The notes below the pieces were generated by a model. That model was given only the letters and a program-made list of their open reading frames with translations. It did no database searches and was not told the origin of the DNA. Of a DNA stretch of 64,000 nt, positions 1 to 64,000 are shown piece by piece. The translations under genes were made by a program, and so were the position numbers. Source of the stretch: Spirochaetota bacterium (GTDB lineage: Bacteria > Spirochaetota > UBA4802 > UB4802). The stretch spans positions 62,001 through 126,000 of the forward strand of contig JBFLZD010000001.1 of NCBI GenBank assembly GCA_040756435.1. The letters run 5' to 3'. Numbering within the stretch: position 1 is the first letter of the stretch; every line of letters starts with the position of its first letter.

Positions 1-456
1 ACATATTGCAATATTCCATTCGTACGCAGCGAGCAAAGTGGCGTGCGCCCAGGCGAACTTTTTTTATCATATAAAATTTTATCAAATCAGCCAGAGCCGG
101 AGCAATGTGTTATCATAAAATACTTAGAAAAGGATGATACACAAGCTATTAAGCAGAAAATTAAAGAAAGTGAAATAATTGTATCGCTTACGTTTATAGG
201 AAATGAAGATAACTTTGGTAATGTATGGGATGCTACAAATAAAGCATATGATTTTATTGATTCAATAGAAGGATTTGAGGCGGCATGTGCTATTGGAATT
301 GGAGTAAGTGTTAAAGGTCCAATCCAGGATAGAACGGTATTTTTAGAAACATCGTATGAATACAGGCTTGGATTTGATATCATAATCAGGAATGAAATGA
401 TTACTGAAGTGATAATAGATGCTGTTGATATTAATGCAACATTATACAATTTATAA
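1..456 (+). CDS. Phage neck/terminator protein (gp12-like, LIC_12616-like), 5' end outside window
   Basis: The frame is open to the first base of the window, so the gene starts upstream; the GTG at 43 is probably internal. The visible 151 or so residues are acidic and rich in beta-prone stretches, with a VRPGELFLSYKI segment near the start and a conserved-looking GFDIIIRNEM segment near the end. Size and position directly before the sheath gene fit the neck or tail-terminator protein of contractile-tail phages, which caps the tail tube. The sequence is AT-rich, unlike the sheath gene that follows. The role is inferred mainly from synteny. Confidence 0.55.
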   Translation, partial: TYCNIPFVRSEQSGVRPGELFLSYKILSNQPEPEQCVIIKYLEKDDTQAIKQKIKESEIIVSLTFIGNEDNFGNVWDATNKAYDFIDSIEGFEAACAIGIGVSVKGPIQDRTVFLETSYEYRLGFDIIIRNEMITEVIIDAVDINATLYNL

Positions 457-476
457 TTTTAATGAGGAGGACACAA

Positions 477-1514
477 ATGGCGTATATCAATGATTTAGAT
501 ATCCAAATTACCCTTGCGACGAAGCCGCTTACCGTGCAGGGTTTTTCGAAAATTTTAATCCTTGGCAATCGAACAAGCCCCAATACTCTCATCGGGCATT
601 ATGGGGAATATGCTGACCTTGCGGGCATGATTACGGCGGGATTTGTCAGCACTGATCCCGAATATAAAATGGCCGCGCTTATTTTTGCGCAGTCTCCCTG
701 CCCCAGCGAAATCGCGGTACATATTCATGATGCCGCAACGGACATCGACGATGCGCTTGATACACTGGTACTCACTCACAACGACTGGTATGGGCTGCTC
801 ATCACCAGCCGCGACGCGGATGATCTCCACACTGCCGGAACATGGGCTTTGGGGCATGAGAAACTCTTTATTGGATGTACCGCATCGCCGACAGCCTTAA
901 CCGATCGCAACAACATCCGGGAAGCGTATGTGATACACGACAAAGCGACGGATTATCCCGAAGCGGCCTGGGCGGGGCTTTGTTTCCCGCAGTCGATTGG
1001 TTCTATCACCTGGAAGTGGAAATCGCCAACTGGAGTTGTGGCAAGCAGTTTTACGCTCACGCAACTGAATGCCATACGGGACGGCAAAGGACAGACATTT
1101 TCCGAAAGAAGCGGGATTGTCTATTCCGACGAGGGAATCACAACTGGCGGAGAATATATCGACGTCATCATGAGCAGAGATTACATCAAAGCGCGTCTCG
1201 GTGAGGCGCTGTTTGCGCTGCAAACTCGCGTGGGTAAAATTCCTTTTGATGATTACGGTGGTGCAATGCTTGAAGCAACGATACGCGATGTATTGCGCCA
1301 GGCGGGCAAGCAGGGAATCATCGCGAAAGCGGTGAGCGAAGCAGACAAGAAGCTCAGCGACGAAGGTGAATATATGTATCAGGTCTATGTACCGCCGCGC
1401 AGTGAAGTTCCCGCAAATGACAGGGCTGAGCGAAAATGGACGGGTATCACTTTCAGCTTCGCGCTTGCCGGCGCAGTACATAAAACTCAAATTTCCGGTA
1501 CGATTACGATTTAA
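477..1514 (+). CDS. Tail sheath protein (DUF3383 family)
   Basis: A 345-residue protein that starts MAYINDLDIQITLATKPLTV, typical of DUF3383 sheath proteins, which form the contractile outer cylinder of myovirus tails. The ATG at 477 is chosen over the in-frame one at 462 because GAGGAGG lies just upstream of it. The next gene is the tube protein, the usual sheath-tube order. The coding sequence is clearly GC-richer than the genes on both sides, with many GCG, CGC and CCG codons, so this cistron may have arrived by recombination with another phage. Confidence 0.8.
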   Translation: MAYINDLDIQITLATKPLTVQGFSKILILGNRTSPNTLIGHYGEYADLAGMITAGFVSTDPEYKMAALIFAQSPCPSEIAVHIHDAATDIDDALDTLVLTHNDWYGLLITSRDADDLHTAGTWALGHEKLFIGCTASPTALTDRNNIREAYVIHDKATDYPEAAWAGLCFPQSIGSITWKWKSPTGVVASSFTLTQLNAIRDGKGQTFSERSGIVYSDEGITTGGEYIDVIMSRDYIKARLGEALFALQTRVGKIPFDDYGGAMLEATIRDVLRQAGKQGIIAKAVSEADKKLSDEGEYMYQVYVPPRSEVPANDRAERKWTGITFSFALAGAVHKTQISGTITI

Positions 1515-1525
1515 GGAGGTAGAAA

Positions 1526-1936
1526 ATGTCTGGTTTTTATGATCCTAAAGAAGTGAGGCTTATAATAAATGGACTGGATGTTACTGGTTTTGCTGAAGGA
1601 GAAAAAATTAAAATAGAGCCTGTTACAAAAGAAGACTATAAAAGTTTTGTTGGGGTTGATGGCGAAGTGAGTTTCTCAAAGGTGAACGATGATCGGCATA
1701 CTATCACTTTCACGTTGAAAGAAGAATCTCCAAGTAATAAGGTGCTGGATGCGCTGCGCAAACTTCCAACAAGTTTTGCGGTTATGGTGAAAAACACCAG
1801 CGCAGGCAAATTTATTGGTGGTTCGATTGGTTGCCGCTTCGCCGAAAAGCCGTCGATCACCTTTGGCGCAGAGGATCCGAAGCGTGAATGGAAAATTATA
1901 GCCCCAAGCTGGAGTGGCCAGGCTTTGCCAGAATAA
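1526..1936 (+). CDS. Tail tube protein (DUF3277 family)
   Basis: A 136-residue protein beginning MSGFYDPKEVRLIINGLDV, with the pattern of DUF3277 structural proteins. In contractile phages these form the inner tail tube through which DNA passes. AAGGAGG precedes the ATG at an ideal distance, and the gene follows the sheath gene by 11 bases. A GVDGEVSFSKVNDDRHTIT stretch (residues about 44-62) is the most recognisable part of the tube-like beta sandwich. Moderately AT-rich codon use returns here after the GC-rich sheath gene. Confidence 0.75.
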   Translation: MSGFYDPKEVRLIINGLDVTGFAEGEKIKIEPVTKEDYKSFVGVDGEVSFSKVNDDRHTITFTLKEESPSNKVLDALRKLPTSFAVMVKNTSAGKFIGGSIGCRFAEKPSITFGAEDPKREWKIIAPSWSGQALPE

Positions 1937-1946
1937 GGAGGTAATA

Positions 1947-2300
1947 ATGTCGACAGTGAGTGTGATATCAAGCGAGCGTGATGGGCTTGTTGTAGTAATA
2001 AAGTTTGTGGACGGTAAAACATACCGTCTCCAGCATCCTGGGAATCGCACATACCTTGAATGGCAAAAAGAGTTTTTTACTGTAACCGAAGGGATGGATG
2101 TGGCAAAGTTTCTGGATAAGGCTTTTGAATATTGTGTAATCCCTGAAGGGCATACCTTTCGTCCTACGGTCGATACGGTAAAGCCTAAAGAATTGGGGGT
2201 TTGGAGCCGTGTGCTCCGGCGGTTTCTTGACGGGGACCTTGACGCTCCCGTACGAAATGAAGCAGATGCGCCAAAGAATAGCCAAAGAAGTGCAGGATAA
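1947..2300 (+). CDS. Tail assembly chaperone, upstream (G-like) product
   Basis: A 117-residue protein encoded between the tube and tape-measure genes, the invariable site of tail assembly chaperones that coat the tape measure before tube polymerisation. The start at 1947 is chosen because AAGGAGG sits just upstream; the longer frame from 1914 would overlap the tube gene. Its 3' part overlaps a second open frame (open from 2182, ending 2463). This is the layout of lambda G/GT and Mu, where a ribosomal frameshift makes the longer fusion. A run of five G at 2195-2199 lies within the overlap. Confidence 0.6.
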   Translation: MSTVSVISSERDGLVVVIKFVDGKTYRLQHPGNRTYLEWQKEFFTVTEGMDVAKFLDKAFEYCVIPEGHTFRPTVDTVKPKELGVWSRVLRRFLDGDLDAPVRNEADAPKNSQRSAG

Positions 2301-2463
2301 CTGGCACTATTGGCGGCCTATAGTATATGGCGTAGTAAAAATTACGTTAGAGGAGTATGATTTATCATCTCCTCTATTTGTATGGAAGCTCAATGCGGCA
2401 ATGGATTATAGAAGCGAGCTTGAAAAACGGGAATTTGAACGGGCAAAGGCAGAAATAAAATGA
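2254..2463 (+). CDS. Tail assembly chaperone, downstream (T-like) frame
   Basis: This frame is open from 2182 to 2463 and overlaps the previous gene in a different phase. It overlaps the tape-measure start by 4 bases (ATGA), which argues that it is translated. The only reasonable ATG is at 2254 and no ribosome binding site precedes it, so it is more likely expressed as a frameshift extension of the upstream chaperone. Residues after the overlap include WHYWRPIVYGVV and a charged helix ending ERAKAEIK. Function is assigned only from position and layout. Confidence 0.5.
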   Translation, partial: EMKQMRQRIAKEVQDNWHYWRPIVYGVVKITLEEYDLSSPLFVWKLNAAMDYRSELEKREFERAKAEIK

Positions 2464-4370
2464 GTGATGTAATACGCAGTTTAGGCATAGAGATAAATCT
2501 TACTGGTAATGCAGACGATGAACTGCGCGCATGGGGACAGGAATTGCGCGAAGCTCGCGGTGCCGCACTAGGATTTACAGATAATATGAATGAACTTGAA
2601 AAAGAAATGCTTGAGGCGGCAAAAAAAATTGGACTCACTGAAGAGCAACTTAAAGATCTTGTTAATGAAACCAGAAGAGGAAGAGAAATTCAAGATTTTG
2701 CTCAAAAATATGGCTTTTCAATAGATCAAATCAGGCAAAAAACTGAAGGTGCAACCGAAAGTATCGCTACATTTGGCAACGCCATGCGTGCGCTGGCTGC
2801 GGCAGGCTTAATACGAGGATTGTTTGGTGTGGCAAGCGATATAGTGCAGGTAGCAGCGCGCTATGAACAGACCGCAACAAGCTTTGAGGTAATGTTAGGC
2901 TCCGCCGAGCGCGCCCGCGATGTTCTAAGACAGCTAACTGAGTTTTCAAACGTAACGCCTTTTACCCCGGAAGAGGTCACGGCGGCAGGCCGTTCACTTA
3001 TGGCTATGGGTGTGCCGGCAGAACAGCTTATTAATACCATGCGCATGGTGGGCGATGTGGCAAGCGGCGCGAATATGGATTTTAATGAGCTTGCGCAGAT
3101 ATGGGGCAAAAATTTAGCCTCTGGAGTTGTGCAGATGGAAGACCTCAATCAGATTGCCGGCCGCGGTATTCCTATCATGGAAGAGCTCTCAAAAGTGTTT
3201 TTCGGGAATAAAGAACATGTGCAGCAAGTACGGGAACTTTCATCTAAAGGGCAAATATCGTTTAAGCATCTTGAACAGGCATTTCGCAACATGACAAGCC
3301 AGGGAGGGCGTTATTTTAATTCAATGGAACGCCAGTCGCGCACCGCAATGGGACTCTGGAGTACTCTTACCGGCAACATCGGCGAAACAAAGCGTCAGAT
3401 TGGAATGATGCTCCTGGAAGCGCTAAAACCTTTACTGGAACTTCTGGTAAAAATTACCGGGTGGCTTGTCAATACCAAATGGGCGATGAATGCGCTTAAA
3501 ATAATGTTCTTTGCGGCAATCCCGGTAATAATTGGCATATCTGTTGCATTAGTGAAATCGCTCATTCCTGCTATCATCGCCGCGACAATAAAATTCTGGG
3601 GTATGGCTGCTGCGACAATCGCCGCAACATGGCCGTTTATGCTCATTGCTGCAGCAATTATCGCGCTAATAGTTGTCATTGAGGATTTATATGTATGGAT
3701 AACCGGCGGGCAATCGCTTATTGGTGAGTGGCTTGGTTCTTTCTCGGATTTTGCAGCAAAAATTAAAAATATCTTCATTGGGCTATGGGAGAAAATAAAA
3801 TCTATCTTTATTGGAGTAGTTAATTTTTTTAAGAATTATGGGAAATATCTCATGATGGCAATATTCCCGCTTTCAGCGTTATATTTTTATTGGGATCAGA
3901 TTGTTGCATTTTTTAAATCAATTCCAAATAGAGTAGTATCATTCTTTAGCTCTATCCCAGAACGTATTGTTTCATATCTATCAGGCCTTGGGTCTCGTAT
4001 CCGCGATGCACTCACTGGGATTTTGCCTCAATGGGCAGTAAATTTAGTTGCGCGTATTTCAGAACCATCACGGCAGAATCTGCAGGCTCGAGCTTCGGGC
4101 GGTCCAGTGAACGCAGGAAGTACCTACTTGGTAGGCGAAGAAGGTCCAGAGCTTTTTACGCCTTCACGGTCTGGCTATATCATTCCAAATGGTGCTTCAA
4201 TTTCGGCAGGACGTGCACATATTGTAATATCTCCTGTGCTGAATTTTAATGCACCTGTTCGCAAAGACGATGCAGAATATGTACGCGATGTGGTATCAAG
4301 AGTGCTATCTGAGATAGCAACGCGTATAGAATGCAGTGTGCGTGCAGGCCTTGGACTGGAGGTTGGCTAA
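2460..4370 (+). CDS. Tail tape measure protein
   Basis: A 636-residue protein with an N-terminal coiled-coil-like region (1-110). A tape-measure core of the TIGR02675 type follows (about 130-310; motifs FTPEEVTAAGRSLMAMG, DFNELAQIWGKNLASG, LNQIAGRGIPIMEEL). Then comes a strongly hydrophobic block (about 345-415) and a C-terminal domain with GGPVNAGSTYLVGEEGPEL, a motif common near the ends of tape measures. It sets tail length and passes into the host membrane during DNA ejection. At 636 residues the tail would be short to medium. Confidence 0.88.
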   Translation: MSDVIRSLGIEINLTGNADDELRAWGQELREARGAALGFTDNMNELEKEMLEAAKKIGLTEEQLKDLVNETRRGREIQDFAQKYGFSIDQIRQKTEGATESIATFGNAMRALAAAGLIRGLFGVASDIVQVAARYEQTATSFEVMLGSAERARDVLRQLTEFSNVTPFTPEEVTAAGRSLMAMGVPAEQLINTMRMVGDVASGANMDFNELAQIWGKNLASGVVQMEDLNQIAGRGIPIMEELSKVFFGNKEHVQQVRELSSKGQISFKHLEQAFRNMTSQGGRYFNSMERQSRTAMGLWSTLTGNIGETKRQIGMMLLEALKPLLELLVKITGWLVNTKWAMNALKIMFFAAIPVIIGISVALVKSLIPAIIAATIKFWGMAAATIAATWPFMLIAAAIIALIVVIEDLYVWITGGQSLIGEWLGSFSDFAAKIKNIFIGLWEKIKSIFIGVVNFFKNYGKYLMMAIFPLSALYFYWDQIVAFFKSIPNRVVSFFSSIPERIVSYLSGLGSRIRDALTGILPQWAVNLVARISEPSRQNLQARASGGPVNAGSTYLVGEEGPELFTPSRSGYIIPNGASISAGRAHIVISPVLNFNAPVRKDDAEYVRDVVSRVLSEIATRIECSVRAGLGLEVG

Positions 4371-4975
4371 TGGGACTTTTAAATCTCATTTTTGGCACAC
4401 CTGGGATGCTGTATGACAAAAAGACCGGTAAAAACCAGGTGATACTTGGTCCAATATCAGGCGAGGATGAATCGTATTCTGCTAATGTATGCTCTCACGC
4501 TGTCGAAAATGGCTCTGAGATTTCGGATCATGTGCATGCTCAGCCAGGGCAATTTTCGATCAAAACATTTTTGGTGGATAAAAACGACCTGATGGCAATG
4601 GCAGTGGGGCTTGTAACTGGCGACAATCAAACAGTGTCGGAAAAACTCGCACTTCTGAAACTCTGGCGCGAAAACGGGGAACTGTTGGTCTATAGCGGCC
4701 CAGTTTTTTCGGGACTAATTTTACGCGGCTATGATATGTATGTGGAGGACGTGGTAATAACAAGTCTAGGGATATCGCGAACAGTTGATAACGGTGAGGG
4801 AATGGAAGTTTCTTTATCACTAAAAAAAATTATAATTGCGGATGCACTCACCACCAGTGTGCGGCTTCCACAGCCAGTGCGTTCTGCAACAATTTCAGGT
4901 CAACATAATACTGGCAACATAAGTGCAAATGCAAGTAAAACAAGTTTTGCAGCAAAAGTTTTTGGGAGTAAATGA
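4370..4975 (+). CDS. Dit-like phage tail protein
   Basis: A 201-residue protein starting MGLLNLIFGTPGMLYD. The ATG at 4370 overlaps the stop of the tape-measure gene (TAATG), so it is preferred to an upstream start within that gene. The middle part (ISDHVHAQPGQFSIKTFLVD, then DYMYVEDVVITSLGISRT-like strands) resembles the N-terminal domain of Dit-like baseplate proteins that join tail tube and baseplate. The next gene overlaps by 4 bases, so translation is coupled. Confidence 0.6.
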   Translation: MGLLNLIFGTPGMLYDKKTGKNQVILGPISGEDESYSANVCSHAVENGSEISDHVHAQPGQFSIKTFLVDKNDLMAMAVGLVTGDNQTVSEKLALLKLWRENGELLVYSGPVFSGLILRGYDMYVEDVVITSLGISRTVDNGEGMEVSLSLKKIIIADALTTSVRLPQPVRSATISGQHNTGNISANASKTSFAAKVFGSK

Positions 4976-5301
4976 TGATAATACATTATTTGCCATACTC
5001 ACATGTAGAGCTCCCAATATCGAAGACATTTGATATTTTCGGATCGCGCTATGATGTAACAATATATTACAACGACCGCTGCGATATCTATAGCATACTA
5101 ATATCGAAAGATGAAAAGGTTTTATTCGCTGGTAAAATTACCTATTTGAGGAATGCGGTCGATGTAATAATGGCAGATATACCCGATAGCGCAATGATAG
5201 TACCATTAATACTCGAAGATGTTTTAAGGGAAGTTCCGCGAGTAAAACGTGTTTCGAAGGAAAATTTCGATAGGGTTATGTTAGCATATGAAATTATATA
5301 A
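4972..5301 (+). CDS. Baseplate plug-like protein
   Basis: A 109-residue protein that overlaps its upstream neighbour by 4 bases and its downstream neighbour by 14. The sequence is a series of short beta strands (VELPISKTFDIFGSRYDVTI, DIYSILISKDEKVLFAGKI). Size, composition and position between the Dit-like and hub genes fit the baseplate plug family, which closes the lumen at the baseplate. This rests mainly on gene order. Confidence 0.5.
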   Translation: MMIIHYLPYSHVELPISKTFDIFGSRYDVTIYYNDRCDIYSILISKDEKVLFAGKITYLRNAVDVIMADIPDSAMIVPLILEDVLREVPRVKRVSKENFDRVMLAYEII

Positions 5302-6073
5302 GCGAATATGCAGTTTTACGATAGAAGGTAGAAAGCTTACCTACCCGCCGATGACGCTTGAATTTGAATCAGAGTTTTCTGCAAACGGCATATCGACTGC
5401 AAAGGCAAAAATAATGAACCCTGCGCATGAAACAGTGAATAAATGTCAAAAAGTGGGTAATAAATTCCCACAAATTATTATCGATGCGGGCTATGAATAT
5501 GATCATGGTACATGCGTAATAGGTGAAATCATTAAATGGGAACTCAAAAAAGGCTCTCCTGACTGGAGTTTAGAGCTTACTATTGCAGATAAATCGTCAC
5601 TTTGGACAAGCGCAATAGTTAATAAATCGTGGCGGTCGTTTATTACTGCACGGCAAGCCGCAACGGAGCTTTTATCTGAATTTGGTATCACCGCCGTAGA
5701 AATGGTATTTGGCGAAGAAAAATCATATCCGAATGGACTTGCATTTTCGGGAGTATCATTACGAAGCGCTCTTGAACGCATTGCACGAGATACGCGAAGC
5801 TCATTTTCTTTCGTTAATGGGCAGGCGAAATTTTACACACAGCAAGCAGGTACAGCAACTGCGATAGTTCTGCGATATGATTCCGGGCTTTTGGAAGCAA
5901 CGAAAACGGAAAAAGGGTATAAGATTAAAACGCTTTTTATGCACAAGATAATGGGGAATTCAATAGTACAATTACAGTTCGACAATCAAATGACAAATTT
6001 AAAAGTAATAAAAGGCAAACATGTGTTTTCCCCAGAATCAGCAAGCACTGAGTTTGAGGCGAAACGCTTATGA
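5288..6073 (+). CDS. Baseplate hub protein
   Basis: A 261-residue protein with the layout of Mu gp44/P2 gpD-type hub proteins: an N-terminal strand-rich domain (FTIEGRKLTYPPMTLEFESE), a central region VNKSWRSFITARQAATELLS typical of hub subdomains, and a C-terminal barrel region. The hub lies at the centre of the baseplate and holds the spike. It overlaps both neighbours (14 and 4 bases), consistent with one coupled operon. One copy of the over-represented motif GCGATAGTT lies in this gene (5861-5869). Confidence 0.65.
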   Translation: MKLYKRICSFTIEGRKLTYPPMTLEFESEFSANGISTAKAKIMNPAHETVNKCQKVGNKFPQIIIDAGYEYDHGTCVIGEIIKWELKKGSPDWSLELTIADKSSLWTSAIVNKSWRSFITARQAATELLSEFGITAVEMVFGEEKSYPNGLAFSGVSLRSALERIARDTRSSFSFVNGQAKFYTQQAGTATAIVLRYDSGLLEATKTEKGYKIKTLFMHKIMGNSIVQLQFDNQMTNLKVIKGKHVFSPESASTEFEAKRL

Positions 6074-6681
6074 TCGCTGAATTTATAAAACTTTTTGAGG
6101 ATTTTTGGAATAATCGTGCCAAAGAAATTATCATTGGTGCAATTGGGCGCATTGAATCGCATAATCTTGCAACGATGCGTGCCGATGTAACGCCGCTCTT
6201 ATATTTTACGCCGCAAGGGACAACTTCACCGCGTAACTTTACGGTTATTGCAAATGTTCCGGTGCTGTTTATATGGGCAGGAGGTTATTATATCCGTCCC
6301 GAGTATAAACGCGGTGATTTGGTTTGGCTTAGTTTTGCAACATTCGATATATCAAAAGGCCTTTCTGGACAGGCGGATGCTGCAGATGGGGCGATGTTTC
6401 GCCGTGAAAGCGCAGCCGTGGTTGGCGGCATTGCAAAAAATAGCTGGCAAAAGCCTTCCGATATCACTAAACCGGGGCTTCTTGTTGGGCATAAAGACGG
6501 AAATGTGCTTTTGCAAATAACAGACAGCAAAATTATAATTAAAGGCGATATCGAGATTACTGGCAACCTATGGGCAAGCGGCGAAATAACCGCCAAAAAG
6601 ACCACAATGCCAGTGAATCTTTCGACGCATACACATCCTACTGGCGTTGGCCCTTCTGGCCCGCCAAATCCTGGAACGTGA
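6070..6681 (+). CDS. Baseplate spike protein (Gp138/gpV-like)
   Basis: A 203-residue protein with an N-terminal OB-fold-like region (about 18-125) matching Gp138_N-type spike proteins: IGRIESHNLATMRADVTPLL, then PEYKRGDLVWLSFA. A beta-helix-like segment follows (SKIIIKGDIEITGNLWASGE). The C-terminus HTHPTGVGPSGPPNPG is the His-rich, Gly/Pro-rich end often seen at the metal-bound spike tip of P2 gpV-like proteins. It pierces the outer membrane on tail contraction. Confidence 0.75.
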   Translation: MIAEFIKLFEDFWNNRAKEIIIGAIGRIESHNLATMRADVTPLLYFTPQGTTSPRNFTVIANVPVLFIWAGGYYIRPEYKRGDLVWLSFATFDISKGLSGQADAADGAMFRRESAAVVGGIAKNSWQKPSDITKPGLLVGHKDGNVLLQITDSKIIIKGDIEITGNLWASGEITAKKTTMPVNLSTHTHPTGVGPSGPPNPGT

Positions 6682-6689
6682 GGTGTAGT

Positions 6690-6902
6690 ATGGCACTTGA
6701 TAAAAACGGCTTAAAATCTGCATTACAGTCAATTTTTGAAGATTTAAGCAATAAATCAGCTGCGACCGTTGCACAACAGATGGCAGATGCAATCGATACA
6801 TACGTAAAAACTGCTGAAGTAGTGCCAGGTATTCCAGTGAGCGGGACCTGCCCACAGGGGCCTGTGACAGGACAAACTTCTGGGCCTGGGAGTCTTATAT
6901 GA
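6690..6902 (+). CDS. Small phage baseplate-region protein, unknown function
   Basis: A 70-residue protein between the spike and the gp25/gp46-like wedge genes. The ATG at 6690 with upstream GTGAGGTG is chosen; an open frame running from 6570 through the spike gene is not credible. The first half is a predicted amphipathic helix (LDKNGLKSALQSIFEDLSNK). The C-terminal end is rich in Gly, Pro, Ser and Thr (GTCPQGPVTGQTSGPGS), echoing the end of the spike protein. The next gene overlaps by 4 bases, so it is probably translated. Confidence 0.6.
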   Translation: MALDKNGLKSALQSIFEDLSNKSAATVAQQMADAIDTYVKTAEVVPGIPVSGTCPQGPVTGQTSGPGSLI

Positions 6903-7243
6903 TTACCTGGGAAATGCAAGACGGTGACATTGTACTGCAAAAAGGATGCCCAGTAATACTTACTGAAAATGAATGCTTGCGACAAAGGCTTGTGAATAAA
7001 ATTAAACTCGATAAAGGCGGTTGGTTCTTTGATCCAGATAGAGGGATCCCATGGATTGATATTTATAACAATAAAAACGTTACCGAACGGCTTGTTCGAT
7101 CGCATATCCAAAGAGTTTTACAAGAAGATGCTGAAGTCACAAAAGTGAGGTCAATCAATATTGATTTTGATCGAGCATCGAGAACACTTATTATATATTT
7201 TGAAGTTGAAAGCAAATATGGTGTGGTAAGAGGCAATATATGA
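6899..7243 (+). CDS. Baseplate wedge protein (GPW/gp25, Mu gp46-like)
   Basis: A 114-residue protein of the gp25/gp46 family, part of the inner baseplate that starts sheath contraction. Visible features are the conserved region KLDKGGWFFDPDRGIPWID (about 39-57) and the helix NVTERLVRSHIQRVLQED, followed by the C-terminal strands ASRTLIIYFEVES. It overlaps the preceding and following genes by 4 bases each, the usual coupled arrangement with baseplate J downstream. Confidence 0.8.
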   Translation: MITWEMQDGDIVLQKGCPVILTENECLRQRLVNKIKLDKGGWFFDPDRGIPWIDIYNNKNVTERLVRSHIQRVLQEDAEVTKVRSINIDFDRASRTLIIYFEVESKYGVVRGNI

Positions 7244-8427
7244 ACTATGGGATTACACCGCAGGGGTTTATTCGAAAACCTTTTAATGTAATTTTACAGG
7301 AATTAGTACAGACTGCTCAATCTGGCGAATATTTTGGAAGCGAAATAGACTTATCACCCGAAAGTCCGCTTGGTGCTTTAGTGCATTTAATGGCATTGGC
7401 AATAGACAGGCAATGGCAACTTGCAGAAGATGTCTACTACTCAATGTGGCTATCGACTGCAGAAGGGGTACATCTGGACAGAGTTTGTAAATTGGGATTT
7501 GTGTCACGAAGACCTGCCACTTATGCAACTGTGATGCTCCGGTTTTATGGCGAGCCTGGATCTGAAATACCAGCAAAAACCCAAGCAGAAACAGCACAGA
7601 ATATTGTGTTTGAGACGATAAACGATGCGGTAATTGCAAGCGAAGGCTATGTCGATGTTCTGGCGCGATGTGCTCTGCCAGGAACAGTTGGCATAGTACA
7701 AAGCGGCATGATTAATAGCATTAAAACACCGTTGCCTGGAGTCGATTCGGTTATAAATCTACAGGCGTCATTTGGCGGGAAAGACATTGAAAGCGATTAC
7801 GAACTCGTTGAGCGTTACCAACAGCTTCCTGCTGCCACAGGGAGTTCTGTACATTCTCTGATTTCAGCATTAAAAAATACTGAAGGCGTTATTTCTGCTA
7901 CGGTATTCGAGAACACTGGCAATGTTGTAGATAGCAATGGACTACCTCCTAATTCAATTGTGTGTATCGTGCAGGGTGGCGCTGACCAGGATATTGCACG
8001 AACAATATTTACTAAAAAAGCAGCAGGAATTGCAACGCATGGCTCCGAAGAAATACAGATTGTCGATGAGTATGGTATAGATCGGTTAATAAGATTCTCC
8101 AGGCCTCTAAATATTAATGTATATGTCCGCTATGAAATACAAACTAATCAGGAGTGGAGCGATGATAATATAATTGTTATTAAGCGCAATGCAATAAAGT
8201 ATATCGGTGGTGTTGATGATAATAATGTTGAGCATAGCGGTGTCGGGATTGCAAATACGGTATATATCTGGAAACTCATTGCGATGCAGCAGGAGATTGT
8301 CGGGATAAGCAGTATTAACGTCAAAATAGGCAAAACATATCCTCCATCACAATTAGATAATCTCACATTTTTACCGCTCGAAAGAGCCTGGACAGATATT
8401 AATAAGATAGAGGTTGTGAAGATATAA
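7240..8427 (+). CDS. Baseplate J-like protein (Mu gp47-like)
   Basis: A 395-residue protein of the baseplate J/gp47 family. It starts MNYGITPQGFIRKPFNVILQ and carries typical motifs: DLSPESPLGALVHLMALAID, AEGVHLDRVCKLGF (about 80-93), AQTEAQNIVFETI-type strand pairs and KNTEGVISATVFENTG. These proteins form the wedge ring that links hub, wedge and tail fibres. It is 4 bases into the gp25-like gene and shares a TAATG stop/start with the next gene. Confidence 0.88.
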   Translation: MNYGITPQGFIRKPFNVILQELVQTAQSGEYFGSEIDLSPESPLGALVHLMALAIDRQWQLAEDVYYSMWLSTAEGVHLDRVCKLGFVSRRPATYATVMLRFYGEPGSEIPAKTQAETAQNIVFETINDAVIASEGYVDVLARCALPGTVGIVQSGMINSIKTPLPGVDSVINLQASFGGKDIESDYELVERYQQLPAATGSSVHSLISALKNTEGVISATVFENTGNVVDSNGLPPNSIVCIVQGGADQDIARTIFTKKAAGIATHGSEEIQIVDEYGIDRLIRFSRPLNINVYVRYEIQTNQEWSDDNIIVIKRNAIKYIGGVDDNNVEHSGVGIANTVYIWKLIAMQQEIVGISSINVKIGKTYPPSQLDNLTFLPLERAWTDINKIEVVKI

Positions 8428-9074
8428 TGTATTCAGAAATAATACAGCTTTTACCAAATACGATATATAGCCGAAGTGGCAATATTAAAAAGCTATTTGA
8501 GCTATTCGCCGGTGAGCTTAATAATCTTTATGCGACATTTGAAGAGCTTCGATATGTAAGAGATATAGAGAATCAACAGGGAGTTGTGCTTGATCTCATT
8601 GGCGAAATATTGCGCGAAAAGAGGTTTGGCTATGATGATATCTCCTATCGCTTATATTTATCGATTGCTATACAAAAATTATTATGTTCAGGTTCGATAG
8701 AATCGTTACAAACTGTTTTGCGCGCAATCCTTGATGATGATTTTGTTGGAATTTATGAGTTAACTCCAGATTATCAGGATTTTTTATATAGTGACAAACG
8801 AATATATACTGATGGTAATAGATACCTTGACGGATCATATTATCTTGCTGGCGAACCGCCAGAAGGAAGTTATTCTCCGTATGAGATGTGGCTTGATGGC
8901 AAATACTATTTAGATGGAACCTATTATCTCTCCGGAACAATTTTCCAGCCAGGGATGATCGAAGTGGTCGTTGTATCATCGATTAGCGATGTGCTGCTAA
9001 ATTATGTAAATAGCATCATGGCATATATTAAGCCGGCGGGAGTCCGGTATAGAATAAGAAAACTGGAGGCATAA
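8427..9074 (+). CDS. Phage tail protein, DUF2612/gp48-like, with YLDG repeats
   Basis: A 215-residue protein. The N-terminal half (1-110) looks like DUF2612/gp48-type proteins that connect baseplate J to tail fibres: LIGEILREKRFGYDDISYR and IQKLLCSGSIESLQTVLRAI. Residues about 130-170 hold an unusual near-repeat, YLDGSYYLAG, then YYLDGTYYLSG, plus related DGNRYLDG and WLDGKYYLDG, possibly a beta-solenoid or flexible adaptor. The next gene is the DGR-diversified fibre, so this protein may be its attachment point. Confidence 0.65.
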   Translation: MYSEIIQLLPNTIYSRSGNIKKLFELFAGELNNLYATFEELRYVRDIENQQGVVLDLIGEILREKRFGYDDISYRLYLSIAIQKLLCSGSIESLQTVLRAILDDDFVGIYELTPDYQDFLYSDKRIYTDGNRYLDGSYYLAGEPPEGSYSPYEMWLDGKYYLDGTYYLSGTIFQPGMIEVVVVSSISDVLLNYVNSIMAYIKPAGVRYRIRKLEA

Positions 9075-9075
9075 C

Positions 9076-10581
9076 ATGACTATCCCAAACCCTACAAAAA
9101 CCCGCGAATGGAAAGATGGCAACACCCCCGCGACGGGTACGCCTGCGCTTGGAAGTTATTTCAACGCTGAATTCGATCAACTGTATGCTAATGATAATTA
9201 TTTAGATACAAACAAGCTTGATAAATCTGGAGGCGTAATCACAGGTAATTTAACTATAAATGGCGATCTAGCCGTTCAGGGCGATAATGTTGTAATAAAC
9301 GTAACAGAAGTGCAAGTGGAAGATAAAATTATTACATTGAATAATGGCGAAGTTGGTCCGGGAGTGACTGGAACTGGAATTTCTGGTATCGAAATAGATC
9401 GAGGAAACGGACAAGATAAAGCAAGATTGGTATTTGATGAAAGCGACGATAGTTTTAAAGCTGGTCTCGGTTCAAATATTGTACAGATAATTACAAAAAC
9501 TGCATTTGAAGCAAGGCTAGGTTTACAATTTTTTAATGTTTTCCAACGTATACGAAAGAATGGGTCGAACAATGAAGTGATTGTGCCACCTTTTAGGGTT
9601 GTGCTTAATTCAAAAGAATATTTTACAACGGACAATGCGATCCTGGGGATTGCACATTTAGATACCGGATCGAGCTGGATGTTTGGCTCTGATTATTACA
9701 TTTGGGCTGGAGAACCAAATTCCGGAGATGCTCCTGTGCTAAAAATATCATTATCACAAACCTCACCTCAGGAAATGACTAATCCGCGTATTATTGGCGG
9801 ATTTCATTATGGAAAAATTCGCAATTCAATTACTATTAGCGATGTAAGTAATGGCATAATACCAAATTCTGTATGGGATCTAAACCATATGCCGCGATGT
9901 TATTTGTTAGGATTAGAAGATCCAGAAAATTATCAGATCGGCGGGATGGTTGAAGTGGTAAAAGGAAGTCTGTGGGTAGATATCTATCTTGCAAGCCACG
10001 GTGGCGGTAGCGGATTTAATAAGCGTGTTTATAGCAAGATAAACCAATTACCTCTTACTGGTACAGATGGGCTTAATTGGTATGATTTTGTTGTTAGGGG
10101 TAAAAATTCTGGTAAACGAATGCTTACATACGAAGAATGGATTGCAGCTGCCGTGGGGAGTCCTCAGGGTCGCAGTGATAGCAACCTGCATGGATGGACT
10201 AAAACAAGCAATACCGGGAGAATTAAGACTGCAGCTACGAATCAATCTGATGCAGACGCTGATTATATTAATGGCTATAATACAAGTCTTATGAATGTAA
10301 GAGACTGCGTGGGCAATGTATGGGAATGGCTCAATGAGCTATCTAACCGAACCGATACGACCTCGTGGAACTGGTATAATGTATTAAATGCAGGAGAGAT
10401 GGCTGCAGATACCGACTTTGGACAAGCAAATATGCCCAATAATATAGGTCTTGTCGCTTATTTAGCTGGCGGCGATTGGGGCCATGGTATCTATGCCGGC
10501 TCCCGTGCGGTGTACGTGGGCAATGTGCCGTGGCTCGTCGGCCCGTACTATGGTTGCCGCTTTGCCTGTGAATCTCTGTAA
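9076..10581 (+). CDS. DGR target: tail fibre/receptor-binding protein with C-type-lectin (FGE-like) C-terminus
   Basis: A 501-residue protein preceded by GGAGG. The N-terminal third (1-150) is fibre-like, with NLTINGDLAVQGDNVVIN and repeated DKIITLNN/GPGVTGTGI strands. The C-terminal domain (about 310-501) has formylglycine-enzyme/C-type-lectin motifs: SGKRMLTYEEWIAAA, then DCVGNVWEWLNE, then GGDW and GCRFAC. Residues 463-499 are encoded by the variable repeat. Compared with the template, nine residues are changed (467, 469, 470, 480, 482, 487, 489, 491, 492) and codon 464 differs silently. It is the probable adhesin at the tail tip, diversified by the reverse transcriptase downstream. Confidence 0.88.
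   Translation: MTIPNPTKTREWKDGNTPATGTPALGSYFNAEFDQLYANDNYLDTNKLDKSGGVITGNLTINGDLAVQGDNVVINVTEVQVEDKIITLNNGEVGPGVTGTGISGIEIDRGNGQDKARLVFDESDDSFKAGLGSNIVQIITKTAFEARLGLQFFNVFQRIRKNGSNNEVIVPPFRVVLNSKEYFTTDNAILGIAHLDTGSSWMFGSDYYIWAGEPNSGDAPVLKISLSQTSPQEMTNPRIIGGFHYGKIRNSITISDVSNGIIPNSVWDLNHMPRCYLLGLEDPENYQIGGMVEVVKGSLWVDIYLASHGGGSGFNKRVYSKINQLPLTGTDGLNWYDFVVRGKNSGKRMLTYEEWIAAAVGSPQGRSDSNLHGWTKTSNTGRIKTAATNQSDADADYINGYNTSLMNVRDCVGNVWEWLNELSNRTDTTSWNWYNVLNAGEMAADTDFGQANMPNNIGLVAYLAGGDWGHGIYAGSRAVYVGNVPWLVGPYYGCRFACESL
10462..10571 (+). repeat. DGR variable repeat (VR)
   Basis: A 110-base segment at the 3' end of the fibre gene that matches the template repeat 498 bases downstream. By direct comparison there are 14 differences, and at 13 of them the template has A. 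Of 23 template adenines 13 are changed, against 1 of 87 other bases. Variable positions fall mainly in AAC and AAT codons of the template. The last 22 or so bases (TTGCCGCTTTGCCTGTGA) are identical, GC-rich and adenine-poor, as expected for the initiation-of-mutagenic-homing site. Confidence 0.93.
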
Positions 10582-10604
10582 TCTGTATTCTGGGTATCTA
10601 TTTT

Positions 10605-10943
10605 ATGAAAGAATTTATATTATACCAAAAGGTATATGATTTTATGTTATATCTATTCCCACTTGTGGATAGATTTCCGAAGCATGAAAAATTTGCTCTG
10701 CAAACACAAATAAAAAATAGTATATATAACTTGTTGCGATTGACCATTGAGATTCAAAAATCAAAAAATAAAATGAAACTACTTTATGATTTTGATAAAG
10801 AATTAGAATTTTTAAAAACGTTGATAATGTTTGCAAATGACAAGAAGCCAGCTTGTTTGAGTACTAAATCGCGCCAAACAAGTATGGAAAAATGCATTGA
10901 GATAGGCAAAATTGTTGGAGGTTTGCTTAAAACATTTTCTTAA
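10605..10943 (+). CDS. avd: DGR accessory variability determinant (Avd), four-helix bundle
   Basis: A 112-residue helical, basic protein between VR and TR, the canonical place of Avd. The pattern YQKVYDFMLYLFPLVDRFPK, then FALQTQIKNSIYNLLRLTIE, then two further helices, is that of the four-helix-bundle/23S-intervening-sequence-like family. In phage BPP-1, Avd forms a pentameric barrel that binds the reverse transcriptase and template RNA and is needed for retrohoming. No clear Shine-Dalgarno precedes the ATG. The stop is 16 bases before TR. Confidence 0.85.
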   Translation: MKEFILYQKVYDFMLYLFPLVDRFPKHEKFALQTQIKNSIYNLLRLTIEIQKSKNKMKLLYDFDKELEFLKTLIMFANDKKPACLSTKSRQTSMEKCIEIGKIVGGLLKTFS

Positions 10944-10959
10944 TTTGGGTATTGCTCGT

Positions 10960-11069
10960 TTAGCAGGCGGCAATTGGGACAATGGTATCTATGCCGGCTC
11001 CCGTGCGGTGAACGTGAACAATGTGCCGTGGAACGTCAACCCGAACATTGGTTGCCGCTTTGCCTGTGA
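10960..11069 (+). repeat. DGR template repeat (TR)
   Basis: A 110-base non-coding master copy of the VR, between avd and the reverse transcriptase. It contains seven AAC/AAT codon equivalents in the VR reading phase, which give broad amino-acid choice on random substitution of A. Similarity ends sharply after TGTGA on the 3' side and fades upstream of TTAGC. An open frame passes through TR (10912-11205) but has no start signal and is best seen as a by-product of the VR copy. Transcribed, this segment would be the RNA copied error-prone into cDNA. Confidence 0.92.
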
Positions 11070-11089
11070 CTTCATAAAAGAAGTCCAGA

Positions 11090-11193
11090 TTATTGTTTCA
11101 GAGCAGACAATAACAGTGACAAAGAGAGTCAGGAGCAAATATCCAGGCTTTACGCCAAAAGAGAGAAGACTGGAGCAGTTGCGACTGCTCCAG
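11090..11193 (+). other. Structured TR-RT spacer with two hairpins
   Basis: Between TR and the reverse transcriptase lie two inverted repeats. One is TTATTGT (11090-11096) with ACAATAA (11107-11113). The other is a perfect 9-bp stem, CTGGAGCAG (11170-11178) with CTGCTCCAG (11185-11193), around a 6-base loop. In the best-studied DGR the RNA just downstream of TR is required for priming and for binding of RT and Avd, so this spacer may do the same here. The second hairpin ends 5 bases before the RT start and could instead affect RT translation. Confidence 0.55.
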
Positions 11194-11198
11194 ATATT

Positions 11199-12203
11199 AT
11201 GGTGAAATATATGGATAAATTATTTGCTTCGATTTATGATTATAGTAACTTACTTTTGGCATGGAAGAAGACTCAAAGGCTTCGTAAATATAATCAAGAT
11301 ATTATATTTTTCCGAAAAAATCTTGATGAGAATCTTATAATTATCCAAAATGAGTTAATTTGGAAGTCTTACAAGGTTTCAGAATATCAGAATTTTGTTA
11401 TTTATGAGCCTAAAAAACGCCTTATAAGCGCTTTACCGGTAAAAGATAGAATTGTGCAACATGCCCTTGTTAATATTATAGAACCAGTCATTGACAGAAA
11501 ATTTATTTTTGATTCCCATGCTTGTCGCAAGGGTCATGGTCTTAAACTTGCAGTTGATAGATTTATAAAGTTCGCAAAGAAAAATAAATATTGTTTAAAA
11601 TGTGATATTGCTTCATATTTCCCTTCTATTAATCACGTCGTATTAAAATTATTATATAGAAGACATATCTCATGCGATGACACTTTATGGTTAATAGATA
11701 GAATAATAGATTCTACTGAAAATCCAGGCTTGCCAATAGGAAATCTTTTGTCGCAACTATCTGCAAACCTATATTTGCATGAATTAGATTTTTATGTTAA
11801 ACATCAGCTCAAACTAAAATATTATATTAGATATATGGATGATTTTGTCGTTTTTGATAACAACTACCAAAGTTTAATAAAAATCAAAGATTCAATAAGA
11901 GATTTTTTACAAAATCACTTATTATTAAACTTAAAAGAGGAAAAATCAAAAATTCATGAAACAAAAAATGGAGTAGATTATTGTGGATTCCGTTGCTATC
12001 CCTCCCACGCGGTTGTCAAAAAAGAAACAAGAATAAGGAATTACAAGCGCATAACTCAATTAGCAAATGGTTTAAAGAATAATATTATAACTCCAGATGA
12101 TTTTTTGAATTCTTTAACATCTATAATAGGGCATTCGATGTATTCAAGAAATTATTCTTATAGGAAAAATATTATTGATATATTTTATAAAATTAATATT
12201 TGA
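11199..12203 (+). CDS. DGR reverse transcriptase
   Basis: A group-II-intron-like reverse transcriptase of 334 residues (330 if the ATG at 11211 is used; neither has a clear ribosome site). The catalytic YMDD is at 212-215. Further motifs are a KCDIASYFPSINH aspartate motif (about 142-154) and LPIGNLLSQ, with Ser-Gln at 185-186 where most reverse transcriptases have QG. That SQ is a hallmark of DGR enzymes and is linked to their adenine-specific infidelity. There is no maturase or endonuclease domain. It copies the TR RNA into mutated cDNA that replaces VR. Confidence 0.95.
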   Translation: MVKYMDKLFASIYDYSNLLLAWKKTQRLRKYNQDIIFFRKNLDENLIIIQNELIWKSYKVSEYQNFVIYEPKKRLISALPVKDRIVQHALVNIIEPVIDRKFIFDSHACRKGHGLKLAVDRFIKFAKKNKYCLKCDIASYFPSINHVVLKLLYRRHISCDDTLWLIDRIIDSTENPGLPIGNLLSQLSANLYLHELDFYVKHQLKLKYYIRYMDDFVVFDNNYQSLIKIKDSIRDFLQNHLLLNLKEEKSKIHETKNGVDYCGFRCYPSHAVVKKETRIRNYKRITQLANGLKNNIITPDDFLNSLTSIIGHSMYSRNYSYRKNIIDIFYKINI

Positions 12204-12226
12204 AATTTTAGAATTTCTCATTTTAA

Positions 12227-12688
12227 CTGCGCACGAACAAATTTTTTATCGCACACAAACATGATTTTGAAAATATCGATTATTCATATATTCAAGAAGT
12301 ACCAGTTACTAGTTCGGAAGATGTTAAATATTCAGAGGAGTATCATTTAGACGGAGTAAATAATAATGTTAAAGAAATATATTCATATTTAAAAGATAAA
12401 TTATTAAACATTAATAGGGATCTTATTTTTAATCCACAAAAGTATTATGTATCAATTGTAAATAATCGCAATGTAGCTTACTTCAAATTTCGAATGAAAA
12501 AAATAGGTATTGTTGTAATGCTTCCTTATGAGGAAATATTAAATAAAATTACCAATCATTCTGTTAAACAATTATCTGATAGTGTTCAAAGTTTTTATAA
12601 TGGTCCCTGTGCAGAAGTTGAATTATTTGAACCAAAATCACTTGAAGAAGTAATTCTCTTGTTAAAACCTTTAGTAACAAAAGATTAA
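12227..12688 (+). pseudogene. 5'-truncated DUF5655-like protein remnant
   Basis: A frame open from 12227 to the stop at 12688 encodes about 153 residues without a start codon near its beginning; the first ATG is at 12494, well inside the domain. The C-terminal part (EEYHLDGVNNNVKEIYSYL, later FKFRMKKIGIVVMLP and a final ELFEPKSLEEVILLL) resembles DUF5655, a domain at the C-terminus of some nuclease- or restriction-like proteins. The missing N-terminus abuts the DGR module, so the insertion of the phage or a deletion may have cut the gene. Family match is tentative. Confidence 0.5.
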
Positions 12689-12713
12689 TTGCCAATATTC
12701 ACTCGAAAACGTA

Positions 12714-12811
12714 ATATAACTAAGCATAGCCGCTTTGTCGCTGCGCTCCTCGGCCTGCGACACACTAGGCCAAACGACTAGCCTGGCGCCGGGTAAGCTT
12801 TAATGTTAGAC
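12714..12811 (+). other. attC-like imperfect palindrome
   Basis: A 98-base spacer bounded by ATATAAC (12714-12720) and GTTAGAC (12805-12811), close to the integron R'' (RYYYAAC) and R' (GTTRRRY) core sites; the left site has one mismatch. Next to them AAGC and GCTT pair as L''/L'-like boxes. Inside, TGTCGC and GCGACA form a further stem. It precedes a small promoterless-looking gene, as in cassette arrays. No integron integrase is visible in the window. Confidence 0.35.
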
Positions 12812-12846
12812 ACAAGTGGTGAGCAAGAAAAAAAGGAGGAAAAAAC

Positions 12847-13149
12847 ATGAGTAATGAACCAACAGTAAGCCAAGCATTTATGAGTTTTGCAAAGAATGCA
12901 CCTGAGCATCAAAAGATATGGATGGAGGCTGCACAAAAATTAAGTGAGGCAAGTAAATTAGACAAAAAAACAGATGAACTCGCTTATATTGCTGTCCTTG
13001 CGGCTTTATGGTTAGAAGGTGGTATACCTTTTCACGTAAAACATGCTAAAATGTTAGGAGCTTCACGTGATGAGGTTATTAGTGCAGTTCTAATAGGTTT
13101 ACCTGCTGCCGGAAATGTAGTGATCCAATCAATTCCAATCGCGGTATAA
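12847..13149 (+). CDS. Carboxymuconolactone decarboxylase-fold protein without cysteines
   Basis: A 100-residue all-helical protein preceded by AAGGAGG. The central pattern LAALWLEGGIPFHVKHAKML and DEVISAVLIGLPAAGN fits the carboxymuconolactone decarboxylase/AhpD fold. In AhpD-type enzymes a CxxC lies before the His; here the protein contains no cysteine at all and has GGIPFHVKHA instead. It therefore cannot act as a thiol peroxidase partner, and its activity is unknown. It lies in the accessory cassette-like block. Confidence 0.7.
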   Translation: MSNEPTVSQAFMSFAKNAPEHQKIWMEAAQKLSEASKLDKKTDELAYIAVLAALWLEGGIPFHVKHAKMLGASRDEVISAVLIGLPAAGNVVIQSIPIAV

Positions 13150-13153
13150 GTAT

Positions 13154-13855
13154 ATGATGAAAACGATTGAGAATCTCTTAAAGAATTCTGGACTACCAGG
13201 GCCAAGAGGCAATTTAGAACTTTTATATTTATTTTCAAAAAAAGCCACAGAAAACGAAGTAGATGAATGTTTTTCCTTCTATAAAGATGATTTGCATAAT
13301 TCTCCAGAAGAATTTGTTGTAATGTGTGGGATAGTTGGGTATTGCATTTTAAACAAAGATAATATTAAAAAGACGTTAAAAACGATAAAAAAATATGCGT
13401 CTCATAGTAGCTGGAGAATTAGAGAAGCAGTTGCTATTGGTATCCAAGAAATTACAGAAAACAATACGACTGAGATAATTAATAATCTTGAAAAATGGAC
13501 GGATGGCAATGACTTAGAAAAGCGTGCTGTTGTTGCAGCTTTATGTGAGCCAAAGCTTTTAAAGGAAAAATCATTTATTATTGAATTATTTAAAATTCTT
13601 AATAAGATTACGATGAGTTTTAATAAGATCGATGGAAAACTTTCTGAAAACCAAAATTCTTTACGAAAAACGCTTGGATATGGATGGAGCGTTGCGATTG
13701 TTTCTCTACCAGACGAAGGCAAAGTAGCTTTCGAGAAAATCGCAAGATGTAATAATAAACATATTAAATGGATTGTGAAAGAAAATTTGAAAAAGAAGAG
13801 ATTAACTGTATTGGATAAAAAATGGGTTGAGAAGTTGCTTGCCACCTTCGTCTAA
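13154..13855 (+). CDS. HEAT-repeat-like protein
   Basis: A 233-residue protein of paired helices (NIKKTLKTIKKYASHSSWRI, then VAIGIQEITENNTTEIINNL, then LEKRAVVAALCEPKLLKE), resembling HEAT/DNA-alkylation-repair-like solenoids that serve as binding scaffolds. Two ATGs stand in tandem at 13154 and 13157 without a strong ribosome site; the gene follows its neighbour by 4 bases. The stop codon lies inside the left arm of the next palindromic spacer, as in integron cassettes. No catalytic motif is visible. Confidence 0.55.
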   Translation: MMKTIENLLKNSGLPGPRGNLELLYLFSKKATENEVDECFSFYKDDLHNSPEEFVVMCGIVGYCILNKDNIKKTLKTIKKYASHSSWRIREAVAIGIQEITENNTTEIINNLEKWTDGNDLEKRAVVAALCEPKLLKEKSFIIELFKILNKITMSFNKIDGKLSENQNSLRKTLGYGWSVAIVSLPDEGKVAFEKIARCNNKHIKWIVKENLKKKRLTVLDKKWVEKLLATFV

Positions 13856-13960
13856 TGGCGCATTTATGGTTCAACTCCCGTTGGTCGCTTCGATCTTAGC
13901 CACATTTTCATCTCCGGGAGTACCCTCTGGCAAAACGTCGCTTACCCCACAAACATTAGA
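13851..13960 (+). other. Second attC-like palindromic spacer
   Basis: Outer arms TCTAATG (13851-13857) and CATTAGA (13954-13960) are perfect inverted repeats. Inner arms ACTCCCG (13874-13880) and CGGGAGT (13915-13921) form another stem. The left arm overlaps the stop codon of the upstream gene. The core differs from the canonical AAC/GTT (here AAT/ATT), so recombination activity is doubtful; it could also be a terminator-like structure without a T run. Confidence 0.3.
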
Positions 13961-13990
13961 AGAAACGGCAGCGGAAAAGAGAAAATAATT

Positions 13991-14367
13991 ATGAATGAAA
14001 AATATAAACAAATAATCGTTATGGGATGCTCTGCAAGTTATTCTTTAAGTGACGATGCATGGCAAATGGCAGACAAAGGTGATGCTCAAATCAGATTGGA
14101 AGAAGAAAATATCTCCCTTCCTCCAAAGTTTGCTGATCCGTTATTTTTATCTCGAAAAGATATTCTTGAAAATTTTGAAAATGTCCATAAAATTCATCTT
14201 ACCCTTGCTTAAAAAGAAATTAACACAATCTTTAATCTTGGCTATAAATAAGAAGATTTCTTGAGTTTGCTCATGTTTGCGCAATTGAAATACTTTTGAA
14301 AGATATGATGATGCATGAAACGCTAAAAAAATACGGAGGAGAAGCAGAATTTGTTTTTCAAAAATGA
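13991..14367 (+). pseudogene. Broken small gene of unknown family
   Basis: An ATG at 13991 opens 73 residues starting MNEKYKQIIVMGCSASYSLS and ending at 14212. Beyond the stop, another frame continues with a protein-like segment (EFAHVCAIEILLKDMMMHET, then KKYGGEAEFVFQK, stop at 14367). The compositions fit one original protein of about 120 residues that has suffered frameshifts and an in-frame stop. No family is recognised. It follows the second palindromic spacer and probably belongs to the same accessory block. The rest, to 14534, is AT-rich and holds nothing obvious. Confidence 0.4.
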
Positions 14368-14534
14368 GCAAAGAATTTGACGGGTGCTTCTAAAGGCCTA
14401 AACATTCTTAATACTGCTATAAATAAAATATTTACCACATTTATTGTTTTTTTTTGTTATATTAATATAATGAAACCCTATTTGATGCTATAATTGAAGT
14501 AACTTAAAATTTATGCAATAAACGAGGTAAACCA

Positions 14535-16025
14535 ATGCCTAATCAGATGCCTGAGAATTTAAAGAATATTAAAGATATACTGGATTTAGATGAGGAATTA
14601 CATAAAGTATCGCCTGAAGCTGAACCTGTTGGTGGCAAGGCTGGTGTAAGGTCCAGGCGAGGTGATATTAATTTTCAGTTAAAACCTGAGGAACTGGAAA
14701 GCTACTTAAATAAATATATTGTTGGTCAGGAAGAAGCAATAGAGATTATTGCTACAAAAATATGTACCCATTTTAACCGCATGCACTTAGAACAGGAATT
14801 ACCTGAAGATGAGAAGATAGTTGGCAATATTAAAAGCAACATGTTGCTCATTGGCCCTACTGGTGTGGGGAAAACATATATTATTAAATTGATAGCAAAA
14901 AAGATTGGTGTTCCGTTTGTAAAGGCCGATGCAACTAAATTCAGTGAAACGGGGTATGTGGGTGGTGATGTTGAGGATCTGGTACGAGAATTAGTACACG
15001 AAGCTGATGGTGATATAGCTAAGGCAGAATATGGGATAATCTACTTAGATGAAATTGATAAAATAGCTTCTAGTGGTACTGTGTATGGACCGGATGTATC
15101 TCGTGCGGGAGTTCAGCGCAACCTTTTAAAACTTATGGAAGAAGCAGATGTTGACCTTAAAACACCCCATGACTTAGCATCACAGGTTGAAGCTGCAATG
15201 GAGGCACAGCGTACAGGAAAGGTAACCCGCAAAAAGATCAATACCAAGAATATTCTGTTTATTGTTTCCGGTGCATTTGGGGGCCTGGAGGACATTATTA
15301 ATAAACGCTTAAATAAGCAAGCTATTGGTTTTGATAAATCACAGGTGAGGCGCGAGGATAGGCAGAGTGTCCTTAAAATGGTAAAAACACAGGACCTTAT
15401 TGAATATGGTTTTGAATCAGAATTTGTTGGGCGTTTGCCTGTTACAGTTGTGCTCAATGATCTGGACCAGGAAGGTTTGTACAAGATTTTGAAGAACAAA
15501 TACAGTACTGTTGTACTGGGCAAAAAGCTAGATTTCAGGGCTTACGGTATAGACCTTGAATTTACCGATGAAGCATTACGGATGCTTGCATCCAAAGCTT
15601 ATAAAGAGCGTACAGGAGCCCGCGGGCTGTTGAGTGTATTTGAAAAAACGCTGATTAAATTTGAAAAAACACTCCCATCCACTGATATAAAAAAGCTTAC
15701 TGTAGACAGGGAAGTAGTTGAACACCCTGAAGAAGTATTAAAGCGAATACTGTTGAGTGATAACATTCGCAAATTCCAGAAAGAATTTTTAATAAAGCAT
15801 GGTATAGTGATGGAATTTGAGGATGAAGCATTACAGATTATACAGGAAAAGGCCCGTGCAGCTGGGATGAGTATAAAACAGTATTGTGATGATTTATTCC
15901 ATGATTATCCTTATGGGATTAAATTAATGAATCTTGAAAGATTTATAATTACAAAAGCTGCCGTTGAAGACCCTCAAGGGTATATTGATGAATATATCCG
16001 TAATTATTACAGCCAGAAAAAATAG
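14535..16025 (+). CDS. ClpX-like AAA+ unfoldase lacking the zinc-binding domain
   Basis: A 496-residue AAA+ ATPase. Walker A GPTGVGKT is at 107-114, followed by the ClpX/HslU-type segment ETGYVGGDVEDLV, Walker B IIYLDEIDK (168-176) and the sensor-2 region ERTGARGLL. An IGF tripeptide at 264-266 sits where ClpX carries its ClpP-docking loop. The ClpX N-terminal Cys4 zinc domain is absent, and about 100 residues extend the C-terminus. It could pair with ClpP elsewhere in the genome or act alone. The ATG at 14535 follows ACGAGGTAAACC, and the gene appears to stand alone. Confidence 0.8.
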   Translation: MPNQMPENLKNIKDILDLDEELHKVSPEAEPVGGKAGVRSRRGDINFQLKPEELESYLNKYIVGQEEAIEIIATKICTHFNRMHLEQELPEDEKIVGNIKSNMLLIGPTGVGKTYIIKLIAKKIGVPFVKADATKFSETGYVGGDVEDLVRELVHEADGDIAKAEYGIIYLDEIDKIASSGTVYGPDVSRAGVQRNLLKLMEEADVDLKTPHDLASQVEAAMEAQRTGKVTRKKINTKNILFIVSGAFGGLEDIINKRLNKQAIGFDKSQVRREDRQSVLKMVKTQDLIEYGFESEFVGRLPVTVVLNDLDQEGLYKILKNKYSTVVLGKKLDFRAYGIDLEFTDEALRMLASKAYKERTGARGLLSVFEKTLIKFEKTLPSTDIKKLTVDREVVEHPEEVLKRILLSDNIRKFQKEFLIKHGIVMEFEDEALQIIQEKARAAGMSIKQYCDDLFHDYPYGIKLMNLERFIITKAAVEDPQGYIDEYIRNYYSQKK

Positions 16026-16050
16026 GTTATTCTATTATAGATTTTATTAG

Positions 16051-16080
16051 TTGACATTTATTAAAATGTTCATATATACT
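16051..16080 (+). promoter_or_regulatory. Sigma-70-type promoter
   Basis: TTGACA (16051-16056) and TATACT (16075-16080) are separated by 18 bases, giving a predicted start about 16087, some 37 bases upstream of the small membrane-protein gene at 16124. It is the best match to the housekeeping consensus noticed in the window. Confidence 0.65.
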
Positions 16081-16123
16081 ACCTTCATAAAGGCTGGTAG
16101 GCTTTGTATATAGTGAGGGAACA

Positions 16124-16333
16124 ATGGCTACAACTGAAGACAGAAAGAAAAAATCAAAGAAAAAATCTACTCTTTTTGATAAGGTTTTTACACTCATTAT
16201 TCAGTATAAAGAAACATCTCTTTTTAGATGGGTGTATAATCATCCTGGTATTGCTATGAGCCTTGTGGCACTCTGGGGTATCATTATTGTTGTTATGTTC
16301 ATGTGGTTTGTTATTTCTCTGGCTACCCCTTGA
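16124..16333 (+). CDS. Small single-pass membrane protein
   Basis: A 69-residue protein with a very basic start (DRKKKSKKKS), an amphipathic middle and one transmembrane segment (about 43-66, GIAMSLVALWGIIIVVMFMW). GAGGG precedes the ATG and a strong promoter lies upstream. The positive N-terminus predicts a cytoplasmic N-terminus. The family is unknown. The 3' end overlaps that of the convergent MBL gene by 11 bases. Confidence 0.6.
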   Translation: MATTEDRKKKSKKKSTLFDKVFTLIIQYKETSLFRWVYNHPGIAMSLVALWGIIIVVMFMWFVISLATP

Positions 16334-17237
16334 TGTACTGATAATCTTTAGCAACTAATTTTACCTGCGCACTGAGGTTTGATATGTAAGCATTCCTTTC
16401 CTGATGAATTGTTCCTTTTTTGTCATATTCTTCCCTGGTTATTAACTCAATTGCCTGTTCAATATCTCCATTAACTTTATCAAGGTAATCTAATAGTAAT
16501 TTTTTGTATTTCTCAGTTGCTTTTAATGATGCGGTAAAAAAAGATACTACGTCATCTTCGGTATAAACAAAACCATGGGCCATACAAAGAATCTTTACTT
16601 CAAGGGATGCCATTTTTTCCAGTGAAGAATAATACTCTTCATATGATGATAAAAATTCAACCTGAACATCCTGTCCATTCATTCCCTGAGGAACACCCAC
16701 AGCTTCACCAGGGCATAACATTTTGATTTGGGGGAAATAATACGCCAAGGAATCACGAGTATGTCCTGGTACTTCATACACAATGCAGGTAAGATCTCCA
16801 AGATCAATAGTATCACCATCTTTCACAGGTAAGGTTATATCAAAACTGGAAAGTGAAACATCCTCCTGGCCTGTTATATCTGCAAATAACGGTTTTTGGA
16901 TGTTGCTTAAGTGAGTCATAAAATCAATAACTGACTGTTTTGCAAGTAGTTGCTGAATGCGATCTGCACCTACTATGGTTAATCCGGGAATTTTTTTTAA
17001 AAGATATGGAATAGCTCCCAGATGGTCGTAGTGTGAATGGGTTATTGCTGCATAATTGAGTTTTTGCGGATTACCCAGAATAGTTGAAAGATCAGTATAA
17101 TATTTTGGGGCTAAAAGATTAATACCTGCATCTATCATCATAATCTTGTTATGTCCCTTAATAATATAAGCTGGATAGCCTATATGCCCTATAACCTGAC
17201 AATAATCGTTAATTGTTCCCTGTGCAAGTAATTTCAT
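16323..17237 (-). CDS. MBL-fold metallo-hydrolase
   Basis: A 304-residue metallo-beta-lactamase-fold protein. The metal motif THSHYDHLG is at 66-74, preceded by an MIDAGINLL strand. Further ligand regions are YEVPGHTRDSLAYY (about 153-166) and the late histidine in CMAHGFVYTEDD. The pattern is that of stand-alone MBL hydrolases of the glyoxalase-II-like group, with two metal ions in the active site. There is no signal peptide, so it is cytoplasmic. The substrate cannot be told from sequence. Confidence 0.82.
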   Translation of the reverse strand: MKLLAQGTINDYCQVIGHIGYPAYIIKGHNKIMMIDAGINLLAPKYYTDLSTILGNPQKLNYAAITHSHYDHLGAIPYLLKKIPGLTIVGADRIQQLLAKQSVIDFMTHLSNIQKPLFADITGQEDVSLSSFDITLPVKDGDTIDLGDLTCIVYEVPGHTRDSLAYYFPQIKMLCPGEAVGVPQGMNGQDVQVEFLSSYEEYYSSLEKMASLEVKILCMAHGFVYTEDDVVSFFTASLKATEKYKKLLLDYLDKVNGDIEQAIELITREEYDKKGTIHQERNAYISNLSAQVKLVAKDYQYIKG

Positions 17238-17465
17238 AATAACCTCGTATACAATAAGGTTTATACTATGAGCTATCGCCCATGAATTAAAAACAATTCA
17301 TTTATAAAAAAAATACTGCATGATTATTGCTACAAGATAATAACCTTAAAATTTTTCAATAACATTTGGTATATTCAGATTTTTTTATTATATTGCGTAA
17401 TGATAATTATTTTTTGTATAATAATGATAACAAAGCTACATTGTTTTAAAATAAGGAATATATAT

Positions 17466-18548
17466 ATGGGTGGTTTTACAATAAAAAGGAACGGATTATT
17501 GTTACTACTGTTGCTTTTATGGCCGTTGAGCATCTCCGGTTATGAGGTTAATATTGCAAACGTCCGACCAAACTTGATGAATATTAGAACCACTAATGGG
17601 AAGTTGTATGCGTATATAGTTTTACTGTTTAATGAAAATCCGCATTTTGTCAATTTAATACAGGCTGATAGTATACCTGTAAGGCTTATGCAGACACCTG
17701 GCTTTAATGTTATGCAGTATGAAGCGTATATTAGAACACTTCAGGATGCACCCTTGAAAGGACTGGCACAGCAAATTCTCCAAGTGTATAAAGAGCCGGA
17801 TAAAGTAACAGATACTGAATTAGAACAACTGACACAGAAACTGGAATATAGAAATATAGTATTACGTTTTTCAAAGGCCAAGGATGGAAATGGATCAAGA
17901 TATCTTCTTGACTATTGCATTTTTGGTAAACGAAAGCCGGTAACCATTAATCATCCTCTTTTTAATATTAAGGAAAAAATATTTAATATCCAGCCTTTGA
18001 TTTATTATGATGAATTTTCAACCAGCAATTCAACCTTCTATTTTGACATGATATACATAAATCCTGATGAAGTGTATAATGATTATATTATATCAAAAAG
18101 AATAATTGAAGGGAAATCCTGCGAGAATATGTTTTTTGTTGGTGCACATGTAACTGAAGATATAAAGTATTGCATAAAAAAAGCTTTTGCCAGCAAGGAA
18201 ACTATATTTGATGAAATCTGGAGAATGTTTGAAATACATGAGTTAACCCATAAAATCCTGAATAATTACTATTATTTCTTTGATCAGGTAACAGGCGAAG
18301 AGCTTGCATTAAGCAGCACCATTTATTATAACACGTATTTAGGATTGGGAATACTTTACAGCTACTTAGATTACAACACTATTAATCCACATCGCATTGC
18401 TGCTACAAATTTCATTAAGTTCTTATCACTGTATACTGCTAATAGTGAGTATATTGAAAAGCCAACACTTATAAAACAAATTCCACTTGAAGATATAAAG
18501 AAGATTGCAAAACTTCATTTTGAAACAACTATAAAAAATCTAAAATAA
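17466..18548 (+). CDS. Secreted protein with HExxH metallopeptidase motif
   Basis: A 360-residue protein. The ATG at 17466 is chosen because AAGGA precedes it and it starts directly with a classic signal peptide (MGGFTIKRNGLLLLLLLLWP, cleavage near SISGYE). HELTH at 258-262 matches the HExxH zinc-peptidase motif, and glutamates follow about 20 residues later (TGEELALS), as needed for a third ligand in gluzincin-like enzymes. No family is recognised. It is probably periplasmic or exported. The rest is rich in Tyr, Asn and Ile with no repeats. Confidence 0.55.
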   Translation: MGGFTIKRNGLLLLLLLLWPLSISGYEVNIANVRPNLMNIRTTNGKLYAYIVLLFNENPHFVNLIQADSIPVRLMQTPGFNVMQYEAYIRTLQDAPLKGLAQQILQVYKEPDKVTDTELEQLTQKLEYRNIVLRFSKAKDGNGSRYLLDYCIFGKRKPVTINHPLFNIKEKIFNIQPLIYYDEFSTSNSTFYFDMIYINPDEVYNDYIISKRIIEGKSCENMFFVGAHVTEDIKYCIKKAFASKETIFDEIWRMFEIHELTHKILNNYYYFFDQVTGEELALSSTIYYNTYLGLGILYSYLDYNTINPHRIAATNFIKFLSLYTANSEYIEKPTLIKQIPLEDIKKIAKLHFETTIKNLK

Positions 18549-18549
18549 T

Positions 18550-18588
18550 GAAACTTTTAAAAACTGTTTTTTAGAAGTACCCATAAAC
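18550..18588 (+). repeat. Short palindromic remnant of dispersed repeat family 1
   Basis: The segment GAAACTTTTAAAAACTG followed by TTTTTTAGAAGTACCCAT matches the two ends of the 115-120 bp element found at 41174, 61895 and 63111, with the middle missing. It forms a hairpin in the space between two convergent genes and may act as a terminator for both. Confidence 0.5.
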
Positions 18589-18589
18589 T

Positions 18590-19645
18590 TTAATTGCGTA
18601 ACCTGATAGGGTTCTGCAGAGTCATTTTGTCTATGGAAAACCCTTTTTTACCAGTGTAAGCGTTGGAATATTCCAGCACAGTACTTAATTGATGTGCAGT
18701 AATATGTTCTTGTTGGGTAAACAGTTCTTCAAGCTGTTTCCATATGAGCACAGTTTTATCCCTTGCAACCCTGAACAGGTCATCTACAGATTCATAATGC
18801 AGTCCCGGCTCTCCGGTGGGGGTAAACCATCGTTCACGATGAAGATTCAATATGTGTCGGTTAATTCTCCTCCCATCGGGGTATCGTACCAGAAAATCGC
18901 TGTAGAATCTTTTTTCTAGAAAGCGAAGTAGCTTAACTAACTGTGGACTGTTATTTTTTTTAATCATGTACACAAAAGGCACACATTTTACAGCAATGTC
19001 AAACATGTCAAGGGGTGTGTAAGGAAATAATGGTGTAGTTATTTTCAGGGAAGTATTGGTATGGGCGATAGCTCCTGCAATTAAATCCTTGATGGCTTTA
19101 TACTGAACAGAACCTTTTACTGGAAGCATTACGTACAGATTATAGTCAAATGGCTCAGAATTAAAAAAATATGCCATATACTGGTCAATAGTATATTCAA
19201 AAAGAAGATGCTGATTTCTATAGAGGGATATTCTATTGTCTTTGAATGTGGGAAAACCAGACCAGTAAAACACAAATGGATGAAACAGCGCATCGACCAC
19301 CCAGTGTGAAACATATCCATAGAAAAAACCTTTTTGATAATACATCCATTCGCTTGGTTCATGTGATGAATGCTTTACAATGGTAGAAAACATATAATGA
19401 ATGATTGGCATGCCGTCATCGGAATGTAACAGGTGTTTTATAGAATTCCCAAAAAATATATCTCTTTTACCAGGGATATAATCAAAAAGGTTTGGAACAA
19501 GTAGTCCTGCCATGGCAGATGAAGTAAAAAGGGGATTGGTAAATTGTATATCCAAAAGATGTGTTGCGTAATTGGGATGCTTTTGCTTTTTTAATGACTT
19601 AACAGATTCAAAAAAAATTCTTTGATGGGTTATTAATCCGGGCAT
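18590..19645 (-). CDS. Zinc-dependent phospholipase C-family protein
   Basis: A 351-residue protein with the arrangement of the zinc-dependent phospholipase C family. MPGLITHQRIF is at the N-terminus, where Trp/His ligate zinc. It is followed by AGLLVPNLFDYIPGKRDIFF (about 45-64), HYMFSTIVKHSS, and GYVSHWVVDALFHPFVFY, with the SHxxxD/H ligand pattern (about 110-127). No signal peptide is evident, so this is likely the cytoplasmic or membrane-associated branch found in anaerobes. It ends close to the convergent gene upstream. Confidence 0.72.
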   Translation of the reverse strand: MPGLITHQRIFFESVKSLKKQKHPNYATHLLDIQFTNPLFTSSAMAGLLVPNLFDYIPGKRDIFFGNSIKHLLHSDDGMPIIHYMFSTIVKHSSHEPSEWMYYQKGFFYGYVSHWVVDALFHPFVFYWSGFPTFKDNRISLYRNQHLLFEYTIDQYMAYFFNSEPFDYNLYVMLPVKGSVQYKAIKDLIAGAIAHTNTSLKITTPLFPYTPLDMFDIAVKCVPFVYMIKKNNSPQLVKLLRFLEKRFYSDFLVRYPDGRRINRHILNLHRERWFTPTGEPGLHYESVDDLFRVARDKTVLIWKQLEELFTQQEHITAHQLSTVLEYSNAYTGKKGFSIDKMTLQNPIRLRN

Positions 19646-19690
19646 AGGTCTACATGTCTGGGGGATTTAAAAAATCCCCCAGATACAGTG

Positions 19691-20023
19691 TTATCGTTTA
19701 TGGCATTGAGTACATAGTGTTGGGGCTTTACCACCTTTTGTCCGGTGGCATCCTAAACATTTACTATGAATGGCATTATATCCTTTATTCTGTGTTTCCC
19801 AGTGGCAACCACTATCGCCGCATTTTTTTGCGGTATTGCCGGTATGATGACATGTTTTGCAATCGGTAATCCCTTTATTTTTATGAATCTGGTGATCAAA
19901 TGTAACAGCACTCTGTTTGGGTGATGCGCTGGTTTTTTTAACTTTCACTACACCCTGTGCAAAAATAAATGCCGGGATGAGTAGAGCAATGAAACACACT
20001 ATAAGTATGTTCTTTTTATTCAT
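19691..20023 (-). CDS. Periplasmic class III (c3-like) tetraheme cytochrome
   Basis: A 110-residue protein with a signal peptide (cleavage near FAQG, residue 22-23) and four heme c sites: CKTCHH, CGDSGCH (a CX4CH form), CLGCH and CTQCH. FDHQIHKNKG supplies a His of the type that acts as distal ligand in cytochrome c3/c7 families. It would carry low-potential electrons in the periplasm, for example to metal or sulfur compounds. It stands alone, 36 bases from the upstream MORN lipoprotein gene and in the same orientation. The partner is not in the neighbourhood. Confidence 0.85.
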   Translation of the reverse strand: MNKKNILIVCFIALLIPAFIFAQGVVKVKKTSASPKQSAVTFDHQIHKNKGITDCKTCHHTGNTAKKCGDSGCHWETQNKGYNAIHSKCLGCHRTKGGKAPTLCTQCHKR

Positions 20024-20055
20024 AGAGCCTCCAATATAAAATATTTAAATAATAA

Positions 20056-20502
20056 TTATTTTCGGATATACACATCATTTTCCCATACACCATCGAAGGT
20101 TGTTCCATCTTTCAAAATAAGCTTCCCTTTCCCATGACGTGCATCATCCTTCCATTCCCCTTCATATCGTGTGCCGTCAGCCCAGGTATAAATGCCAAAA
20201 CCATTTCTCTTACCATCAACCCAGCTACCCCGGTAACTATCGCCATTTTTCCATTTGTATTCACCTTCACCATTACGCAGGTTGTTTTTATAGTTGCCAC
20301 GGTAGGTATCACCATTGTTGAATGTATATTCGCCAAGGCCTTCACGGATACTGTTTTTAAAATTTCCTTTATATGTACCATTCTCATGAATGGTTGTACC
20401 AACTCCATTATTGCAATCACCTTCTTTGCAATTTTTAGGTGCCGAAGCACAGCTTATAGAAAATATGAAAAGTATAATAGTAAAATATTTTATTATTTTC
20501 AT
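20056..20502 (-). CDS. MORN-repeat lipoprotein
   Basis: A 148-residue protein. The start at 20502 is preferred to the longer frame because GGGAGGAG lies directly upstream and it opens with a lipoprotein signal (FTIILFIFSISCASAP, lipid on Cys 17 or so). Residues about 45-148 consist of five MORN-like repeats of about 23 residues (YKGNFKNSIREGLGEY, YRGNYKNNLRNGEGEY, YRGSWVDGKRNGFGIY, YEGEWKDDARHGKGKL, FDGVWEND). Such proteins bind lipid or act as scaffolds. It is probably anchored in the inner or outer membrane facing the periplasm. Confidence 0.8.
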   Translation of the reverse strand: MKIIKYFTIILFIFSISCASAPKNCKEGDCNNGVGTTIHENGTYKGNFKNSIREGLGEYTFNNGDTYRGNYKNNLRNGEGEYKWKNGDSYRGSWVDGKRNGFGIYTWADGTRYEGEWKDDARHGKGKLILKDGTTFDGVWENDVYIRK

Positions 20503-20844
20503 ACTGCTCCTCCCGTTCTTAGAAATAAATCTATATGGTGTTTTTACTGAAGGCATTGTATAAAATGAATTAATATTACGCAAATAGTTTTTTTAAAAAA
20601 ATAGGTAAGGGCGATAGTTCAATAGAAGGGAAGATTTTAGAGTGTAAAAAATACTAATTTGTATATAAAATATTAATGAACTTTTGCAATTGAATGCTAC
20701 ATTATATAATGTTGAATAATAATACGGTAGCACTTGGTCATTCAGGATAAAGCTATGTAGTCCTGGTAGTGGTATTGGTAATTTTGCAGCAAAAAAGGTT
20801 GTAGTATTGATTGGCACTATTACTTAGTAACAAGGGAGAGATCT
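20503..20844. other. Intergenic space, no gene seen
   Basis: This AT-rich space lies between divergent genes. A 74-codon frame on the minus strand (20593-20817) lacks a ribosome site and protein-like composition. One copy of GCGATAGTT (20611-20619) is present. Promoters for both flanking genes must lie here but none is convincing. Confidence 0.5.
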
Positions 20845-21087
20845 ATGAACGATGACACCATGGTAGATTTAACGACAATCAGAGAATTGCGTGAGTTAGA
20901 AGCATCATTGCGTAATGAGATACAGACAGCTAAAAGCGATATAATACGTGATTTACAAAAGAAGGAAGAATATCTTACCCATCTTATTCGTGTATTAATT
21001 GCCAAAGTTGATGCACTGGAGCAGGAAAAAAAGGCAGTATTTCAGGAAAAACCAAAGCCAAACACCAGACGGCTTTTCCGTATATAA
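20845..21087 (+). CDS. Small coiled-coil protein, unknown function
   Basis: An 80-residue, highly charged, alpha-helical protein. Residues 10-65 form a near-continuous coiled coil (IRELRELEASLRNEIQTAKS, later LIRVLIAKVDALEQEKK), and a basic tail ends RRLFRI. GGGAGAG precedes the ATG. It resembles small coiled-coil proteins annotated as hypothetical beside CutA in other bacteria only in a general way. A bidirectional terminator lies about 100 bases downstream. Confidence 0.6.
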   Translation: MNDDTMVDLTTIRELRELEASLRNEIQTAKSDIIRDLQKKEEYLTHLIRVLIAKVDALEQEKKAVFQEKPKPNTRRLFRI

Positions 21088-21190
21088 TAATTAGAATATA
21101 TAAATAAATTTTTTTGAAAAAATAATAGCTTGTGATATAAGGAGTGTATGACCGCATAGGTGATGACCTCACCATGCGTTTCTATATAAA

Positions 21191-21219
21191 ATTCCGTACC
21201 ACAAGTACGGAATTTTTTT
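21191..21219 (+). terminator. Bidirectional rho-independent terminator
   Basis: ATTCCGTAC (21191-21199) pairs with GTACGGAAT (21205-21213) around CACAA and is followed by a T run. It serves the small coiled-coil gene and, read on the other strand with an AT-rich tail, the convergent cutA gene whose stop overlaps the T run. Confidence 0.85.
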
Positions 21220-21535
21220 ATTGTGTAACATCCTCAATCCACTGTAAGTAGTCATGTGATCCACACGTAATTGGTAGTGATATAATTTCAGCCACTTCAT
21301 AGGGGTGTATTTTTTTTATTGTTTCTTCAATAGTGGTATAAAGATTACTTTTTGTTTTGATGATAAGAAGCAATTCCTGGTCATTGCATATTTCACCTTT
21401 CCATGTATAAATAGAAGTAAGTTCTGGAACAATATTGACACAGGCAGCTAATTTTTGTGAAACAAGGGTATTGGCTATATCCAACCCCACTTCTCTGTTA
21501 GGGACAGTACAAAAAATAACGCAGTATTCCATCAT
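21218..21535 (-). CDS. cutA: Divalent-cation tolerance protein CutA
   Basis: A 105-residue protein of the CutA family, trimeric small cytoplasmic proteins of the ferredoxin-like fold tied to copper tolerance. Hallmarks are EVGLDIANTLVSQKLAACVN (about 15-34), the YTWKGEI segment, KTKSNLY and the signature HPYEVAEIISLPI near residue 80. AGGAG lies upstream. The ATG at 21535 is preferred; the next one at 21532 is possible. The family role in metal tolerance is not biochemically settled. Confidence 0.92.
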   Translation of the reverse strand: MMEYCVIFCTVPNREVGLDIANTLVSQKLAACVNIVPELTSIYTWKGEICNDQELLLIIKTKSNLYTTIEETIKKIHPYEVAEIISLPITCGSHDYLQWIEDVTQ

Positions 21536-21563
21536 CAACTCCTGTTAAAAAAATATAAATTAT

Positions 21564-22022
21564 TTATTTTTCCAATCGCTTTTTTCTTCTCATTTCGGCT
21601 TCGCGATATCGGCGTATTTGATCTTCAGTCTCAGGCTGTAACGGTGGAACTTTTTTTGGCATACCCTTTTCATCCAGGGCAACAAAAGTAAGATATGCTG
21701 ATGCAGTATGTCGCACTTCGCCTGTAATAAAATTTTCGGCCTCAACGCGTACACCAACTTCCATAGATGTAGTGCCAACATAGTTGACACTTGCTTTTAA
21801 CCGTAACAAATCACCAATATAAACAGGACTGTGAAAATCCAATCTGTCAATAGAAGCTGTCACAACAAGACAACCTGCATGTCGGGAAGCAACAATGCCT
21901 CCAGTGTTGTCAATAAGTTTCATGATAGTCCCGCCATGCACATTTCCAGCTAAATTGGCATCCTGATGGGTCATCTGCTGTACTATTGTTATAGTGCTTT
22001 CATTGACGGCTTTTGGATTCAT
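21564..22022 (-). CDS. Acyl-CoA thioesterase (hotdog fold, YciA/BACH-like)
   Basis: A 152-residue single hotdog-domain protein. NLAGNVHGGTIMKLIDNTGG (about 24-43) holds the HGG and the helix with the catalytic Asp/Asn region, followed by SIDRLDFHSPVYIGDLLRL and GTTSMEVGVRVEAEN. The C-terminal 30 residues are a charged helix. It would hydrolyse acyl-CoA to free acid and CoA in the cytoplasm. It lies 28 bases upstream of cutA on the same strand, so they may be cotranscribed. Confidence 0.88.
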   Translation of the reverse strand: MNPKAVNESTITIVQQMTHQDANLAGNVHGGTIMKLIDNTGGIVASRHAGCLVVTASIDRLDFHSPVYIGDLLRLKASVNYVGTTSMEVGVRVEAENFITGEVRHTASAYLTFVALDEKGMPKKVPPLQPETEDQIRRYREAEMRRKKRLEK

Positions 22023-22227
22023 ATAGCTACTATTCCTTCAATAGAATTAAAATTACAGGGAATAGTGTATTTTTATATATGGAAATCACAAATTTTTGCA
22101 ACCAAAAAATCAAATCAATTGTCAGCATATAAATGCATTAAAAATATGGGTATATGGTGCCTTCACGGATGATGTTTACATATTCATTATTTTTATCTAT
22201 GCAGTCAACGAACATAATAGGTATATC

Positions 22228-22881
22228 ATGCCAGTAAACAGATCAGAACTTGTATCATTCTATTCACATATGGCAGGGGTTGTTGCTGCCATCGTTGGGT
22301 TGTTAGTGTTAATTTTTACTGCTGATAAGCCTCTTATACAGGTACTATCGGTTATATATGGTATTTCAGTCATTATACTGTTTACGGCAAGCACCCTGTA
22401 TCATGGGCTGAAGCAACAGGAAAATGAAGATTCACCATGGAGAAGATTTGACCACATGGCTATCTTCATCATGATTGCAGGAACGTATACTCCAGTATGC
22501 TATATCTATTTAGATTATCAAACTGCTCTGTATATTATTGTTGCCCAGTGGTTACTGGTGGTATTGGGTATTATCTTCAAGATATATTTTTTCAATGCTC
22601 CGCGTTTTATATATACTGCAATATATTTGGCCATGGGATGGATGGCTATAGTGGTAATCAAGGATATTGTCAGGATTATGGATACTGTATCGCTGTGGTA
22701 TCTTTTTTTAGGTGGTATTGCGTTTACCATTGGCGCACTGTTCTATATCATAAAGTGGCCTCAAAAGAATAATGGACATGTTGGTTTTCATGAAATTTTT
22801 CATGGTTTTATTTTGGCGGGTGCTTTCTTTCATTATATGATGGTATACCATAGTATACAATACATACAAAATATTCATTAA
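22228..22881 (+). CDS. Hemolysin III/PAQR-family membrane protein
   Basis: A 217-residue protein with seven predicted transmembrane segments. The start at 22228 (MPVNRSELVSFYSHMAG) is chosen over an upstream ATG because it gives the family's usual length and N-terminus. Conserved elements are STLYHGLK, DHMAIFIMIAGTYTPVCYI and, near the C-terminus, HEIFHGFILAGAFFHYMM, the His/Ser/Asp set that binds zinc in PAQR proteins. Homologues (TrhA/YqfA) help membrane-lipid homeostasis; the hemolysin label is historical. Confidence 0.9.
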   Translation: MPVNRSELVSFYSHMAGVVAAIVGLLVLIFTADKPLIQVLSVIYGISVIILFTASTLYHGLKQQENEDSPWRRFDHMAIFIMIAGTYTPVCYIYLDYQTALYIIVAQWLLVVLGIIFKIYFFNAPRFIYTAIYLAMGWMAIVVIKDIVRIMDTVSLWYLFLGGIAFTIGALFYIIKWPQKNNGHVGFHEIFHGFILAGAFFHYMMVYHSIQYIQNIH

Positions 22882-22951
22882 AACGATAATTATTCCCACA
22901 CTTTTTAAAGATCACATATACACCGTAAATATCAAAAAAATTATATTACAC

Positions 22952-22980
22952 TTGACGAAATTCTTATACGGGTAGTATTT
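22952..22980 (+). promoter_or_regulatory. Probable promoter for the PTS IIA-ruvB operon
   Basis: TTGACG (22952-22957) lies 17 bases upstream of GTATTT (22975-22980); an alternative -10 TAGTAT overlaps it at 22973-22978. The predicted start is about 40 bases before the PTS gene. Confidence 0.4.
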
Positions 22981-23027
22981 TTGTTGTAATTATAGGGGTT
23001 GTTATATTTTTGGGGTTGATTCTAGAT

Positions 23028-23504
23028 ATGGTTTTAACTGATTATTTAAATAAAAAGACAATACTTATCAATCCGTCGGTAAAAGACCGATGGGAATTAA
23101 TTGAATCAATGCTTGATGTGGCAATTAAAAATAAAGCTGTAAAATCCGAATATCGTGAAACCATAAAAAAAACGCTGTTTGAACGTGAAAAATCAATGAG
23201 TACAGGCATAGGGAAGGGAGTGGCTATACCTCATTGCAGTTGCCCGTATGTTGATGATGTGGTGATGATAATGGCGTTGAGCAAGAAAGGTATAAACTTT
23301 GATTCAATTGATAATATGCCAGTGCATATAGCTATTCTTTTAATTGTTCCCAAGGACAAAATCTCACAGCATATCAAAACACTGGCAAATATAGCAAAAC
23401 TTATGAGTGATGATACATTGCGGGAAGCGCTTTCAGGTGCAAAGGATGCCCAGGATATTATAAAGATTTTGAAAGAATATGAACAAAAAGGAAAAAAACA
23501 ATAA
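23028..23504 (+). CDS. PTS EIIA domain protein (fructose/nitrogen type)
   Basis: A 158-residue EIIA type-2 domain. GIGKGVAIPHC holds the phosphorylatable His (residue 69 counted from the ATG at 23028), and a C-terminal DDTLREALSGAKDAQDI helix follows. A TTG start at 23010 would add six residues. No EIIB or EIIC genes accompany it, so it is more likely a regulatory PtsN-like protein than part of a sugar transporter. It overlaps ruvB by 26 bases. Confidence 0.85.
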   Translation: MVLTDYLNKKTILINPSVKDRWELIESMLDVAIKNKAVKSEYRETIKKTLFEREKSMSTGIGKGVAIPHCSCPYVDDVVMIMALSKKGINFDSIDNMPVHIAILLIVPKDKISQHIKTLANIAKLMSDDTLREALSGAKDAQDIIKILKEYEQKGKKQ

Positions 23505-24522
23505 CACATCTCAAAGCCTTATTTCTCCATTATCATTAGAAGAAGAGGATTTTGAAAAAAAATTACGCCCACAGTATCTCAATGAATTCATAGGGCAGAA
23601 GCAACTTACTGAGAATATGCGTATTTTTATTGAGTCAGCAAAACTACGCAAAAAACCCCTGGACCATGTACTGCTTGCTGGCCCACCGGGGCTTGGGAAA
23701 ACCACACTTGCTTTCATTGTTGCAAATGAGCTTGGGGTAAATATCAAGGCAACATCAGCGCCAGCAATTGAAAAACCTGGTGATATGGCTTCAATGTTAA
23801 CCAATTTAGAGCCAATGGATGTCCTGTTTATTGATGAGATACACAGGCTGTCGCCCACCATTGAAGAGTTATTATATAGTGCCATGGAAGATGGTGAGCT
23901 TGATATTATTTTAGGCCAGGGTGTTGGTGCAAAAAGCATCAAGCTGCAACTGGCGCCATTTACCCTTATAGGTGCAACTACCAGAACAGGGTTATTGACG
24001 TCAGCACTACGCGACCGGTTTGGCATTCCGCTCAGGCTGGACTATTATGAAATTGAGGATTTAGAAACGATAGCTAAAAGGACAGCAAACATTATTGGTT
24101 GCATAATTGATGATATGGCGGCGCAGGAGATAGCACGGCGTTCTCGCCGAACTCCTCGAATAGTTAACAGGCTTGTAAAACGTGTACTTGATTTTGCGAT
24201 AGTTATGAAAAAAAATTCAATTGACCTGGAAATAGCACGGTATGCGCTGGACAGGCTTCATATTGATTCTTTAGGTCTTGATGATATGGACCGAAAGATA
24301 CTGACAACTATCATTGATAAATATGATGGAGGTCCTGTTGGTATAAAGACAATTGCTATCTCAATTGGTGAGGAGATAACGACGCTGGAAGATTTTTACG
24401 AACCTTACCTGGTACAGATTGGCATGCTGAAACGAACTCCCCGCGGCAGGGTAGCAGCACGACTGGCATATGAACATTTGCAGCTTCCCTACAAAGGCAT
24501 AGACGAATCAAGCCTGTTTTAG
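23479..24522 (+). CDS. ruvB: Holliday junction branch migration helicase RuvB
   Basis: A 347-residue AAA+ motor of the RuvABC complex. Walker A GPPGLGKT is at 68-75, Walker B LFIDEIHRLSP about 118-128, the arginine-finger/sensor region GATTRTGLLTSALRDRFG (about 173-190), and a C-terminal winged helix ending TPRGRVAARLAYEH. The first 20 residues are a variable lead (NKKEKNNNTSQ), so a later start is possible. It is translated from inside the PTS IIA gene. ruvA and ruvC are not in the window. Confidence 0.96.
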   Translation: MNKKEKNNNTSQSLISPLSLEEEDFEKKLRPQYLNEFIGQKQLTENMRIFIESAKLRKKPLDHVLLAGPPGLGKTTLAFIVANELGVNIKATSAPAIEKPGDMASMLTNLEPMDVLFIDEIHRLSPTIEELLYSAMEDGELDIILGQGVGAKSIKLQLAPFTLIGATTRTGLLTSALRDRFGIPLRLDYYEIEDLETIAKRTANIIGCIIDDMAAQEIARRSRRTPRIVNRLVKRVLDFAIVMKKNSIDLEIARYALDRLHIDSLGLDDMDRKILTTIIDKYDGGPVGIKTIAISIGEEITTLEDFYEPYLVQIGMLKRTPRGRVAARLAYEHLQLPYKGIDESSLF

Positions 24523-24569
24523 CAGTTCAGGTAATACCACACATCTTCATTCATTTGCAAAAACCACAA

Positions 24570-25169
24570 TTAGAAACGTATAACTTTTGTAGCTTTCATT
24601 AAGGTTTCAGTAATGGTATACATGTTGGATACAATGCCAACCTTCAACTGGTCTTTTCGCTTATAAAAATCTAAGCATGTGCCGCAGTTAATAATCTGTA
24701 CACCTTTTTGTGCAATTTCCTGCAATGCGGGCAATACCGGTGAACCTTCAGTGGTTAAGAATATGCCTGAATTAATGAATATGATGGTGGATGGCAGCAT
24801 ATTGGCCTCATTAATGGTATTGATGAATGATTTCATCAAAAGCTGGCCTAATTCCTGTTTTCCCTGACCAAATTCGTTGGATGTAATAAAGAAGACAATG
24901 TTTTCATTAACATACTCCATTGTTACAGGTTGTGAAACTGGTTGTGATTGTGGTTGTGTACCTTTGCTTAATTTGAGGATAAAGTAATCGCCCTGTTGTG
25001 TAGTTGTTACAGAATATCCAGTATTTTCTGCAAAACGAGTTACATTGCCCACTGCGGTGTCACTGCTCACCAGTACTGTTAGATTATCGGGATTATCCTT
25101 TTCTATTGTTTCTTTGGTTAAAAGTACTGGTTTTGGACATTCAAGCCCTCGTGCATCTATCTCTTTCAT
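24570..25169 (-). CDS. yedF: YedF-like sulfurtransferase/selenium-metabolism protein
   Basis: A 199-residue two-domain protein. An N-terminal TusA-like domain (1-72; GLECPKPVLLTKETIE with the CPxP active site) is joined by a Gln/Pro/Ser linker (PQSQPVSQPVT) to a DsrE-like domain (about 88-199; FFITSNEFGQGKQELGQ and INCGTCLDFY). This arrangement matches the YedF family linked to selenium metabolism, often found beside selD or selenocysteine genes. None of those is present nearby. Confidence 0.88.
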   Translation of the reverse strand: MKEIDARGLECPKPVLLTKETIEKDNPDNLTVLVSSDTAVGNVTRFAENTGYSVTTTQQGDYFILKLSKGTQPQSQPVSQPVTMEYVNENIVFFITSNEFGQGKQELGQLLMKSFINTINEANMLPSTIIFINSGIFLTTEGSPVLPALQEIAQKGVQIINCGTCLDFYKRKDQLKVGIVSNMYTITETLMKATKVIRF

Positions 25170-25343
25170 AACTATCTCCCTTAAAAAATTTTTTAATTAA
25201 GATATTGACCGGTAACTATCGTACAATGTAATACGTACTATGGAGTATAAAACGTACTTTGATACATTGCTATTTTAAACCCATGTGGTATAATAATTAT
25301 ACGTGGGCAGATTTTTAAAACAATTTTTTTAACAGGGTTCTGA

Positions 25344-28300
25344 ATGGATAAAATTTTTAAACGGGATTTTAAATACAGGGAAATACCCTATAACTATACA
25401 TCATTTTCCGATAGAGAGATAATCTTAAAGTATTTTGATGCACAGACCTGGGATCTGGTGCAGGCTCTCAGAGCCAAGCGGCGAACAGGCAGAAGTGCAA
25501 AACTCCTTTTTGAGAATATTGGCGATATCTTTATCATAGACAGAAATCCCTATATTCAATATGATATTGTGGAAAACCCTGCCAAGCTGAAACATCTGTA
25601 TAAACGGCATCAAAGAAGGCTTGCAACCGTTAAAGAAGGTGCCAATGGTGACCAGCAGGTCCTGCAGTTTATAGAAAAAATTGAACAATTAGATCAGGCT
25701 TTTTTTAAAAAGCTAAAAGAAACAAAGAAAGTGCAGGAAAAAATTTTTAATAAATTAAAACATATCACTGCAGCTGGTAATATTCATTTTAGCCCTTTTC
25801 ATCGTGCATCACATGTCACTGACGCCACAGACTGGCGTGTGGAATACCCTGTTGTTGTGGTGTATCCTGATTCAGTGCATGAAGTACAGGAACTGGTGAA
25901 GGCTGCAAAAAAGCTGAATCTTGTTATTATTGCACGTGGTGGTGGCACAGGACTTACTGGTGGGGCAATTCCGCTTTTGCCTAACACCATGATAATTAAC
26001 ACTGAGAAATTGAACAACATTGGGAAAATTGAAAACACAACTATTAATGGTAAAACTATCCCCACCATTACGGTTGAGGCTGGTGCGGTAACCGAAGATG
26101 TAATGGAGTATTGTGAACATCAGAACTATATATTTGCTACTGACCCTACATCAGCATGGGCCTGCACTATTGGCGGCAATATTGCAGAAAATGCAGGTGG
26201 CAAGAAGTGCGTCATGTGGGGTACCTGCATCGATAATATACTTTCATTTGATATTGTAGATCACAATGGTGATATCATAACAGTATGCAGGGCAGATCAT
26301 CCCTACCGGAAGATATTACCCGGTGACGAGGTTGTCTTTACTGTAGAAAAAAATAAAAAATTACTAAAAACAATAACCTTATCGGGGCTTGATATTCGAA
26401 AAAAAGGCTTAGGGAAAGATATTACCAATAAAGCACTTGGTGGATTGCCAGGACTGCAGAAAGAAGGTTGTGATGGCATTATTGTTAATGCAACGTTTGT
26501 TCTGTACAGGCCGTTTAAGTATACCCGTTCTGTATGTTTTGAGTTTTTTGGCAATAATATGATCAATGCCTCAAAAGCTATCGTTGAGATAGTAAAGACT
26601 TTTGAGGATGACCCTGTTGTGTTTTTAACAGCCTTAGAGCATTTTGATGAACAGTATGTGAAAGCTATTCAGTATAAGAACAAATCTTCTCGTACTGAAA
26701 TCCCCAAAGCAGTACTGGTAGTTGATATTGAAAGTGATGATGAAGCAAAGTTAGAAGAGGCTACAGAAGATCTGGTAGTAAAAGTTAAGCAATTCAACAC
26801 TGAAGGGATCATTGCAAAGGATGCTGAAACCAGAGAAAAATTTTGGCAGGATAGAAAAAATTTAAGTGCTATAGCAAAACATACCAATGCGTTTAAGCTG
26901 AATGAGGACATTGTTATACCTCTGGAAAAGTTGCAGGATTTTTCGGATTTTATTGAAAAATTAAATGTCAAAAAAGAACTGGAGAATAATATACAGATTA
27001 TACGCGCACTTATTGATTACCTGCAGGAACAAGTCAAGACCGAGGAAGATGATGTATGTATTGAACGCTGTCATGCAGGAATTGGGCAGTTACTGTCGAT
27101 GCAGTCGCGCTATACTGATATTCTTAATAATCTTGATACTGCAGCTAAGGATTATTTCAAGTATGACTCGGAATATGCACTCAGGCTGAATTCGGTTTTT
27201 CAGCTCATACAGAATAATGAACTGAGTATGGACTTTGATACAGAAGTTGATAAACCTCTACAAAAGCTTTTTTACGGTTATGATGATATACTGGAAAAGA
27301 TACAGCAGGTAAAAGAAGCTACAGGGAAGCGCCGTATTGTTGTTGCTACCCATATGCACGCAGGTGATGGTAATGTACATGTCAATATTCCCGTACATTC
27401 AAATGATTATCTTATGATGCGTGATGCTGATGAAACTGCAGCAACCGTTATGCGTCAGACGGTAGCACTGGGCGGTGTGGTCAGTGGTGAACATGGCATT
27501 GGGCTTACAAAAATACGGTTTATTGATGATGAAACCCTGGAAAAGTTTGCTGAATACAACCGCTATGCTGATCCAGAAGATCTGTTTAATCCTCTAAAAC
27601 TTACAAAGGATTTTAACTTAGAAACCATCTATACGCCATCGTTTAATCTTCTAGAAGGGGAAGCTTTCATTTTGAAGGCTACAGACTTAGAAACGGTATT
27701 CAATTCAATTGCAACATGCATCCGTTGTGGTAAGTGTAAATCTGTATGCAATACGCATTATCCGGATGGGGTGGTCTTCTATAATCCACGAAACAAAATT
27801 TTGGCCACAGCTCTTATTATGGAGGCTGTTCTGTATGATATACAGACCTCAACATCACTGAGTTTTAAGCATTTCAATAATTTGCGTGAAATTTCTAACT
27901 ATTGCACCATATGCCATAACTGCCAGAAGCCTTGTCCGGTTGCTATCGATTTTGGTAATATTACGCTGAATATCCGTTCTATCTTAGAGGAAAGGCGAAA
28001 ATCCACCTTTAAGCCAGTTACCTCGTTCACATTATTTTACCTGAAGCAGAAGGGATATTACATTAATAAAATATTTAGAATTATACTCCTGAAATGGGCA
28101 TATAGCATGCAGAGGTTAGGCTTTTATGCAGCCAAGCCTGTTTCCCATATTCTCAGTGTGATCACCCCTTACATTGCTATGATGCTTAAAGGCAGGCTCC
28201 CAAAATCGGGGAGTAAAACCCTGCGCGATGAGCTTAAATTAAAAAGCAGCAACACATTTTATGTATTCAGAAATAAAAATAAACCTGTTGTAAAAACTGT

Positions 28301-29054
28301 AGTATATTTCCCGGGCTGTGGTTCAGAACGAATGTTTCCAGAAATCAGTATGGCCACTATTGCTCTGTTATACAATGCAGGTGTCAGAGTTATCATACCG
28401 CCAACGTACCTGTGCTGCGGTTACCCAATGAAAGCCAATGGCAAATTGGACCAGGCACGTATAAAAACCAATGAAAACAGGGTTATATTCCATAGAATGG
28501 CCGATACGTTTTCTTATATGGAAATTGAAGATATTGTGGTTTCGTGTGGGACATGTTATGAAATGTTATCCGATTATCATCTTGAAGATGTCTTCAGGGG
28601 CGCAAAACTTATTGATATCAATGAATTTATAGCCCGTGAAGGATTATACTCACTGTCAATACGTGATAGTTTGATTTACCATGAACCGTGCCATACACCT
28701 ATGAAACTCATGGGATATCAAAAGACATTTTCCAAATTATTCAATACAAAACCCCTAGCAGTTCCTAACTGCTGTGGTGAAGGTGGAACACTTGCATTAT
28801 CAACTCCTGATATATCCAATACACTTCGCGAAAGGAAAGAAACTAACATAAGAACTGCTATAAAAAAGAAAAATGTGTTGGTGCTTACAACATGCCCAAG
28901 CTGTGTGCAGGGTTTATGCAAAATTCAGGATAGCGTTAAAGTTACCGGGAAATCGTTAGTAGTGTATTTGGCAGAACAATGTTTGGGCAAACACTGGAAA
29001 AAAGAATTTATTAGAGCAATACAAACGGAAGGATTTGATAAATATATTTATTAG
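25344..29054 (+). CDS. FAD-linked oxidoreductase fused to Fe-S and CCG domains (DUF3683-containing)
   Basis: A 1236-residue cytoplasmic fusion: a DUF3683-like N-terminus (1-140); an FAD-binding domain with ARGGGTGLTGGAIPL (about 196-210); an FAD-oxidase C domain with THMHAGDGNVHVNIPVHS and VVSGEHGIGL; two 4Fe-4S sites, CIRCGKCKSVC (about 792) and CTICHNCQKPCP (about 853); and two CCG cysteine-rich domains, FPGCGSERM to CCGYPM and EPCHTP to CCGEGG. This is the GlcD plus GlcF architecture used by D-lactate, glycolate or D-2-hydroxyacid dehydrogenases that feed electrons to a membrane pool. The substrate cannot be fixed. Confidence 0.88.
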   Translation: MDKIFKRDFKYREIPYNYTSFSDREIILKYFDAQTWDLVQALRAKRRTGRSAKLLFENIGDIFIIDRNPYIQYDIVENPAKLKHLYKRHQRRLATVKEGANGDQQVLQFIEKIEQLDQAFFKKLKETKKVQEKIFNKLKHITAAGNIHFSPFHRASHVTDATDWRVEYPVVVVYPDSVHEVQELVKAAKKLNLVIIARGGGTGLTGGAIPLLPNTMIINTEKLNNIGKIENTTINGKTIPTITVEAGAVTEDVMEYCEHQNYIFATDPTSAWACTIGGNIAENAGGKKCVMWGTCIDNILSFDIVDHNGDIITVCRADHPYRKILPGDEVVFTVEKNKKLLKTITLSGLDIRKKGLGKDITNKALGGLPGLQKEGCDGIIVNATFVLYRPFKYTRSVCFEFFGNNMINASKAIVEIVKTFEDDPVVFLTALEHFDEQYVKAIQYKNKSSRTEIPKAVLVVDIESDDEAKLEEATEDLVVKVKQFNTEGIIAKDAETREKFWQDRKNLSAIAKHTNAFKLNEDIVIPLEKLQDFSDFIEKLNVKKELENNIQIIRALIDYLQEQVKTEEDDVCIERCHAGIGQLLSMQSRYTDILNNLDTAAKDYFKYDSEYALRLNSVFQLIQNNELSMDFDTEVDKPLQKLFYGYDDILEKIQQVKEATGKRRIVVATHMHAGDGNVHVNIPVHSNDYLMMRDADETAATVMRQTVALGGVVSGEHGIGLTKIRFIDDETLEKFAEYNRYADPEDLFNPLKLTKDFNLETIYTPSFNLLEGEAFILKATDLETVFNSIATCIRCGKCKSVCNTHYPDGVVFYNPRNKILATALIMEAVLYDIQTSTSLSFKHFNNLREISNYCTICHNCQKPCPVAIDFGNITLNIRSILEERRKSTFKPVTSFTLFYLKQKGYYINKIFRIILLKWAYSMQRLGFYAAKPVSHILSVITPYIAMMLKGRLPKSGSKTLRDELKLKSSNTFYVFRNKNKPVVKTVVYFPGCGSERMFPEISMATIALLYNAGVRVIIPPTYLCCGYPMKANGKLDQARIKTNENRVIFHRMADTFSYMEIEDIVVSCGTCYEMLSDYHLEDVFRGAKLIDINEFIAREGLYSLSIRDSLIYHEPCHTPMKLMGYQKTFSKLFNTKPLAVPNCCGEGGTLALSTPDISNTLRERKETNIRTAIKKKNVLVLTTCPSCVQGLCKIQDSVKVTGKSLVVYLAEQCLGKHWKKEFIRAIQTEGFDKYIY

Positions 29055-29081
29055 TTACTGGAAGTAAAATATTAGGGCAAA

Positions 29082-29920
29082 TCATACTACTACTTTATCC
29101 CTGTATAATTCTTCAATCTGTTGGGATGTATAACCAAGCTTTTTTTCTAAAATTATACGCGTATGCTCACCCAAAGTAGGTGCGGGCATCCTTATACTCA
29201 TTTCACATTCAGAAAGCTTAAAGGGGAACCCGGGGATATCTATTGCTCCAAACTGAGGGTGTTCAATTTTCTGAAACATTTGACGCATTTGTAAATTACT
29301 ATCATGATTTATCTCCCAGCTTGTATATGCAATTCCACAGGGGGTTTTCTTACGTTGTAAAATTTCAATAATTTCCTCAGAGGTTTTTTTCTCAGTCCAT
29401 TCCTCAATTAATGATACTGCTTCGCTGTGATTTTTTATCTGCACAATAATGTTTTCAAATTTGGAATCAGTAGCCATTTCAGGCTTACCTATTATGCTAG
29501 TTAAGTCCTTCCATTGGCGAGGTGTGAGTGCAACAATTGCCACTTTGCCGTTTTTTGATCTAAAAAATCCATAAAAAGGCATTCTGTCAGTTGAGTTAAA
29601 TTCTTATACCCTAACCCTACACGTTCAAGTGAACCAGGCACAAGGTTATGGACAAAGATATCAGCATGTTCAGACATCTTTTTAATAACTTCACAACCTC
29701 TTGGATCGTGCCAATTGACTGGTATGCCATATTTATTGCGATTGAAAACAGAGTAACAGCGTTCGGCACCAGCCATCAATTTAAAAATAAGTCTAAGCGT
29801 ATCACCCTGTGGTGGTTCAACCTTGATCACTTCAGCACCCATATCTGCTAAGATCTGTGTGCATCGGGACCCGGATATAAATTGTGTGATGTCAATTACA
29901 GTGATTCCTGAAAGCAGCAT
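29082..29920 (-). pseudogene. Decayed class III CoA-transferase (CaiB/BaiF)
   Basis: Two fragments of one CaiB/BaiF CoA-transferase. The 5' part (29920 to about 29585) begins MLLSGITVIDITQFISGSRC after GGAGG and holds GAEVIKVEPP, FNRNKYGI and HNLVPGSLERVGLGYKNLT. The 3' part (about 29582-29082), in another frame, holds FYGFFRSKNGKVAIVAL, then KTPCGIAYTSWEI and PTLGEHTRIILEKKLGY. The family is about 400 residues; about 280 remain. The expected middle part with the catalytic region (NPRLIYCSISGFG-like, GPY) is missing, so a deletion plus a frameshift at about 29585 has destroyed it. Confidence 0.82.
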
Positions 29921-30215
29921 ACAAGACCTCCGTTTTCTCTGCACATAATACTATATATATGCATAACAGTTTCAAGCTCTTTACTAAAATGTCACGTATT
30001 AAAATGTAATTATTCTCATTAATGAATAATTGTTGTAAAAATCGTTGGAAGATTTATGTATTATCCCTAAATATACAGGTATGAACAACAAGTCAGATAA
30101 TACAACAACCACTCTTTTAAGAAGTGGCAGATATATTTCTTTATTCTTGAAATATTTTTTTAATTAAATAGTATATACGGCAACTACAAATTTTATTATA
30201 TCATATATATATAAC

Positions 30216-30611
30216 ATGCTGATACTGTATAAAATTCTGGATATATTTTTTCTGGTATTTCACTCTATCCTTACGGTATTTAATATAGTTGGCTGGATTT
30301 CTGTAAAAACCAGAAAAGTTCATTTTTTTGCTATGATAGTAACAGGATTTTCATGGTTTTTTTTGGGTATATGGTATGGGTGGGGATATTGTTTTTGTAC
30401 CGATTGGCATTGGCAGGTACGGGAAATGTTGGGGAAACCAGTGCTTTTTAATTCTTATATTCAGTTTTTAGTTTATGAAATAACAGGGTACATACCAGAT
30501 GCCACTATAACAGATTATTTTGTAGTAACAATTTATTTCATGAGTTTATTCATTTCGACAGTATTAAATATACGAGATTTTAAGAGGGATAAAAAAAAAT
30601 GCTATTCATGA
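30216..30611 (+). CDS. DUF2784-family small membrane protein
   Basis: A 131-residue protein with about four transmembrane segments. It carries the DUF2784 hallmark WYGWGYCFCTDWHWQVREML (about 50-69), with the Cys and the DWHW motif near a membrane boundary. The function of the family is unknown. No clear ribosome site precedes the ATG. A strong terminator follows within 10 bases of the stop. Confidence 0.75.
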   Translation: MLILYKILDIFFLVFHSILTVFNIVGWISVKTRKVHFFAMIVTGFSWFFLGIWYGWGYCFCTDWHWQVREMLGKPVLFNSYIQFLVYEITGYIPDATITDYFVVTIYFMSLFISTVLNIRDFKRDKKKCYS

Positions 30612-30620
30612 TGAAATAAA

Positions 30621-30646
30621 AAACCCGATTATTAGTCGGGTTTTTT
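30621..30646 (+). terminator. Rho-independent terminator
   Basis: AAACCCGA and TCGGGTTT pair around TTATTAG and are followed by TTTTTT. It terminates the DUF2784 gene and, on the other strand, can stop transcripts from the cold-shock gene. Confidence 0.85.
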
Positions 30647-30700
30647 GCCAAATACAACGTGTTAGTATATAACAAGTATTTAAACTTACAAATGTTGTAT

Positions 30701-30904
30701 TTATCGAATGGTTCTTACTGAAACAGCCCGGGGTCCTTTTTCACTCTGTTCAATAGAAAATTCTACTCGATCACCTTCAAAAAGAGTTTTAAACCCGTCG
30801 CCAGCAATCCCTGAATGATGAACAAAAACATCCTTACCATCATCCTGTGATAGAAAGCCATAACCTTTGCTTTCATTGAACCATTTTACTGTACCTTTTG
30901 CCAT
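30701..30904 (-). CDS. Cold-shock-domain protein
   Basis: A 67-residue CspA-family RNA chaperone. [20 protein letters not shown] at the start holds RNP1, and DVFVHHSGI holds RNP2. The ATG at 30904 is chosen; five extra in-frame residues upstream are not family-like. Such proteins bind single-stranded RNA and DNA to prevent secondary structure. The long space upstream (about 350 bases to the divergent gene) would allow a long 5' leader, as in regulated csp genes. Confidence 0.95.
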
Positions 30905-31270
30905 TGTGTGACACTCCATAAATAATTTGTTATAACAGGAGATTATACCTGTTACCGTTGAACATCCCGCATGTACTGTTTTAACTTGCCAATGGATAAG
31001 GAAGGAAAAACGAAGTAATTAAGAGGATACCAACTATCTAGTCATATGAAGTATAGCGTAATAATTGTCAAATAAAATAAATTTTTTTCAAAAGTTATGT
31101 TTTTTCAATTTTATTTCTGAATATAATTTAGTGAACAATATATAAAAAAGTGTACCTTCAAGTTGCCGATGGTAAGATAGTAGACTTAATTTATTTTATC
31201 ATTTTTCTTAAAATGCCGATAAATCGTATAGGAGCATAAAGCAAATTAAATATAGAAAGGAACAATTACC
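30905..31270. other. Divergent intergenic space, probable csp leader
   Basis: About 366 bases, AT-rich, lie between the cold-shock gene (minus) and the aldolase gene (plus). No open frame or perfect repeat was seen. Cold-shock genes often have leaders of 100-160 bases with thermosensing structure; nothing specific can be recognised here by eye. Confidence 0.4.
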
Positions 31271-32023
31271 ATGAAACTAATTGAAAATTTAGAAGCAAAA
31301 TTAGATGATCTCATGCATATATACGGATTGGTGGCACTCAAAGGTGGCACTGAAGTTGAAGATATGACATATGATGAACTGCTCTTTTTAAAACAGATAG
31401 CTATTAATCTTCCCGTTATTGTAAAAATTGGTGGTCCAGAAGCAAGAAATGACATCAGATATTGTAAATCGATAGCAATTGATGGTATCCTGGCACCTAT
31501 GATAGAGTCAGAATATGCATTAGAAAATTTTATTACAGCAGTTTTGGATATATATAAAGAGGCAACAATGCCTTATCTGGCAATAAATATTGAAACAATT
31601 ACTGCATACCATAACCTTTCAGCTATATATACAAATCCATATTTTTCATATATTAATCAAATTACTGTTGGGCGAAGTGACCTGTCGCAATCAATGAAAA
31701 AGAGAGTAGATGATGATGATGTGTTATATGCTACTGCAAATATTGTTAAAGCTGCAAAATTATCAGGCAAGGTAACATCGGTAGGAGGCCAGGTAAATCC
31801 TTCAAATGCTGAAGTGGTTCAAAAGATTATTCAACCGGATAGGATAAATACACGCCATCTTATTTTTGATTGTAAAAAAGCTGAGAATATTGCAAAATCC
31901 ATACAACTGGGGCTTGAATTTGAATTGGATTTGTATAGAGCTTTCTCTAATGTTGAACCCGCCAAAAGTCATATATACCAGAAAAGGATTGCCGTTACAT
32001 CTGACAGACTGGCAGTTGTGTAA
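31271..32023 (+). CDS. HpcH/HpaI aldolase-citrate lyase-like protein
   Basis: A 250-residue TIM-barrel protein of the HpcH/HpaI aldolase/citrate lyase beta group. Markers are LPVIVKIGGPEARNDIRYCK (about 57-76), DGILAPMIESEYALENF (with the E that binds metal) and NIETITAY followed by TVGRSDLSQSM, the usual GxxDLS region. Family members cleave or form C-C bonds with pyruvate or acetyl-CoA. The substrate is unknown. AAAGGA precedes the ATG and no neighbour is functionally linked. Confidence 0.78.
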   Translation: MKLIENLEAKLDDLMHIYGLVALKGGTEVEDMTYDELLFLKQIAINLPVIVKIGGPEARNDIRYCKSIAIDGILAPMIESEYALENFITAVLDIYKEATMPYLAINIETITAYHNLSAIYTNPYFSYINQITVGRSDLSQSMKKRVDDDDVLYATANIVKAAKLSGKVTSVGGQVNPSNAEVVQKIIQPDRINTRHLIFDCKKAENIAKSIQLGLEFELDLYRAFSNVEPAKSHIYQKRIAVTSDRLAVV

Positions 32024-32149
32024 TATGACACAAAAATGTTAGCTTAAAAAAATTTTTTTTAAAAAAACTTGACTAAAACCACTCTTTCTAACGATATCCT
32101 TCCCCAATTGATATTACTTTAATTGCTAATAGTTTTATGGGGTTTTTCT

Positions 32150-32296
32150 ATGTATTCTGTATTTGTTTTGATAATGGTGATTTCTTCGCTTTTGGTTCTG
32201 TTTATTTTGCCAAGAATTGAAAGTAAGCCAGATAAATACGATATCAGTAATAACTGGCAGTCAGTCTGGGAAGAGCGTTTAAAGATTGATAATTAA
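32150..32296 (+). CDS. Small membrane protein
   Basis: A 48-residue open frame. The N-terminus is one transmembrane helix (MYSVFVLIMVISSLLVLFIL) and the polar C-terminus contains NNWQSVWEERLKID. A GGGG stretch lies just upstream and a TTGACT/CGATAT promoter-like pair (32069-32097) sits about 55 bases before the ATG. The stop overlaps that of the convergent CPBP gene by 4 bases. The family is unknown. Confidence 0.45.
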   Translation: MYSVFVLIMVISSLLVLFILPRIESKPDKYDISNNWQSVWEERLKIDN

Positions 32297-32925
32297 AAGG
32301 GGAACAGGTACATAAAAATAATTGTTATTATATGTAACAATGTGGCCTGTACCAGTGATTGTACCCTGCTATAAATAAGACCTATTACTGTCCCAATAAT
32401 AAAAAATAATACTGCTAAATACAGTGAATGTGCTGCTATGCCTGGTATACTATATAACAGGGCAGCAATAACTATTCCTCCATACTTTCCAAAGAAAAAA
32501 GAAAGGTTATACTGCGCAAAACCTCTGAAAAAGAGTTCCTCACAGGGGGCTATAATTGCCACCATAATAAGCATTGATTCTAACGATTTACTGTTACCCT
32601 GATAAAAATGCAGTAGTAGAGTTGTAGGATTAAATTGCACAGCTATATTGCGAATAGGAATAAGGATAATAATCATAACAAAAAGGTAAAATATTTTTCT
32701 TTCAAAAGGGAAGTCAAAAGAAAAAATACGATCTTTAGTGAATAATCTTTCATCCAAATATTGGGCTATGATGATCAAAATAAGGAGTGTGATGCTGTAC
32801 TGATAGAGAAAAGAAAAATAGGAATAATGAATAACCCATTTTAGTAATGGATACACCAATAGCATGGGTATAAATACTTTCCAGGATGGTCTTTGCTGAG
32901 CATATGGATTATCAAGCTTAACCAT
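32293..32925 (-). CDS. CPBP-family intramembrane metalloprotease
   Basis: A protein of about 210 residues with six to eight transmembrane segments. The CPBP/Abi motifs are visible: EELFFRGF (motif 1, the two Glu and Arg), a FxxxH-like SIPGIAAHS, and the late H in TLLHIITI. This is the Rce1-like glutamic/metal protease group that works inside the membrane, sometimes in bacteriocin immunity. An ATG at 32925 is used; a TTG at 32964 would add 13 residues and cannot be excluded. Confidence 0.8.
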   Translation of the reverse strand: MVKLDNPYAQQRPSWKVFIPMLLVYPLLKWVIHYSYFSFLYQYSITLLILIIIAQYLDERLFTKDRIFSFDFPFERKIFYLFVMIIILIPIRNIAVQFNPTTLLLHFYQGNSKSLESMLIMVAIIAPCEELFFRGFAQYNLSFFFGKYGGIVIAALLYSIPGIAAHSLYLAVLFFIIGTVIGLIYSRVQSLVQATLLHIITIIFMYLFPF

Positions 32926-33088
32926 AGCAAATATATTTGTGGCAAAATGGAATTGGTCAAGCAATTAATTATGGTTTTTTATTGTTCATGAAATTTTTTT
33001 TCAAAAAAATAAAAAATTTTTACACTATTTTATAAGTTTTTTCATCTTCCAGCGTATTTATACATAAAAGACAAAAGTGGAGTTAATA

Positions 33089-34057
33089 ATGCGCTGGATA
33101 CTATTAATCTATATTTTTACACCATCGTTACTGTATGCACAATTATTAATTAATGAAATTGCATGCAATGTGTCAGGGAGTGATTGGGTTGAGCTTTTTC
33201 TTTATTCGGTTCAACCGTTGTCCATTGATATCTCTTCACTATATGTAACCATGTATTATGGTACAAATGAACCGCTTTCACAAAATCCAGTTACCATTTA
33301 TAGCTATGACAGGACGGAAACACCATGGGATGATCGGTTTGTTGTGGTACACCTGACTGATCCGTTAACTCCTGATGAATGTGATGCAACTGGAGATAGC
33401 AATGGCAATGGTGTACTTGATGTATACTGCAATAATTATAGCAGCAGTCTTTGGAATACTGACTGTGTGGTTGCCATTGATACCGATGATGACCCATCAA
33501 ATGGTGGTATCATTGATTTTGTTGCATATGCAAACAGAGATGGCAGCTTTAATCAATCTATTTTACAGTATGTTACTGCTGCAATACAGCATGGACAATG
33601 GTTGGGCACAGCATCTGAGGAGTGCATGGTTGATATAGGAAAAAATGGCCTGCAAGAATATCAGAGTATTATCCGGAAAGCAGCAGTGGATTCAAATTCA
33701 TTAGATGATTTCGTTATAACACCATATCTAACACCCGGACATACCAATATACTGCCAGTTAACCATTCTCAAAATACATTTATTAAAATAAACAGGAAGG
33801 TTGTCCTCACTAAAAGCGCTATAGAACAATGTAAAATTTTTATACTAAAGCCATGCACGCTGAGGGTACGGCTTTTTTCCTCACAGGGATACAAAATGTA
33901 TGAAAGTGAGCTTCTTTCAGCGTCACCGGGGTTTTATACTATCGATTGGGTACGGTACATAAAAAAAATGCGTTGCGGTTTGTATTTAGGAACTGTTGAG
34001 GCACAGGATAGTAAAAATCGGCAACGCGAGGAATTTTACTGTATTGTGGTTGAGTGA
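33089..34057 (+). CDS. Secreted lamin-tail-domain protein
   Basis: A 322-residue exported protein. The signal peptide (MRWILLIYIFTPSLLYAQ) is followed at once by a lamin-tail-like domain: LLINEIACNVSGSDWVELFL, then FVVVHLTDPLTPDE and FVAYANRDGSF. GDSNGNGVLDVYCN resembles a calcium-binding or dockerin-like loop. The C-terminal 90 residues look like a FlgD/secretion-type immunoglobulin domain (LRVRLFSSQGYKMYESELL). It begins a tightly coupled three-gene group with barrel proteins, so it is likely periplasmic or at the cell surface. Confidence 0.65.
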   Translation: MRWILLIYIFTPSLLYAQLLINEIACNVSGSDWVELFLYSVQPLSIDISSLYVTMYYGTNEPLSQNPVTIYSYDRTETPWDDRFVVVHLTDPLTPDECDATGDSNGNGVLDVYCNNYSSSLWNTDCVVAIDTDDDPSNGGIIDFVAYANRDGSFNQSILQYVTAAIQHGQWLGTASEECMVDIGKNGLQEYQSIIRKAAVDSNSLDDFVITPYLTPGHTNILPVNHSQNTFIKINRKVVLTKSAIEQCKIFILKPCTLRVRLFSSQGYKMYESELLSASPGFYTIDWVRYIKKMRCGLYLGTVEAQDSKNRQREEFYCIVVE

Positions 34058-35295
34058 TGGCTTCATTACTTGTTTCAGTACTGTTGATGCTACAGGCGTT
34101 TGAGACGGCTCAACCACTGGCACTTAGTGTATGGGCAATAGCTCCGGCATATCAGGCAAACCCTTCACCAATAATCTCTGGAGTAACGTATGCCAATCCT
34201 TTTGGATATCCGGACTTATATAGAACAACATCATTTATTCATACTGCAACAAATGGTTATTCGGCGGGATTACAATGGCAGTACTTTGGAATACCTGAAT
34301 ATCGTGAAGATACGGTTAGTGTTGGTGCAGGCTGGGCGATAGTTCCATGGATAAGCTTAGGCGTGGAAGTCCATGATTACATTCTTTCAATACATACAGA
34401 AGAGTATACCTATACACAAAGCTTATATGATTATGGAGTGTATTGTACCATCAAACCTTTTGACCATGTAAGCCTTTTTGTTATGCAGAATAATATCAGG
34501 AATTTTCATAATGATGGGTATATTCCTACTGAATCAATACTATCAGCACGTGTAGAAATTTTTAACGGATGTGCAATTGAATATAAATTACAGTATAGTG
34601 ATTATATCTCACAGATTTTTAAAATAAATGGCTATATTACACGGTACTGCGCAGTTGATATTGCCTATAGCAGAGAATTAAACCTATCTTCTGCCGGGAT
34701 TACTATACTGTGGGGTTCTTTTTTAATGCGGTATGAAATGAACCATCACTCCTTTTTGGGCAATACCCATAGTTTTGGATTGGTATATTCACATGCAGGG
34801 TTTATGTATGTATCTGGAGCTAAGTCTGTAAAAAAAGAAAAGCCCAAGTTAGACATACAAGTATGTACTGCTGAAGAATTAATAGGGCTTGATGTCATGT
34901 CGGAGGTATTGTGTCAGCGTATTATTAAGTATCGGTCAATGTTTGGTAATGTCAGTGTTGCGTCATTGTATCAATTGGGTTTATCAACACAGCAGATCCG
35001 TGATCTGCAACAATATACATACAATTATATTGAAGATGAAATAAGCAGAATACAAAACAATGAAAAGCAATCTTCAATAAAGCAAAATAATTATATTTCA
35101 TACGAAGAAAAAAATAGACGGATAAAAATACTTTTTCAGTCCATGGTTGCTGCTGATATACCAGCGTATATTGCCATATCTTTAGCTGAAGAATATCAGA
35201 AATCCGGAGAAAAAGGAGTATTGCAGTCACCGTTGTTTAAAAGTTTATCTTCTTTGCAACAAAAGAGAGTTAAAACAGCATGCGGAATGCAGTGA
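34057..35295 (+). CDS. Outer-membrane barrel-like protein with ComEA-type helix-hairpin-helix domain
   Basis: A 412-residue protein with a signal peptide (1-20). A strand-rich barrel-like part (about 20-255, alternating hydrophobic residues and aromatics) is followed by a helix-hairpin-helix pair of ComEA type: LDIQVCTAEELIGLDVMSE to QRIIKYRSMFGNVSVASLYQ (about 267-315). A helical, Gln-rich tail follows. ComEA-type domains bind double-stranded DNA outside the inner membrane. The ATG at 34057 overlaps the previous stop; a GTG at 34054 is an alternative. The fusion with a barrel is unusual. Confidence 0.55.
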   Translation: MASLLVSVLLMLQAFETAQPLALSVWAIAPAYQANPSPIISGVTYANPFGYPDLYRTTSFIHTATNGYSAGLQWQYFGIPEYREDTVSVGAGWAIVPWISLGVEVHDYILSIHTEEYTYTQSLYDYGVYCTIKPFDHVSLFVMQNNIRNFHNDGYIPTESILSARVEIFNGCAIEYKLQYSDYISQIFKINGYITRYCAVDIAYSRELNLSSAGITILWGSFLMRYEMNHHSFLGNTHSFGLVYSHAGFMYVSGAKSVKKEKPKLDIQVCTAEELIGLDVMSEVLCQRIIKYRSMFGNVSVASLYQLGLSTQQIRDLQQYTYNYIEDEISRIQNNEKQSSIKQNNYISYEEKNRRIKILFQSMVAADIPAYIAISLAEEYQKSGEKGVLQSPLFKSLSSLQQKRVKTACGMQ

Positions 35296-36830
35296 TACTA
35301 TGGTTATATGTATATCTTGGTATAATGTTGCAGACACAAGCAATAGCTTTACAGAGTATATCCGTTGAATACAGACAGGATGCTCTGGATTATGGTGTGG
35401 AAAAAGAACATTACCTCCGCACCACTGTGACAATAGCAACAGATACCACAGAAGTAAATGCAGCAGTTGTACAATCACATGGTACAAAACATGCCACATG
35501 GTCATTTTCAGCTCAGGGTGACTATGCTGCAATTTCAGGTGGATATTATTTTATTAACAATGCCACCGGGTTGTTATTGGGAAAAGCTTCTGTGTATAAC
35601 CCGGATCCCTATTCCATTCATGTTCAAAAACATGATGCATTCATATCATTATGTAAAAGTGGCAATCCACAGTATGCTATGTATGGGGTGGTTTCATCAT
35701 TATTTAATGCAAGATGCTCATCTACCATAAAACTGGATGCAGGAGTTTCATATAAAGAATGTTATATTTCACCTGCTGATGCTCAAAATGGTGTATACCC
35801 ATACAGTGTCCAGAGCTTACTATCACACTTTAAAAGGGAAGGACAATATACTGAACCAGTACAGATTATTACATCGTTTGTGCATGCAACCGTTAATCCT
35901 GCTGAGTATGTAACTTTACAGGGATGTTATTATTATACACATATATATTATAATAATGCACACATATTATTCAATGCAAATACACAGGATAATTATGCAA
36001 TGGAATCATTTGGTGGGTACAGTCTGTATGCACACTATCAGGACAGTATTGTATCACTTTTTTCGGAATATGCTGTTTCACGTGTTTTGATAAAAAATGA
36101 AGGTAAATCGGGAGATAGATATAGTAAAGCATATTATTGTGGGGTATTGGTTAAAGACAAAAATTATAAAATCAGCAGTATTGTACAAAAGTCAGATAAA
36201 AACTTTTATGCCCCATTTGGCAATACATTTGGGGGAAATTCGCCACGCGATATTTATTATTATTTTGTCAGTGTTAAACCTGTAAAAAAGTTTGCATGTT
36301 CATGGATATATATAGACCAGAATAACCTTCTACCATCCACGTATTATACTGAATATCCACACAAACGTATTCATACTTTGCGTATGGTATATAAAAACAA
36401 AAATTTTTCTGTTAAATCGGATTATCGTTATGCACAGTTTTATAAAGGTGGGGAAGAAAAGGCATCACGATATCAGGAGGGTGTTAGATGGGGAATAACA
36501 AAAAACTCATCAATACATCTTAAATGTGGGTTGTATCAGGGGGATACTGTCGCATGGTATGTTGCATCAGGTATTGGCATAAAAGTTGGCAATCTGCAAA
36601 ATGATTTTGGATCAGTTTATGCTCATACCAATGGCGAAAAAATATATGTAGCAATGCTTCCGCTCCCACAAACAAATATTATTTCAGATACTATCGCCGC
36701 ATCCTCATTTTTTATTGTTGCACGCTTTCGTTTCAGTAATACATTTTGTAAGCTGTCAGCTCGATTAGTTATGCAGCTACAACCCCAAAAACAATCGACA
36801 GGGGAAGTTGGAGCAGCAGTGTGGTTTTAA
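35280..36830 (+). CDS. Outer-membrane beta-barrel-like protein
   Basis: A 516-residue protein that overlaps the preceding gene by 16 bases. It has a signal peptide (ending TQAIALQ, about 27) and then strands throughout. GDYAAISGGYYFINNATGLL (about 80-99) and similar segments resemble the barrel part of large helix-hairpin-helix outer-membrane proteins known from Bacteroidota. Together with the previous gene it could be a split form of such a protein. A final aromatic-rich strand ending VWF fits the C-terminal barrel signal. Confidence 0.5.
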   Translation: MRNAVILWLYVYLGIMLQTQAIALQSISVEYRQDALDYGVEKEHYLRTTVTIATDTTEVNAAVVQSHGTKHATWSFSAQGDYAAISGGYYFINNATGLLLGKASVYNPDPYSIHVQKHDAFISLCKSGNPQYAMYGVVSSLFNARCSSTIKLDAGVSYKECYISPADAQNGVYPYSVQSLLSHFKREGQYTEPVQIITSFVHATVNPAEYVTLQGCYYYTHIYYNNAHILFNANTQDNYAMESFGGYSLYAHYQDSIVSLFSEYAVSRVLIKNEGKSGDRYSKAYYCGVLVKDKNYKISSIVQKSDKNFYAPFGNTFGGNSPRDIYYYFVSVKPVKKFACSWIYIDQNNLLPSTYYTEYPHKRIHTLRMVYKNKNFSVKSDYRYAQFYKGGEEKASRYQEGVRWGITKNSSIHLKCGLYQGDTVAWYVASGIGIKVGNLQNDFGSVYAHTNGEKIYVAMLPLPQTNIISDTIAASSFFIVARFRFSNTFCKLSARLVMQLQPQKQSTGEVGAAVWF

Positions 36831-36901
36831 AATTTTAGTTTTTTTGATACCGTGCTACAATCGTTATACATAGTTCAGTAAAATTATATAATAGTAATGC
36901 T

Positions 36902-37705
36902 ATGGAAAATAAAAAAATAGATATATTGCAGAAAAAGTTGCAGGCTCTCAATCCCTATGTAATAGCCTATTCTGGTGGTAATGATTCAACATTTTTAGCA
37001 GCTATCTCCAAACATTTTTCATTGGATTTTTGCCTTGTTCACTGTATAAGCGAATTTACAATTCCAGGTGACACACAGCGTGGGCGCACGTTTGCCACAG
37101 AACATGACATCCCCTATCATGAGATTGCTATTTCAGTATTGGGGATTGTGGAGATAGTAACCAATACTAAAAACCGTTGTTATTATTGCAAAAAAGCAGT
37201 GTTTAAAAAAATACAGGAATTTGCATCCCAAAGTGGTTTCCAGAATGTGGTTGATGCTGGCAATGTGTCGGATACTTCTGATTATAGGCCTGGAAGAAGG
37301 GCACTTGTTGAGTTAGGTATTCATTCCCCACTTCTTGAAGCAGGTTTTACCAAAGAGGATATTATACAGGGATTACAACATTTCAATATCCCTTATTCAA
37401 AGGCATCCAATTCATGCCTTGCTACGCGCATTCCCTATGGTACAGGTATTACTCAGGATATACTTGACACTATACGGAAGGCGGAGGAATTTATTATTTC
37501 CTTAGGCTTTGATGGTGTACGTGTACGGTACCATTATCCTGTGGCACGCATTGAAGTAATGGTACAGGATATACAAAGACTCGTTGACCCTGAGGTTCGG
37601 AATAAAATCGTTGCGTTTTTTAAGCAATTGGGATTTTTATATGTTACGATGGATTTAGAAGGATTCACATCAGGTAATTTAAACAGGATGTTAGATAATG
37701 AGTGA
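36902..37705 (+). CDS. larE: ATP-dependent sacrificial sulfur transferase LarE
   Basis: A 267-residue PP-loop protein. The ATP pyrophosphatase loop SGGNDST is at 24-30, RCYYCKKAVF about 97-106, and SNSCLATRIPYG contains the Cys (172) that donates its sulfur in lactobacillar LarE. It builds the nickel-pincer cofactor of LarA-type racemases from the LarB product. larB, larC and larA are not in this window. It shares 8 bases with the glycosyltransferase gene. Confidence 0.92.
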   Translation: MENKKIDILQKKLQALNPYVIAYSGGNDSTFLAAISKHFSLDFCLVHCISEFTIPGDTQRGRTFATEHDIPYHEIAISVLGIVEIVTNTKNRCYYCKKAVFKKIQEFASQSGFQNVVDAGNVSDTSDYRPGRRALVELGIHSPLLEAGFTKEDIIQGLQHFNIPYSKASNSCLATRIPYGTGITQDILDTIRKAEEFIISLGFDGVRVRYHYPVARIEVMVQDIQRLVDPEVRNKIVAFFKQLGFLYVTMDLEGFTSGNLNRMLDNE

Positions 37706-38378
37706 TGTTCTGGTAGCAATTATTGTTCGCAATAATGAGGAATTATTACGTCGTACATTAGACACTATCTGCAATTGTCCATATGCTCATGTCATGCCAC
37801 TTATTATTGATGATGGCTCTTTTGACCAGTCGCCCTCAATTGTTTCTGATGTGGATGTGCATTTTGTGATGCATGAAGAGCCTTTAGGTTATGGAGGCGC
37901 ACTCATGAGTGCATTTGCATATGCAAAGGATTATTCATTGAGTTTGTTATTTATGTTGCCCCTGGAAGCTTTTGCTGATTGGAACATAGTTTCCAGGTAC
38001 CTATCCTTTTTTCAGGATGCGGATATCATTACCGGGAATAGATTTACCACACAATCTCTTGATGAAAAAAAGCAATATAAAGATATTGTACAGTATTTCA
38101 ATCAGCACGCAGGCTTGAACATAGTGGACCCTTTTTCACCCGTAAAAGGCATATCTATGAACCATGCCGATTTATTTGAAATAACAGAATTTTCTGATGC
38201 TGCACTTGTGCAGATACTGATTCAGGCTGCACATTACAAGTTAAAGATAAAAGAATTTGAGTGTGTATATCCTGAGAAAGGATTACTATCTCATCTGGAT
38301 GATATTGATAATATCACTGGACTTAAAGATTTTATTACAGGCGAGCTTCACCTTTACCCATATACAAAAGGGCATTAA
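37698..38378 (+). CDS. GT-A-fold glycosyltransferase-like protein
   Basis: A 226-residue protein resembling family 2 glycosyltransferases: VLVAIIVRNNEELLRRTLDT, then LIIDDGSFDQS (about 34-44) and HEEPLGYGGALMSAFAYAK. The usual DxD metal motif is replaced by PLEAFAD, so activity may differ. It begins within larE and ends 3 bases before the CapA gene, and is therefore probably cotranscribed. It may act in surface polysaccharide or lipid modification, without certainty. Confidence 0.68.
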   Translation: MSDVLVAIIVRNNEELLRRTLDTICNCPYAHVMPLIIDDGSFDQSPSIVSDVDVHFVMHEEPLGYGGALMSAFAYAKDYSLSLLFMLPLEAFADWNIVSRYLSFFQDADIITGNRFTTQSLDEKKQYKDIVQYFNQHAGLNIVDPFSPVKGISMNHADLFEITEFSDAALVQILIQAAHYKLKIKEFECVYPEKGLLSHLDDIDNITGLKDFITGELHLYPYTKGH

Positions 38379-38381
38379 AAC

Positions 38382-39452
38382 GTGAAGAAGTCAGCTATTT
38401 ACATAGTAGTATTATTTTGTATTTTTAAACTATCATGTACAACCCCTGAGGAACGAATCCCCAAATATTCTATAGCAACTTCTTCTGGCTATGGCATGCT
38501 GTTTATTGGCGATATGATGTTTGAATGGGCAGTAAAAGATATAATGCAGCGCTATGGTACAGATTATCCATTAAAGAAAGTTAAACCCTTTTTCCAATCT
38601 TTTGATTTTGTAATGGCAAATTTGGAATCACCATTAACAAATAACAGAACAAGTTTGGTATATCAAAAATATATTTTTAAAGCACCGCCTTCAATTGCAT
38701 TTGTTATAGCTGATGCTGGTATTACAGCAGTTACTCTGGCAAATAATCATATGCTTGATTATGGTGGTACAGGATTATTGGATACATTGACTTCTTTATC
38801 TGATGCAAAGGTACTCTATGCTGGAGCAGGGAAAAACGAAACAACAGCATCTTTGCCGGTTATGCATCAGTTGGGGCCAGCACGCATTGCTGTGTTATGT
38901 TATACTCAGATTTCCTCAAAGGAAATGATTGCAAAAAATAATCCAGGTATAAATTTCTTTGAATTAAAGAAAGCTCAAAGTGATATTAAGAAGTATCGCT
39001 TCTGCGATAGTGTTATTATTAATATTCATTGGGGTAATGAATACTTTTACTACCCTTCATCAAAACAGATTGATATAGCCCATGCACTCATTAATGCCGG
39101 TGCGGATGCTATTATTGGTCATCATCCACATGTGTATCAAGGAATTGAAATATATAAAAATAAACCGGTTATCTACTCACTGGGAAATTTTCTTTTTGGC
39201 TCTATGCATGAAGGAATTAATGATAATATTGCCTGTGCACTGTACATGTCGGGAAACGGGAAAATTATTAAGATGCACATTTATGCAATCAAAGGAATAT
39301 ATACTGATGGAATTATACAGCCTGAAGTGTTAGAGGGGCCTTCGGCTATAAAAGTCTTTGATCATGTTCTTGAGATTTCAAAACCACTGGGTATTATTTT
39401 TACCAGCAGAACTACAAAACACAATAATTATGCTGAATTTATTTTCAGGTAA
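38382..39452 (+). CDS. CapA-family lipoprotein
   Basis: A 356-residue calcineurin-like metallophosphatase of the CapA/PgsA family. It starts with GTG and has a lipoprotein signal (VVLFCIFKLSCTTPE, lipid on Cys 19). Motifs are LFIGDMMFE (about 44), ANLESPLTNNRT, LANNHMLDYGG, NIHWGNEY and GHHPHVYQG. Family members are linked to poly-gamma-glutamate capsule anchoring or wall polymer processing, but no other capsule gene lies here. Confidence 0.85.
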   Translation: MKKSAIYIVVLFCIFKLSCTTPEERIPKYSIATSSGYGMLFIGDMMFEWAVKDIMQRYGTDYPLKKVKPFFQSFDFVMANLESPLTNNRTSLVYQKYIFKAPPSIAFVIADAGITAVTLANNHMLDYGGTGLLDTLTSLSDAKVLYAGAGKNETTASLPVMHQLGPARIAVLCYTQISSKEMIAKNNPGINFFELKKAQSDIKKYRFCDSVIINIHWGNEYFYYPSSKQIDIAHALINAGADAIIGHHPHVYQGIEIYKNKPVIYSLGNFLFGSMHEGINDNIACALYMSGNGKIIKMHIYAIKGIYTDGIIQPEVLEGPSAIKVFDHVLEISKPLGIIFTSRTTKHNNYAEFIFR

Positions 39453-40394
39453 TTACTCCATTAATGCTTTCAGTACATAATCCACGCTTTCTATCATTGA
39501 TTGTATTTCATATCCACCTTCAAGCACCACCACAATCCTGTTGTTGGAATACCGTGTTGCAATATCCATAAGCATACGAGTAAACATGTAATATGCCCCA
39601 CTTGAAAGATTTAATGATGATAAAGGGTCGCTTTTATGGGCATCAAAACCTGCTGATATGAGAATAAATTCGGGTTTAAAGTGGTCTAAAGCAGGAATAA
39701 TAATTTCGCTAAAAGCACTTTTGTAAGTTTTATCATTGCTGCCAGGATTCATTGGTATGTTAATGGTATACCCGTAACCGGGGCCAATGCCTATCTCATC
39801 TACACTACCAGTACCGGGATAAAAGGGGAACTGATGTGTACTAATATAAAAAACAGAAGGGTCAGCCTCAAAGATATGTTGCGTGCCATTGCCATGATGG
39901 GCATCCCAATCTATTATGGCTATCTTTCGTATATTATATGTATATTGGAGGTAGCGTGCAACAATTGCAACATTATTAAAGATACAAAAGCCCATTGCTT
40001 GAGCTATCTCAGCATGGTGGCCGGGTGGTCTTACAGCACAAAATCCATTAGTGGCCTCACCAGCAAGGATATAGTCACATACCTCAAGTATCCCTCCAAT
40101 TGCCCATAATGAAACATCATATGTTTCATCGCATATTACAGTGTCATAGCCATCAATGCAAGTGATTCCATTTGGCTTTGCATTGGCAATCATTGAAACA
40201 TACTCAGGATCATGAGCATAGAATAAAACATCAGGATGAGCTTTACGTGGCTGAACGTAAAGCAATGAGGAATAATTTTTATTTGTACGGATATATTTAT
40301 CAAGTATCTCTAAACGTTTAGGGGATTCAGGATGTGAATCGCCTGTTTTATGGTGCAGATAATGCGGGTGAAAGCAATATGCTGTATAGCTCAT
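39453..40394 (-). CDS. Histone-deacetylase-family amidohydrolase
   Basis: A 313-residue class II HDAC/acetylpolyamine amidohydrolase-like enzyme. Zinc-site and catalytic motifs are visible: RPPGHHAE (about 123-130), IIDWDAHHGNGTQHIF (about 165-180), HQFPFYPGTG, GFDAHKSDPLS and VVLEGGYE. It hydrolyses acetyl-amide bonds, probably of acetylpolyamines or acetyl-lysine. Its stop is next to the stop of the convergent capA gene. Confidence 0.9.
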   Translation of the reverse strand: MSYTAYCFHPHYLHHKTGDSHPESPKRLEILDKYIRTNKNYSSLLYVQPRKAHPDVLFYAHDPEYVSMIANAKPNGITCIDGYDTVICDETYDVSLWAIGGILEVCDYILAGEATNGFCAVRPPGHHAEIAQAMGFCIFNNVAIVARYLQYTYNIRKIAIIDWDAHHGNGTQHIFEADPSVFYISTHQFPFYPGTGSVDEIGIGPGYGYTINIPMNPGSNDKTYKSAFSEIIIPALDHFKPEFILISAGFDAHKSDPLSSLNLSSGAYYMFTRMLMDIATRYSNNRIVVVLEGGYEIQSMIESVDYVLKALME

Positions 40395-40469
40395 AATTAT
40401 AAAATGTTTGATAGTTTAATTAACACAAACAATCTACTTTATAATATTGTAATATAATATTTAAAAAAA

Positions 40470-40961
40470 TCAAGTATTTTTTTTGTTTAATATTTTTTTT
40501 GCCTGCAGTAGGAATTCTATATCCTGCGCATCTTTAGCATTATAGCTCCTGATTTTTTTTAGCTTGATCAAATCATCAATTGAGGGGACTCTAAAATGTA
40601 TAGAATCTTTTTTAGATTCAATAATATATGAATTAGTAAAGCATTCATCAAATGTTATAATTTGGCCTTCGCTATTGGTAATACTTTTATGGAAAAACAA
40701 ATCATATTTTTTTGTACCGCAAAACACAAAAACGATAGGACTTTTTGTATGGATATCTTTTGAAAGTTCGCATCCTGAATTTTGTAAAAAAGTAAGCGTT
40801 TTTACTTTATCTGCATTGTAAATCCAGAAGTCATAATCTGCTGTCATCACAGGGGCACCGTATAGTATAAGAGCCCGTCTTCCTATTATTAAATAATGGA
40901 TGTCCTGAGAGTTAAATAATTGTATCATTTCTAAGAATGATAATTCTTTTTCTGCTTCCAT
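40470..40961 (-). CDS. Nucleotidyltransferase-fold protein (DUF6036-like)
   Basis: A 163-residue protein of the minimal nucleotidyltransferase type. IIGRRALILYGAPVMTADYD (about 27-46) matches the G-(G/S)-x-A-(10-12)-DxD core, with the second Asp in ADYDFWIYN; a possible third Asp is in KKYDLFF. The C-terminus VPSIDDLIKLKKIRS-NAKDAQDIEFL is characteristic of DUF6036/AbiEii-like groups. It overlaps a 68-codon gene upstream by 31 bases, a toxin-antitoxin-like layout. Confidence 0.7.
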   Translation of the reverse strand: MEAEKELSFLEMIQLFNSQDIHYLIIGRRALILYGAPVMTADYDFWIYNADKVKTLTFLQNSGCELSKDIHTKSPIVFVFCGTKKYDLFFHKSITNSEGQIITFDECFTNSYIIESKKDSIHFRVPSIDDLIKLKKIRSYNAKDAQDIEFLLQAKKILNKKNT

Positions 40962-41137
40962 TGTTTTATTAATGAAAATTCCTGTATATAATCTTGAGTT
41001 TCATCCCAGTGTTGTTCAGAAATCTTTATTCTGTCAACAGGGGAAAATCGTAAAAACCATAGTATAGATGCTTCTAAATCCTTTTGTCTGTTTTTTGGAA
41101 TATCAGAAAGTTTTTGAGGATACTTTTTATGTGGCAT
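40931..41137 (-). CDS. Small basic protein paired with the nucleotidyltransferase
   Basis: A 68-residue protein preceded by a weak AAGGAT. It is rich in Lys, Gln and aromatic residues (ILWFLRFSPVDRIKISEQHW). Its 31-base overlap with the downstream nucleotidyltransferase suggests co-expression. It may be the antidote or specificity partner of a two-gene module. No family is recognised. Confidence 0.5.
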   Translation of the reverse strand: MPHKKYPQKLSDIPKNRQKDLEASILWFLRFSPVDRIKISEQHWDETQDYIQEFSLIKQWKQKKNYHS

Positions 41138-41173
41138 TTTTATCCTTCAGCTATTATAATATTAAAATATTTA

Positions 41174-41290
41174 TGGGCACCTCTAAAAACCGCTTTCATC
41201 ATTACGGGTACAATTATAAAGAAAGTGGTTTAATCCTCTATATTGTACACACAAGGAAACATCTGGAAAAACAGTTTTTAGAAGTTCCCA
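41174..41290 (+). repeat. Dispersed repeat family 1, copy A (MITE-like)
   Basis: A 117-bp element with 19-base terminal inverted repeats. TGGGCACCTCTAAAAACCG matches the reverse complement of the right end, CAGTTTTTAGAAGTTCCCA, at 16 of 19 positions. An inner pair, AACCGCTTTC and GAAAGTGGTT, forms another stem. It lies between the nucleotidyltransferase pair and yjbQ. Related copies are at 61895 and 63111, with a deleted form at 18550. Confidence 0.75.
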
Positions 41291-41340
41291 TCCTTTTAAT
41301 ATATTATATTGTGAAGTCAAGAACAAATCAAATGATTATA

Positions 41341-41757
41341 TCAATAGACTATCTGAGCAATAATCTTTCTATTCCTTTTACGAGTGTCGCATTCTATGAC
41401 AACTATTTGCTGCCAGGTTCCTAACGTTAATGTTCCATCAACTATAGGAATAGTAATAGATGGTCCTATCATAGAGGCTCTCAGATGTGAAGAACCATTG
41501 TCATCATGCCAGGTATCATGGTGATGATAGTGGGCATTGCGCGGGATTAGCTTTTCTAAAAATATATTGATATCTTTTTTTAAGCCTGGTTCATATTCAA
41601 TGGTGGTTATAGCAGCAGTTGAGCCGGGTATAAAAAGACAAAGTATTCCGCTATGCACATTGTGCTTGTGTATAATTTCTATGGCCTGTGAGGTTATATC
41701 AATAATATCACCCTGCCCTTGGGTTGATAGAGATATATATTCAGTGATGGTACCCAT
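41341..41757 (-). CDS. yjbQ: YjbQ family protein (UPF0047)
   Basis: A 138-residue protein with the YjbQ pattern. IPGSTAAITTIEYEPGLKKD (about 43-62), then HHHDTWHDDNGSSHLRASMI with several histidines that bind metal, and a C-terminal GTWQQIVVIECDTRKRNR. Family members have weak thiamine-phosphate synthase activity. It is the last gene of a same-strand group with the M24, SCP2 and TetR genes. Confidence 0.9.
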   Translation of the reverse strand: MGTITEYISLSTQGQGDIIDITSQAIEIIHKHNVHSGILCLFIPGSTAAITTIEYEPGLKKDINIFLEKLIPRNAHYHHHDTWHDDNGSSHLRASMIGPSITIPIVDGTLTLGTWQQIVVIECDTRKRNRKIIAQIVY

Positions 41758-41773
41758 AGAATTTTATACAAAG

Positions 41774-43000
41774 CTATTTAATTTCATCGATAGTTAACGG
41801 GTATTGTGATAAAGGTTCACAATAACCCTTATGAATTACAATTGGATTTTCATATCTGAATCCAATGTTATCCTGTGGGCATGCATATTGCAAAGCACAG
41901 ATTATTAATTCGTTTTCCTGATATACATGGTCAGGATTGGTCCAGAATGGGAAAGGCCCGTCATTTAATCCTATACGCCATTCATCACCCATCATCCCTA
42001 TCCCATGTTCAAATCCAGGCACCATGTAATCAGCAAAGCCTTGCTCCTCTGCAAAAGCCATCATCTGTTCAGCTAATAGAGAAGGAGTTATTCCAGCTTT
42101 ATAAGTTTTCAGTGTAAGGTTGACAATATCAAGAAAATTCTGTGCATGCCAGCGTTGCCGGTCAGTAACAGGTTCTATCAGATAATTATGTGAATGATCC
42201 CCCAATCCTAACATAAACATTGCATGAATATCTACCATAAGAGGTTCCCCAGCAGCAATTTTTTTCCTTGTTGCAGGTGTGCAGGCCCCACCAGCAAGCC
42301 CTGTTCTATATCCTGATGCTATCTCATTTCCACCGGTATAACTCCATTCCCATTCGCTACCTTCTTTACGCATGGCATACGCTGCAAGGCCAGCTATCTC
42401 AGTTTCAGTCATGCCTTTCCACCCACCGTTGCTGATAGCTTCATATACTGCTTTATGTCCTACATCAACTATACGGGATGCTTCCCGAAACCTGTTTATT
42501 GTTCCCTCATCTTTTATCATTGATAGTTTATCAATTATAGTATACGCATTGACCAGTTCAACATCTGGTAGGGCATCCCTGAATCGTTCATATTCATAAT
42601 GTGTCAGGTTTCCCTCAGGCAAATAATTAGACATGCCACTTTCTATCCCAACTCTTCCCTTTTTGTTTTTTAAAAGGTCTTTGATATAATCAGCAATAAG
42701 CTCAATCTGATCCTGACCACCCATTGGTGCAAAACCAAATACATGATCTTCATCTAACCATGTCTCGTCAGCTACTCTTGCTGCATCAATAACAAAGGTA
42801 AACGCAGCTGGCATCCCTTCGTTAGGAATAACAACAAAACTTCTCCATGGGCAAAACGCATCTAAAGTCCAGGATAATGTTCGTAACCGGGAACCTAGAT
42901 AAACATCAATATGTTCCTTTGCCATTTCCTGTTGGATAGCCTTGACTCTGCCAGGAAAGTCAATATAATAGGGCCCTTTATTTTCTAATCGTGATGTCAT
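41774..43000 (-). CDS. M24-family (pita-bread) metallopeptidase-like protein
   Basis: A 408-residue creatinase/aminopeptidase-P-fold protein with a creatinase-like N-domain (about 1-150). Metal-site motifs are VDIHAMFMLGLGDHSHNY (the two Asp) and GFEHGIGMMGDE (His). The Glu of the common TIEP motif appears replaced: ELIICALQYACP has Gln at that place, while FRYENPIVIH keeps the last Glu. It may thus be a creatinase- or DoeA-like hydrolase rather than a peptidase. Confidence 0.78.
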   Translation of the reverse strand: MTSRLENKGPYYIDFPGRVKAIQQEMAKEHIDVYLGSRLRTLSWTLDAFCPWRSFVVIPNEGMPAAFTFVIDAARVADETWLDEDHVFGFAPMGGQDQIELIADYIKDLLKNKKGRVGIESGMSNYLPEGNLTHYEYERFRDALPDVELVNAYTIIDKLSMIKDEGTINRFREASRIVDVGHKAVYEAISNGGWKGMTETEIAGLAAYAMRKEGSEWEWSYTGGNEIASGYRTGLAGGACTPATRKKIAAGEPLMVDIHAMFMLGLGDHSHNYLIEPVTDRQRWHAQNFLDIVNLTLKTYKAGITPSLLAEQMMAFAEEQGFADYMVPGFEHGIGMMGDEWRIGLNDGPFPFWTNPDHVYQENELIICALQYACPQDNIGFRYENPIVIHKGYCEPLSQYPLTIDEIK

Positions 43001-43038
43001 AGTGTATACCTCATAGTGTTATAATGTAGTGTGGTTAG

Positions 43039-43440
43039 TTAATATTGTGCAGGTATTTGTGATAATACTTTATTTAACCTGTCCGCTATAGCTGCTAATT
43101 TTAATGCTTTTACCATATTCCCTTTTAATTTTAATTTTCCTGTCATAAGAGCTTTTTGTGAACCTAACTCGGCTCTGGAAATCATGGCAAAAACCTGATA
43201 GTCACCGGATATGCGGAACTCAGCATCAGGTGGTTCACCCTCACCAAGGGCTAATGTGTCAAGCTTGCCATCAACAAATTTGAAAAAAAGATATTTGTTT
43301 TTACCATCAGGGCAGTCTAAATAAATATTGGACATTGATGATGTGATAAAATTCATCTTTTCTGGTGTGAGTTCACTTTTCAGGCGACGTTCAGCTTCAT
43401 CACGCCATTCCTTTGTTAAATACATTAATTCCTGGGGCAT
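43039..43440 (-). CDS. SCP2 sterol-binding-domain protein
   Basis: A 133-residue protein of the SCP2/sterol-carrier fold. GKNKYLFFKFVDGKLDTLAL (about 50-69), AEFRISGDYQVFAMISRAEL and ALMTGKLKLKGNMVKALKLA (about 99-118) are typical. Such domains bind lipids or acyl-CoA. It lies between TetR (35 bases) and the M24 gene on the same strand, so it is likely part of a TetR-controlled lipid group. Confidence 0.85.
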   Translation of the reverse strand: MPQELMYLTKEWRDEAERRLKSELTPEKMNFITSSMSNIYLDCPDGKNKYLFFKFVDGKLDTLALGEGEPPDAEFRISGDYQVFAMISRAELGSQKALMTGKLKLKGNMVKALKLAAIADRLNKVLSQIPAQY

Positions 43441-43475
43441 AAGACACCTCCTAAAAATAAAAAAATAGTATTGAA

Positions 43476-44057
43476 TTATTGTTTAAACAAACCCTGAGTA
43501 ATCAGTTCCAGTGTTTGCTCAAACATTGAACGCACATATTTTTCCTCACTCCGTATGTACATGCGGATAATAAACATCTTATAAATAGAAAAAATTGCCT
43601 TTGACATCGATGATATATCCACAGGTCTAAAAAGACCTTTTTCAATTCCCTCTTTTAAGATATTTTTTATCATGGTAACTGAATTATTATTAATACGTTC
43701 ATAGGGGTCTTTATTAGTAAACATGGGGAATATATCAGGGTCATGTATTAGGATATTGCGAAATTCAGCATCCATGGATAAATACTCTACTGCTTTTTGG
43801 CACATAATAATAAATTTATCTCTGGGATCATGTTCATTTTGAATTGCCTGACGTACATAATTTTGCCAGCGCAATAGAGCAAATTCAACTGTCTTGTGGT
43901 ACAGGTCCTTTTTATCTTTAACATATAAATACAGGTTACCTTTTGTCATGTTGAGCTCTCTGGCTATATCTTCGACGGTGGTTTTTTTATACCCATATCT
44001 GGAAAAAACCTGAAGAGCAGCGGCATATATTTTTTCAGTGTTTTCTTTCTTTCTCAT
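43476..44057 (-). CDS. TetR-family transcriptional regulator
   Basis: A 193-residue repressor. The N-terminal helix-turn-helix is clear (FSRYGYKKTTVEDIARELNM, then TKGNLYLYVKDKKDLYHKTV, about 19-60), and the C-terminal ligand domain is variable. The gene heads a minus-strand group and has a palindrome 12 bases before its start that is a good candidate for its own operator. The divergent gene is an acyl-CoA synthetase, so the effector may be an acyl-CoA or fatty acid. Confidence 0.93.
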   Translation of the reverse strand: MRKKENTEKIYAAALQVFSRYGYKKTTVEDIARELNMTKGNLYLYVKDKKDLYHKTVEFALLRWQNYVRQAIQNEHDPRDKFIIMCQKAVEYLSMDAEFRNILIHDPDIFPMFTNKDPYERINNNSVTMIKNILKEGIEKGLFRPVDISSMSKAIFSIYKMFIIRMYIRSEEKYVRSMFEQTLELITQGLFKQ

Positions 44058-44068
44058 AACATAACTAA

Positions 44069-44101
44069 ATAAATGAACAATATGTTAATATGTTCATTTA
44101 T
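44069..44101. promoter_or_regulatory. Palindromic TetR operator
   Basis: Arms ATAAATGAACA (44069-44079) and TGTTCATTTAT (44091-44101) are perfect inverted repeats of 11 bp around 11 bases. The site lies directly upstream of the tetR start, where repressor binding would block its promoter. The remaining 260 bases to the divergent synthetase gene are AT-rich without other visible sites. Confidence 0.75.
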
Positions 44102-44365
44102 AATTTATACCTGAATATGTCAATGATAAAATTAATAAGTAAATAAAAAAAGTATCCAATTAAAAGTTGTTTGTGATTAAAAAGTTAAAGATTGAATATT
44201 CATACATACATCAGTGTTTAGAAAAATTACATTTTATTTTCATAGTAGCCAGCTGGGAAAATAACAAAAAATAATATAACTAATATTAAAAATGTTGACT
44301 ATAAAAATATGTCTATAACATAGTGCTATATATGTATTATTGTATGATAAGGATATGAGGAATTT

Positions 44366-46483
44366 ATGAAAACATTTTTTTATCCCAAAAGTATGGTTGT
44401 TGTAGGTGTTTCTCTGACAAAGATTAATTTAGGTAAGATTATACTTCTTAACAATCTCCAGCAAGCGTATACAGGAAAGCTGTATGGTGTAAGTACACAG
44501 GAAGGCCAGATTGAAGGAATACCAGTATATAAAGATATCCTTGATTTGCCTGAAACACCTGATGTTGCCATTATCATTACGCCAGCAAAAACAGTTCCTG
44601 AACAGCTGGAAAAATGTGGCAAAAAAGGGATACAGCATGTGGTCATAGAATCGGGTGGCTTCAGTGAATATTCACAAGCAGAGCAATCATTGGAACAACA
44701 GGTTCTTGCGATAGCCAACAGGTATGGGATAAAAATTATTGGTCCTAATTGTATTGGTACCATCAACTTTGAAGAACGGATGTTCATGCCGTTTGCATTT
44801 TTCCGTAAAGAATTAGTTGCAGGTGAAGTTTCAATGATTTCCCAGAGTGGTGGTGTTGGTAATACCTATCTGCATGCATTGCCTGAAAATCACATATTTA
44901 TCAATAAATTTGTAAGCATTGGCAATAAACTCATGCTGGATGAGGTGGATTTTCTCAATTATTTTGTCAATGATGATGAAGCAACCAGAATTATTATATG
45001 CTACTTAGAAGGATTTAACCGGGGAAGGGAATTTTTTGATATAGCTCGTGCATCAGAAAAACCAATTATAGTACACAAATCAAACAGATCTCCAATTAGT
45101 GCAAAGATTGCTCAATCACATACAACAGCACTGTCAGCAAGCGATGCTGTTGTTGATGCTGCATTTGCGCAGGCAGGCGTCATACGTGCTGAAGATGAAG
45201 AGGAGGTTATTCTGGCTGTGAAAGCAATGCAGCTTCCACCCATGAAAGGAAGGAATGTGGCAGTATTGTCACGTTCAGGTGGGCATGCAGTTATTTCCGC
45301 TGATGCATGTTCCAAGTATAATTTTAATCTTATTACGTTCCCTGAAAGCTATATTGATACAATCCGCAGCCTCTACAAAACACGAGTCATTTCACATCAA
45401 AATCCACTGGATTTAGGTGAGATATTTGATTATACAATATTTGGCAAAATTGTTGAAGAGACCATTAAATTAGATGAGGTTGATGGCATTTTATTTAATC
45501 ATCTATACCAGTCTGAATATGAAGCTGGCATGTCACGCACATTCCTTGATACAGTAGAACGACTGGTGCGTGTATATAACAAACCAGTCATGGTGGCAAT
45601 GATTTCTGATGCTAAAGAAATGCTTGATATTAATATGAACCATCCAATGCCAATTTTTAATACACCATACAGCGCTGCACATGCACTTGCTATATCTGCT
45701 GATTACTATCAAAAAAAGGCAATGCGCAATAACAGAGGCATCGTTGACACTACCATAATGAAAGCAGTTAAAACTCACATCCCATATTTTGATACAATAG
45801 GAAAGGAAAACAGGGACCCACTTTTACATGAATCCATACAATTTTGTAGGTCTATTGGGGTACCGATAGTTAATGGAATATTGATCCAATCAGCAGAGGA
45901 AATTGAAAAAACAGAATTTCAATTCCCGATCGCTGCCAAGATAGTATCGCCGGATGCCATTCATAAAACTGAGGTTGAAGGTGTTAAACTTAACATTCAA
46001 ACCAAAGACCAACTCAAAGATGTTTTTGAAGAAATGAAAAAATCATTATACGATTATAATCCCAATGCAGTGTTTTCTGGTGTGTATGTGCACACCATGG
46101 CACCGGGTGGAACAGAATTTTTTGTAGGAGCTAAAAAAGATCCAGTTTTTGGGCCGATAGTTGTTGCTGGATTGGGAGGTATTTATATTGAGCTATTCAA
46201 GGATGTATCTATTCGACTTGCTCCTGTTACAAGGGTAGAAGCATTGGAGATGATACAGGAGTTGAAAGCAGCACGGTTGTTTGAAGGGTTCAGAGGTAAG
46301 GAGCCACTTGACGCCCATGCATTCAGTGATGTCATCGTGACACTGAGTCAAGCAATAGCTTCAATTGAAGAAATTTTAGATATTGAATGCAATCCCGTTA
46401 TGGTGTATTCACATGGGTGTATGGCTGTTGATGCGCGAATCTTTTTGCAAAAGCAGAAAGTTGCATCACCAACATCATTGTAG
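44366..46483 (+). CDS. ADP-forming acyl/acetyl-CoA synthetase (fused alpha-beta)
   Basis: A 705-residue NDP-forming acyl-CoA synthetase. Parts in order: CoA-binding domain (1-130; GVSLTKINLGKIILLNNLQ and PDVAIIITPAKTVPE); succinyl-CoA-ligase-like domains (about 145-440; SMISQSGGVGNTYLHALP and SNRSPISAKIAQSHTTALS with the His phosphorylation site); and an ATP-grasp domain (about 470-705; PIAAKIVSPDAIHKTEVEGV, EFFVGAKKDPVFGPIVVAGL). It can make ATP from acyl-CoA. A terminator follows 25 bases after the stop. Confidence 0.9.
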   Translation: MKTFFYPKSMVVVGVSLTKINLGKIILLNNLQQAYTGKLYGVSTQEGQIEGIPVYKDILDLPETPDVAIIITPAKTVPEQLEKCGKKGIQHVVIESGGFSEYSQAEQSLEQQVLAIANRYGIKIIGPNCIGTINFEERMFMPFAFFRKELVAGEVSMISQSGGVGNTYLHALPENHIFINKFVSIGNKLMLDEVDFLNYFVNDDEATRIIICYLEGFNRGREFFDIARASEKPIIVHKSNRSPISAKIAQSHTTALSASDAVVDAAFAQAGVIRAEDEEEVILAVKAMQLPPMKGRNVAVLSRSGGHAVISADACSKYNFNLITFPESYIDTIRSLYKTRVISHQNPLDLGEIFDYTIFGKIVEETIKLDEVDGILFNHLYQSEYEAGMSRTFLDTVERLVRVYNKPVMVAMISDAKEMLDINMNHPMPIFNTPYSAAHALAISADYYQKKAMRNNRGIVDTTIMKAVKTHIPYFDTIGKENRDPLLHESIQFCRSIGVPIVNGILIQSAEEIEKTEFQFPIAAKIVSPDAIHKTEVEGVKLNIQTKDQLKDVFEEMKKSLYDYNPNAVFSGVYVHTMAPGGTEFFVGAKKDPVFGPIVVAGLGGIYIELFKDVSIRLAPVTRVEALEMIQELKAARLFEGFRGKEPLDAHAFSDVIVTLSQAIASIEEILDIECNPVMVYSHGCMAVDARIFLQKQKVASPTSL

Positions 46484-46507
46484 AATAATCGTAACCGAGA
46501 ATAGAAT

Positions 46508-46547
46508 AAACCCGCCTTAACAATACTAAAGGGCGGGTTTTTTATTT
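46508..46547 (+). terminator. Rho-independent terminator
   Basis: AAACCCGCC (46508-46516) pairs with GGCGGGTTT (46532-46540) around a 15-base loop, followed by a T-rich run. It terminates the acyl-CoA synthetase gene. Confidence 0.9.
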
Positions 46548-46658
46548 TGTTACAATTTTTTTGATACCGTAAATACGCTTGAAGAGATAGTTATTACCAA
46601 ATATAATTTTGGAATGACATGCATAAAATCAACGTTTCAAAATATGTATTCTATACAC

Positions 46659-46923
46659 TAATTATTCCTAAATGTGGAAATTTGAATAAAATGTAAAATA
46701 GTGTACACCGGGGGTGTCCCAAAAGACACCTTATTGCAATTACTTTGCCTTCCTGTCATTGCGAGGAACGAAGTGACGAAGCAATCTTATCTTGTGCGGC
46801 ATTGAGATTGCTTCGCTACGCTCGCAATGACATTTCATCCGCGTCATTGCTATCCACACGGTTTGTTTTGACACGGCTCCGGTGTGCACTATATTCAGTA
46901 TGAAATTTTTTAAGGAATTATTG
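46659..46923 (+). repeat. Dispersed repeat family 2, long copy with nested family 3 hairpin
   Basis: The ends TAATTATTCC...AATAGTGTACACC and GGTGTGCACTATATTCAG...AAGGAATTATTG are imperfect inverted repeats of about 48 bases, shared with the shorter element at 57495-57609. Inside is a GGTGTC/GACACC hairpin and a family 3 palindrome (46755-46832: TCATTGCGAG...GAAGCAATCT and its reverse complement). The whole space 46548-47101 before the MFS gene holds no credible gene. Confidence 0.7.
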
Positions 46924-47101
46924 CTGTATTCTATACAGGATTTCAAAAAAAATACCTATAGAATAATAAAATTACAGGTATACAATAAAAAAAGATTGAT
47001 TTTAATTTCAGGCATAATAATATCGTTATCGATATATTGTCGAGTACATATCGCTATTCATCCTGATGAAAGGATATTATTACCTGTGGGGAGGAAACAG
47101 C

Positions 47102-48484
47102 ATGGAATACACAGTTGAAAAGTTACCGTTATGGAAAAAGATCATCTATGCTTTAGGGCAGTTAGGATGGTCATTAGCTTCATTCAGTGTTGGTAATTTA
47201 TTAATATATTTTTATCTGCCACCAGAGTCAGCTGATAAAGCAATATTTCCGGCATATATCTACCAGGGGTATGTGATTGGAGTGCTAACGATTATTGGAC
47301 TAATCTACGCCTTTGGAAGGCTGTGGGATGCTATAACCGATCCAATAATTGCAACAATGTCTGATAGGTCACGTTCACCATTTGGACGAAGACGAAAATT
47401 TTTAGCCATTGGCGCATTCCCCTTTGCAATACTGGGAATGTTAGCGTTTATGCCACCGGTGAATGCTCTGTCACCATGGAATGCTGTATGGCTTTTTATA
47501 GTTGTAACGCTATTTTACTGGTTTATGACTATGTATGTAACGCCATTTTTTGCCTGGCTTTCTGAATTGGGACACAATCCCAAAGAACGGTTGTTTTTAA
47601 GTACGTTGATTTCAATAACCTGGGCTATAGGATTTGCCATTGGTTCGCAGGCAGTTGCATTACAGTCATTATTTGAACAAAGCTATGGCTACAGTTCAAC
47701 AAAAGCATTTCAGGTTGTGATGATACTATTCAGTGGCGTATCACTGGTGTTGATGTATTTGCCGGTTATTTTTATTGATGAACGGCGATATTGTGAGCCC
47801 AATGTTTCCAATGAGGGTACCTTTGAGGCAGTACGTTCAGCATTTAAGAATAAAAATTTCTTATATTTTACTATCTCAGATTTAGCGTACTGGGTTGCAC
47901 TTACATTCATTACAACTGGTTTAGTGTACTATGTAACAGTGTTACTTGAGCTGGATAAGGCTGTGTATTCTCAATATATGATTATTTTGTTTGCATTGAG
48001 TTTTCTATTCTATGTTCCGGTAAACTTGATAGCACAGAAGATAGGGAAGAAAAAGCTACTGGTGTTTGCATTTGTGCTGTATTCATCGGTGTATGTGGTG
48101 GCATCCATGTTAGGATGGTTCCCAATTGATAAAAATGTACAGGGCTTGATCATCATTGTTATGACGTCTTTACCATTAGCTATTTTTGGAATTTTACCCA
48201 ATGCTATCATTGCTGATATTGCTGAAGCGGATGGGATACAAACAGGCAATTTTAAAGCTGGGATTTTCTTTGGAGCACGTACCTTCATGTCAAAGATGGG
48301 TCAGATGATTGCTGCACTTTTATTCCCATCACTCATATTACTGGGAAAAACACCACAGAATGATATAGGTGTACGATTAACGTGTGCTGTGGCATTTGTA
48401 TTCTGTATTGCCGGATTAATTCTTTTCTTAAAGTATGATGAAAAGAAGGTTCTTGAGATACTGGCAACAAAAGAAAAGGTGTAA
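47102..48484 (+). CDS. MFS sugar:cation symporter-like transporter (GPH/MelB family)
   Basis: A 460-residue membrane protein with about 12 transmembrane helices. The start at 47102 follows GGGAGGAAAC. The segment GRLWDAITDPIIATMSDRSR, followed by SPFGRRRKFL (about 76-105), is the hallmark of the GPH/MelB cation symporters, including the two Asp residues in the cation site; ADIAEADGIQTGNFKAGIFF lies near the C-terminal half. Substrate unknown; sugars, glycosides or sulfated compounds are typical. Confidence 0.9.
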   Translation: MEYTVEKLPLWKKIIYALGQLGWSLASFSVGNLLIYFYLPPESADKAIFPAYIYQGYVIGVLTIIGLIYAFGRLWDAITDPIIATMSDRSRSPFGRRRKFLAIGAFPFAILGMLAFMPPVNALSPWNAVWLFIVVTLFYWFMTMYVTPFFAWLSELGHNPKERLFLSTLISITWAIGFAIGSQAVALQSLFEQSYGYSSTKAFQVVMILFSGVSLVLMYLPVIFIDERRYCEPNVSNEGTFEAVRSAFKNKNFLYFTISDLAYWVALTFITTGLVYYVTVLLELDKAVYSQYMIILFALSFLFYVPVNLIAQKIGKKKLLVFAFVLYSSVYVVASMLGWFPIDKNVQGLIIIVMTSLPLAIFGILPNAIIADIAEADGIQTGNFKAGIFFGARTFMSKMGQMIAALLFPSLILLGKTPQNDIGVRLTCAVAFVFCIAGLILFLKYDEKKVLEILATKEKV

Positions 48485-48519
48485 TTTGTAATTATTGAAA
48501 TTTAAGACATTTTGCTTGG

Positions 48520-48557
48520 GCACTTTCTTTTGTTTCCGCCGGGACAAAAGAAAGTGC
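48520..48557. repeat. Perfect 14-bp-arm hairpin
   Basis: GCACTTTCTTTTGT (48520-48533) and ACAAAAGAAAGTGC (48544-48557) flank TTCCGCCGGG. It lies 36 bases after the MFS gene and may stop transcription, though no strong T run follows. The rest of 48558-48826 shows no gene. Confidence 0.65.
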
Positions 48558-48826
48558 ATAGCAATATAAAGGCATTTTTTAAAAAATTGCTTATGAGATG
48601 TAGAGTAAGCTAAAAGACGTACGCAAAAAAGGAAAGAATACAATAAATATACGGGTAAAAGACTCGCTATTTTTAACTGATGAAAATTCTCATTTTGTGG
48701 ATAACAGTAAACTTGGCACAAGGTTAAAGGATAGCAATCCTGGTATGAGGTTTTACAAAAACAACTGAATGGCGCAATTCTTATTGGAACGTGCATTGCT
48801 TAACAGGAGATGATGCAATTAAGTAT

Positions 48827-48855
48827 TTGACAAATAGTTTTGCCATTTACACAAT
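48827..48855 (+). promoter_or_regulatory. Probable promoter of the SRPBCC-XPB-hydrolase operon
   Basis: TTGACA (48827-48832) with CACAAT (48850-48855) after 17 bases. The start would be about 25 bases before the SRPBCC gene at 48888. The -35 is perfect and the -10 is weak. Confidence 0.5.
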
Positions 48856-48887
48856 ACCATTTGCACTTTAGTATTGTGTGATGGAGT

Positions 48888-49319
48888 ATGATAAAAATAA
48901 ATGTATCACAATCCTATAACTCTTCTGCTGCTGAAGTTTTTGCAGCACTTGACCATATTAATAAACTGGCACGGGTGAAGGCTGATTTAAAGAACTATCG
49001 CATTGCTCGTGATGAGGAAGGATTGCAGCTTATTGATGTGGATGTGCGTTTTATTATTAAGCGCTACCCACTGCGGCTTAAGTACACTGCTGTTCCCTTT
49101 AAATACTGTGAGCTCAAAATGCTGAAAGGAGCTTTGAAGCAGTACGAATACAGGTATACCGTTATGGAAGATACTGTGTCTGCAACGGTTACTATTGAGT
49201 GTTCAATCAGGTTGCCGTTGAGATATTTTATTGTTGCACCGCTTCTTAGAGCTATACTAAAACGCAGAATCAAAAAAGAATTAACGTTGCTAGGAAAAAT
49301 ATTACACACTACACTATAA
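48888..49319 (+). CDS. SRPBCC (START-like) domain protein
   Basis: A 143-residue protein with the polyketide-cyclase/SRPBCC layout: a first strand KINVSQSYNSSAAEVFAALD, helix DHINKLARVKADLKNYRI, a run of strands and a long C-terminal helix (APLLRAILKRRIKKELTLLG). These helix-grip proteins bind lipid-like ligands or act as cyclases or in coenzyme Q trafficking. The XPB helicase gene follows after 3 bases, so they form an operon, although no functional link is known. Confidence 0.68.
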   Translation: MIKINVSQSYNSSAAEVFAALDHINKLARVKADLKNYRIARDEEGLQLIDVDVRFIIKRYPLRLKYTAVPFKYCELKMLKGALKQYEYRYTVMEDTVSATVTIECSIRLPLRYFIVAPLLRAILKRRIKKELTLLGKILHTTL

Positions 49320-49322
49320 CAC

Positions 49323-51005
49323 ATGACAAAACCACTTATCGTCCAGAGCGACAATACGCTACTACTTGAGGTAGATAATCCCCTGTATGAAGAGGTGAGG
49401 GATGCAATTTTGCCTTTTGCTGAGCTTGAAAAAAGCCCCGAGCATATCCACACCTACCGTATAACGCCGTTATCGTTGTGGAATGCAGCCTCAGCTGGCC
49501 TTAGTACAAAAGAAATCCTGGAGCGTATTGAGCGATACTCGCGCTATTCTGTTCCTGCAATAGTTATCACCACCATCAAAGAGCAGATGGATCGCTATGG
49601 TTTGCTTACCCTGATAAAGCGTGGTGATACCCTCATCCTGCAATCTGATGATGTGCATATTATACGGGAGATAGCTACCCATAAACAGATTCAGAAATTT
49701 ATTGAAGGGCAGCTTTCTGAGTATGAAATACGCGTAAAGCCTCACAATCGCGGGCATATAAAACAGGCGTTAATAAAGATTGGATTTCCCGTTGAAGATA
49801 AAGCGGGATACGTTGATGGTGATCCCTGCCCATTTGAGTTGCGAACTGTTACAGCCAGTGGCATGCCGTTTGAGATTCGTGATTATCAGAAGAATGCAAT
49901 TGATAGTTTCTATCGCTCAGGAAGTGAAGAGGGTGGAAGCGGTGTGGTTGTGCTGCCCTGTGGTGCAGGCAAAACTATCGTTGGTATTGGCATTATGCAC
50001 CGGTATCAAACAAAGACGCTCATCTGTGTTACCAACACCGTTGCGCTTCGCCAGTGGATTGATGAGCTATTGGATAAAACTACATTGACTAAAGATATGA
50101 TTGCTGAGTATTCCGGTGATAGCAAAGACATTAAACCGGTAACTATCGCCACCTATAATATTTTGACATACCGCCGTAAAAAAGAAGATGAATTCAAGCA
50201 TTTTGGCCTGTTTACACAGAATAACTGGGGCTTAATCATTTACGATGAAGTGCACCTTTTGCCAGCCCCCGTATTTAGAATGACTGCCGAGATACAGTCA
50301 AAGCGCCGTTTGGGGCTTACTGCCACACTGGTGCGTGAGGATGGACTGGAAACAGACGTGTTTAGCCTCATTGGGCCAAAAAAATTTGATATGCCCTGGA
50401 AGATGCTTGAAGAATGTAGGTGGATTGCAAAGGCTATCTGTACCGAGGTGCGTATTGAATTGCCCGAAAGCTTGCGCTATCAGTATACGGTTGCCGGCGA
50501 TAGGCAAAAGTTTAGAATTGCTTCGGAGAATGAAAAAAAACTGCATTATGTGGAGCAATTATTAAAGGCTCACCCCAATGACCGTGTTCTTATCATTGGG
50601 CAATATATTGACCAGTTAGAAAAGATTCAGGAGCGTTTTTCATTTCCGCTTATTACCGGAAGCACTCCCATAAAAGAACGCGAGGAACTGTATAAACAAT
50701 TTAAACAGGGTGCCATTACACGGCTTATTGTTTCAAAGGTTGCAAATTTTTCTATAGATCTTCCTGATGCCAATGTTGCCATTCAGGTTTCCGGTACGTT
50801 TGGTTCACGCCAGGAAGAGGCACAGCGTTTGGGGCGCATCCTTCGTCCAAAGCCGGGGGACAACACGGCGTATTTTTATTCGCTCATAACGGCACACACC
50901 GTTGAGGAAAATTTTGCGCACAACCGCCAGCTTTTCTTAACAGAGCAGGGGTATACCTACATCATCATGAATGAAAGCATGTTCCATGAAAAGTTTAGTT
51001 CTTAG
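49323..51005 (+). CDS. XPB/Ssl2-like DEAH-box DNA helicase
   Basis: A 560-residue superfamily 2 helicase of bacterial XPB type. An N-terminal damage-recognition-like domain (about 1-175) is followed by motor domain 1 with GAGKT (about 217), IYDEVHLLP (DEVH box) and GLTATLVREDG, then motor domain 2 with LIIGQYIDQ and the motif VI QRLGRILRPK. The RED motif of XPB proteins is present (VREDG). It unwinds DNA, probably in repair. The downstream hydrolase gene starts within its last 20 bases. Confidence 0.9.
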   Translation: MTKPLIVQSDNTLLLEVDNPLYEEVRDAILPFAELEKSPEHIHTYRITPLSLWNAASAGLSTKEILERIERYSRYSVPAIVITTIKEQMDRYGLLTLIKRGDTLILQSDDVHIIREIATHKQIQKFIEGQLSEYEIRVKPHNRGHIKQALIKIGFPVEDKAGYVDGDPCPFELRTVTASGMPFEIRDYQKNAIDSFYRSGSEEGGSGVVVLPCGAGKTIVGIGIMHRYQTKTLICVTNTVALRQWIDELLDKTTLTKDMIAEYSGDSKDIKPVTIATYNILTYRRKKEDEFKHFGLFTQNNWGLIIYDEVHLLPAPVFRMTAEIQSKRRLGLTATLVREDGLETDVFSLIGPKKFDMPWKMLEECRWIAKAICTEVRIELPESLRYQYTVAGDRQKFRIASENEKKLHYVEQLLKAHPNDRVLIIGQYIDQLEKIQERFSFPLITGSTPIKEREELYKQFKQGAITRLIVSKVANFSIDLPDANVAIQVSGTFGSRQEEAQRLGRILRPKPGDNTAYFYSLITAHTVEENFAHNRQLFLTEQGYTYIIMNESMFHEKFSS

Positions 51006-52779
51006 TCTTTGTGCATTGGTTACTTCACTTTCCTATGCCTGGCAGCCGCTTCTTTATCAGGGCACAAATGGGAAATTATACTATAAGGGAAAACCATATC
51101 ATCAGGGACTGCCTGATACAATAAGCATAAAAGACATTCAGTATGTGGGGAATACATTCTACTGTTCTACACGTGAGCACGGTTTATTTAAACGTACCGT
51201 GGGCGATAGTTCCTGGCATAGTATCACTCCCCATGACGCTCACGTGCGGACAATAAACGGGTTGCTTCCCACCTACCGCAGTATATCAGCTTTTTGTGTT
51301 GATGGCTCTGACCCCACAATCCTTTATGTTGCCACCAAGTATTCGCTGTATTGCTCAAAGGACAGCGGTACAAGCTGGCAAAGTGTTGCATTGACCGGCC
51401 TTCCTGCCAATGCATGTATTACGGCACTCTATGCTTTTGGTAGCACGCTTATGGTGGGGACATCTTGGAATGGGGTGTATCGATATACAGATAACAGGTT
51501 TACCAATGTAAGCAATGGCCTTCCCCAAAGACAGTATTCTGACAGCATTGTGTTTATTGAAGAGGTATACAGAGTTTCACCTGAAGTTTGCATAACAACA
51601 TATACAAACCAGGTGTTTGCGTATAACGGAAAGGAATGGAAAAAACGATTACGTGGACATATTGGCAACCTATGGGGTGGTAGTATTGATGGCAGTGTGG
51701 TTGTGATGGACAACGATGCAGTAGTGACAATTACAGGGCAAAAGGAATATTATCAGGAACTATTGCCCATACAGGCTCACTGTGCTTTGCTTACCGATGG
51801 CACACACTGTTTATTTGTAAAGGCGATTGAACAAAAAAAGGATACAATACGCGGGTTGTATGCGGGAGTTCCTTCATCGTGGAAAATGGTTAAGGAGCTT
51901 GTTGCCGTTGCAAAAAAAACAGGTTATAATGCACTGGTGTTTGACATTAAAGATGATTATGGTAATGTGTATGTAAGTGAACCAACTGCTGCATCCATTG
52001 GGGCATTGCGTAAAGGATTGCCGCCAGAAGAGGTGTGTGCATATGTACACAAACACAATGTGAAGGCAATTGCACGCATGGTGGTATTTAAGGATCAGCG
52101 ATTGTTTCAAGCGTTTGATACAAAATATGCAATTAAGGATGGTGCTACAAAGAAAGCGTGGCGCGGCAATCCAAAGGAGTACTGGGTTGATCCATATTCG
52201 GAGTTTGTACACAGCTACAATATTGCAATTGCTAAAGAAGCACAAAAGGCTGGCTTTGATGAAGTACAGTTTGATTATATTCGCTTCCCTACCGATGGAC
52301 CTGTGCATCGCTGTATGTTTACGTTTAAGCCCACCAATGGTATCTACAAATATGAGGCCATTGCGGCGTATCTGCGCAGTGCGAAGCAGGCGTTGCATGT
52401 GCCAATAAGCGTGGATGTGTATGGCTTTACAGTATGGTATGAATTTGGGCAATGGTTAGGGCAGGATATTGAGGCCATGGCCTCTATAGTGGATGTGCTG
52501 TGTCCTATGGTATATCCTTCGCATTATGGGAGGAAATTTTTTGACGGAAGCATAGATCCCGGGGATTATTATGCAATAGTTACCGAAAGCAATCGCAGGG
52601 CATTAATCAAATCACAGGCTTATGTGCGCCCGTACCTGCAGGCATTCAAGATGCTTTCGCCAGGATGGGGGTATGACTATATACAGAAACAGATTCAGGC
52701 TTGCAGCGATGTAGGTGTACATGGTTACATACTATGGAATGCAGGCAGGGATTATGGGGTATTAAAAAAAATTCAATGA
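50986..52779 (+). CDS. Secreted DUF4015 putative glycoside hydrolase with N-terminal beta-propeller-like region
   Basis: A 597-residue protein with signal peptide (1-18, ending SLSYAW). The N-terminal part (about 20-290) has repeated short strands with Ser/Thr-Trp segments (CSKDSGTSWQSV, GTSWNGVYRY), as in BNR/propeller folds. The C-terminal part (about 300-597) is DUF4015, a GH13-like TIM barrel, with YNALVFDIKDDYGNVYV, AIARMVVFKDQ, FDEVQFDYIRFPTDG and VDVLCPMVYPSHYG. It is likely a periplasmic or surface glycan hydrolase. The ATG at 50986 lies inside the XPB gene. Confidence 0.82.
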   Translation: MKSLVLSLCALVTSLSYAWQPLLYQGTNGKLYYKGKPYHQGLPDTISIKDIQYVGNTFYCSTREHGLFKRTVGDSSWHSITPHDAHVRTINGLLPTYRSISAFCVDGSDPTILYVATKYSLYCSKDSGTSWQSVALTGLPANACITALYAFGSTLMVGTSWNGVYRYTDNRFTNVSNGLPQRQYSDSIVFIEEVYRVSPEVCITTYTNQVFAYNGKEWKKRLRGHIGNLWGGSIDGSVVVMDNDAVVTITGQKEYYQELLPIQAHCALLTDGTHCLFVKAIEQKKDTIRGLYAGVPSSWKMVKELVAVAKKTGYNALVFDIKDDYGNVYVSEPTAASIGALRKGLPPEEVCAYVHKHNVKAIARMVVFKDQRLFQAFDTKYAIKDGATKKAWRGNPKEYWVDPYSEFVHSYNIAIAKEAQKAGFDEVQFDYIRFPTDGPVHRCMFTFKPTNGIYKYEAIAAYLRSAKQALHVPISVDVYGFTVWYEFGQWLGQDIEAMASIVDVLCPMVYPSHYGRKFFDGSIDPGDYYAIVTESNRRALIKSQAYVRPYLQAFKMLSPGWGYDYIQKQIQACSDVGVHGYILWNAGRDYGVLKKIQ

Positions 52780-52857
52780 TGTGAAATACTGGAAATAAAA
52801 AAGATTTTATTTATCTCTTACAGGGGATAAAGCCTTTTTATATATATCTATTTTTCT

Positions 52858-52884
52858 TAATTTTTTGCACTTTTTTGCCGATAA
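52858..52884 (+). promoter_or_regulatory. Sigma-28-like promoter element
   Basis: TAAT (52858-52861), 15 bases, then GCCGATAA (52877-52884) closely match the flagellar sigma-28 consensus TAAA-N15-GCCGATAA. It precedes the small gene at 52892 so closely that the transcript would be nearly leaderless, or the gene starts later. Confidence 0.4.
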
Positions 52885-52891
52885 TGCCTAC

Positions 52892-53182
52892 ATGAGAATC
52901 TCTGATGGATTATCAATTATTTCATTGCCACAAACGTCAGCAAAACCTGCACGCACGATGATGGTATGGCCGGTGTATGACGATTCTCGCATCACACCGG
53001 TAAAAGGTGTTGCACGCAGGTTAGAGAATAACATCCAGTACATAAAGCCCACTCCCGATGAGCATGCACGGTTGCTATCGCATATACAAGATAACCCTGA
53101 GCCCCTGTATACCCGCACCGCTTATATACAAAAAAGTATATCTATTGCCATTCCCGGCACGTTTTTTGACGCAATTGCATAA
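52892..53182 (+). CDS. Small hypothetical protein, possible motility link
   Basis: A 96-residue protein starting MRISDGLSIISLP; the frame remains open from 52865. No ribosome site is obvious for either ATG, nor for 52958. Basic and helix-rich in the second half (ITPVKGVARRLENNIQYIKP, then PDEHARLLSHIQ). A sigma-28-like element lies immediately upstream, which hints at a flagellar or chemotaxis role, but no family is recognised. The space from 53183 to 53586 holds only a gene fragment (see 53321). Confidence 0.5.
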   Translation: MRISDGLSIISLPQTSAKPARTMMVWPVYDDSRITPVKGVARRLENNIQYIKPTPDEHARLLSHIQDNPEPLYTRTAYIQKSISIAIPGTFFDAIA

Positions 53183-53320
53183 AAACTGCAATTGTGTTGT
53201 TATAGTTTAAACTGGAATGGAATAATTTTGTTATATAAAAAATAATCTGAAAGTGTATTTTTTATAAATCCAATAATGAGGAATGTATAAGGCTACTATA
53301 TTCATTCACATTAGGGTATT

Positions 53321-53464
53321 GAGGTTAAAAGGGATAAACTAAATCCATGGAAACGGATACATCTGTATCTGGAGTTTAGAGAATATGAGTATCTGCTTGA
53401 TGTACGAAAGCTGTGGAAGATGCGTGTTGCCAGAGCTATTACATTTGATAACAAAAAAATATAA
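53321..53464 (+). pseudogene. Fragment of a paralogue of the gene at 58399
   Basis: A frame of 47 codons without a start encodes a peptide with NPWKRIHLYLEFREYEYLLD, then VRKLWKMRVARAIT. It aligns without gaps to residues about 68-105 of the protein at 58399 (TWKRVHLYLYENEYEFVMDV and RKICKMSLAKII). The N-terminal half and the tail are missing. It is therefore the remnant of a second member of this small family 5 kb away. Confidence 0.7.
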
Positions 53465-53586
53465 TAAAAAAAGCTTGATTATTCATTACAACTATGTCAT
53501 TAGGTAGCTGTTAGGATATTTGCTCTTTGTGTAAGGTCTAAAACAAAGATGTACAAAAAATTAAACTATTATAAGGAGGTTTTGCG

Positions 53587-54183
53587 ATGTTTAAAAAATT
53601 AGCGTTGTGTATCCTGATGGCAGCGGTGGCATGTATGACTACAGGTTTACAGGCACAGGAGATGACCGATGACGTAGCGTTTTTACGGGTAGGGTATCAG
53701 TGGAATACGATAAAATATGATGATCCCAACGCAGATGATTCCAAACTTAATGGTATGGCAGTTGAGGGTGAGTATAACCTTAACCTTGGTGGTATGCTTT
53801 TGGGATTTGCTTTAGAATATGCATATCTTTCAGATAAAGATAATAAAGCCTATGATTTTGGCTTTTTAACTCCCATGGTAACAGTTAAATTTTTAGCTCC
53901 TGGTGGATTCTACATTGGTCCTGGCGTTTCATTACGGTATTTGATGAGTTCATATTTACCAAAAAGTGAAACAGAACCTGATAGTGAGGTTGACCTGTGG
54001 GTAAATGGTGTGGCAGGTTTTATGACACCTATTGCAGAAGGCATCTATTTTGATGTTGAGGCGCGCTTTGGCTGGAACCTGACAAAAAACCAGTTTGCTG
54101 AAACTGGCTATGAAATTGACAAAAACTATAACATGGCACTCTATATTGGCGTTGGCACACGCACCCGTGCTACAGGAATATAA
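53587..54183 (+). CDS. Outer-membrane beta-barrel protein
   Basis: A 198-residue protein with an excellent AAGGAGG, a signal peptide (cleavage near LQAQE, about 23) and about eight predicted strands of alternating hydrophobic residues (AFLRVGYQWNTIKYD, LLGFALEYAYL, GGFYIGPGVSLRYL, YFDVEARFGWNL). This is the OmpA/OmpX-like small barrel type. It stands alone and ends at a bidirectional terminator. Confidence 0.78.
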   Translation: MFKKLALCILMAAVACMTTGLQAQEMTDDVAFLRVGYQWNTIKYDDPNADDSKLNGMAVEGEYNLNLGGMLLGFALEYAYLSDKDNKAYDFGFLTPMVTVKFLAPGGFYIGPGVSLRYLMSSYLPKSETEPDSEVDLWVNGVAGFMTPIAEGIYFDVEARFGWNLTKNQFAETGYEIDKNYNMALYIGVGTRTRATGI

Positions 54184-54210
54184 GTGTAATACATATAATA
54201 TAATCACATG

Positions 54211-54239
54211 CAGGCAGGTTAAACCCTGCCTGTATTTTT
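54211..54239 (+). terminator. Bidirectional terminator
   Basis: CAGGCAGG (54211-54218) pairs with CCTGCCTG (54225-54232) and is followed by TATTTTTTT. It lies between the convergent barrel and cyclase genes; the cyclase stop is inside it. Confidence 0.85.
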
Positions 54240-56288
54240 TTCTTCTTCAATATCCTGAATAAAATTCTTTGCAATTATATCATGGGGATTTATAGTTAAT
54301 ATTTCTTCAAATAATGCTTTTGCCTGGTCATAATGCTTTTTGTTGTAGAATGAAAGTGCTTTTCTGAACATAAGAGCAGTGGATGTAAATAATTCAAGCG
54401 ATTCCTGAGGATAGAGTGATAAGACCTCATAAATTTTTGTGGGCTGTGATTTTCCTTTCACTATAACCTTGCTTATATACCTGAAATGGTAGCCAGGGAT
54501 ATCTTTTACCTGCTGATATACATCACCGGATACAAGGATGGTGGTGTGAAAATGCTTGGTTAAGCTTTCAATGCGGCTTGAAAGGTTTACGGTGTCGGAT
54601 ATAACTGTACTTTCTATGCGCATGGTTTCCCCAATAATACCAAGGATTGCACTGCCGGTATGGATGCCAATGCCAATGGATATGGGTTCAAGGCCAAAAC
54701 GTACCCGCTCTTCATTGTACTGCTGTATGCGCTGTACCATTGCAATGGTTGCATCAATAGCATCCTTTGGCGATTGTGGAAACAGTGCCATGATGCCATC
54801 ACCAATATATTTATCAATAAAACCGTTATGGCTGCGTATAATGGGGCCAATCCTGTTAAGATAAGAGTTTAAAAACTTGAAAGTTTCTTCAGGTGTCATG
54901 TTTTCAGACAGTGTGGTAAATGAGCGGATGTCAGCAAACAAAACAGTGATGTCTTTCAACGTTTGGTCACCAAGCTGTACATCAAGGATACTTTGCTTTT
55001 GCAAAAAGGCTAAAAACTCATGAGGCACAAACCGTTCAAGCGACTGATTAAGGTTGCTTAAATGTGTGGAAAGATGTTCCACCTGCAAAAATGAAAAAGA
55101 AAAAATGCGAGCAATGGCAATTGCCTGAGTAAAAATAAAGATAAATAAACCAATGGGAAGAACGTACAGGGTGGGTAGTATGTTTTGGGCATATAATATA
55201 TCGTTTATTGCAGCAAGCATAAATAGCACAAACCCTGCTAAAAAATAATTGATATGAAGCCTCTTGCGCTTTGCTGCTATAATGAGGCACACCAGTACAT
55301 ACGTGAGGCCAGAGAGCACAGCAACCTGCATAAGCGGGACAAGCCTGTTAAAAAATGAAACCGGGGTGATGATAGCAAGCAAAGTTAAAATGATGAACAC
55401 AGCATTAAAAAAACGTAAATGCTTCATTTTTATTTCTAATGGATAAACCTCATGGAAAAACATACCAAAGAAAAGCCCACCTAAATAAAACACGCCCAAT
55501 TCCATTTTTATCTGCAATTCCCATGGGAATCCTGGAAACATATTTGATATTGTGGTGCTGCCGGTTGCTAAAATACGGGCGCATACCGTAAGGCAAAAAA
55601 GACCAAACCATAATGGCGCCCTATCTTTAGTACGAAATAAAAACAGGGCAATATTATATAAACCAATAATGAGAATTGCACCAAATAAAAAAAGGTCACG
55701 TATAATTTTAGTATTATAATGGGTCAGTATTGCGCTGGCTTTGCCAATCACTATGGGTTGCCACATACCGGCAGTGCGGTAATCACGATTGCTAATGTGC
55801 ACCACACACATAGCCACTTTATCTTTAGGGGTAAAATAGATTGCCTGGTGCTTACATTCGTTTTCCATTTTTAAAAGGTCTTTAGAAACCTTTCCATTGC
55901 TGGCTACTTCAATACCATTGATATACAAACGATAGGCTGTCACCATGTGATCTAAATACATACCATAAATTGCATTATCAGGCAAAAGTATTTTGAGTGC
56001 ATATGTAGCATAGCCTTTTGCTGGCAACTTTTTGCCGTCAAGCACATAGTCAGTCCAGTGCTGGGGCATCATAACGCTATCGGTTGGTTTTGGCGCTGTG
56101 CCCTTTTCAATAGCAACAGGGTCAACAAGCTCATTCCACCAGAAAAGCCAATGTGATTTTATTTTATAGGTTGTGGCATTATCAAAATTAAATGTTTGCA
56201 TGTCATATACAGCTTCAACGCTGTACAATGGTACTATAAGTAAAAAAAAGGTGGCGATAGTTATCAGTAATAAAACCAATTGTTTCAT
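54219..56288 (-). CDS. 7TMR-DISM class III adenylate/guanylate cyclase
   Basis: A 689-residue receptor cyclase. It has a signal peptide (1-26), a periplasmic 7TMR-DISM/sugar-binding-like domain (about 30-195), seven transmembrane helices (about 200-410), a coiled linker and a class III cyclase domain (about 440-620). Catalytic metal Asp residues are in LFADIRSFT and IGDGIMALFP, followed by VISDTVNLSSR. A TPR-like pair of helices (about 630-680) ends the protein. It would sense an external ligand and make cAMP or cGMP. Such proteins are frequent in spirochaetes. Confidence 0.92.
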   Translation of the reverse strand: MKQLVLLLITIATFFLLIVPLYSVEAVYDMQTFNFDNATTYKIKSHWLFWWNELVDPVAIEKGTAPKPTDSVMMPQHWTDYVLDGKKLPAKGYATYALKILLPDNAIYGMYLDHMVTAYRLYINGIEVASNGKVSKDLLKMENECKHQAIYFTPKDKVAMCVVHISNRDYRTAGMWQPIVIGKASAILTHYNTKIIRDLFLFGAILIIGLYNIALFLFRTKDRAPLWFGLFCLTVCARILATGSTTISNMFPGFPWELQIKMELGVFYLGGLFFGMFFHEVYPLEIKMKHLRFFNAVFIILTLLAIITPVSFFNRLVPLMQVAVLSGLTYVLVCLIIAAKRKRLHINYFLAGFVLFMLAAINDILYAQNILPTLYVLPIGLFIFIFTQAIAIARIFSFSFLQVEHLSTHLSNLNQSLERFVPHEFLAFLQKQSILDVQLGDQTLKDITVLFADIRSFTTLSENMTPEETFKFLNSYLNRIGPIIRSHNGFIDKYIGDGIMALFPQSPKDAIDATIAMVQRIQQYNEERVRFGLEPISIGIGIHTGSAILGIIGETMRIESTVISDTVNLSSRIESLTKHFHTTILVSGDVYQQVKDIPGYHFRYISKVIVKGKSQPTKIYEVLSLYPQESLELFTSTALMFRKALSFYNKKHYDQAKALFEEILTINPHDIIAKNFIQDIEEEKNTGRV

Positions 56289-56364
56289 ATAATGTCCCTT
56301 GGTTTATAATAATGAAGCTAATAGAGAGTATACTGTGTGAGGTAAAATATTGCAATAGAAATAT

Positions 56365-56572
56365 AGAGGCCGTATCAAAATAAACTGTGGGGCTCGCAAT
56401 GACCAGGGTGCAATGTCATTGAGAGCGTAGCCCCTGTGCTGAGGTTGTTGAAGCGAAGCAATCTCAATGCCGCAGAAGATAAGATTGCTTCGTCACTTTG
56501 TTCCTCGCAATGATGCGGGTGCAAAGCTATTGCAAAGGGGGTGTCTTTTCGGACACCCCTATAAAATCAGTT
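56365..56572. repeat. Dispersed repeat family 3 block
   Basis: It starts GGCCGTATCAAAATAAACTGTGG, contains arms TGAGAGCGTAG...GAAGCGAAGCAATCTC and AGATTGCTTCGTCACTTTGTTCCTCGCAATGA, and ends with the hairpin GGGTGTC...GACACCC (56539-56558). The same order (GGCCGTCTCAAAACAAAC at the left, GGGACACCCC at the right) recurs at 59955-60306. The last hairpin may terminate the minus-strand gene ending at 56577. Confidence 0.7.
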
Positions 56573-56576
56573 ATGT

Positions 56577-57410
56577 TTAAAAACCAATTTCGTAATTTAC
56601 TGCAAAGAAGAACTGTGCATATCCTGCACCAGCAACAGCGTTTATATTTAATGGAAGTTTAATCTCGGTGGCTTGTACATCCATACGTAAACCAACTATC
56701 GTTGCAAGTCCTAAATCTTCAAATGCAAGTCCTCCAGCTAGTTCAAAGCCAAAACCAATATTCTGGTCAGCTGTTGTATCTATTTCAGTACCATCCTGCT
56801 TAAAGGTGCTTAGTGGTGCTTTGTACAGCCACAGCCCTGTTTGCAATGCCAGTGATACAGGGCCTAAGGGCAGTGTTGAAAAATCTCTTAATCCAACAAT
56901 AAAGCCATTGCCAACCATTTCCTGCTTACCTAACCATGTGGTATCATTTGTACCATTGATGGTACGTTTATCTTCCTCTCTCATTGCTTTCCATATTCGC
57001 AAACCAACATAGACATGTGTGTACCCCATGTCACCTTCTTCGGTTAATGCTTTAATTCCTATGGTGCCATCCCATGTCCAGAAATGGCCAGAGCCTTCAG
57101 TCTTTATAGTGTTGCCCTGTTCTTCCCATTCTAAATCTTTTATTGTTACATAGTACAATTGTGAATGGATTGCAATAATGTTAAAATTTGCCATGAATCC
57201 AGCGTTAAAACTTTTTCCTGGGCCAACTCCTAATGTTGAACTTGAATCATTTGTAGTATTGAGTACCACACCATACATGGATGAGCCCGCCCCCACACCG
57301 CCGTTTAGAATCAAGCCAAAATCACCACTGTTAACCTGTGCCTGTGCAGGCATACCTATCAGTGCACATACAAGCAAAGACATAAGTAAAAAGATTGTAC
57401 TTTTGTGCAT
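56577..57410 (-). CDS. Outer-membrane barrel-like exported protein
   Basis: A 277-residue protein. The ATG at 57410 follows GGAGGG and begins the signal peptide (MHKSTIFLLMSLLVCALIGM, cleavage after AQAQ). The rest is strand-rich with Gly and aromatic residues (GLILNGGVGAGSSMYGVVLN, LQTGLWLYKAPLSTF) and ends FFFAVNYEIGF, a typical last barrel strand with terminal Phe. No specific family is known; it may be a porin-like or structural outer-membrane protein. Confidence 0.72.
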   Translation of the reverse strand: MHKSTIFLLMSLLVCALIGMPAQAQVNSGDFGLILNGGVGAGSSMYGVVLNTTNDSSSTLGVGPGKSFNAGFMANFNIIAIHSQLYYVTIKDLEWEEQGNTIKTEGSGHFWTWDGTIGIKALTEEGDMGYTHVYVGLRIWKAMREEDKRTINGTNDTTWLGKQEMVGNGFIVGLRDFSTLPLGPVSLALQTGLWLYKAPLSTFKQDGTEIDTTADQNIGFGFELAGGLAFEDLGLATIVGLRMDVQATEIKLPLNINAVAGAGYAQFFFAVNYEIGF

Positions 57411-57494
57411 ATAACCCTCCAAAAATTTTTGCAATATATGTTAATTATACAATATAATAAAGAAAATGTGAAATAAAAAATATATATAAATCAT

Positions 57495-57609
57495 TAATTA
57501 TTCCTAACAGTGGAATTTTGAACAAAATATAAAATAGTGTACACCCCCGCCGTCTTCGGCGGCGGGGGTGTACACTATGTTCATTTTGAAATTTTTTAAG
57601 GAATTATTA
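57495..57609. repeat. Dispersed repeat family 2, short copy (large palindrome)
   Basis: The core AGTGTACACCCCCGCCG (57536-57552) and CGGCGGGGGTGTACACT (57560-57576) are perfect 17-bp arms. The flanks TAATTATTCC and GGAATTATTA continue the palindrome imperfectly. The ends match the longer copy at 46659-46923. It lies 85 bases upstream of the barrel gene start and may be MITE-like. Confidence 0.75.
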
Positions 57610-57749
57610 CTGTAGATAAATAATAATTTAATGAAATTTATTATCACCTTTTTTATGAATACCTTTACCGATTTATTTGAGATGAAATACTCTTGATACC
57701 TTAAAGCCGTTTTCAAACAAAGCCGGGACTCGTGCTCACGGAAAAGCAA

Positions 57750-58065
57750 CCATGTCATTGCAAGGGACCAAGTGATGAGGTAATCCCTTTTTAACTGGGG
57801 GATTGCTTCACTTCGGATGCAATGACTCTATGGTAAAACTGTCATTGCAACTACCGATGTAATCGTGGTGTTGGGACCTCAGTTTGTCATCGCAGGCATC
57901 TGGGCTTCCCTTAGAAAACTTCGACGTGACAAGGTCATGTCTCCTAATGACGGAACGGCAAACACGTCATTGTGAGGCACGAAGTGCTGAAGCAATACCT
58001 TTTTCATAACAAGGTTGTGTACTTACAAATTCAGAGTTTGCAATGACGTTTTGCAATGACACATT
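57750..58065. repeat. Degenerate family 3 repeats
   Basis: At least three decayed copies of the TCATTGCGAG-type unit are present: TCATTGCAAGGGACCAAGTG at 57755, TCATTGTGAGGCACGAAGTG at 57970, and GGGGGATTGCTTCACTTCGG near 57798 in the opposite sense. No gene is credible in 57610-58398; the remaining parts are unremarkable AT-rich DNA. Confidence 0.6.
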
Positions 58066-58398
58066 CGCAAAGAACTTATTGCCGCCTTTCATCCTGCATA
58101 TGTATTACATACTCTTCTAAAGTTATTTATGCAAGATTTTGGAAGGGGGTATTTATACGCTCAATATCTTGATTTGGAGCCACTTTAAATAGCAGTATGC
58201 ATCATATCTTTCCACAGCATGCTACATACTCGTGTAATTTCCTAACTATTATCCAAAAGCATAAATCTAAGCATATGATGCATCCTGGACGTTGGTTTCA
58301 CGTTAATTTCACATACTTTTTCAAACTATATACAATTAGTAGTTGAAATTTGTTTTAATAATAATATTGTTGTGTCATATATACTTTGGAGGAAATTT

Positions 58399-58851
58399 AT
58401 GAATATAGAAACGACTACCTGTATTGCCTATGAACACTTAGAGCTTTTACAAGAAAATGCCGCTATCCGTAAACTATCGCTTCATACGTTTGTTATCAAT
58501 TTCATAAACTATGTGCTGTCCTATAAACGAATTCCGATTAAAAGCTATGCACGATTACAGTATAGGAAGCGGTATCAAACCTGGAAGCGGGTACATCTGT
58601 ATTTGTATGAGAATGAGTATGAGTTTGTGATGGATGTGAGGAAAATATGCAAGATGTCACTGGCTAAGATTATAGCGTATTGTGTTGAGAATTATCTGTA
58701 TGATTATCTTGCAGCATTAGACAGTGATGAAAATACCGATAACTATCGTTTTAGTGGCTACACATTTTCATTTTACTTAGAAGAAGGCATACCTTGCTGC
58801 CAATTTTACTGGGGACCACCGCCGGAATTGGTGAAACTTGCCACTCAATAG
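58399..58851 (+). CDS. Small DUF1564-like protein (spirochaete type)
   Basis: A 150-residue protein with TTGGAGGAAATTT before the ATG at 58399; the longer frame from 58372 is rejected. It is helical and rich in Tyr and Arg (FVINFINYVLSYKRIPIKSY, then RLQYRKRYQTWKRVHLYLYE and VRKICKMSLAKIIAYCVENY). The arrangement, a Tyr/Arg segment and then a ribbon-helix-helix-like region, recalls DUF1564 of Leptospira, which is expanded there. A truncated relative is at 53321. The match is tentative. Confidence 0.45.
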   Translation: MNIETTTCIAYEHLELLQENAAIRKLSLHTFVINFINYVLSYKRIPIKSYARLQYRKRYQTWKRVHLYLYENEYEFVMDVRKICKMSLAKIIAYCVENYLYDYLAALDSDENTDNYRFSGYTFSFYLEEGIPCCQFYWGPPPELVKLATQ

Positions 58852-59127
58852 CAGTCAAAACTAAATGTAATGAGCTAAAATATAACATAAGTATACTTAT
58901 AGGTGTATAAGTCCTATTTGAATACTGCCTCTTGCAAAATGCCTTAACTACAATATATATAACTATTTCAGTGTAAAGATAGGATTATTTTGGCGTGTAC
59001 AAAACATTTAATGTATCACATTCCAATCCCCACAACGTGAATTAAACATAACAGTGTAATTTATGGTTGATAAAAAATTGAGTATTCAATACTATAGTAC
59101 TTAAATATCTTAAAAGAGGTAGAGGAT

Positions 59128-59946
59128 ATGGATTATAAATATTATTTAATTGAAAAAAAGCCGCCAATTGCCTGGGTATATTTAAACAGACCCGAAAAAA
59201 AGAATGCAATGAACCCGCCTGCATGGTGGGAAGCTCCTTCAGTGTTTAAGGAATTGGATGCTGATGATGAAATCAGGGTAATTATACTCGCTGGCAAAGG
59301 CCCTTCATTTACTGTCGGCATTGACTTAATTGAAATGGCGGGCGAAATTAAAGAACTTGCGGATCCTGCACAAAAAGGTGGGATAAAACGTAGTTTACTA
59401 CAGAAGATTTATAAAATGCAGGATACCATGACTTGCATTGAAAAATGTCGCAAGCCTGTTATAGCTGCTGTTCATGGATATTGTGTTGGTGCTGGATTGG
59501 ATATGATTTCGGCATGTGATATTCGCTTGGCAACTGCCGATGCACAATTTAGCCTGCGTGAGGCTGCCGTTGGATTTGTTGCGGACGTTGGTGTATTGCA
59601 GCGACTTCCACATATAGTGGGGCAGGGTATTACCCGTGAACTTGCCTACACCGCAAAATACATCACAGCCCAGCGCGCTAAGGAAATACTTCTTGTTAAT
59701 GAAGTGTATCCTGATCAGAAAGCATTATATGAAGGTGCTGAAAAAATGGCAATGGAGATAGCCGAAAATTCACCATTGGCTGTGCAGGCTTCCAAGGATG
59801 TATTGAACTTTGGTATTGGTAAAACTATAGATGATGCACTCAAATATGTTGCATCGATGAGTGCTAATATCATTCCATCTGATGATTTATTTGAAGCATT
59901 CACTGCATTTGCACAGAAGCGAAAACCAAAGTTTACAGGCAAATAA
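59128..59946 (+). CDS. Crotonase-family enoyl-CoA hydratase/dienoyl-CoA isomerase
   Basis: A 272-residue crotonase-fold enzyme. The first oxyanion-hole segment is GPSFTVGIDL (about 56-65), and the second is HGYCVGAGLDMISACDIRLA (about 117-136). FVADVGVLQRLPHIVG (about 150-165), with an Asp in the ADVG motif, is the pattern of delta(3,5)-delta(2,4)-dienoyl-CoA isomerase (ECH1) relatives. It acts on acyl-CoA in beta-oxidation-like metabolism, alongside the synthetase and thioesterase elsewhere in this window. AGAGG precedes the ATG. Confidence 0.9.
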   Translation: MDYKYYLIEKKPPIAWVYLNRPEKKNAMNPPAWWEAPSVFKELDADDEIRVIILAGKGPSFTVGIDLIEMAGEIKELADPAQKGGIKRSLLQKIYKMQDTMTCIEKCRKPVIAAVHGYCVGAGLDMISACDIRLATADAQFSLREAAVGFVADVGVLQRLPHIVGQGITRELAYTAKYITAQRAKEILLVNEVYPDQKALYEGAEKMAMEIAENSPLAVQASKDVLNFGIGKTIDDALKYVASMSANIIPSDDLFEAFTAFAQKRKPKFTGK

Positions 59947-59954
59947 TACAAAAG

Positions 59955-59992
59955 GGCCGTCTCAAAACAAACTATGGGACGGCCTTTTTTTT
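59955..59992 (+). terminator. Rho-independent terminator
   Basis: GGCCGTC (59955-59961) pairs with GACGGCC (59978-59984) and is followed by TTTTTTTT. It ends the crotonase gene; the stem is also the left end of a family 3 repeat block. Confidence 0.88.
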
Positions 59993-60099
59993 ATTTTTGA
60001 ATCATATAATAATTTTACCCAGCTATAATAATGTCACCCCTCCGGGGGTTTGGTTATATGCGGTCACCTCGATACACTGCTATGCGTGCATTATTTATT

Positions 60100-60306
60100 G
60101 TCTTTCTGAGCGAAGAATCTCAATAAAACTATGAGATTGCTTCGTCGCTAACGCTCCTCGCAATGACGGGATTGGCCGATGTGTCATTGCGAGCGTAGCG
60201 AAGCAATCTCATTGCTACAATCGGAAAGATTGCTTCGTCGCTAGCACTTCTGGCAATGACGCTATGGACAATCAGCATTATACAAATCTGCCTTTTGGGA
60301 CACCCC
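60100..60306. repeat. Dispersed repeat family 3, three units
   Basis: Contains CTGAGCGAAGAATCTCAAT, AGATTGCTTCGTCGCTAACG with CTCCTCGCAATGACGGG, then TCATTGCGAGCGTAGCGAAG with CAATCTCATT, and a third decayed unit, AGATTGCTTCGTCGCTAGCA with CTTCTGGCAATGACG. It ends TTTTGGGACACCCCCTTG. Neighbouring units alternate in direction and can pair into long hairpins. No gene lies in 59947-60318. Confidence 0.75.
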
Positions 60307-60318
60307 CTTGTCTATGTT

Positions 60319-61758
60319 TTAAAATAATTTTTTAAGCTTCTTTGTTGCCTTCTCTTTTGCTTTCTCAGTTCCTTTTTCTACTGCTTTTTGTGTAGTTTCT
60401 TTGGCTTTTTCTTTTGCCTTTTCCTTAGCTATATCTGCTACATCACCACCAATGTCCTTGATAACATCCATAAGCGAAGGAAGTTTTGGGGAAACCAGCT
60501 TTGTCTGTGGCTTATCCATTGTCCCGGTAACAAGGAATTGTAAAAATACTTTCCCGTCCTTATTTGTGAGATAACCAAAAGCTTTTTCGGCAACCGTATT
60601 TGATTTAACATATTTTGCAACATCACCCTTGATGAGCTTGGATGCATTCTTTTCAATCCCATTGTAAATGGATTTATTGTGTTTTTCATTGAGCGTCATG
60701 TCAACCTCAGCGTTAACTGCCTTTGTGTTGAGGTTTACATCAGCTTTGAAATTACCTGCATAGTCATCGGTGCTGATTTTCCCATTGGTGATTTTTAACA
60801 AACCGCCTTTATACCAGATATCTACATAGCCATTTTTCCATTTTACATCTTTTGATAAAAAGTCAAACTTGCCGGCATAATTAGCTAACGTCTCATTGCT
60901 CTTGATTGCATCAAATATCTGTAAACCGGTCATGGTTCCGTAAGGGCTTCCCGCTTTGAGTGAAATTTCTGGATTCAATATTCGTGTTTTCAGGTCAAAT
61001 GGTTTTACCGTTCCACGTGATGCTAATGCAATATCAAATGATTCAACACTACCACCACTAGTTTTTCCTATAGTTTTGATGCCTATATCCAGTTTTAACT
61101 TCACCTGATTTTTCTTTTCCAGATCTTTTGGGTCTATTTCAATGTCGTGCACTAATGCATTGAGGTTATACAATTGCAGTGTTTGCTGCAAAGACTGATC
61201 TACAAATGTTATCACACCTTTTTCAATACCAACTTTACCTATAGTAATGCTTATTGGCAGCGTATCGGCAGTTAAAGGTTTTGAAGGTTCTTCTTTCTTA
61301 ACTTCTTCAACCTTCTTTTCCTCTTTAGATGGTTTCATTAAATCAGAAAAATTGAATGTCCCACTCTGATAGCGGGTAATGTTTATCTTTGGTCCTGTTA
61401 GTAAAAGTTCACGAAGCTCAAATTTACCCTGTAGCAAAGGCAAAAATTTTAATTTAAATGTAAAAGAGTCAAGCCCAACAAATAGATCGCCTTTTTCTAC
61501 TGGCTTCCCTTTGAGTGCTTCTAACTGTTTGGGTGTTTTAAAGTTTGATATTGCAACACCTTTAACTTCAATGCCCGAAACAACGCTGAATATACTGACA
61601 TCAATCTTTTCAATGGTTACATGGCGGTTAAGTGCCTTCTCCATCTGCTGTGCAATCATATCTTTAGTAACAACCAGCATAAGTACAATGCTTGCAATAA
61701 TTACCAGTGCAAATATGCTACCAATAACTATCGCTACCCATTTAAATATTTTTTTCAT
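60319..61758 (-). CDS. AsmA-like protein
   Basis: A 479-residue protein with the start at 61758 after GGAGG (the upstream extension has no ribosome site). One N-terminal transmembrane helix (about 6-30) anchors a large periplasmic strand-rich part with AsmA-type features: HVTIEKIDVSIFSVVSGIEV (about 47-66) and FELRELLLTGPKINI. The last 40 residues are a Lys/Glu-rich helix (KEKAKEKAKETTQKAVEKG). AsmA-like proteins support lipid transport to or assembly of the outer membrane. Confidence 0.85.
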   Translation of the reverse strand: MKKIFKWVAIVIGSIFALVIIASIVLMLVVTKDMIAQQMEKALNRHVTIEKIDVSIFSVVSGIEVKGVAISNFKTPKQLEALKGKPVEKGDLFVGLDSFTFKLKFLPLLQGKFELRELLLTGPKINITRYQSGTFNFSDLMKPSKEEKKVEEVKKEEPSKPLTADTLPISITIGKVGIEKGVITFVDQSLQQTLQLYNLNALVHDIEIDPKDLEKKNQVKLKLDIGIKTIGKTSGGSVESFDIALASRGTVKPFDLKTRILNPEISLKAGSPYGTMTGLQIFDAIKSNETLANYAGKFDFLSKDVKWKNGYVDIWYKGGLLKITNGKISTDDYAGNFKADVNLNTKAVNAEVDMTLNEKHNKSIYNGIEKNASKLIKGDVAKYVKSNTVAEKAFGYLTNKDGKVFLQFLVTGTMDKPQTKLVSPKLPSLMDVIKDIGGDVADIAKEKAKEKAKETTQKAVEKGTEKAKEKATKKLKKLF

Positions 61759-61894
61759 AGATATCCTCCAAAAAAAATAGTTTAATACCTCAATATGAAA
61801 AGAGGTTGTATTGGATAATGATTTGTTACAGGATATTTTATAAAAATTATTATTGCAATAGTGCAAGAAAAATCAATACAATTTTTATAATTTA

Positions 61895-62015
61895 TGGGCA
61901 CCTCTAAAAAACTGCTTTCTTCTGAAATTATTCATATAATAGAATAGAAAGTGGTTTTATACAATTATATTGTGCCCAAAAGGGAACATCAAAATAACAG
62001 TTTTTAGAAGTTCCC
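61895..62015 (+). repeat. Dispersed repeat family 1, copy B (MITE-like)
   Basis: A 121-bp element in the same orientation as the copy at 41174, with TGGGCACCTCTAAAAAACTG at the left and CAGTTTTTAGAAGTTCCC at the right, plus the inner AACTGCTTTC/GAAAGTGGTT pair. It fills much of the space between asmA and mscS. No gene lies in 61759-62075. Confidence 0.75.
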
Positions 62016-62075
62016 TTATTAATAAAGATTGGTAGTGTTGTATTTTTGGTAATTCAATTGTAAGGGGAGTAAACC

Positions 62076-63110
62076 ATGGGTGTACTACATGAATATTTTT
62101 TTATTTTTATCCCGTTAGTGTATTTTTGTGTTGGTTTTATTGTTTTGTTAGTTATCAAAAAAATAGTATTTTCTATTTTAACAAAATGGGCTGCCTCTAC
62201 AATCTGGGATATTGACGATATAATAATTGATTCATTGAAAAAACCTGCTTTCTTTGTTGTTCTTGCTCTTGCCATTCTTATTGCTTCACAGTACACAACG
62301 CTATCAGAAAAATGGCAAATGCTGATAACAAAAAGTGTCAATGTCATTATTATTTTTGCCCTTACTCTTGGCATAGCTAATATAGTTGGATCGTTATTAC
62401 AAAAATATGTCAAAACTGCAAATATACCGCTGGCACCTACGGGTTTAACCTATATTATCATCAAGGGTTTATTTGTACTTATAGGGATTTTAATTATCCT
62501 TAATTACTTAGGGATATCAATAGCTCCCATACTGACAACCCTTGGAGTAGGTGGTTTGGCAGTTGCTTTGGCACTTCAGGATACATTGTCTAATCTCTTT
62601 GCTGGCATTCAAATATTAATTGAGCGTTCTATACGTGTAGGTGATTTTGTTAAAATTGAAGAAGGGATAGAAGGATATGTTGAGGATATAACCTGGCGTA
62701 CTACACGAATCAGAATGCTTCCAAATAACATGATTATAATACCCAATAGCAAAGTAGCTCAGAGCATGATTACAAATTTCTATCTACCTGTTCCTCATTT
62801 AGCTTTGCGTATTCCTATAAGTGTGAGCTATAGCTCTGATCCCCAGCATGTTGAACATATCATACTTGATGAAGTGAAAAAATCAGCAAGCACTATACAA
62901 CAGCTTATTATGGATCCAGAGCCTGTTGTTCGTTTTATGCCCGGTTTTGGCGATAGTTCCCTGGATTTTACCCTTATAGTATATGTAAAAGAATATGCTG
63001 ATCAGTTTCCTGTTCAGTCTGAATTGCGTAAGCGAATATTTAATCGCTTTAGAGAAGAAGGTATTGAAATACCATTTCCACAACGTGTTATTCATATTAC
63101 TAAAGAATAA
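62076..63110 (+). CDS. Small-conductance mechanosensitive channel (MscS family)
   Basis: A 344-residue membrane protein with four or so transmembrane helices. The pore helix and following domain are clear (TLGVGGLAVALALQDTLSNL, FAGIQILIERSIRVGDFV, about 160-195), then EGYVEDITWRTTRIRMLP and IIPNSKVAQSMITNF of the beta domain and a cytoplasmic cage. It releases solutes under hypo-osmotic shock. AAGGGGAG precedes the ATG. Confidence 0.93.
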   Translation: MGVLHEYFFIFIPLVYFCVGFIVLLVIKKIVFSILTKWAASTIWDIDDIIIDSLKKPAFFVVLALAILIASQYTTLSEKWQMLITKSVNVIIIFALTLGIANIVGSLLQKYVKTANIPLAPTGLTYIIIKGLFVLIGILIILNYLGISIAPILTTLGVGGLAVALALQDTLSNLFAGIQILIERSIRVGDFVKIEEGIEGYVEDITWRTTRIRMLPNNMIIIPNSKVAQSMITNFYLPVPHLALRIPISVSYSSDPQHVEHIILDEVKKSASTIQQLIMDPEPVVRFMPGFGDSSLDFTLIVYVKEYADQFPVQSELRKRIFNRFREEGIEIPFPQRVIHITKE

Positions 63111-63224
63111 GGAAACCTCAAAAACTATTTTTTTAGATGTTCCCTTGTGGGTACATTACGTAGGATAAAACCGCTTTCTTTTTATTGCTTTCATAATGAT
63201 AAAAGCGGTTTTTAGATGTGCCCA
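63111..63224 (-). repeat. Dispersed repeat family 1, copy C (MITE-like, inverted)
   Basis: The same element as at 41174 and 61895, in the opposite orientation: GGAAACCTCAAAAACTATTT at the left, AAAAGCGGTTTTTAGATGTG and CCCA at the right, with AAACCGCTTTC inside. The left end starts immediately after the mscS stop. No gene lies in 63225-63501. Confidence 0.75.
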
Positions 63225-63501
63225 TAAACATTGTTGACATTTTGATTTTGGTATACAAATGTGTTTGTTAATATGATTAAGAATAATTTGTAATCTGATT
63301 GATAGTATATAGTACGGAGATGTTCACTATACCAGTGAAAGTGTTAAGTTGACATGTAATTATAAAAATCAAGTAGCAAAAGTTATCCTGAACTTAAGAT
63401 ATTTGGGGCTGATTTGATTCAATATTGTAATAAAGCCATAGATTATGAATCAAATTTGGAATAACATTTATAATAATGATATTGTCAGGTAAGGGAGTCT
63501 T

Positions 63502-64000
63502 ATGAAATCAAAAGTAGTCATTATAATCAGCATAATTGCATTAACCGTGTATGCTTTTTTTACTGGATGTAAATCAACACCTCACTACAAACTGGCACAA
63601 TTTATAAGCCCTGCAACCTGTGGTGGATGCCATGATGAGATATATGAACAGTGGAAAAACTCAATGCATAACTTGGCCCAAAAGGATATCATTTATAAAG
63701 AGTATGCTTCATTTTATTTAGATGATATAAAAAAACAAAATCCTATAAACAAGGATGAACTTGAAGAGGCAGAAAGCTGTGTTAAATGTCACATACCGGT
63801 AGGCTTTATTACTGGCAAGCCAGTAACAGTGACCGAAGAGCTATCAATGGAAACCGAATTGCCTGAAATAACAAAAGAAGGCATTCAGTGTGATTACTGC
63901 CATGTAATCGTTGATGCCAAGAAAAACTATAATGCACATTTTACTTATAAGCCAGGCAATGGTGAAGCAGACCCCGGTGTAAAGTATGGACCATTTAAGG
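63502..64000 (+). CDS. Multiheme c-type cytochrome lipoprotein, 3' end outside window
   Basis: The first 166 residues of a cytochrome of the c554/multiheme type, preceded by AAGGGAG. A lipoprotein signal ends with FFTGCKS (lipid on Cys 23 or so). Three CXXCH heme sites are visible: CGGCH, CVKCH and CDYCH, the first within SPATCGGCHDEIYEQWKNSM, which is typical of cytochrome c554-like proteins. The gene runs off the right edge. It would carry electrons in the periplasm, like the tetraheme cytochrome at 19691. Confidence 0.88.
   Translation, partial: MKSKVVIIISIIALTVYAFFTGCKSTPHYKLAQFISPATCGGCHDEIYEQWKNSMHNLAQKDIIYKEYASFYLDDIKKQNPINKDELEEAESCVKCHIPVGFITGKPVTVTEELSMETELPEITKEGIQCDYCHVIVDAKKNYNAHFTYKPGNGEADPGVKYGPFK

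Follow-up and report, generated by a model that had tools for sequence, protein, structure and literature searches.

The 64,000-nucleotide stretch of Spirochaetota DNA analysed here (the window) carries an Avd-type diversity-generating retroelement (DGR) at the right end of a phage remnant. With high confidence, we read it as a DGR of a left-deleted Mu-like prophage whose hairpin-less target is marked by a widespread run of TCTG units, a run that would serve in docking. The DGR itself is real and complete, and belongs to a known kind, the Avd-type phage DGRs. What lifts it above the routine is a target site that lacks the expected hairpin and exposes a widespread, apparently undescribed periodic element.

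The retroelement and its adenine-specific variation

The complete DGR spans window positions 9076-12203, in the order 501-aa target gene, avd, TR, 129-nt spacer and reverse transcriptase (RT). The features of the region, all on the plus strand, are:

1..12261 (+), starting upstream at G000:C1:55866: right part of a truncated, probably Mu-like transposable contractile-tail prophage (PHROG/Pfam matches)
9076..10581 (+): DGR target gene, Mtd-like tail-tip adhesin, 501 aa (Pfam mtd_2nd 9e-15, FGE-sulfatase 3.9e-07)
10462..10571 (+): VR, 110-nt core (repeat pair; 14 mismatches with TR, 13 at template A)
10574..10602 (+): periodic TCTG run 3' of VR, without hairpin (TCTG at 10575, 10582 and 10589, fourth unit degenerate)
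10605..10943 (+): avd, accessory variability determinant, 112 aa (bAvd 1.2e-30; NCBIfam DivGenRetAVD above cutoff; phrog_3206)
10960..11069 (+): TR, 110-nt core (repeat pair)
11070..11198 (+): spacer (Sp) of the DGR RNA, folded (z = -4.0; stems conserved with G042)
11199..12203 (+): DGR reverse transcriptase, 334 aa (RVT_1 4.4e-22; YMDD, PIGNLLSQ)
12249..12261 (+): phage right end, TCGCACACAAACA, terminal CA (the identical 13-mer ends the L051 phage, with different DNA beyond)
12262..12687 (+): second half of a split host gene, DUF5655-type protein (DUF5655 3e-04)

A complete DGR with its parts at these positions had been proposed in a first-pass annotation, and it is borne out by Pfam, NCBIfam and PHROG matches together with the TR/VR repeat pair; the HMM check recommended there for RT and Avd returned RVT_1, bAvd and DivGenRetAVD as listed. 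The start coordinate given there, 9076, is the beginning of the whole target gene, and VR begins later.

The target had been described as a C-type-lectin/FGE-like protein with VR at its 3' end, which agrees with the Mtd-like pair of Pfam matches, mtd_2nd and FGE-sulfatase. The domain matches lie at residues 178-268 and 332-424, the final residues are encoded by VR, and the PHROG match is to a tail protein (phrog_11262, 2e-43). The protein is predicted from these matches to be an Mtd-type receptor-binding protein, with the second domain of Mtd, a predicted C-type lectin/FGE domain and a C-terminal VR. An AlphaFold model built from only 3 aligned sequences has a pLDDT of 28.

Assignment of the RT to the DGR type draws on motifs in the open reading frame, the nearest solved RT (8ub7, 3e-45) and alignment with BPP-1 Brt (32-33% identity, in the phage collection) and others. 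DGR-type RTs have IGxxxSQ in place of QGxxxSP, and the frame at 11199-12203 encodes both YMDD and PIGNLLSQ, the YMDD and SQ motifs of the earlier reading. The whole genome contains one RT of the DGR kind, with one TR and one VR. The spacer between TR and RT is structured, as had been claimed: its z of -4.0 was matched by 0 of 200 shuffles. Its stems are common to the window and to a prophage DGR in G042, a genome of the same bacterial order, with three pairs changed on both sides; an Rfam search of the DGR region gave no match.

Variation between the repeats is concentrated at adenines. Within the core, TR and VR differ at 14 of 110 bases, 13 of them template adenines and one a non-A template base, and nine amino acids are changed, which reproduces the earlier counts. 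Counted over all 116 nt of the repeat, 13 of 16 mismatches fall at A (Fisher p = 9e-9), and the first two of the non-A ones sit at its 5' border, beyond the core. The check suggested at first pass, for an invariant VR or for variation away from template adenines, was carried out on relatives. Two IMG/VR contigs, L051 and L052, have the tail gene order of the window prophage and targets 67-68% identical to that of the window. Between their VRs, 8 of 23 TR-adenine columns differ compared with 5 of 93 others (p = 5e-4), the adenine columns being defined by the TR of the window; overall divergence between the two contigs is similar within and beyond VR. In G042, all of the TR/VR mismatches (10/10) are at template A. 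We infer current mutagenesis in cells and receptor variation, in that the adenine-specific change in VR would vary the receptor-binding tip of the phage tail.

A competing reading, which we hold to be possible but the less probable one, is that the DGR is an inactive fossil, its cassette intact merely through recent breakage of the prophage. Parts of the portal, terminase and transposase are missing, and the L051 target contains a stop codon, with TR and RT lost. All DGR genes in the window, however, are open and complete, its VR is readable, and change in the VR core is adenine-only save for one base. The loss of the left half of the prophage may leave the cassette, active or not, without present use. 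In the L051 locus itself (8897-10806, IMGVR_UViG_3300008255_004447), a close relative, the interrupted target is followed by a shortened Avd and then by the phage end.

The periodic run 3' of VR

In phage BPP-1, efficient homing requires a hairpin or cruciform after VR, and such inverted repeats are nearly universal in phage DGRs (PMC3240598). The target as defined in BPP-1 is a GC-rich hairpin/cruciform of 7-10 bp with a GRNA loop, located 4-34 bp past VR (PMC3240598). A relaxed search of window positions 10574-10660 for a hairpin of this type found none, and the DNA fold of the post-VR stretch is no better than that of its shuffles. The stretch from VR to the start of avd is instead filled by TCTG units every 7-8 nt, the sole chain of three within the window (P = 2e-4, by shuffling). 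Neither the absent hairpin nor the periodic run had been noticed at first pass. A run without a hairpin is found in G042 and L051 as well, and a pattern scan met the run again at the VR ends of other viral DGRs.

In an initial scan (57 contigs) the motif itself had served for selection, and the statistics are drawn instead from a set based on RT alignment: 80 viral DGR loci, in 66 of which an A-biased TR/VR pair could be placed, 63 of them non-redundant. Taking a run to be at least three pyrimidine-T-G units at 7-8 nt spacing, 49 of the 63 DGRs have one 3' of VR and 0 of 63 have one 3' of TR, the loci belonging to one broad RT clade and being not fully independent. The same criterion is satisfied by about 2% of dinucleotide shuffles of the post-VR stretches and by 0.26% of 12,138 random windows from the same contigs. 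The commonest unit is ATCTG, and the spacing is 7 (109 cases) or 8 (62), with a mean of 7.36.

By the relaxed hairpin test, the 63 DGRs divide into 36 with a run and a hairpin after or alongside it, 10 with a hairpin and no run, 4 with neither, and 13 with a run and no hairpin, a group that is somewhat smaller on inspection because some of its loci show bulged or 3-nt-loop hairpins. When the window, G042 and the pattern-scan loci are included, the hairpin-less group comes to well over ten, and avd mostly begins close behind the run. The usual order is reversed in three IMG/VR loci (L141, L147 and L156), where a short hairpin lies directly 3' of VR and a TCTG/CTG run behind it. A run was sought after VR in BPP-1, hankyphage p00, the archaeal virus ANMV-1 and a crAss-like phage, and is absent from these four. 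The examined stretches around other DGR loci were searched for extra VRs, and none was found.

One unambiguous remote-target case, Dulem virus 37, separates the run from avd. In this virus a further target, bearing a VR of its own, lies 10.4 kb away from TR and has no avd behind it. At the end of each target stands a run built of ACTG units, and behind it an identical GATA-loop hairpin; upstream, the two runs have drifted apart in sequence, with units and period preserved. Because the run is kept at a remote target that has no avd, it belongs with the target and not with avd. Phage nd12 was considered as a second such case and rejected, since its run-like sequence is coding and specifies NLKS in both targets; there, behind VRs that lie within coding sequence, ATCT units recur every 7-8 nt and also encode the shared NLKS, so that constraint on the peptide would account for them as well as constraint on the DNA (L221 15707-15860 and 27820-27920).

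The run probably takes part in recognition of the target. The TCTG units at 7-8 nt directly 3' of VR would mark the target site, replacing the canonical hairpin, and would most likely help the complex of RT, Avd and RNA/cDNA to dock there. A period of 7-8 nt differs from the turn of the DNA helix and would fit either a protein oligomer or a complex of RNA and protein bound to single-stranded DNA. One candidate for a run-binding oligomer is Avd, a pentameric ring. A point against docking is that BPP-1 and hankyphage home without a run. That the TCTG units might base-pair with CAGA of the spacer RNA was also considered and set aside, as the two do not covary (CAGA in 38 of 50 TCTG loci and in 10 of 13 others). 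CAGA as such is enriched, occurring within 60 nt after TR in 48 of the 63 DGRs, and many spacers contain a (C/T)CAGAAG motif about 8-13 nt after TR.

That the run would act in the mRNA ahead of avd as a control element, such as a site where Avd binds to regulate its own expression, and would not serve homing, is in our view unlikely. The gene order would allow it: avd follows the target in nearly all loci, and in the window the run finishes at the avd start. Yet many loci have a hairpin between run and avd, and the second target of Dulem virus 37, 10.4 kb away, keeps its run with no avd to control. Returning to target recognition, we put at about even the broader proposition that most Avd-type phage DGRs possess a post-VR cis element of 3-5 (A)TCTG/YTG units, one per 7-8 nt, that would act in target recognition by the RT-Avd-RNA/cDNA complex and would replace the hairpin/cruciform in one subgroup, the window included.

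How the mutagenised cDNA locates VR and gets into it is, by published accounts, still unsettled (PMC12135933, PMC12875486). A run that travels with its target, remote target included, allows a direct mutational test of target recognition. Annotation of VR ends and the finding of remote targets would benefit as well, and the retargeting of DGRs for directed evolution might too. The literature on DGR targets, searched in the text of openly accessible papers, describes the hairpin and IMH, and the run was not found in it; the element is apparently so far undescribed. The absence of a run from the BPP-1 model may explain why it has been overlooked.

The probably Mu-like prophage and its missing left half

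To judge from its sequence, the prophage is a Mu-like transposable phage that inserted into a host gene and would later have lost its left half, comprising the transposase, the terminase and most of the portal. A Mu-like phage is expected to have a transposase and MuB-like genes on its left, a terminal CA, and a position within a host gene flanked by a short target duplication. Of these marks the window copy shows the right-end CA and the split host gene; the left end, which would bear one copy of the target-site duplication, is deleted. The first half of the host gene (L003 13291-13865) and the second (12262..12687) give one open frame when joined. The first phage ORF is chimeric, with the N-terminal part of the host gene fused in frame to the C-terminal piece of the portal, and the left deletion junction has a 7-nt microhomology, TGATTTT.

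Head and tail genes begin at C1:56374, before the window starts, and continue as far as the DGR, in the gene order of the relatives: portal C-terminus, MuF, protease and capsid (L003), through to sheath, tape measure and baseplate J and I. In fuller relatives, the genes for terminase and portal lie left of MuF. The phage of G031 further encodes GemA and, at the place of MuB, an AAA ATPase; its candidate transposase matches no Pfam family. The Pfam models for the Mu portal and the Mu transposase gave zero matches on the bacterium's own genome, with the controls silent too.

Tail genes and DGR have stayed intact, and the prophage genes that remain are full length compared with those of relatives; the loss of the left half therefore looks recent. 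With the left half deleted, the prophage of this lineage would be unable to make infectious phage unaided. The earlier description of a contractile-tail prophage thus stands as regards the tail cluster, with the DGR after the last baseplate gene, and has to be amended in that the prophage is not intact. It is very improbable that the truncation is an assembly artefact and the true prophage complete: the draft assembly consists of 126 contigs and no more than 7 nt are shared at the left junction, but the relatives' terminase and candidate transposase, queried against the own genome, find nothing, their portal finds the C-terminal piece as its sole match, and completeness is put at 99.65%.

A tandem-repeat-like stretch (L003 11755-12485; G000:C1:53755-54485) with repeated peptides such as SSIYYLPMEGL adjoins the split host gene on its left. 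Elsewhere in the window, positions 49323-51005 encode a bacterial XPB-type DNA repair helicase (NCBIfam NF045503, above cutoff). For the host, taken at first pass to be probably a spirochaete, ribosomal protein S9 and NCBIfam matches do not discriminate between phyla.

Comparison with known systems

The DGR of BPP-1 (mtd-avd-TR-brt) resembles that of the window in gene order, Mtd-type target, Avd, the TR-Sp-RT arrangement and adenine-specific change, with RTs 33% identical. It differs in having a hairpin of the GGGGCC-GAAA-GGCCCC type directly after VR and no TCTG run. The parallel with BPP-1 drawn at first pass holds for the logic of the system, the Mtd-like target and the A-specific change in VR. 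It does not extend to integration: the attachment site of BPP-1 is identical to the 3' part of tRNA-His, whereas the window phage is probably Mu-like and would integrate in another mode.

Two transposable phages also have comparable DGRs. Bacillus phage BalMu-1 is Mu-like, with a DGR near its right end, an RT 41% identical to that of the window and a TCTG run after VR; unlike the window, it has a GGTA-loop hairpin behind the run and lysis genes past the RT. Bacteroides hankyphage p00 is likewise transposable, and its tail fibre is varied by a DGR located close to the right end (PMC12135933); it differs from the window in that no TCTG run follows VR.

The prophage DGR of G042 (L035) shares with the window the run without a hairpin, similar Sp folds and homologous proteins (RT 65% identical, Avd 75%, and the target 55% over its final 355 residues). 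Its phage backbone is unrelated, and none of the other remnant genes has a counterpart on the G042 DGR contig. Since the DGR is homologous and the backbone genes are not, the DGR and the adhesin end form a module common to unrelated phage backbones. The window presents such a cassette intact within a half-deleted, probably transposable prophage.

Follow-up and report, generated by a model that had tools for sequence, protein, structure and literature searches.

A conserved three-gene envelope block in Spirochaetota with a putative PorV-like helix-hairpin-helix barrel as a candidate outer-membrane complex

In canonical ComEA, the helix-hairpin-helix (HhH) domain contacts DNA through its G-h-G hairpins. 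In Riemerella anatipestifer, an HhH protein and a pair formed by a surface protein and an outer-membrane barrel (predicted locations) are essential for transformation, and the genes concerned (RA0C_RS04920, RS04915, and RS02645) are reported to have no homology to known transformation machinery (PMC8459023). DNases secreted by halophiles carry two additional types of domain, LTD and duplicate HhH, which the authors consider to be DNA-binding (PMC4486849). PorV is described as binding the CTDs of cargo proteins within the SprA translocon (PMC10994853), and two further reports state that in Bacteroidota the genes of Type B CTD cargos are frequently linked to those of PorP/SprF-type shuttles (PMC12618676; PMC9143113). 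Finally, Bacteroidota encode a “helix-hairpin-helix domain-containing protein” of ~680 aa, which has an N-terminal HhH and a large barrel.

The locus described here lies within a 64,000-nucleotide stretch of a Spirochaetota genome (the window), and its three genes follow the same logic as those of Riemerella: surface protein, barrel, and HhH protein. The two are likened by logic alone and from the published description, which gives other domain types for Riemerella, where the HhH gene also lies outside the barrel operon judging by locus number. With ComEA the trio shares an HhH of the HHH_3 group, found in gene 2 and in gene 3 of remote Spirochaetota; here, however, the HhH is fused behind a PorV-like barrel, its hairpins are degenerate in the taxonomic order of the window's genome (hereafter the order), and comEC is not nearby in that genome. 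PorV/PorQ of the type IX secretion system (T9SS) resemble the barrel part of the remote gene 2 proteins, whereas gene 2 adds an HhH tail and the window protein itself fails the PorV model. Secreted DNases use LTD and HhH as alternative add-on domains, while the trio has no nuclease domain. No description of such a block was found in the open PMC literature, as covered by titles and the starts of abstracts.

The block consists of three open frames on the forward strand with overlapping ends (Table 1), as a sequence-only reading of the window had proposed for three touching or overlapping envelope genes. Gene 2 may start at GTG 34054 or ATG 34057. The promoter scan found 16 candidates compared to a mean of 21.5 in shuffles, and thus no signal above shuffles, and the terminator scan found 0 compared to a mean of 2.0. 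There is no enzyme or nuclease gene within the block, and no standard competence cluster at the locus, which agrees with what the same reading had said of it.

Table 1. Positions of the genes, predicted domains, and overlaps of the block, numbered from the first letter of the window
Feature	Position	Strand	Remarks
Gene 1	33089..34057	+	322 aa; putative exported LTD-like protein; N-terminal half acidic and LTD-like, C-terminal part basic and Ig/CTD-like
Likely signal peptide, gene 1	33089..33139	+	Read by eye; ends between ..LLYA and QLLINEI
Gene 2	34054..35295	+	413 aa; putative PorV-like barrel with a C-terminal ComEA-type HhH region
PorV-like barrel part, gene 2	34105..34818	+	About residues 18-255; profile-profile match to remote members
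ComEA-type HhH domain, gene 2	34840..35043	+	About residues 263-330; canonical G-h-G hairpins lost
Helical tail, gene 2	35104..35292	+	About residues 351-413; in the alignment, counterpart of the second HhH unit in remote proteins
Gene 3	35280..36830	+	516 aa; second barrel-like protein; C-terminal end ..GAAVWF
Overlap, gene 1 stop and gene 2 start	34054..34057	+	4 bases; -4 in 17/30 loci measured
Overlap, gene 2 end and gene 3 start	35280..35295	+	16 bases; -13 to -25 in 28/33 loci measured

Conservation of the three genes in other Spirochaetota had been set beforehand as a test of the sequence-only reading, and it was observed at two depths. Within the order, genes 1 to 3 stand side by side in 39 of the 41 loci, and the remaining two are interrupted by contig ends. 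This count takes in L059 and L065, whose gene 1 is cut by a contig end, L062, whose gene 3 is cut in the same way, L035, with an interrupted gene 3, and L139, with a shortened gene 2 frame. The flanking genes vary between these loci while the trio stays. The block is therefore not a chance arrangement, since it is kept across the order while its neighbours change. Beyond the order, the same three-gene block occurs at five loci in four distant Spirochaetota families, and some remote families have genes 2 and 3 only, or a lone gene 3. A mobile-element origin was considered and rejected, because gene 1 has no plasmid match and there is a single gene 2 match per genome. When remote gene 2 proteins were compared with plasmids, only their ComEA-type regions were matched, and no record covers 80% of the query.

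The alignments of the order hold 23 rows for gene 1 (A1), 25 for gene 2 (A2), and 27 for gene 3 (A3), leaving out members with over-extended ORF starts or with frames that were cut or missed. The corresponding remote alignments (A6-A8) comprise 6, 6, and 9 hand-picked proteins. Measurements on gene 3 used 33 proteins of the order, which include cut or interrupted ones (e.g., L062 and L035) and omit L038, at a contig end, and L046, whose gene 3 was missed by the single-sequence search and found by profile. Outside the genus, mean identity is 47% for gene 1 (18 rows), compared to 22% and 19% for the two barrels, making gene 1 the most conserved of the three.

Gene 1 has a signal-like N-terminus that leads directly into an LTD-type start, “LLINEI..DWVEL”, as read by eye. 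None of the 23 order members matches Pfam LTD (PF00932) at E≤0.1. The order profile does match the six remote gene 1 proteins (97.4% probability, E 1e-11), five of which are above the Pfam LTD cut-off, and this profile-profile match indicates remote homology of gene 1 to LTD. The LTD half is strongly acidic, with a mean pI of 4.1 and a net charge of -19, which is unlike a plain DNA binder. A GD.N.NG loop, which we take to resemble a calcium loop, is kept in all 23 members; because of this loop, and because gene 1 is conserved far above the barrels, its ligand is probably conserved as well. At the C-terminal side, remote gene 1 proteins match FlgD_ig, one of them over the cut-off, as well as Por_Secre_tail and CHU_C below it, and CHU_C is matched weakly by 2/23 order members.

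Gene 2 is where the barrel and the HhH appear to be fused. On its own, the window protein matches HHH_3 at E 0.024, under the cut-off. Across the order, 23 of the 25 members match HHH_3 (best 3e-9) and 11 of them match the comEA model, both at E≤0.1, and the order profile finds EEPD1 as the best of the solved HhH proteins (E 4e-12), followed by ComEA (best E 7e-6). The HhH can thus be classed as ComEA-type at the level of the family, with the window protein alone staying under the cut-off, and the earlier proposal of a ComEA-type HhH fused to a barrel-like protein is borne out to this extent. The G-h-G hairpins are mostly gone in the order, where three of the 25 tails keep one by a crude pattern, and the canonical hairpins of the window protein are lost in the alignment. 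The C-terminal regions average a basic pI of 8.9; the charge of the window protein's tail is no more than +3, and the region is acidic in one order member. In a low-confidence AlphaFold2 model, computed from a three-row alignment (window, L031, and L032), the helical tail forms helices with a block pLDDT of 57-85 (whole model 35.2).

The barrel assignment of gene 2 comes by way of the remote members. The window protein does not match the curated PorV_fam model, nor is this model among those that the 25 order members hit. All four remote gene 2 proteins tested match it below the cut-off of 90 bits (best E 4e-16; best scores 59.6 and 52.1 bits), the remote profile weakly matches the solved PorV structure 6h3i, and the order and remote profiles match one another at 99.9% (E 4e-36). 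Transitively, the barrel of gene 2 thus appears to be homologous to PorV barrels. The HhH is also clearer in the remote proteins: HHH_3 is above the cut-off in all six HhH-bearing gene 2 proteins tested (L127-L130, L136, and L164), and TIGR00426, a ComEA repeat model, in three of four (L127-L129), while the remote gene 2 of G174 has no HhH. Remote gene 3 proteins usually carry an N-terminal HhH of their own, with HHH_3 above the cut-off in 8/9 tested and below it in L136. The order and remote gene 2 profiles and the remote gene 3 profile all match solved ComEA. The canonical hairpins are present in the alignment of gene 2 from L127 and L128. They are not general in the remote proteins, since the G-h-G pattern is found in few of them: three of six gene 2 tails, one of which (L137) has no HhH, and two of nine gene 3 N-termini.

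Gene 3 likely encodes a second barrel, as had been suggested before. An aromatic last residue is found in 25/33 order proteins compared to 30/252 neighbouring ORFs, and there is a modest excess of amphipathic strands. Its profile has no meaningful match among solved structures, and the AlphaFold2 model from the same three loci has a low pLDDT of 28.5. Order and remote gene 3 profiles match at 99.2% (E 2e-19). No HhH match was found in gene 3 of the window, which aligns with remote gene 3 only downstream of the HhH region, and the HhH of gene 3 has been lost in this order. Taken together, genes 2 and 3 are likely both barrels. It had also been proposed that a single Bacteroidota protein with HhH and barrel parts is split in two here. 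The homology to that protein holds: the Bacteroidota HhH-barrel is a homologue of remote gene 3 (L127), which keeps the HhH that gene 3 of the window has lost. The simple split does not hold, because remote gene 3 is itself an HhH-barrel and its homologue, remote families carry both proteins as HhH-barrels, and the gene 2 and gene 3 profiles match each other at only 9% probability. The pair is better read as a putative PorV-like HhH-barrel beside an HhH-barrel, the second of which has lost its HhH in this order. In two annotated Bacteroidales records, whose gene table is incomplete, no annotated LTD or PorV gene adjoins the HhH-barrel.

Our tentative reading, held at somewhat less than even confidence, is that the trio forms an outer-membrane complex, centred on a secreted-cargo/carrier pair, that captures and probably imports extracellular DNA. 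The localisation, complex, pore, DNA binding, and import that we infer from sequence would fit together as follows. The product of gene 1 would be exported to the surface, where the barrel of gene 2, which is PorV-like, would hold it by its Ig/CTD-like C-terminal part. Since the HhH tail comes after the last strand of that barrel, it is expected to hang in the periplasm, and it might act there as a ComEA-like inward DNA ratchet. Gene 3 would supply the partner barrel and candidate pore, and the N-terminal HhH of gene 3 in sister families is also expected to be periplasmic. DNA would then be handed on to ComEC and DprA. In favour of this reading are the retention of the block at both depths, the homologies of its parts, the basic C-terminal region of gene 2, and the published DNase and Riemerella cases; against it are the hairpins, mostly gone in the order and sparse in remote proteins, the acidic LTD half, the small charge of the window protein's tail, and the missing HhH in gene 2 of G174. 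The more specific form of this proposal, a pilus-independent DNA importer derived from a T9SS-type cargo/carrier pair, with an LTD receptor outside, a ComEA ratchet inside, and a pore barrel that bears a second ratchet in sister lineages, is rather unlikely as a whole.

DNA import gains some backing from the competence genes that are present in the window's genome, and from the one that was not seen there. ComEC is present in 285 of 296 sampled Spirochaetota and DprA in 39/39 relatives; the window's genome has both, with ComEC on a contig other than that of the block and with no Lactamase_B match in its ComEC. Co-occurrence of ComEC with the block says little, since ComEC is near-universal in the phylum and two genomes (G007 and G016) have ComEC and DprA, no block, and no short HHH_3 ORF. 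In the window's genome, no stand-alone ComEA (ORF <250 aa) was found at all at E≤0.001 with HHH_3, nor at E≤0.11 among the matches listed (5 of 7 at E≤1). Short HHH_3 ORFs at E≤0.001 occur in 2/31 order genomes, one of them as a contig-edge fragment. PF12836 is not a measure of ComEA alone over the phylum, because it also matches many large ORFs of 700-890 aa, which we take to be Tex. A single secretin was found in that genome, and its gene lies in a T2SS-like cluster (GspD-E-F-pseudopilin-like), which also speaks for the reading; against it, this secretin is a possible alternative outer-membrane route.

The main rival to DNA import, which we consider nearly as likely, is a T9SS-like surface-protein system that does not involve DNA. 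Gene 1 would be a CTD cargo, gene 2 its dedicated PorV-type carrier or anchor, and gene 3 a partner barrel, with the HhH tail as a periplasmic protein-interaction or scaffold domain. The PorV-like gene 2 and the FlgD_ig, Por_Secre_tail, and CHU_C matches of remote gene 1 fit such a system, and so do SprA-like ORFs in 42/46 order genomes and in 5/9 remote genomes with at least gene 3. These ORFs, mostly ~1,800-2,300 aa, occur in 82/296 genomes overall; many genomes without the block also hold them, and none were found in the other 4/9 remote genomes. An SprA above the curated cut-off (200 bits) was found in 0/296 genomes, and none of the 14 named genomes included as controls yielded a positive control for this search. 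The degenerate hairpins and the acidic LTD half suit a non-DNA role and disfavour DNA binding in this clade, and a DNA role of the HhH is further weakened because HhH folds are also protein-protein domains, as in GspK and PsbU, which appear in the same HhH searches. What a cargo/carrier system does not explain by itself is why gene 2 bears a ComEA-type HhH, whose hairpins are canonical at least in L127 and L128, and why gene 3 of the sister families bears an HhH as well.

The strong conservation of gene 1 and its invariant loop would also suit a DNA-foraging or surface-adhesion complex, in which the LTD protein would serve attachment or nutrition by binding Ca-bound DNA, polysaccharide, or protein as a matrix ligand, and long DNA would not be imported. 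Such a complex would leave the periplasmic HhH idle and would be expected to sit uneasily with a block that has no enzyme or nuclease gene, and we regard it as improbable. Even less probable, to the point of being very doubtful, is that unrelated envelope genes became fortuitous neighbours under a common promoter. Remote families with only genes 2 and 3, or gene 3 alone, could be read in this way, but the adjacency and overlapping ends are order-wide amid varying flanks and the block recurs in four other families.

The DNA-import reading touches the question of how bacteria that lack competence pili bring DNA across their outer membrane, for which the trio is a compact, conserved, and genetically testable candidate. 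Through the trio, the Bacteroidota HhH-barrel, itself little characterised, is also connected with an LTD protein and with a carrier of the PorV type. If import were true, the outer-membrane DNA route of Bacteroidota would have a candidate in this pore family acting alone. Gene 3 of L127 shares 22-23% identity with the Bacteroidota records; the alignments span 81% of the query for three of them and 61% for the fourth.

Genes 1, 2 and 3 form a real and conserved block, for which no earlier description was found in the literature so far as searched. The sequence-only reading had claimed a set of three overlapping or touching genes; its three frames are real, with overlaps of 4 and 16 bases. Pfam and NCBIfam gave no above-cut-off match for any of the three, and the ComEA-type helix-hairpin-helix (HhH) model HHH_3 matched gene 2 in the Pfam search at E 0.024, below cut-off. 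The protease upstream matches the MrtS model below cut-off, and its cluster also lies upstream of the block in 8 of 26 loci. On the 3′ side, Pfam and NCBIfam identify LarE, a glycosyltransferase and a PGA_cap protein. The last also matches the NCBIfam model of the lasso-peptide epimerase MslH, far under cut-off.

Features of the block, its flanks and related loci
Feature	Coordinates	Strand	Length (aa)	Remarks
Gene 1, LTD-like (lamin-tail) exported protein	window 33089-34057	+	322	signal-like start, then LTD-type opening
Gene 2, PorV-like	window 34054-35295	+	413	barrel-like N-terminal part and C-terminal HhH part
Gene 3, second barrel-like protein	window 35280-36830	+	516	C-terminus ..AAVWF
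CPBP glutamic-type intramembrane protease (Rce1-like)	window 32293-32964	-		upstream of block, divergent
PGA_cap protein	window 38382-39452			downstream of block; E 2e-73
SprA-like ORF	L183:5086-10716		1876	window's genome, contig C28, outside window; C-terminus ..FSLLF
Lone gene 3 (HhH-barrel)	L172:4764-6554		596	another Spirochaetota family
Broken gene 3 of a congener	L035:4694-6260		110 + 384	two frames
Protein with C-terminal HhH	L167:4133-5167		344	metallo-beta-lactamase-like start (by eye)

Gene 2 has a single match in 35 of the 39 genomes searched, the window's genome included. Across 35 loci of the order (the window and 34 others), all with gene 2, gene 3 adjoins gene 2 in 34 and gene 1 lies directly upstream in 34, both gaps being contig ends (L038, L064); four gene-1 copies overlooked by the ORF caller were recovered by tblastn. 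The trio is also found in all six further order genomes (L139-L144), and the three genes are adjacent and complete in number in 39 of 41 order loci, a few with one gene interrupted or cut by a contig end. In 17 of 30 loci the called start of gene 2 gives a 4-base overlap with gene 1, and in 28 of 33 the called start of gene 3 makes it share 13-25 bases with gene 2. The genes flanking the block group into many clusters or stand as singletons; no relative in the set exists for 12 of the 26 upstream neighbours or for 9 of the 32 on the downstream side. Among 296 sampled Spirochaetota, strong matches to gene 1 (E<=1.1e-90) occur in 40 genomes and to gene 2 (E<=5.5e-107) in 41, all among the order's 46. 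A strong gene-2 match is absent from G005, G024 and G212, which are 66-72% complete, and from G007 (97%) and G016 (89%), which belong to one genus and where the absence looks like loss. The interrupted gene 3 of the congener reflects either decay or assembly error.

The synteny to which the sequence-only reading had looked is borne out beyond the order as well. Further loci, in other Spirochaetota families, came up with the gene-2 profile. The gene order of the window, LTD protein(s) first and then gene 2 and gene 3, recurs in L127, L129, L136, L137 and L165, the LTD of L165 being under cut-off. At L128 the first position is taken by a protein with a weak FlgD_ig match (E 1e-4, under cut-off). 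At L130 a short FlgD-like frame (by eye) precedes genes 2 and 3, L164 has genes 2 and 3 only, and gene 3 of L170 stands at a contig end. Genes 1 and 2 were not seen within the 10 kb fetched around the lone gene 3 of L172. Profile-to-profile matches link the order's proteins to the remote ones, with probabilities of 97.4% for gene 1, 99.9% for gene 2 and 99.2% for gene 3; genes 2 and 3 did not match each other.

In remote gene 2, HHH_3 reaches E-values down to 7e-35, the comEA model 1e-29 and PorV_fam at best 4e-16, the latter two below their cut-offs, while the ComEA repeat model TIGR00426 exceeds its cut-off in L127-L129; no HhH was found in gene 2 of L137. HHH_3 is above cut-off in eight of the nine remote gene 3 proteins tested (a set excluding L165) and below it in L136. 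Because the gene-3 profile match begins only past the HhH region that the remote proteins have, the window's gene 3 is without that region, most simply by loss. With gene 3 of L127 as query, relatives appeared in four of 72,556 plasmid-filed records, from Bacteroides, Parabacteroides, Phocaeicola and Prevotella. In the two that are annotated, the relative is named "helix-hairpin-helix domain-containing protein" and has no annotated LTD or PorV gene beside it; the remaining two records are unannotated at that place.

Gene 2 probably forms a barrel, being homologous to PorV, an outer-membrane barrel of solved structure. The last residue of gene 3 is aromatic in 25 of 33 proteins (22 F), compared to 30 of 252 neighbours. 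By a home-made measure, gene 3 has an excess of amphipathic strands (mean z 0.94 versus -0.59 in 131 neighbours; 8 of 33 have z>2, versus 3 of 131). This measure is weak because gene 1 scores 0.30, and the barrel part of gene 2 reaches no more than 0.27 and has z>2 in 0 of 35.

It is possible, if somewhat doubtful, that the trio captures or imports DNA at the outer membrane; a surface complex that acts without DNA, resembling the cargo and carrier proteins of the T9SS, is almost level with it. At the family level, the gene-2 tail is of ComEA type as judged by its profile matches. With a mean pI of 8.9 (range 5.7-10.6) and a net charge of +5.6, it is basic on average; the tail of the window's protein carries +3. 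By a crude pattern, glycine hairpins are mostly gone in the order (kept in 3 of 25 gene-2 tails), and the pattern occurs in 3 of 6 gene-2 tails and 2 of 9 gene-3 N-termini of the remote proteins; hairpins are clearly present in gene 2 of L127 and L128. The LTD half of gene 1 is acidic (pI 4.1) and its C-terminal part basic (pI 10.1), and a GD.N.NG loop is found in 23 of 23 members. The hairpin and charge results weaken a direct DNA role, above all in the window's order.

Cargo and carrier pairs are described in Bacteroidota (PMC12618676, PMC9143113 and PMC10994853). Remote gene-1 proteins match FlgD_ig, Por_Secre_tail or CHU_C, one above its cut-off, and the SprA-like ORF of the window's genome matches TIGR04189 (E 3e-21, below cut-off) and has no Pfam SprA match. 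Across the 296 Spirochaetota, SprA-like matches occur in 82 genomes, 42 of them among the order's 46 and the others outside, with none above the curated cut-off and no positive control. These ORFs possibly represent a T9SS-like translocon outside Bacteroidota; a 2016 survey (PMC4793230) detected the T9SS in Bacteroidetes alone. Given the tail-domain matches and the SprA-like ORFs, gene 1 may be a cargo and gene 2 the carrier for it, as in Bacteroidota, an arrangement that can stand alone or combine with DNA uptake.

In the window's genome, ComEC (641 aa) has a Competence domain and no Lactamase_B match, and lies on a different contig from the block. DprA is found in 39 of 39 genomes and secretins in 34 of 39, with exactly one match in 32 of those 34; the sole secretin match of the window's genome belongs to a GspD-E-F cluster that also has pseudopilin-like ORFs. 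HHH_3 has seven matches in this genome at E<=1, and the five listed are gene 2 and ORFs of 553, 387, 445 and 1175 aa, of which the 387-aa ORF is probably GspK, since its relative in genome G003 sits 6 kb from the secretin. At E<=0.001, G011 and G002 (in the latter at a contig edge) are the two of 31 order genomes with an HHH_3 ORF shorter than 250 aa; a few weaker short ones (E 0.014-0.08) occur in G012 and G038, and there are none among the matches listed for G007 and G016, both without the block. The 344-aa protein of L167 is possibly a secreted ComEC-like hydrolase.
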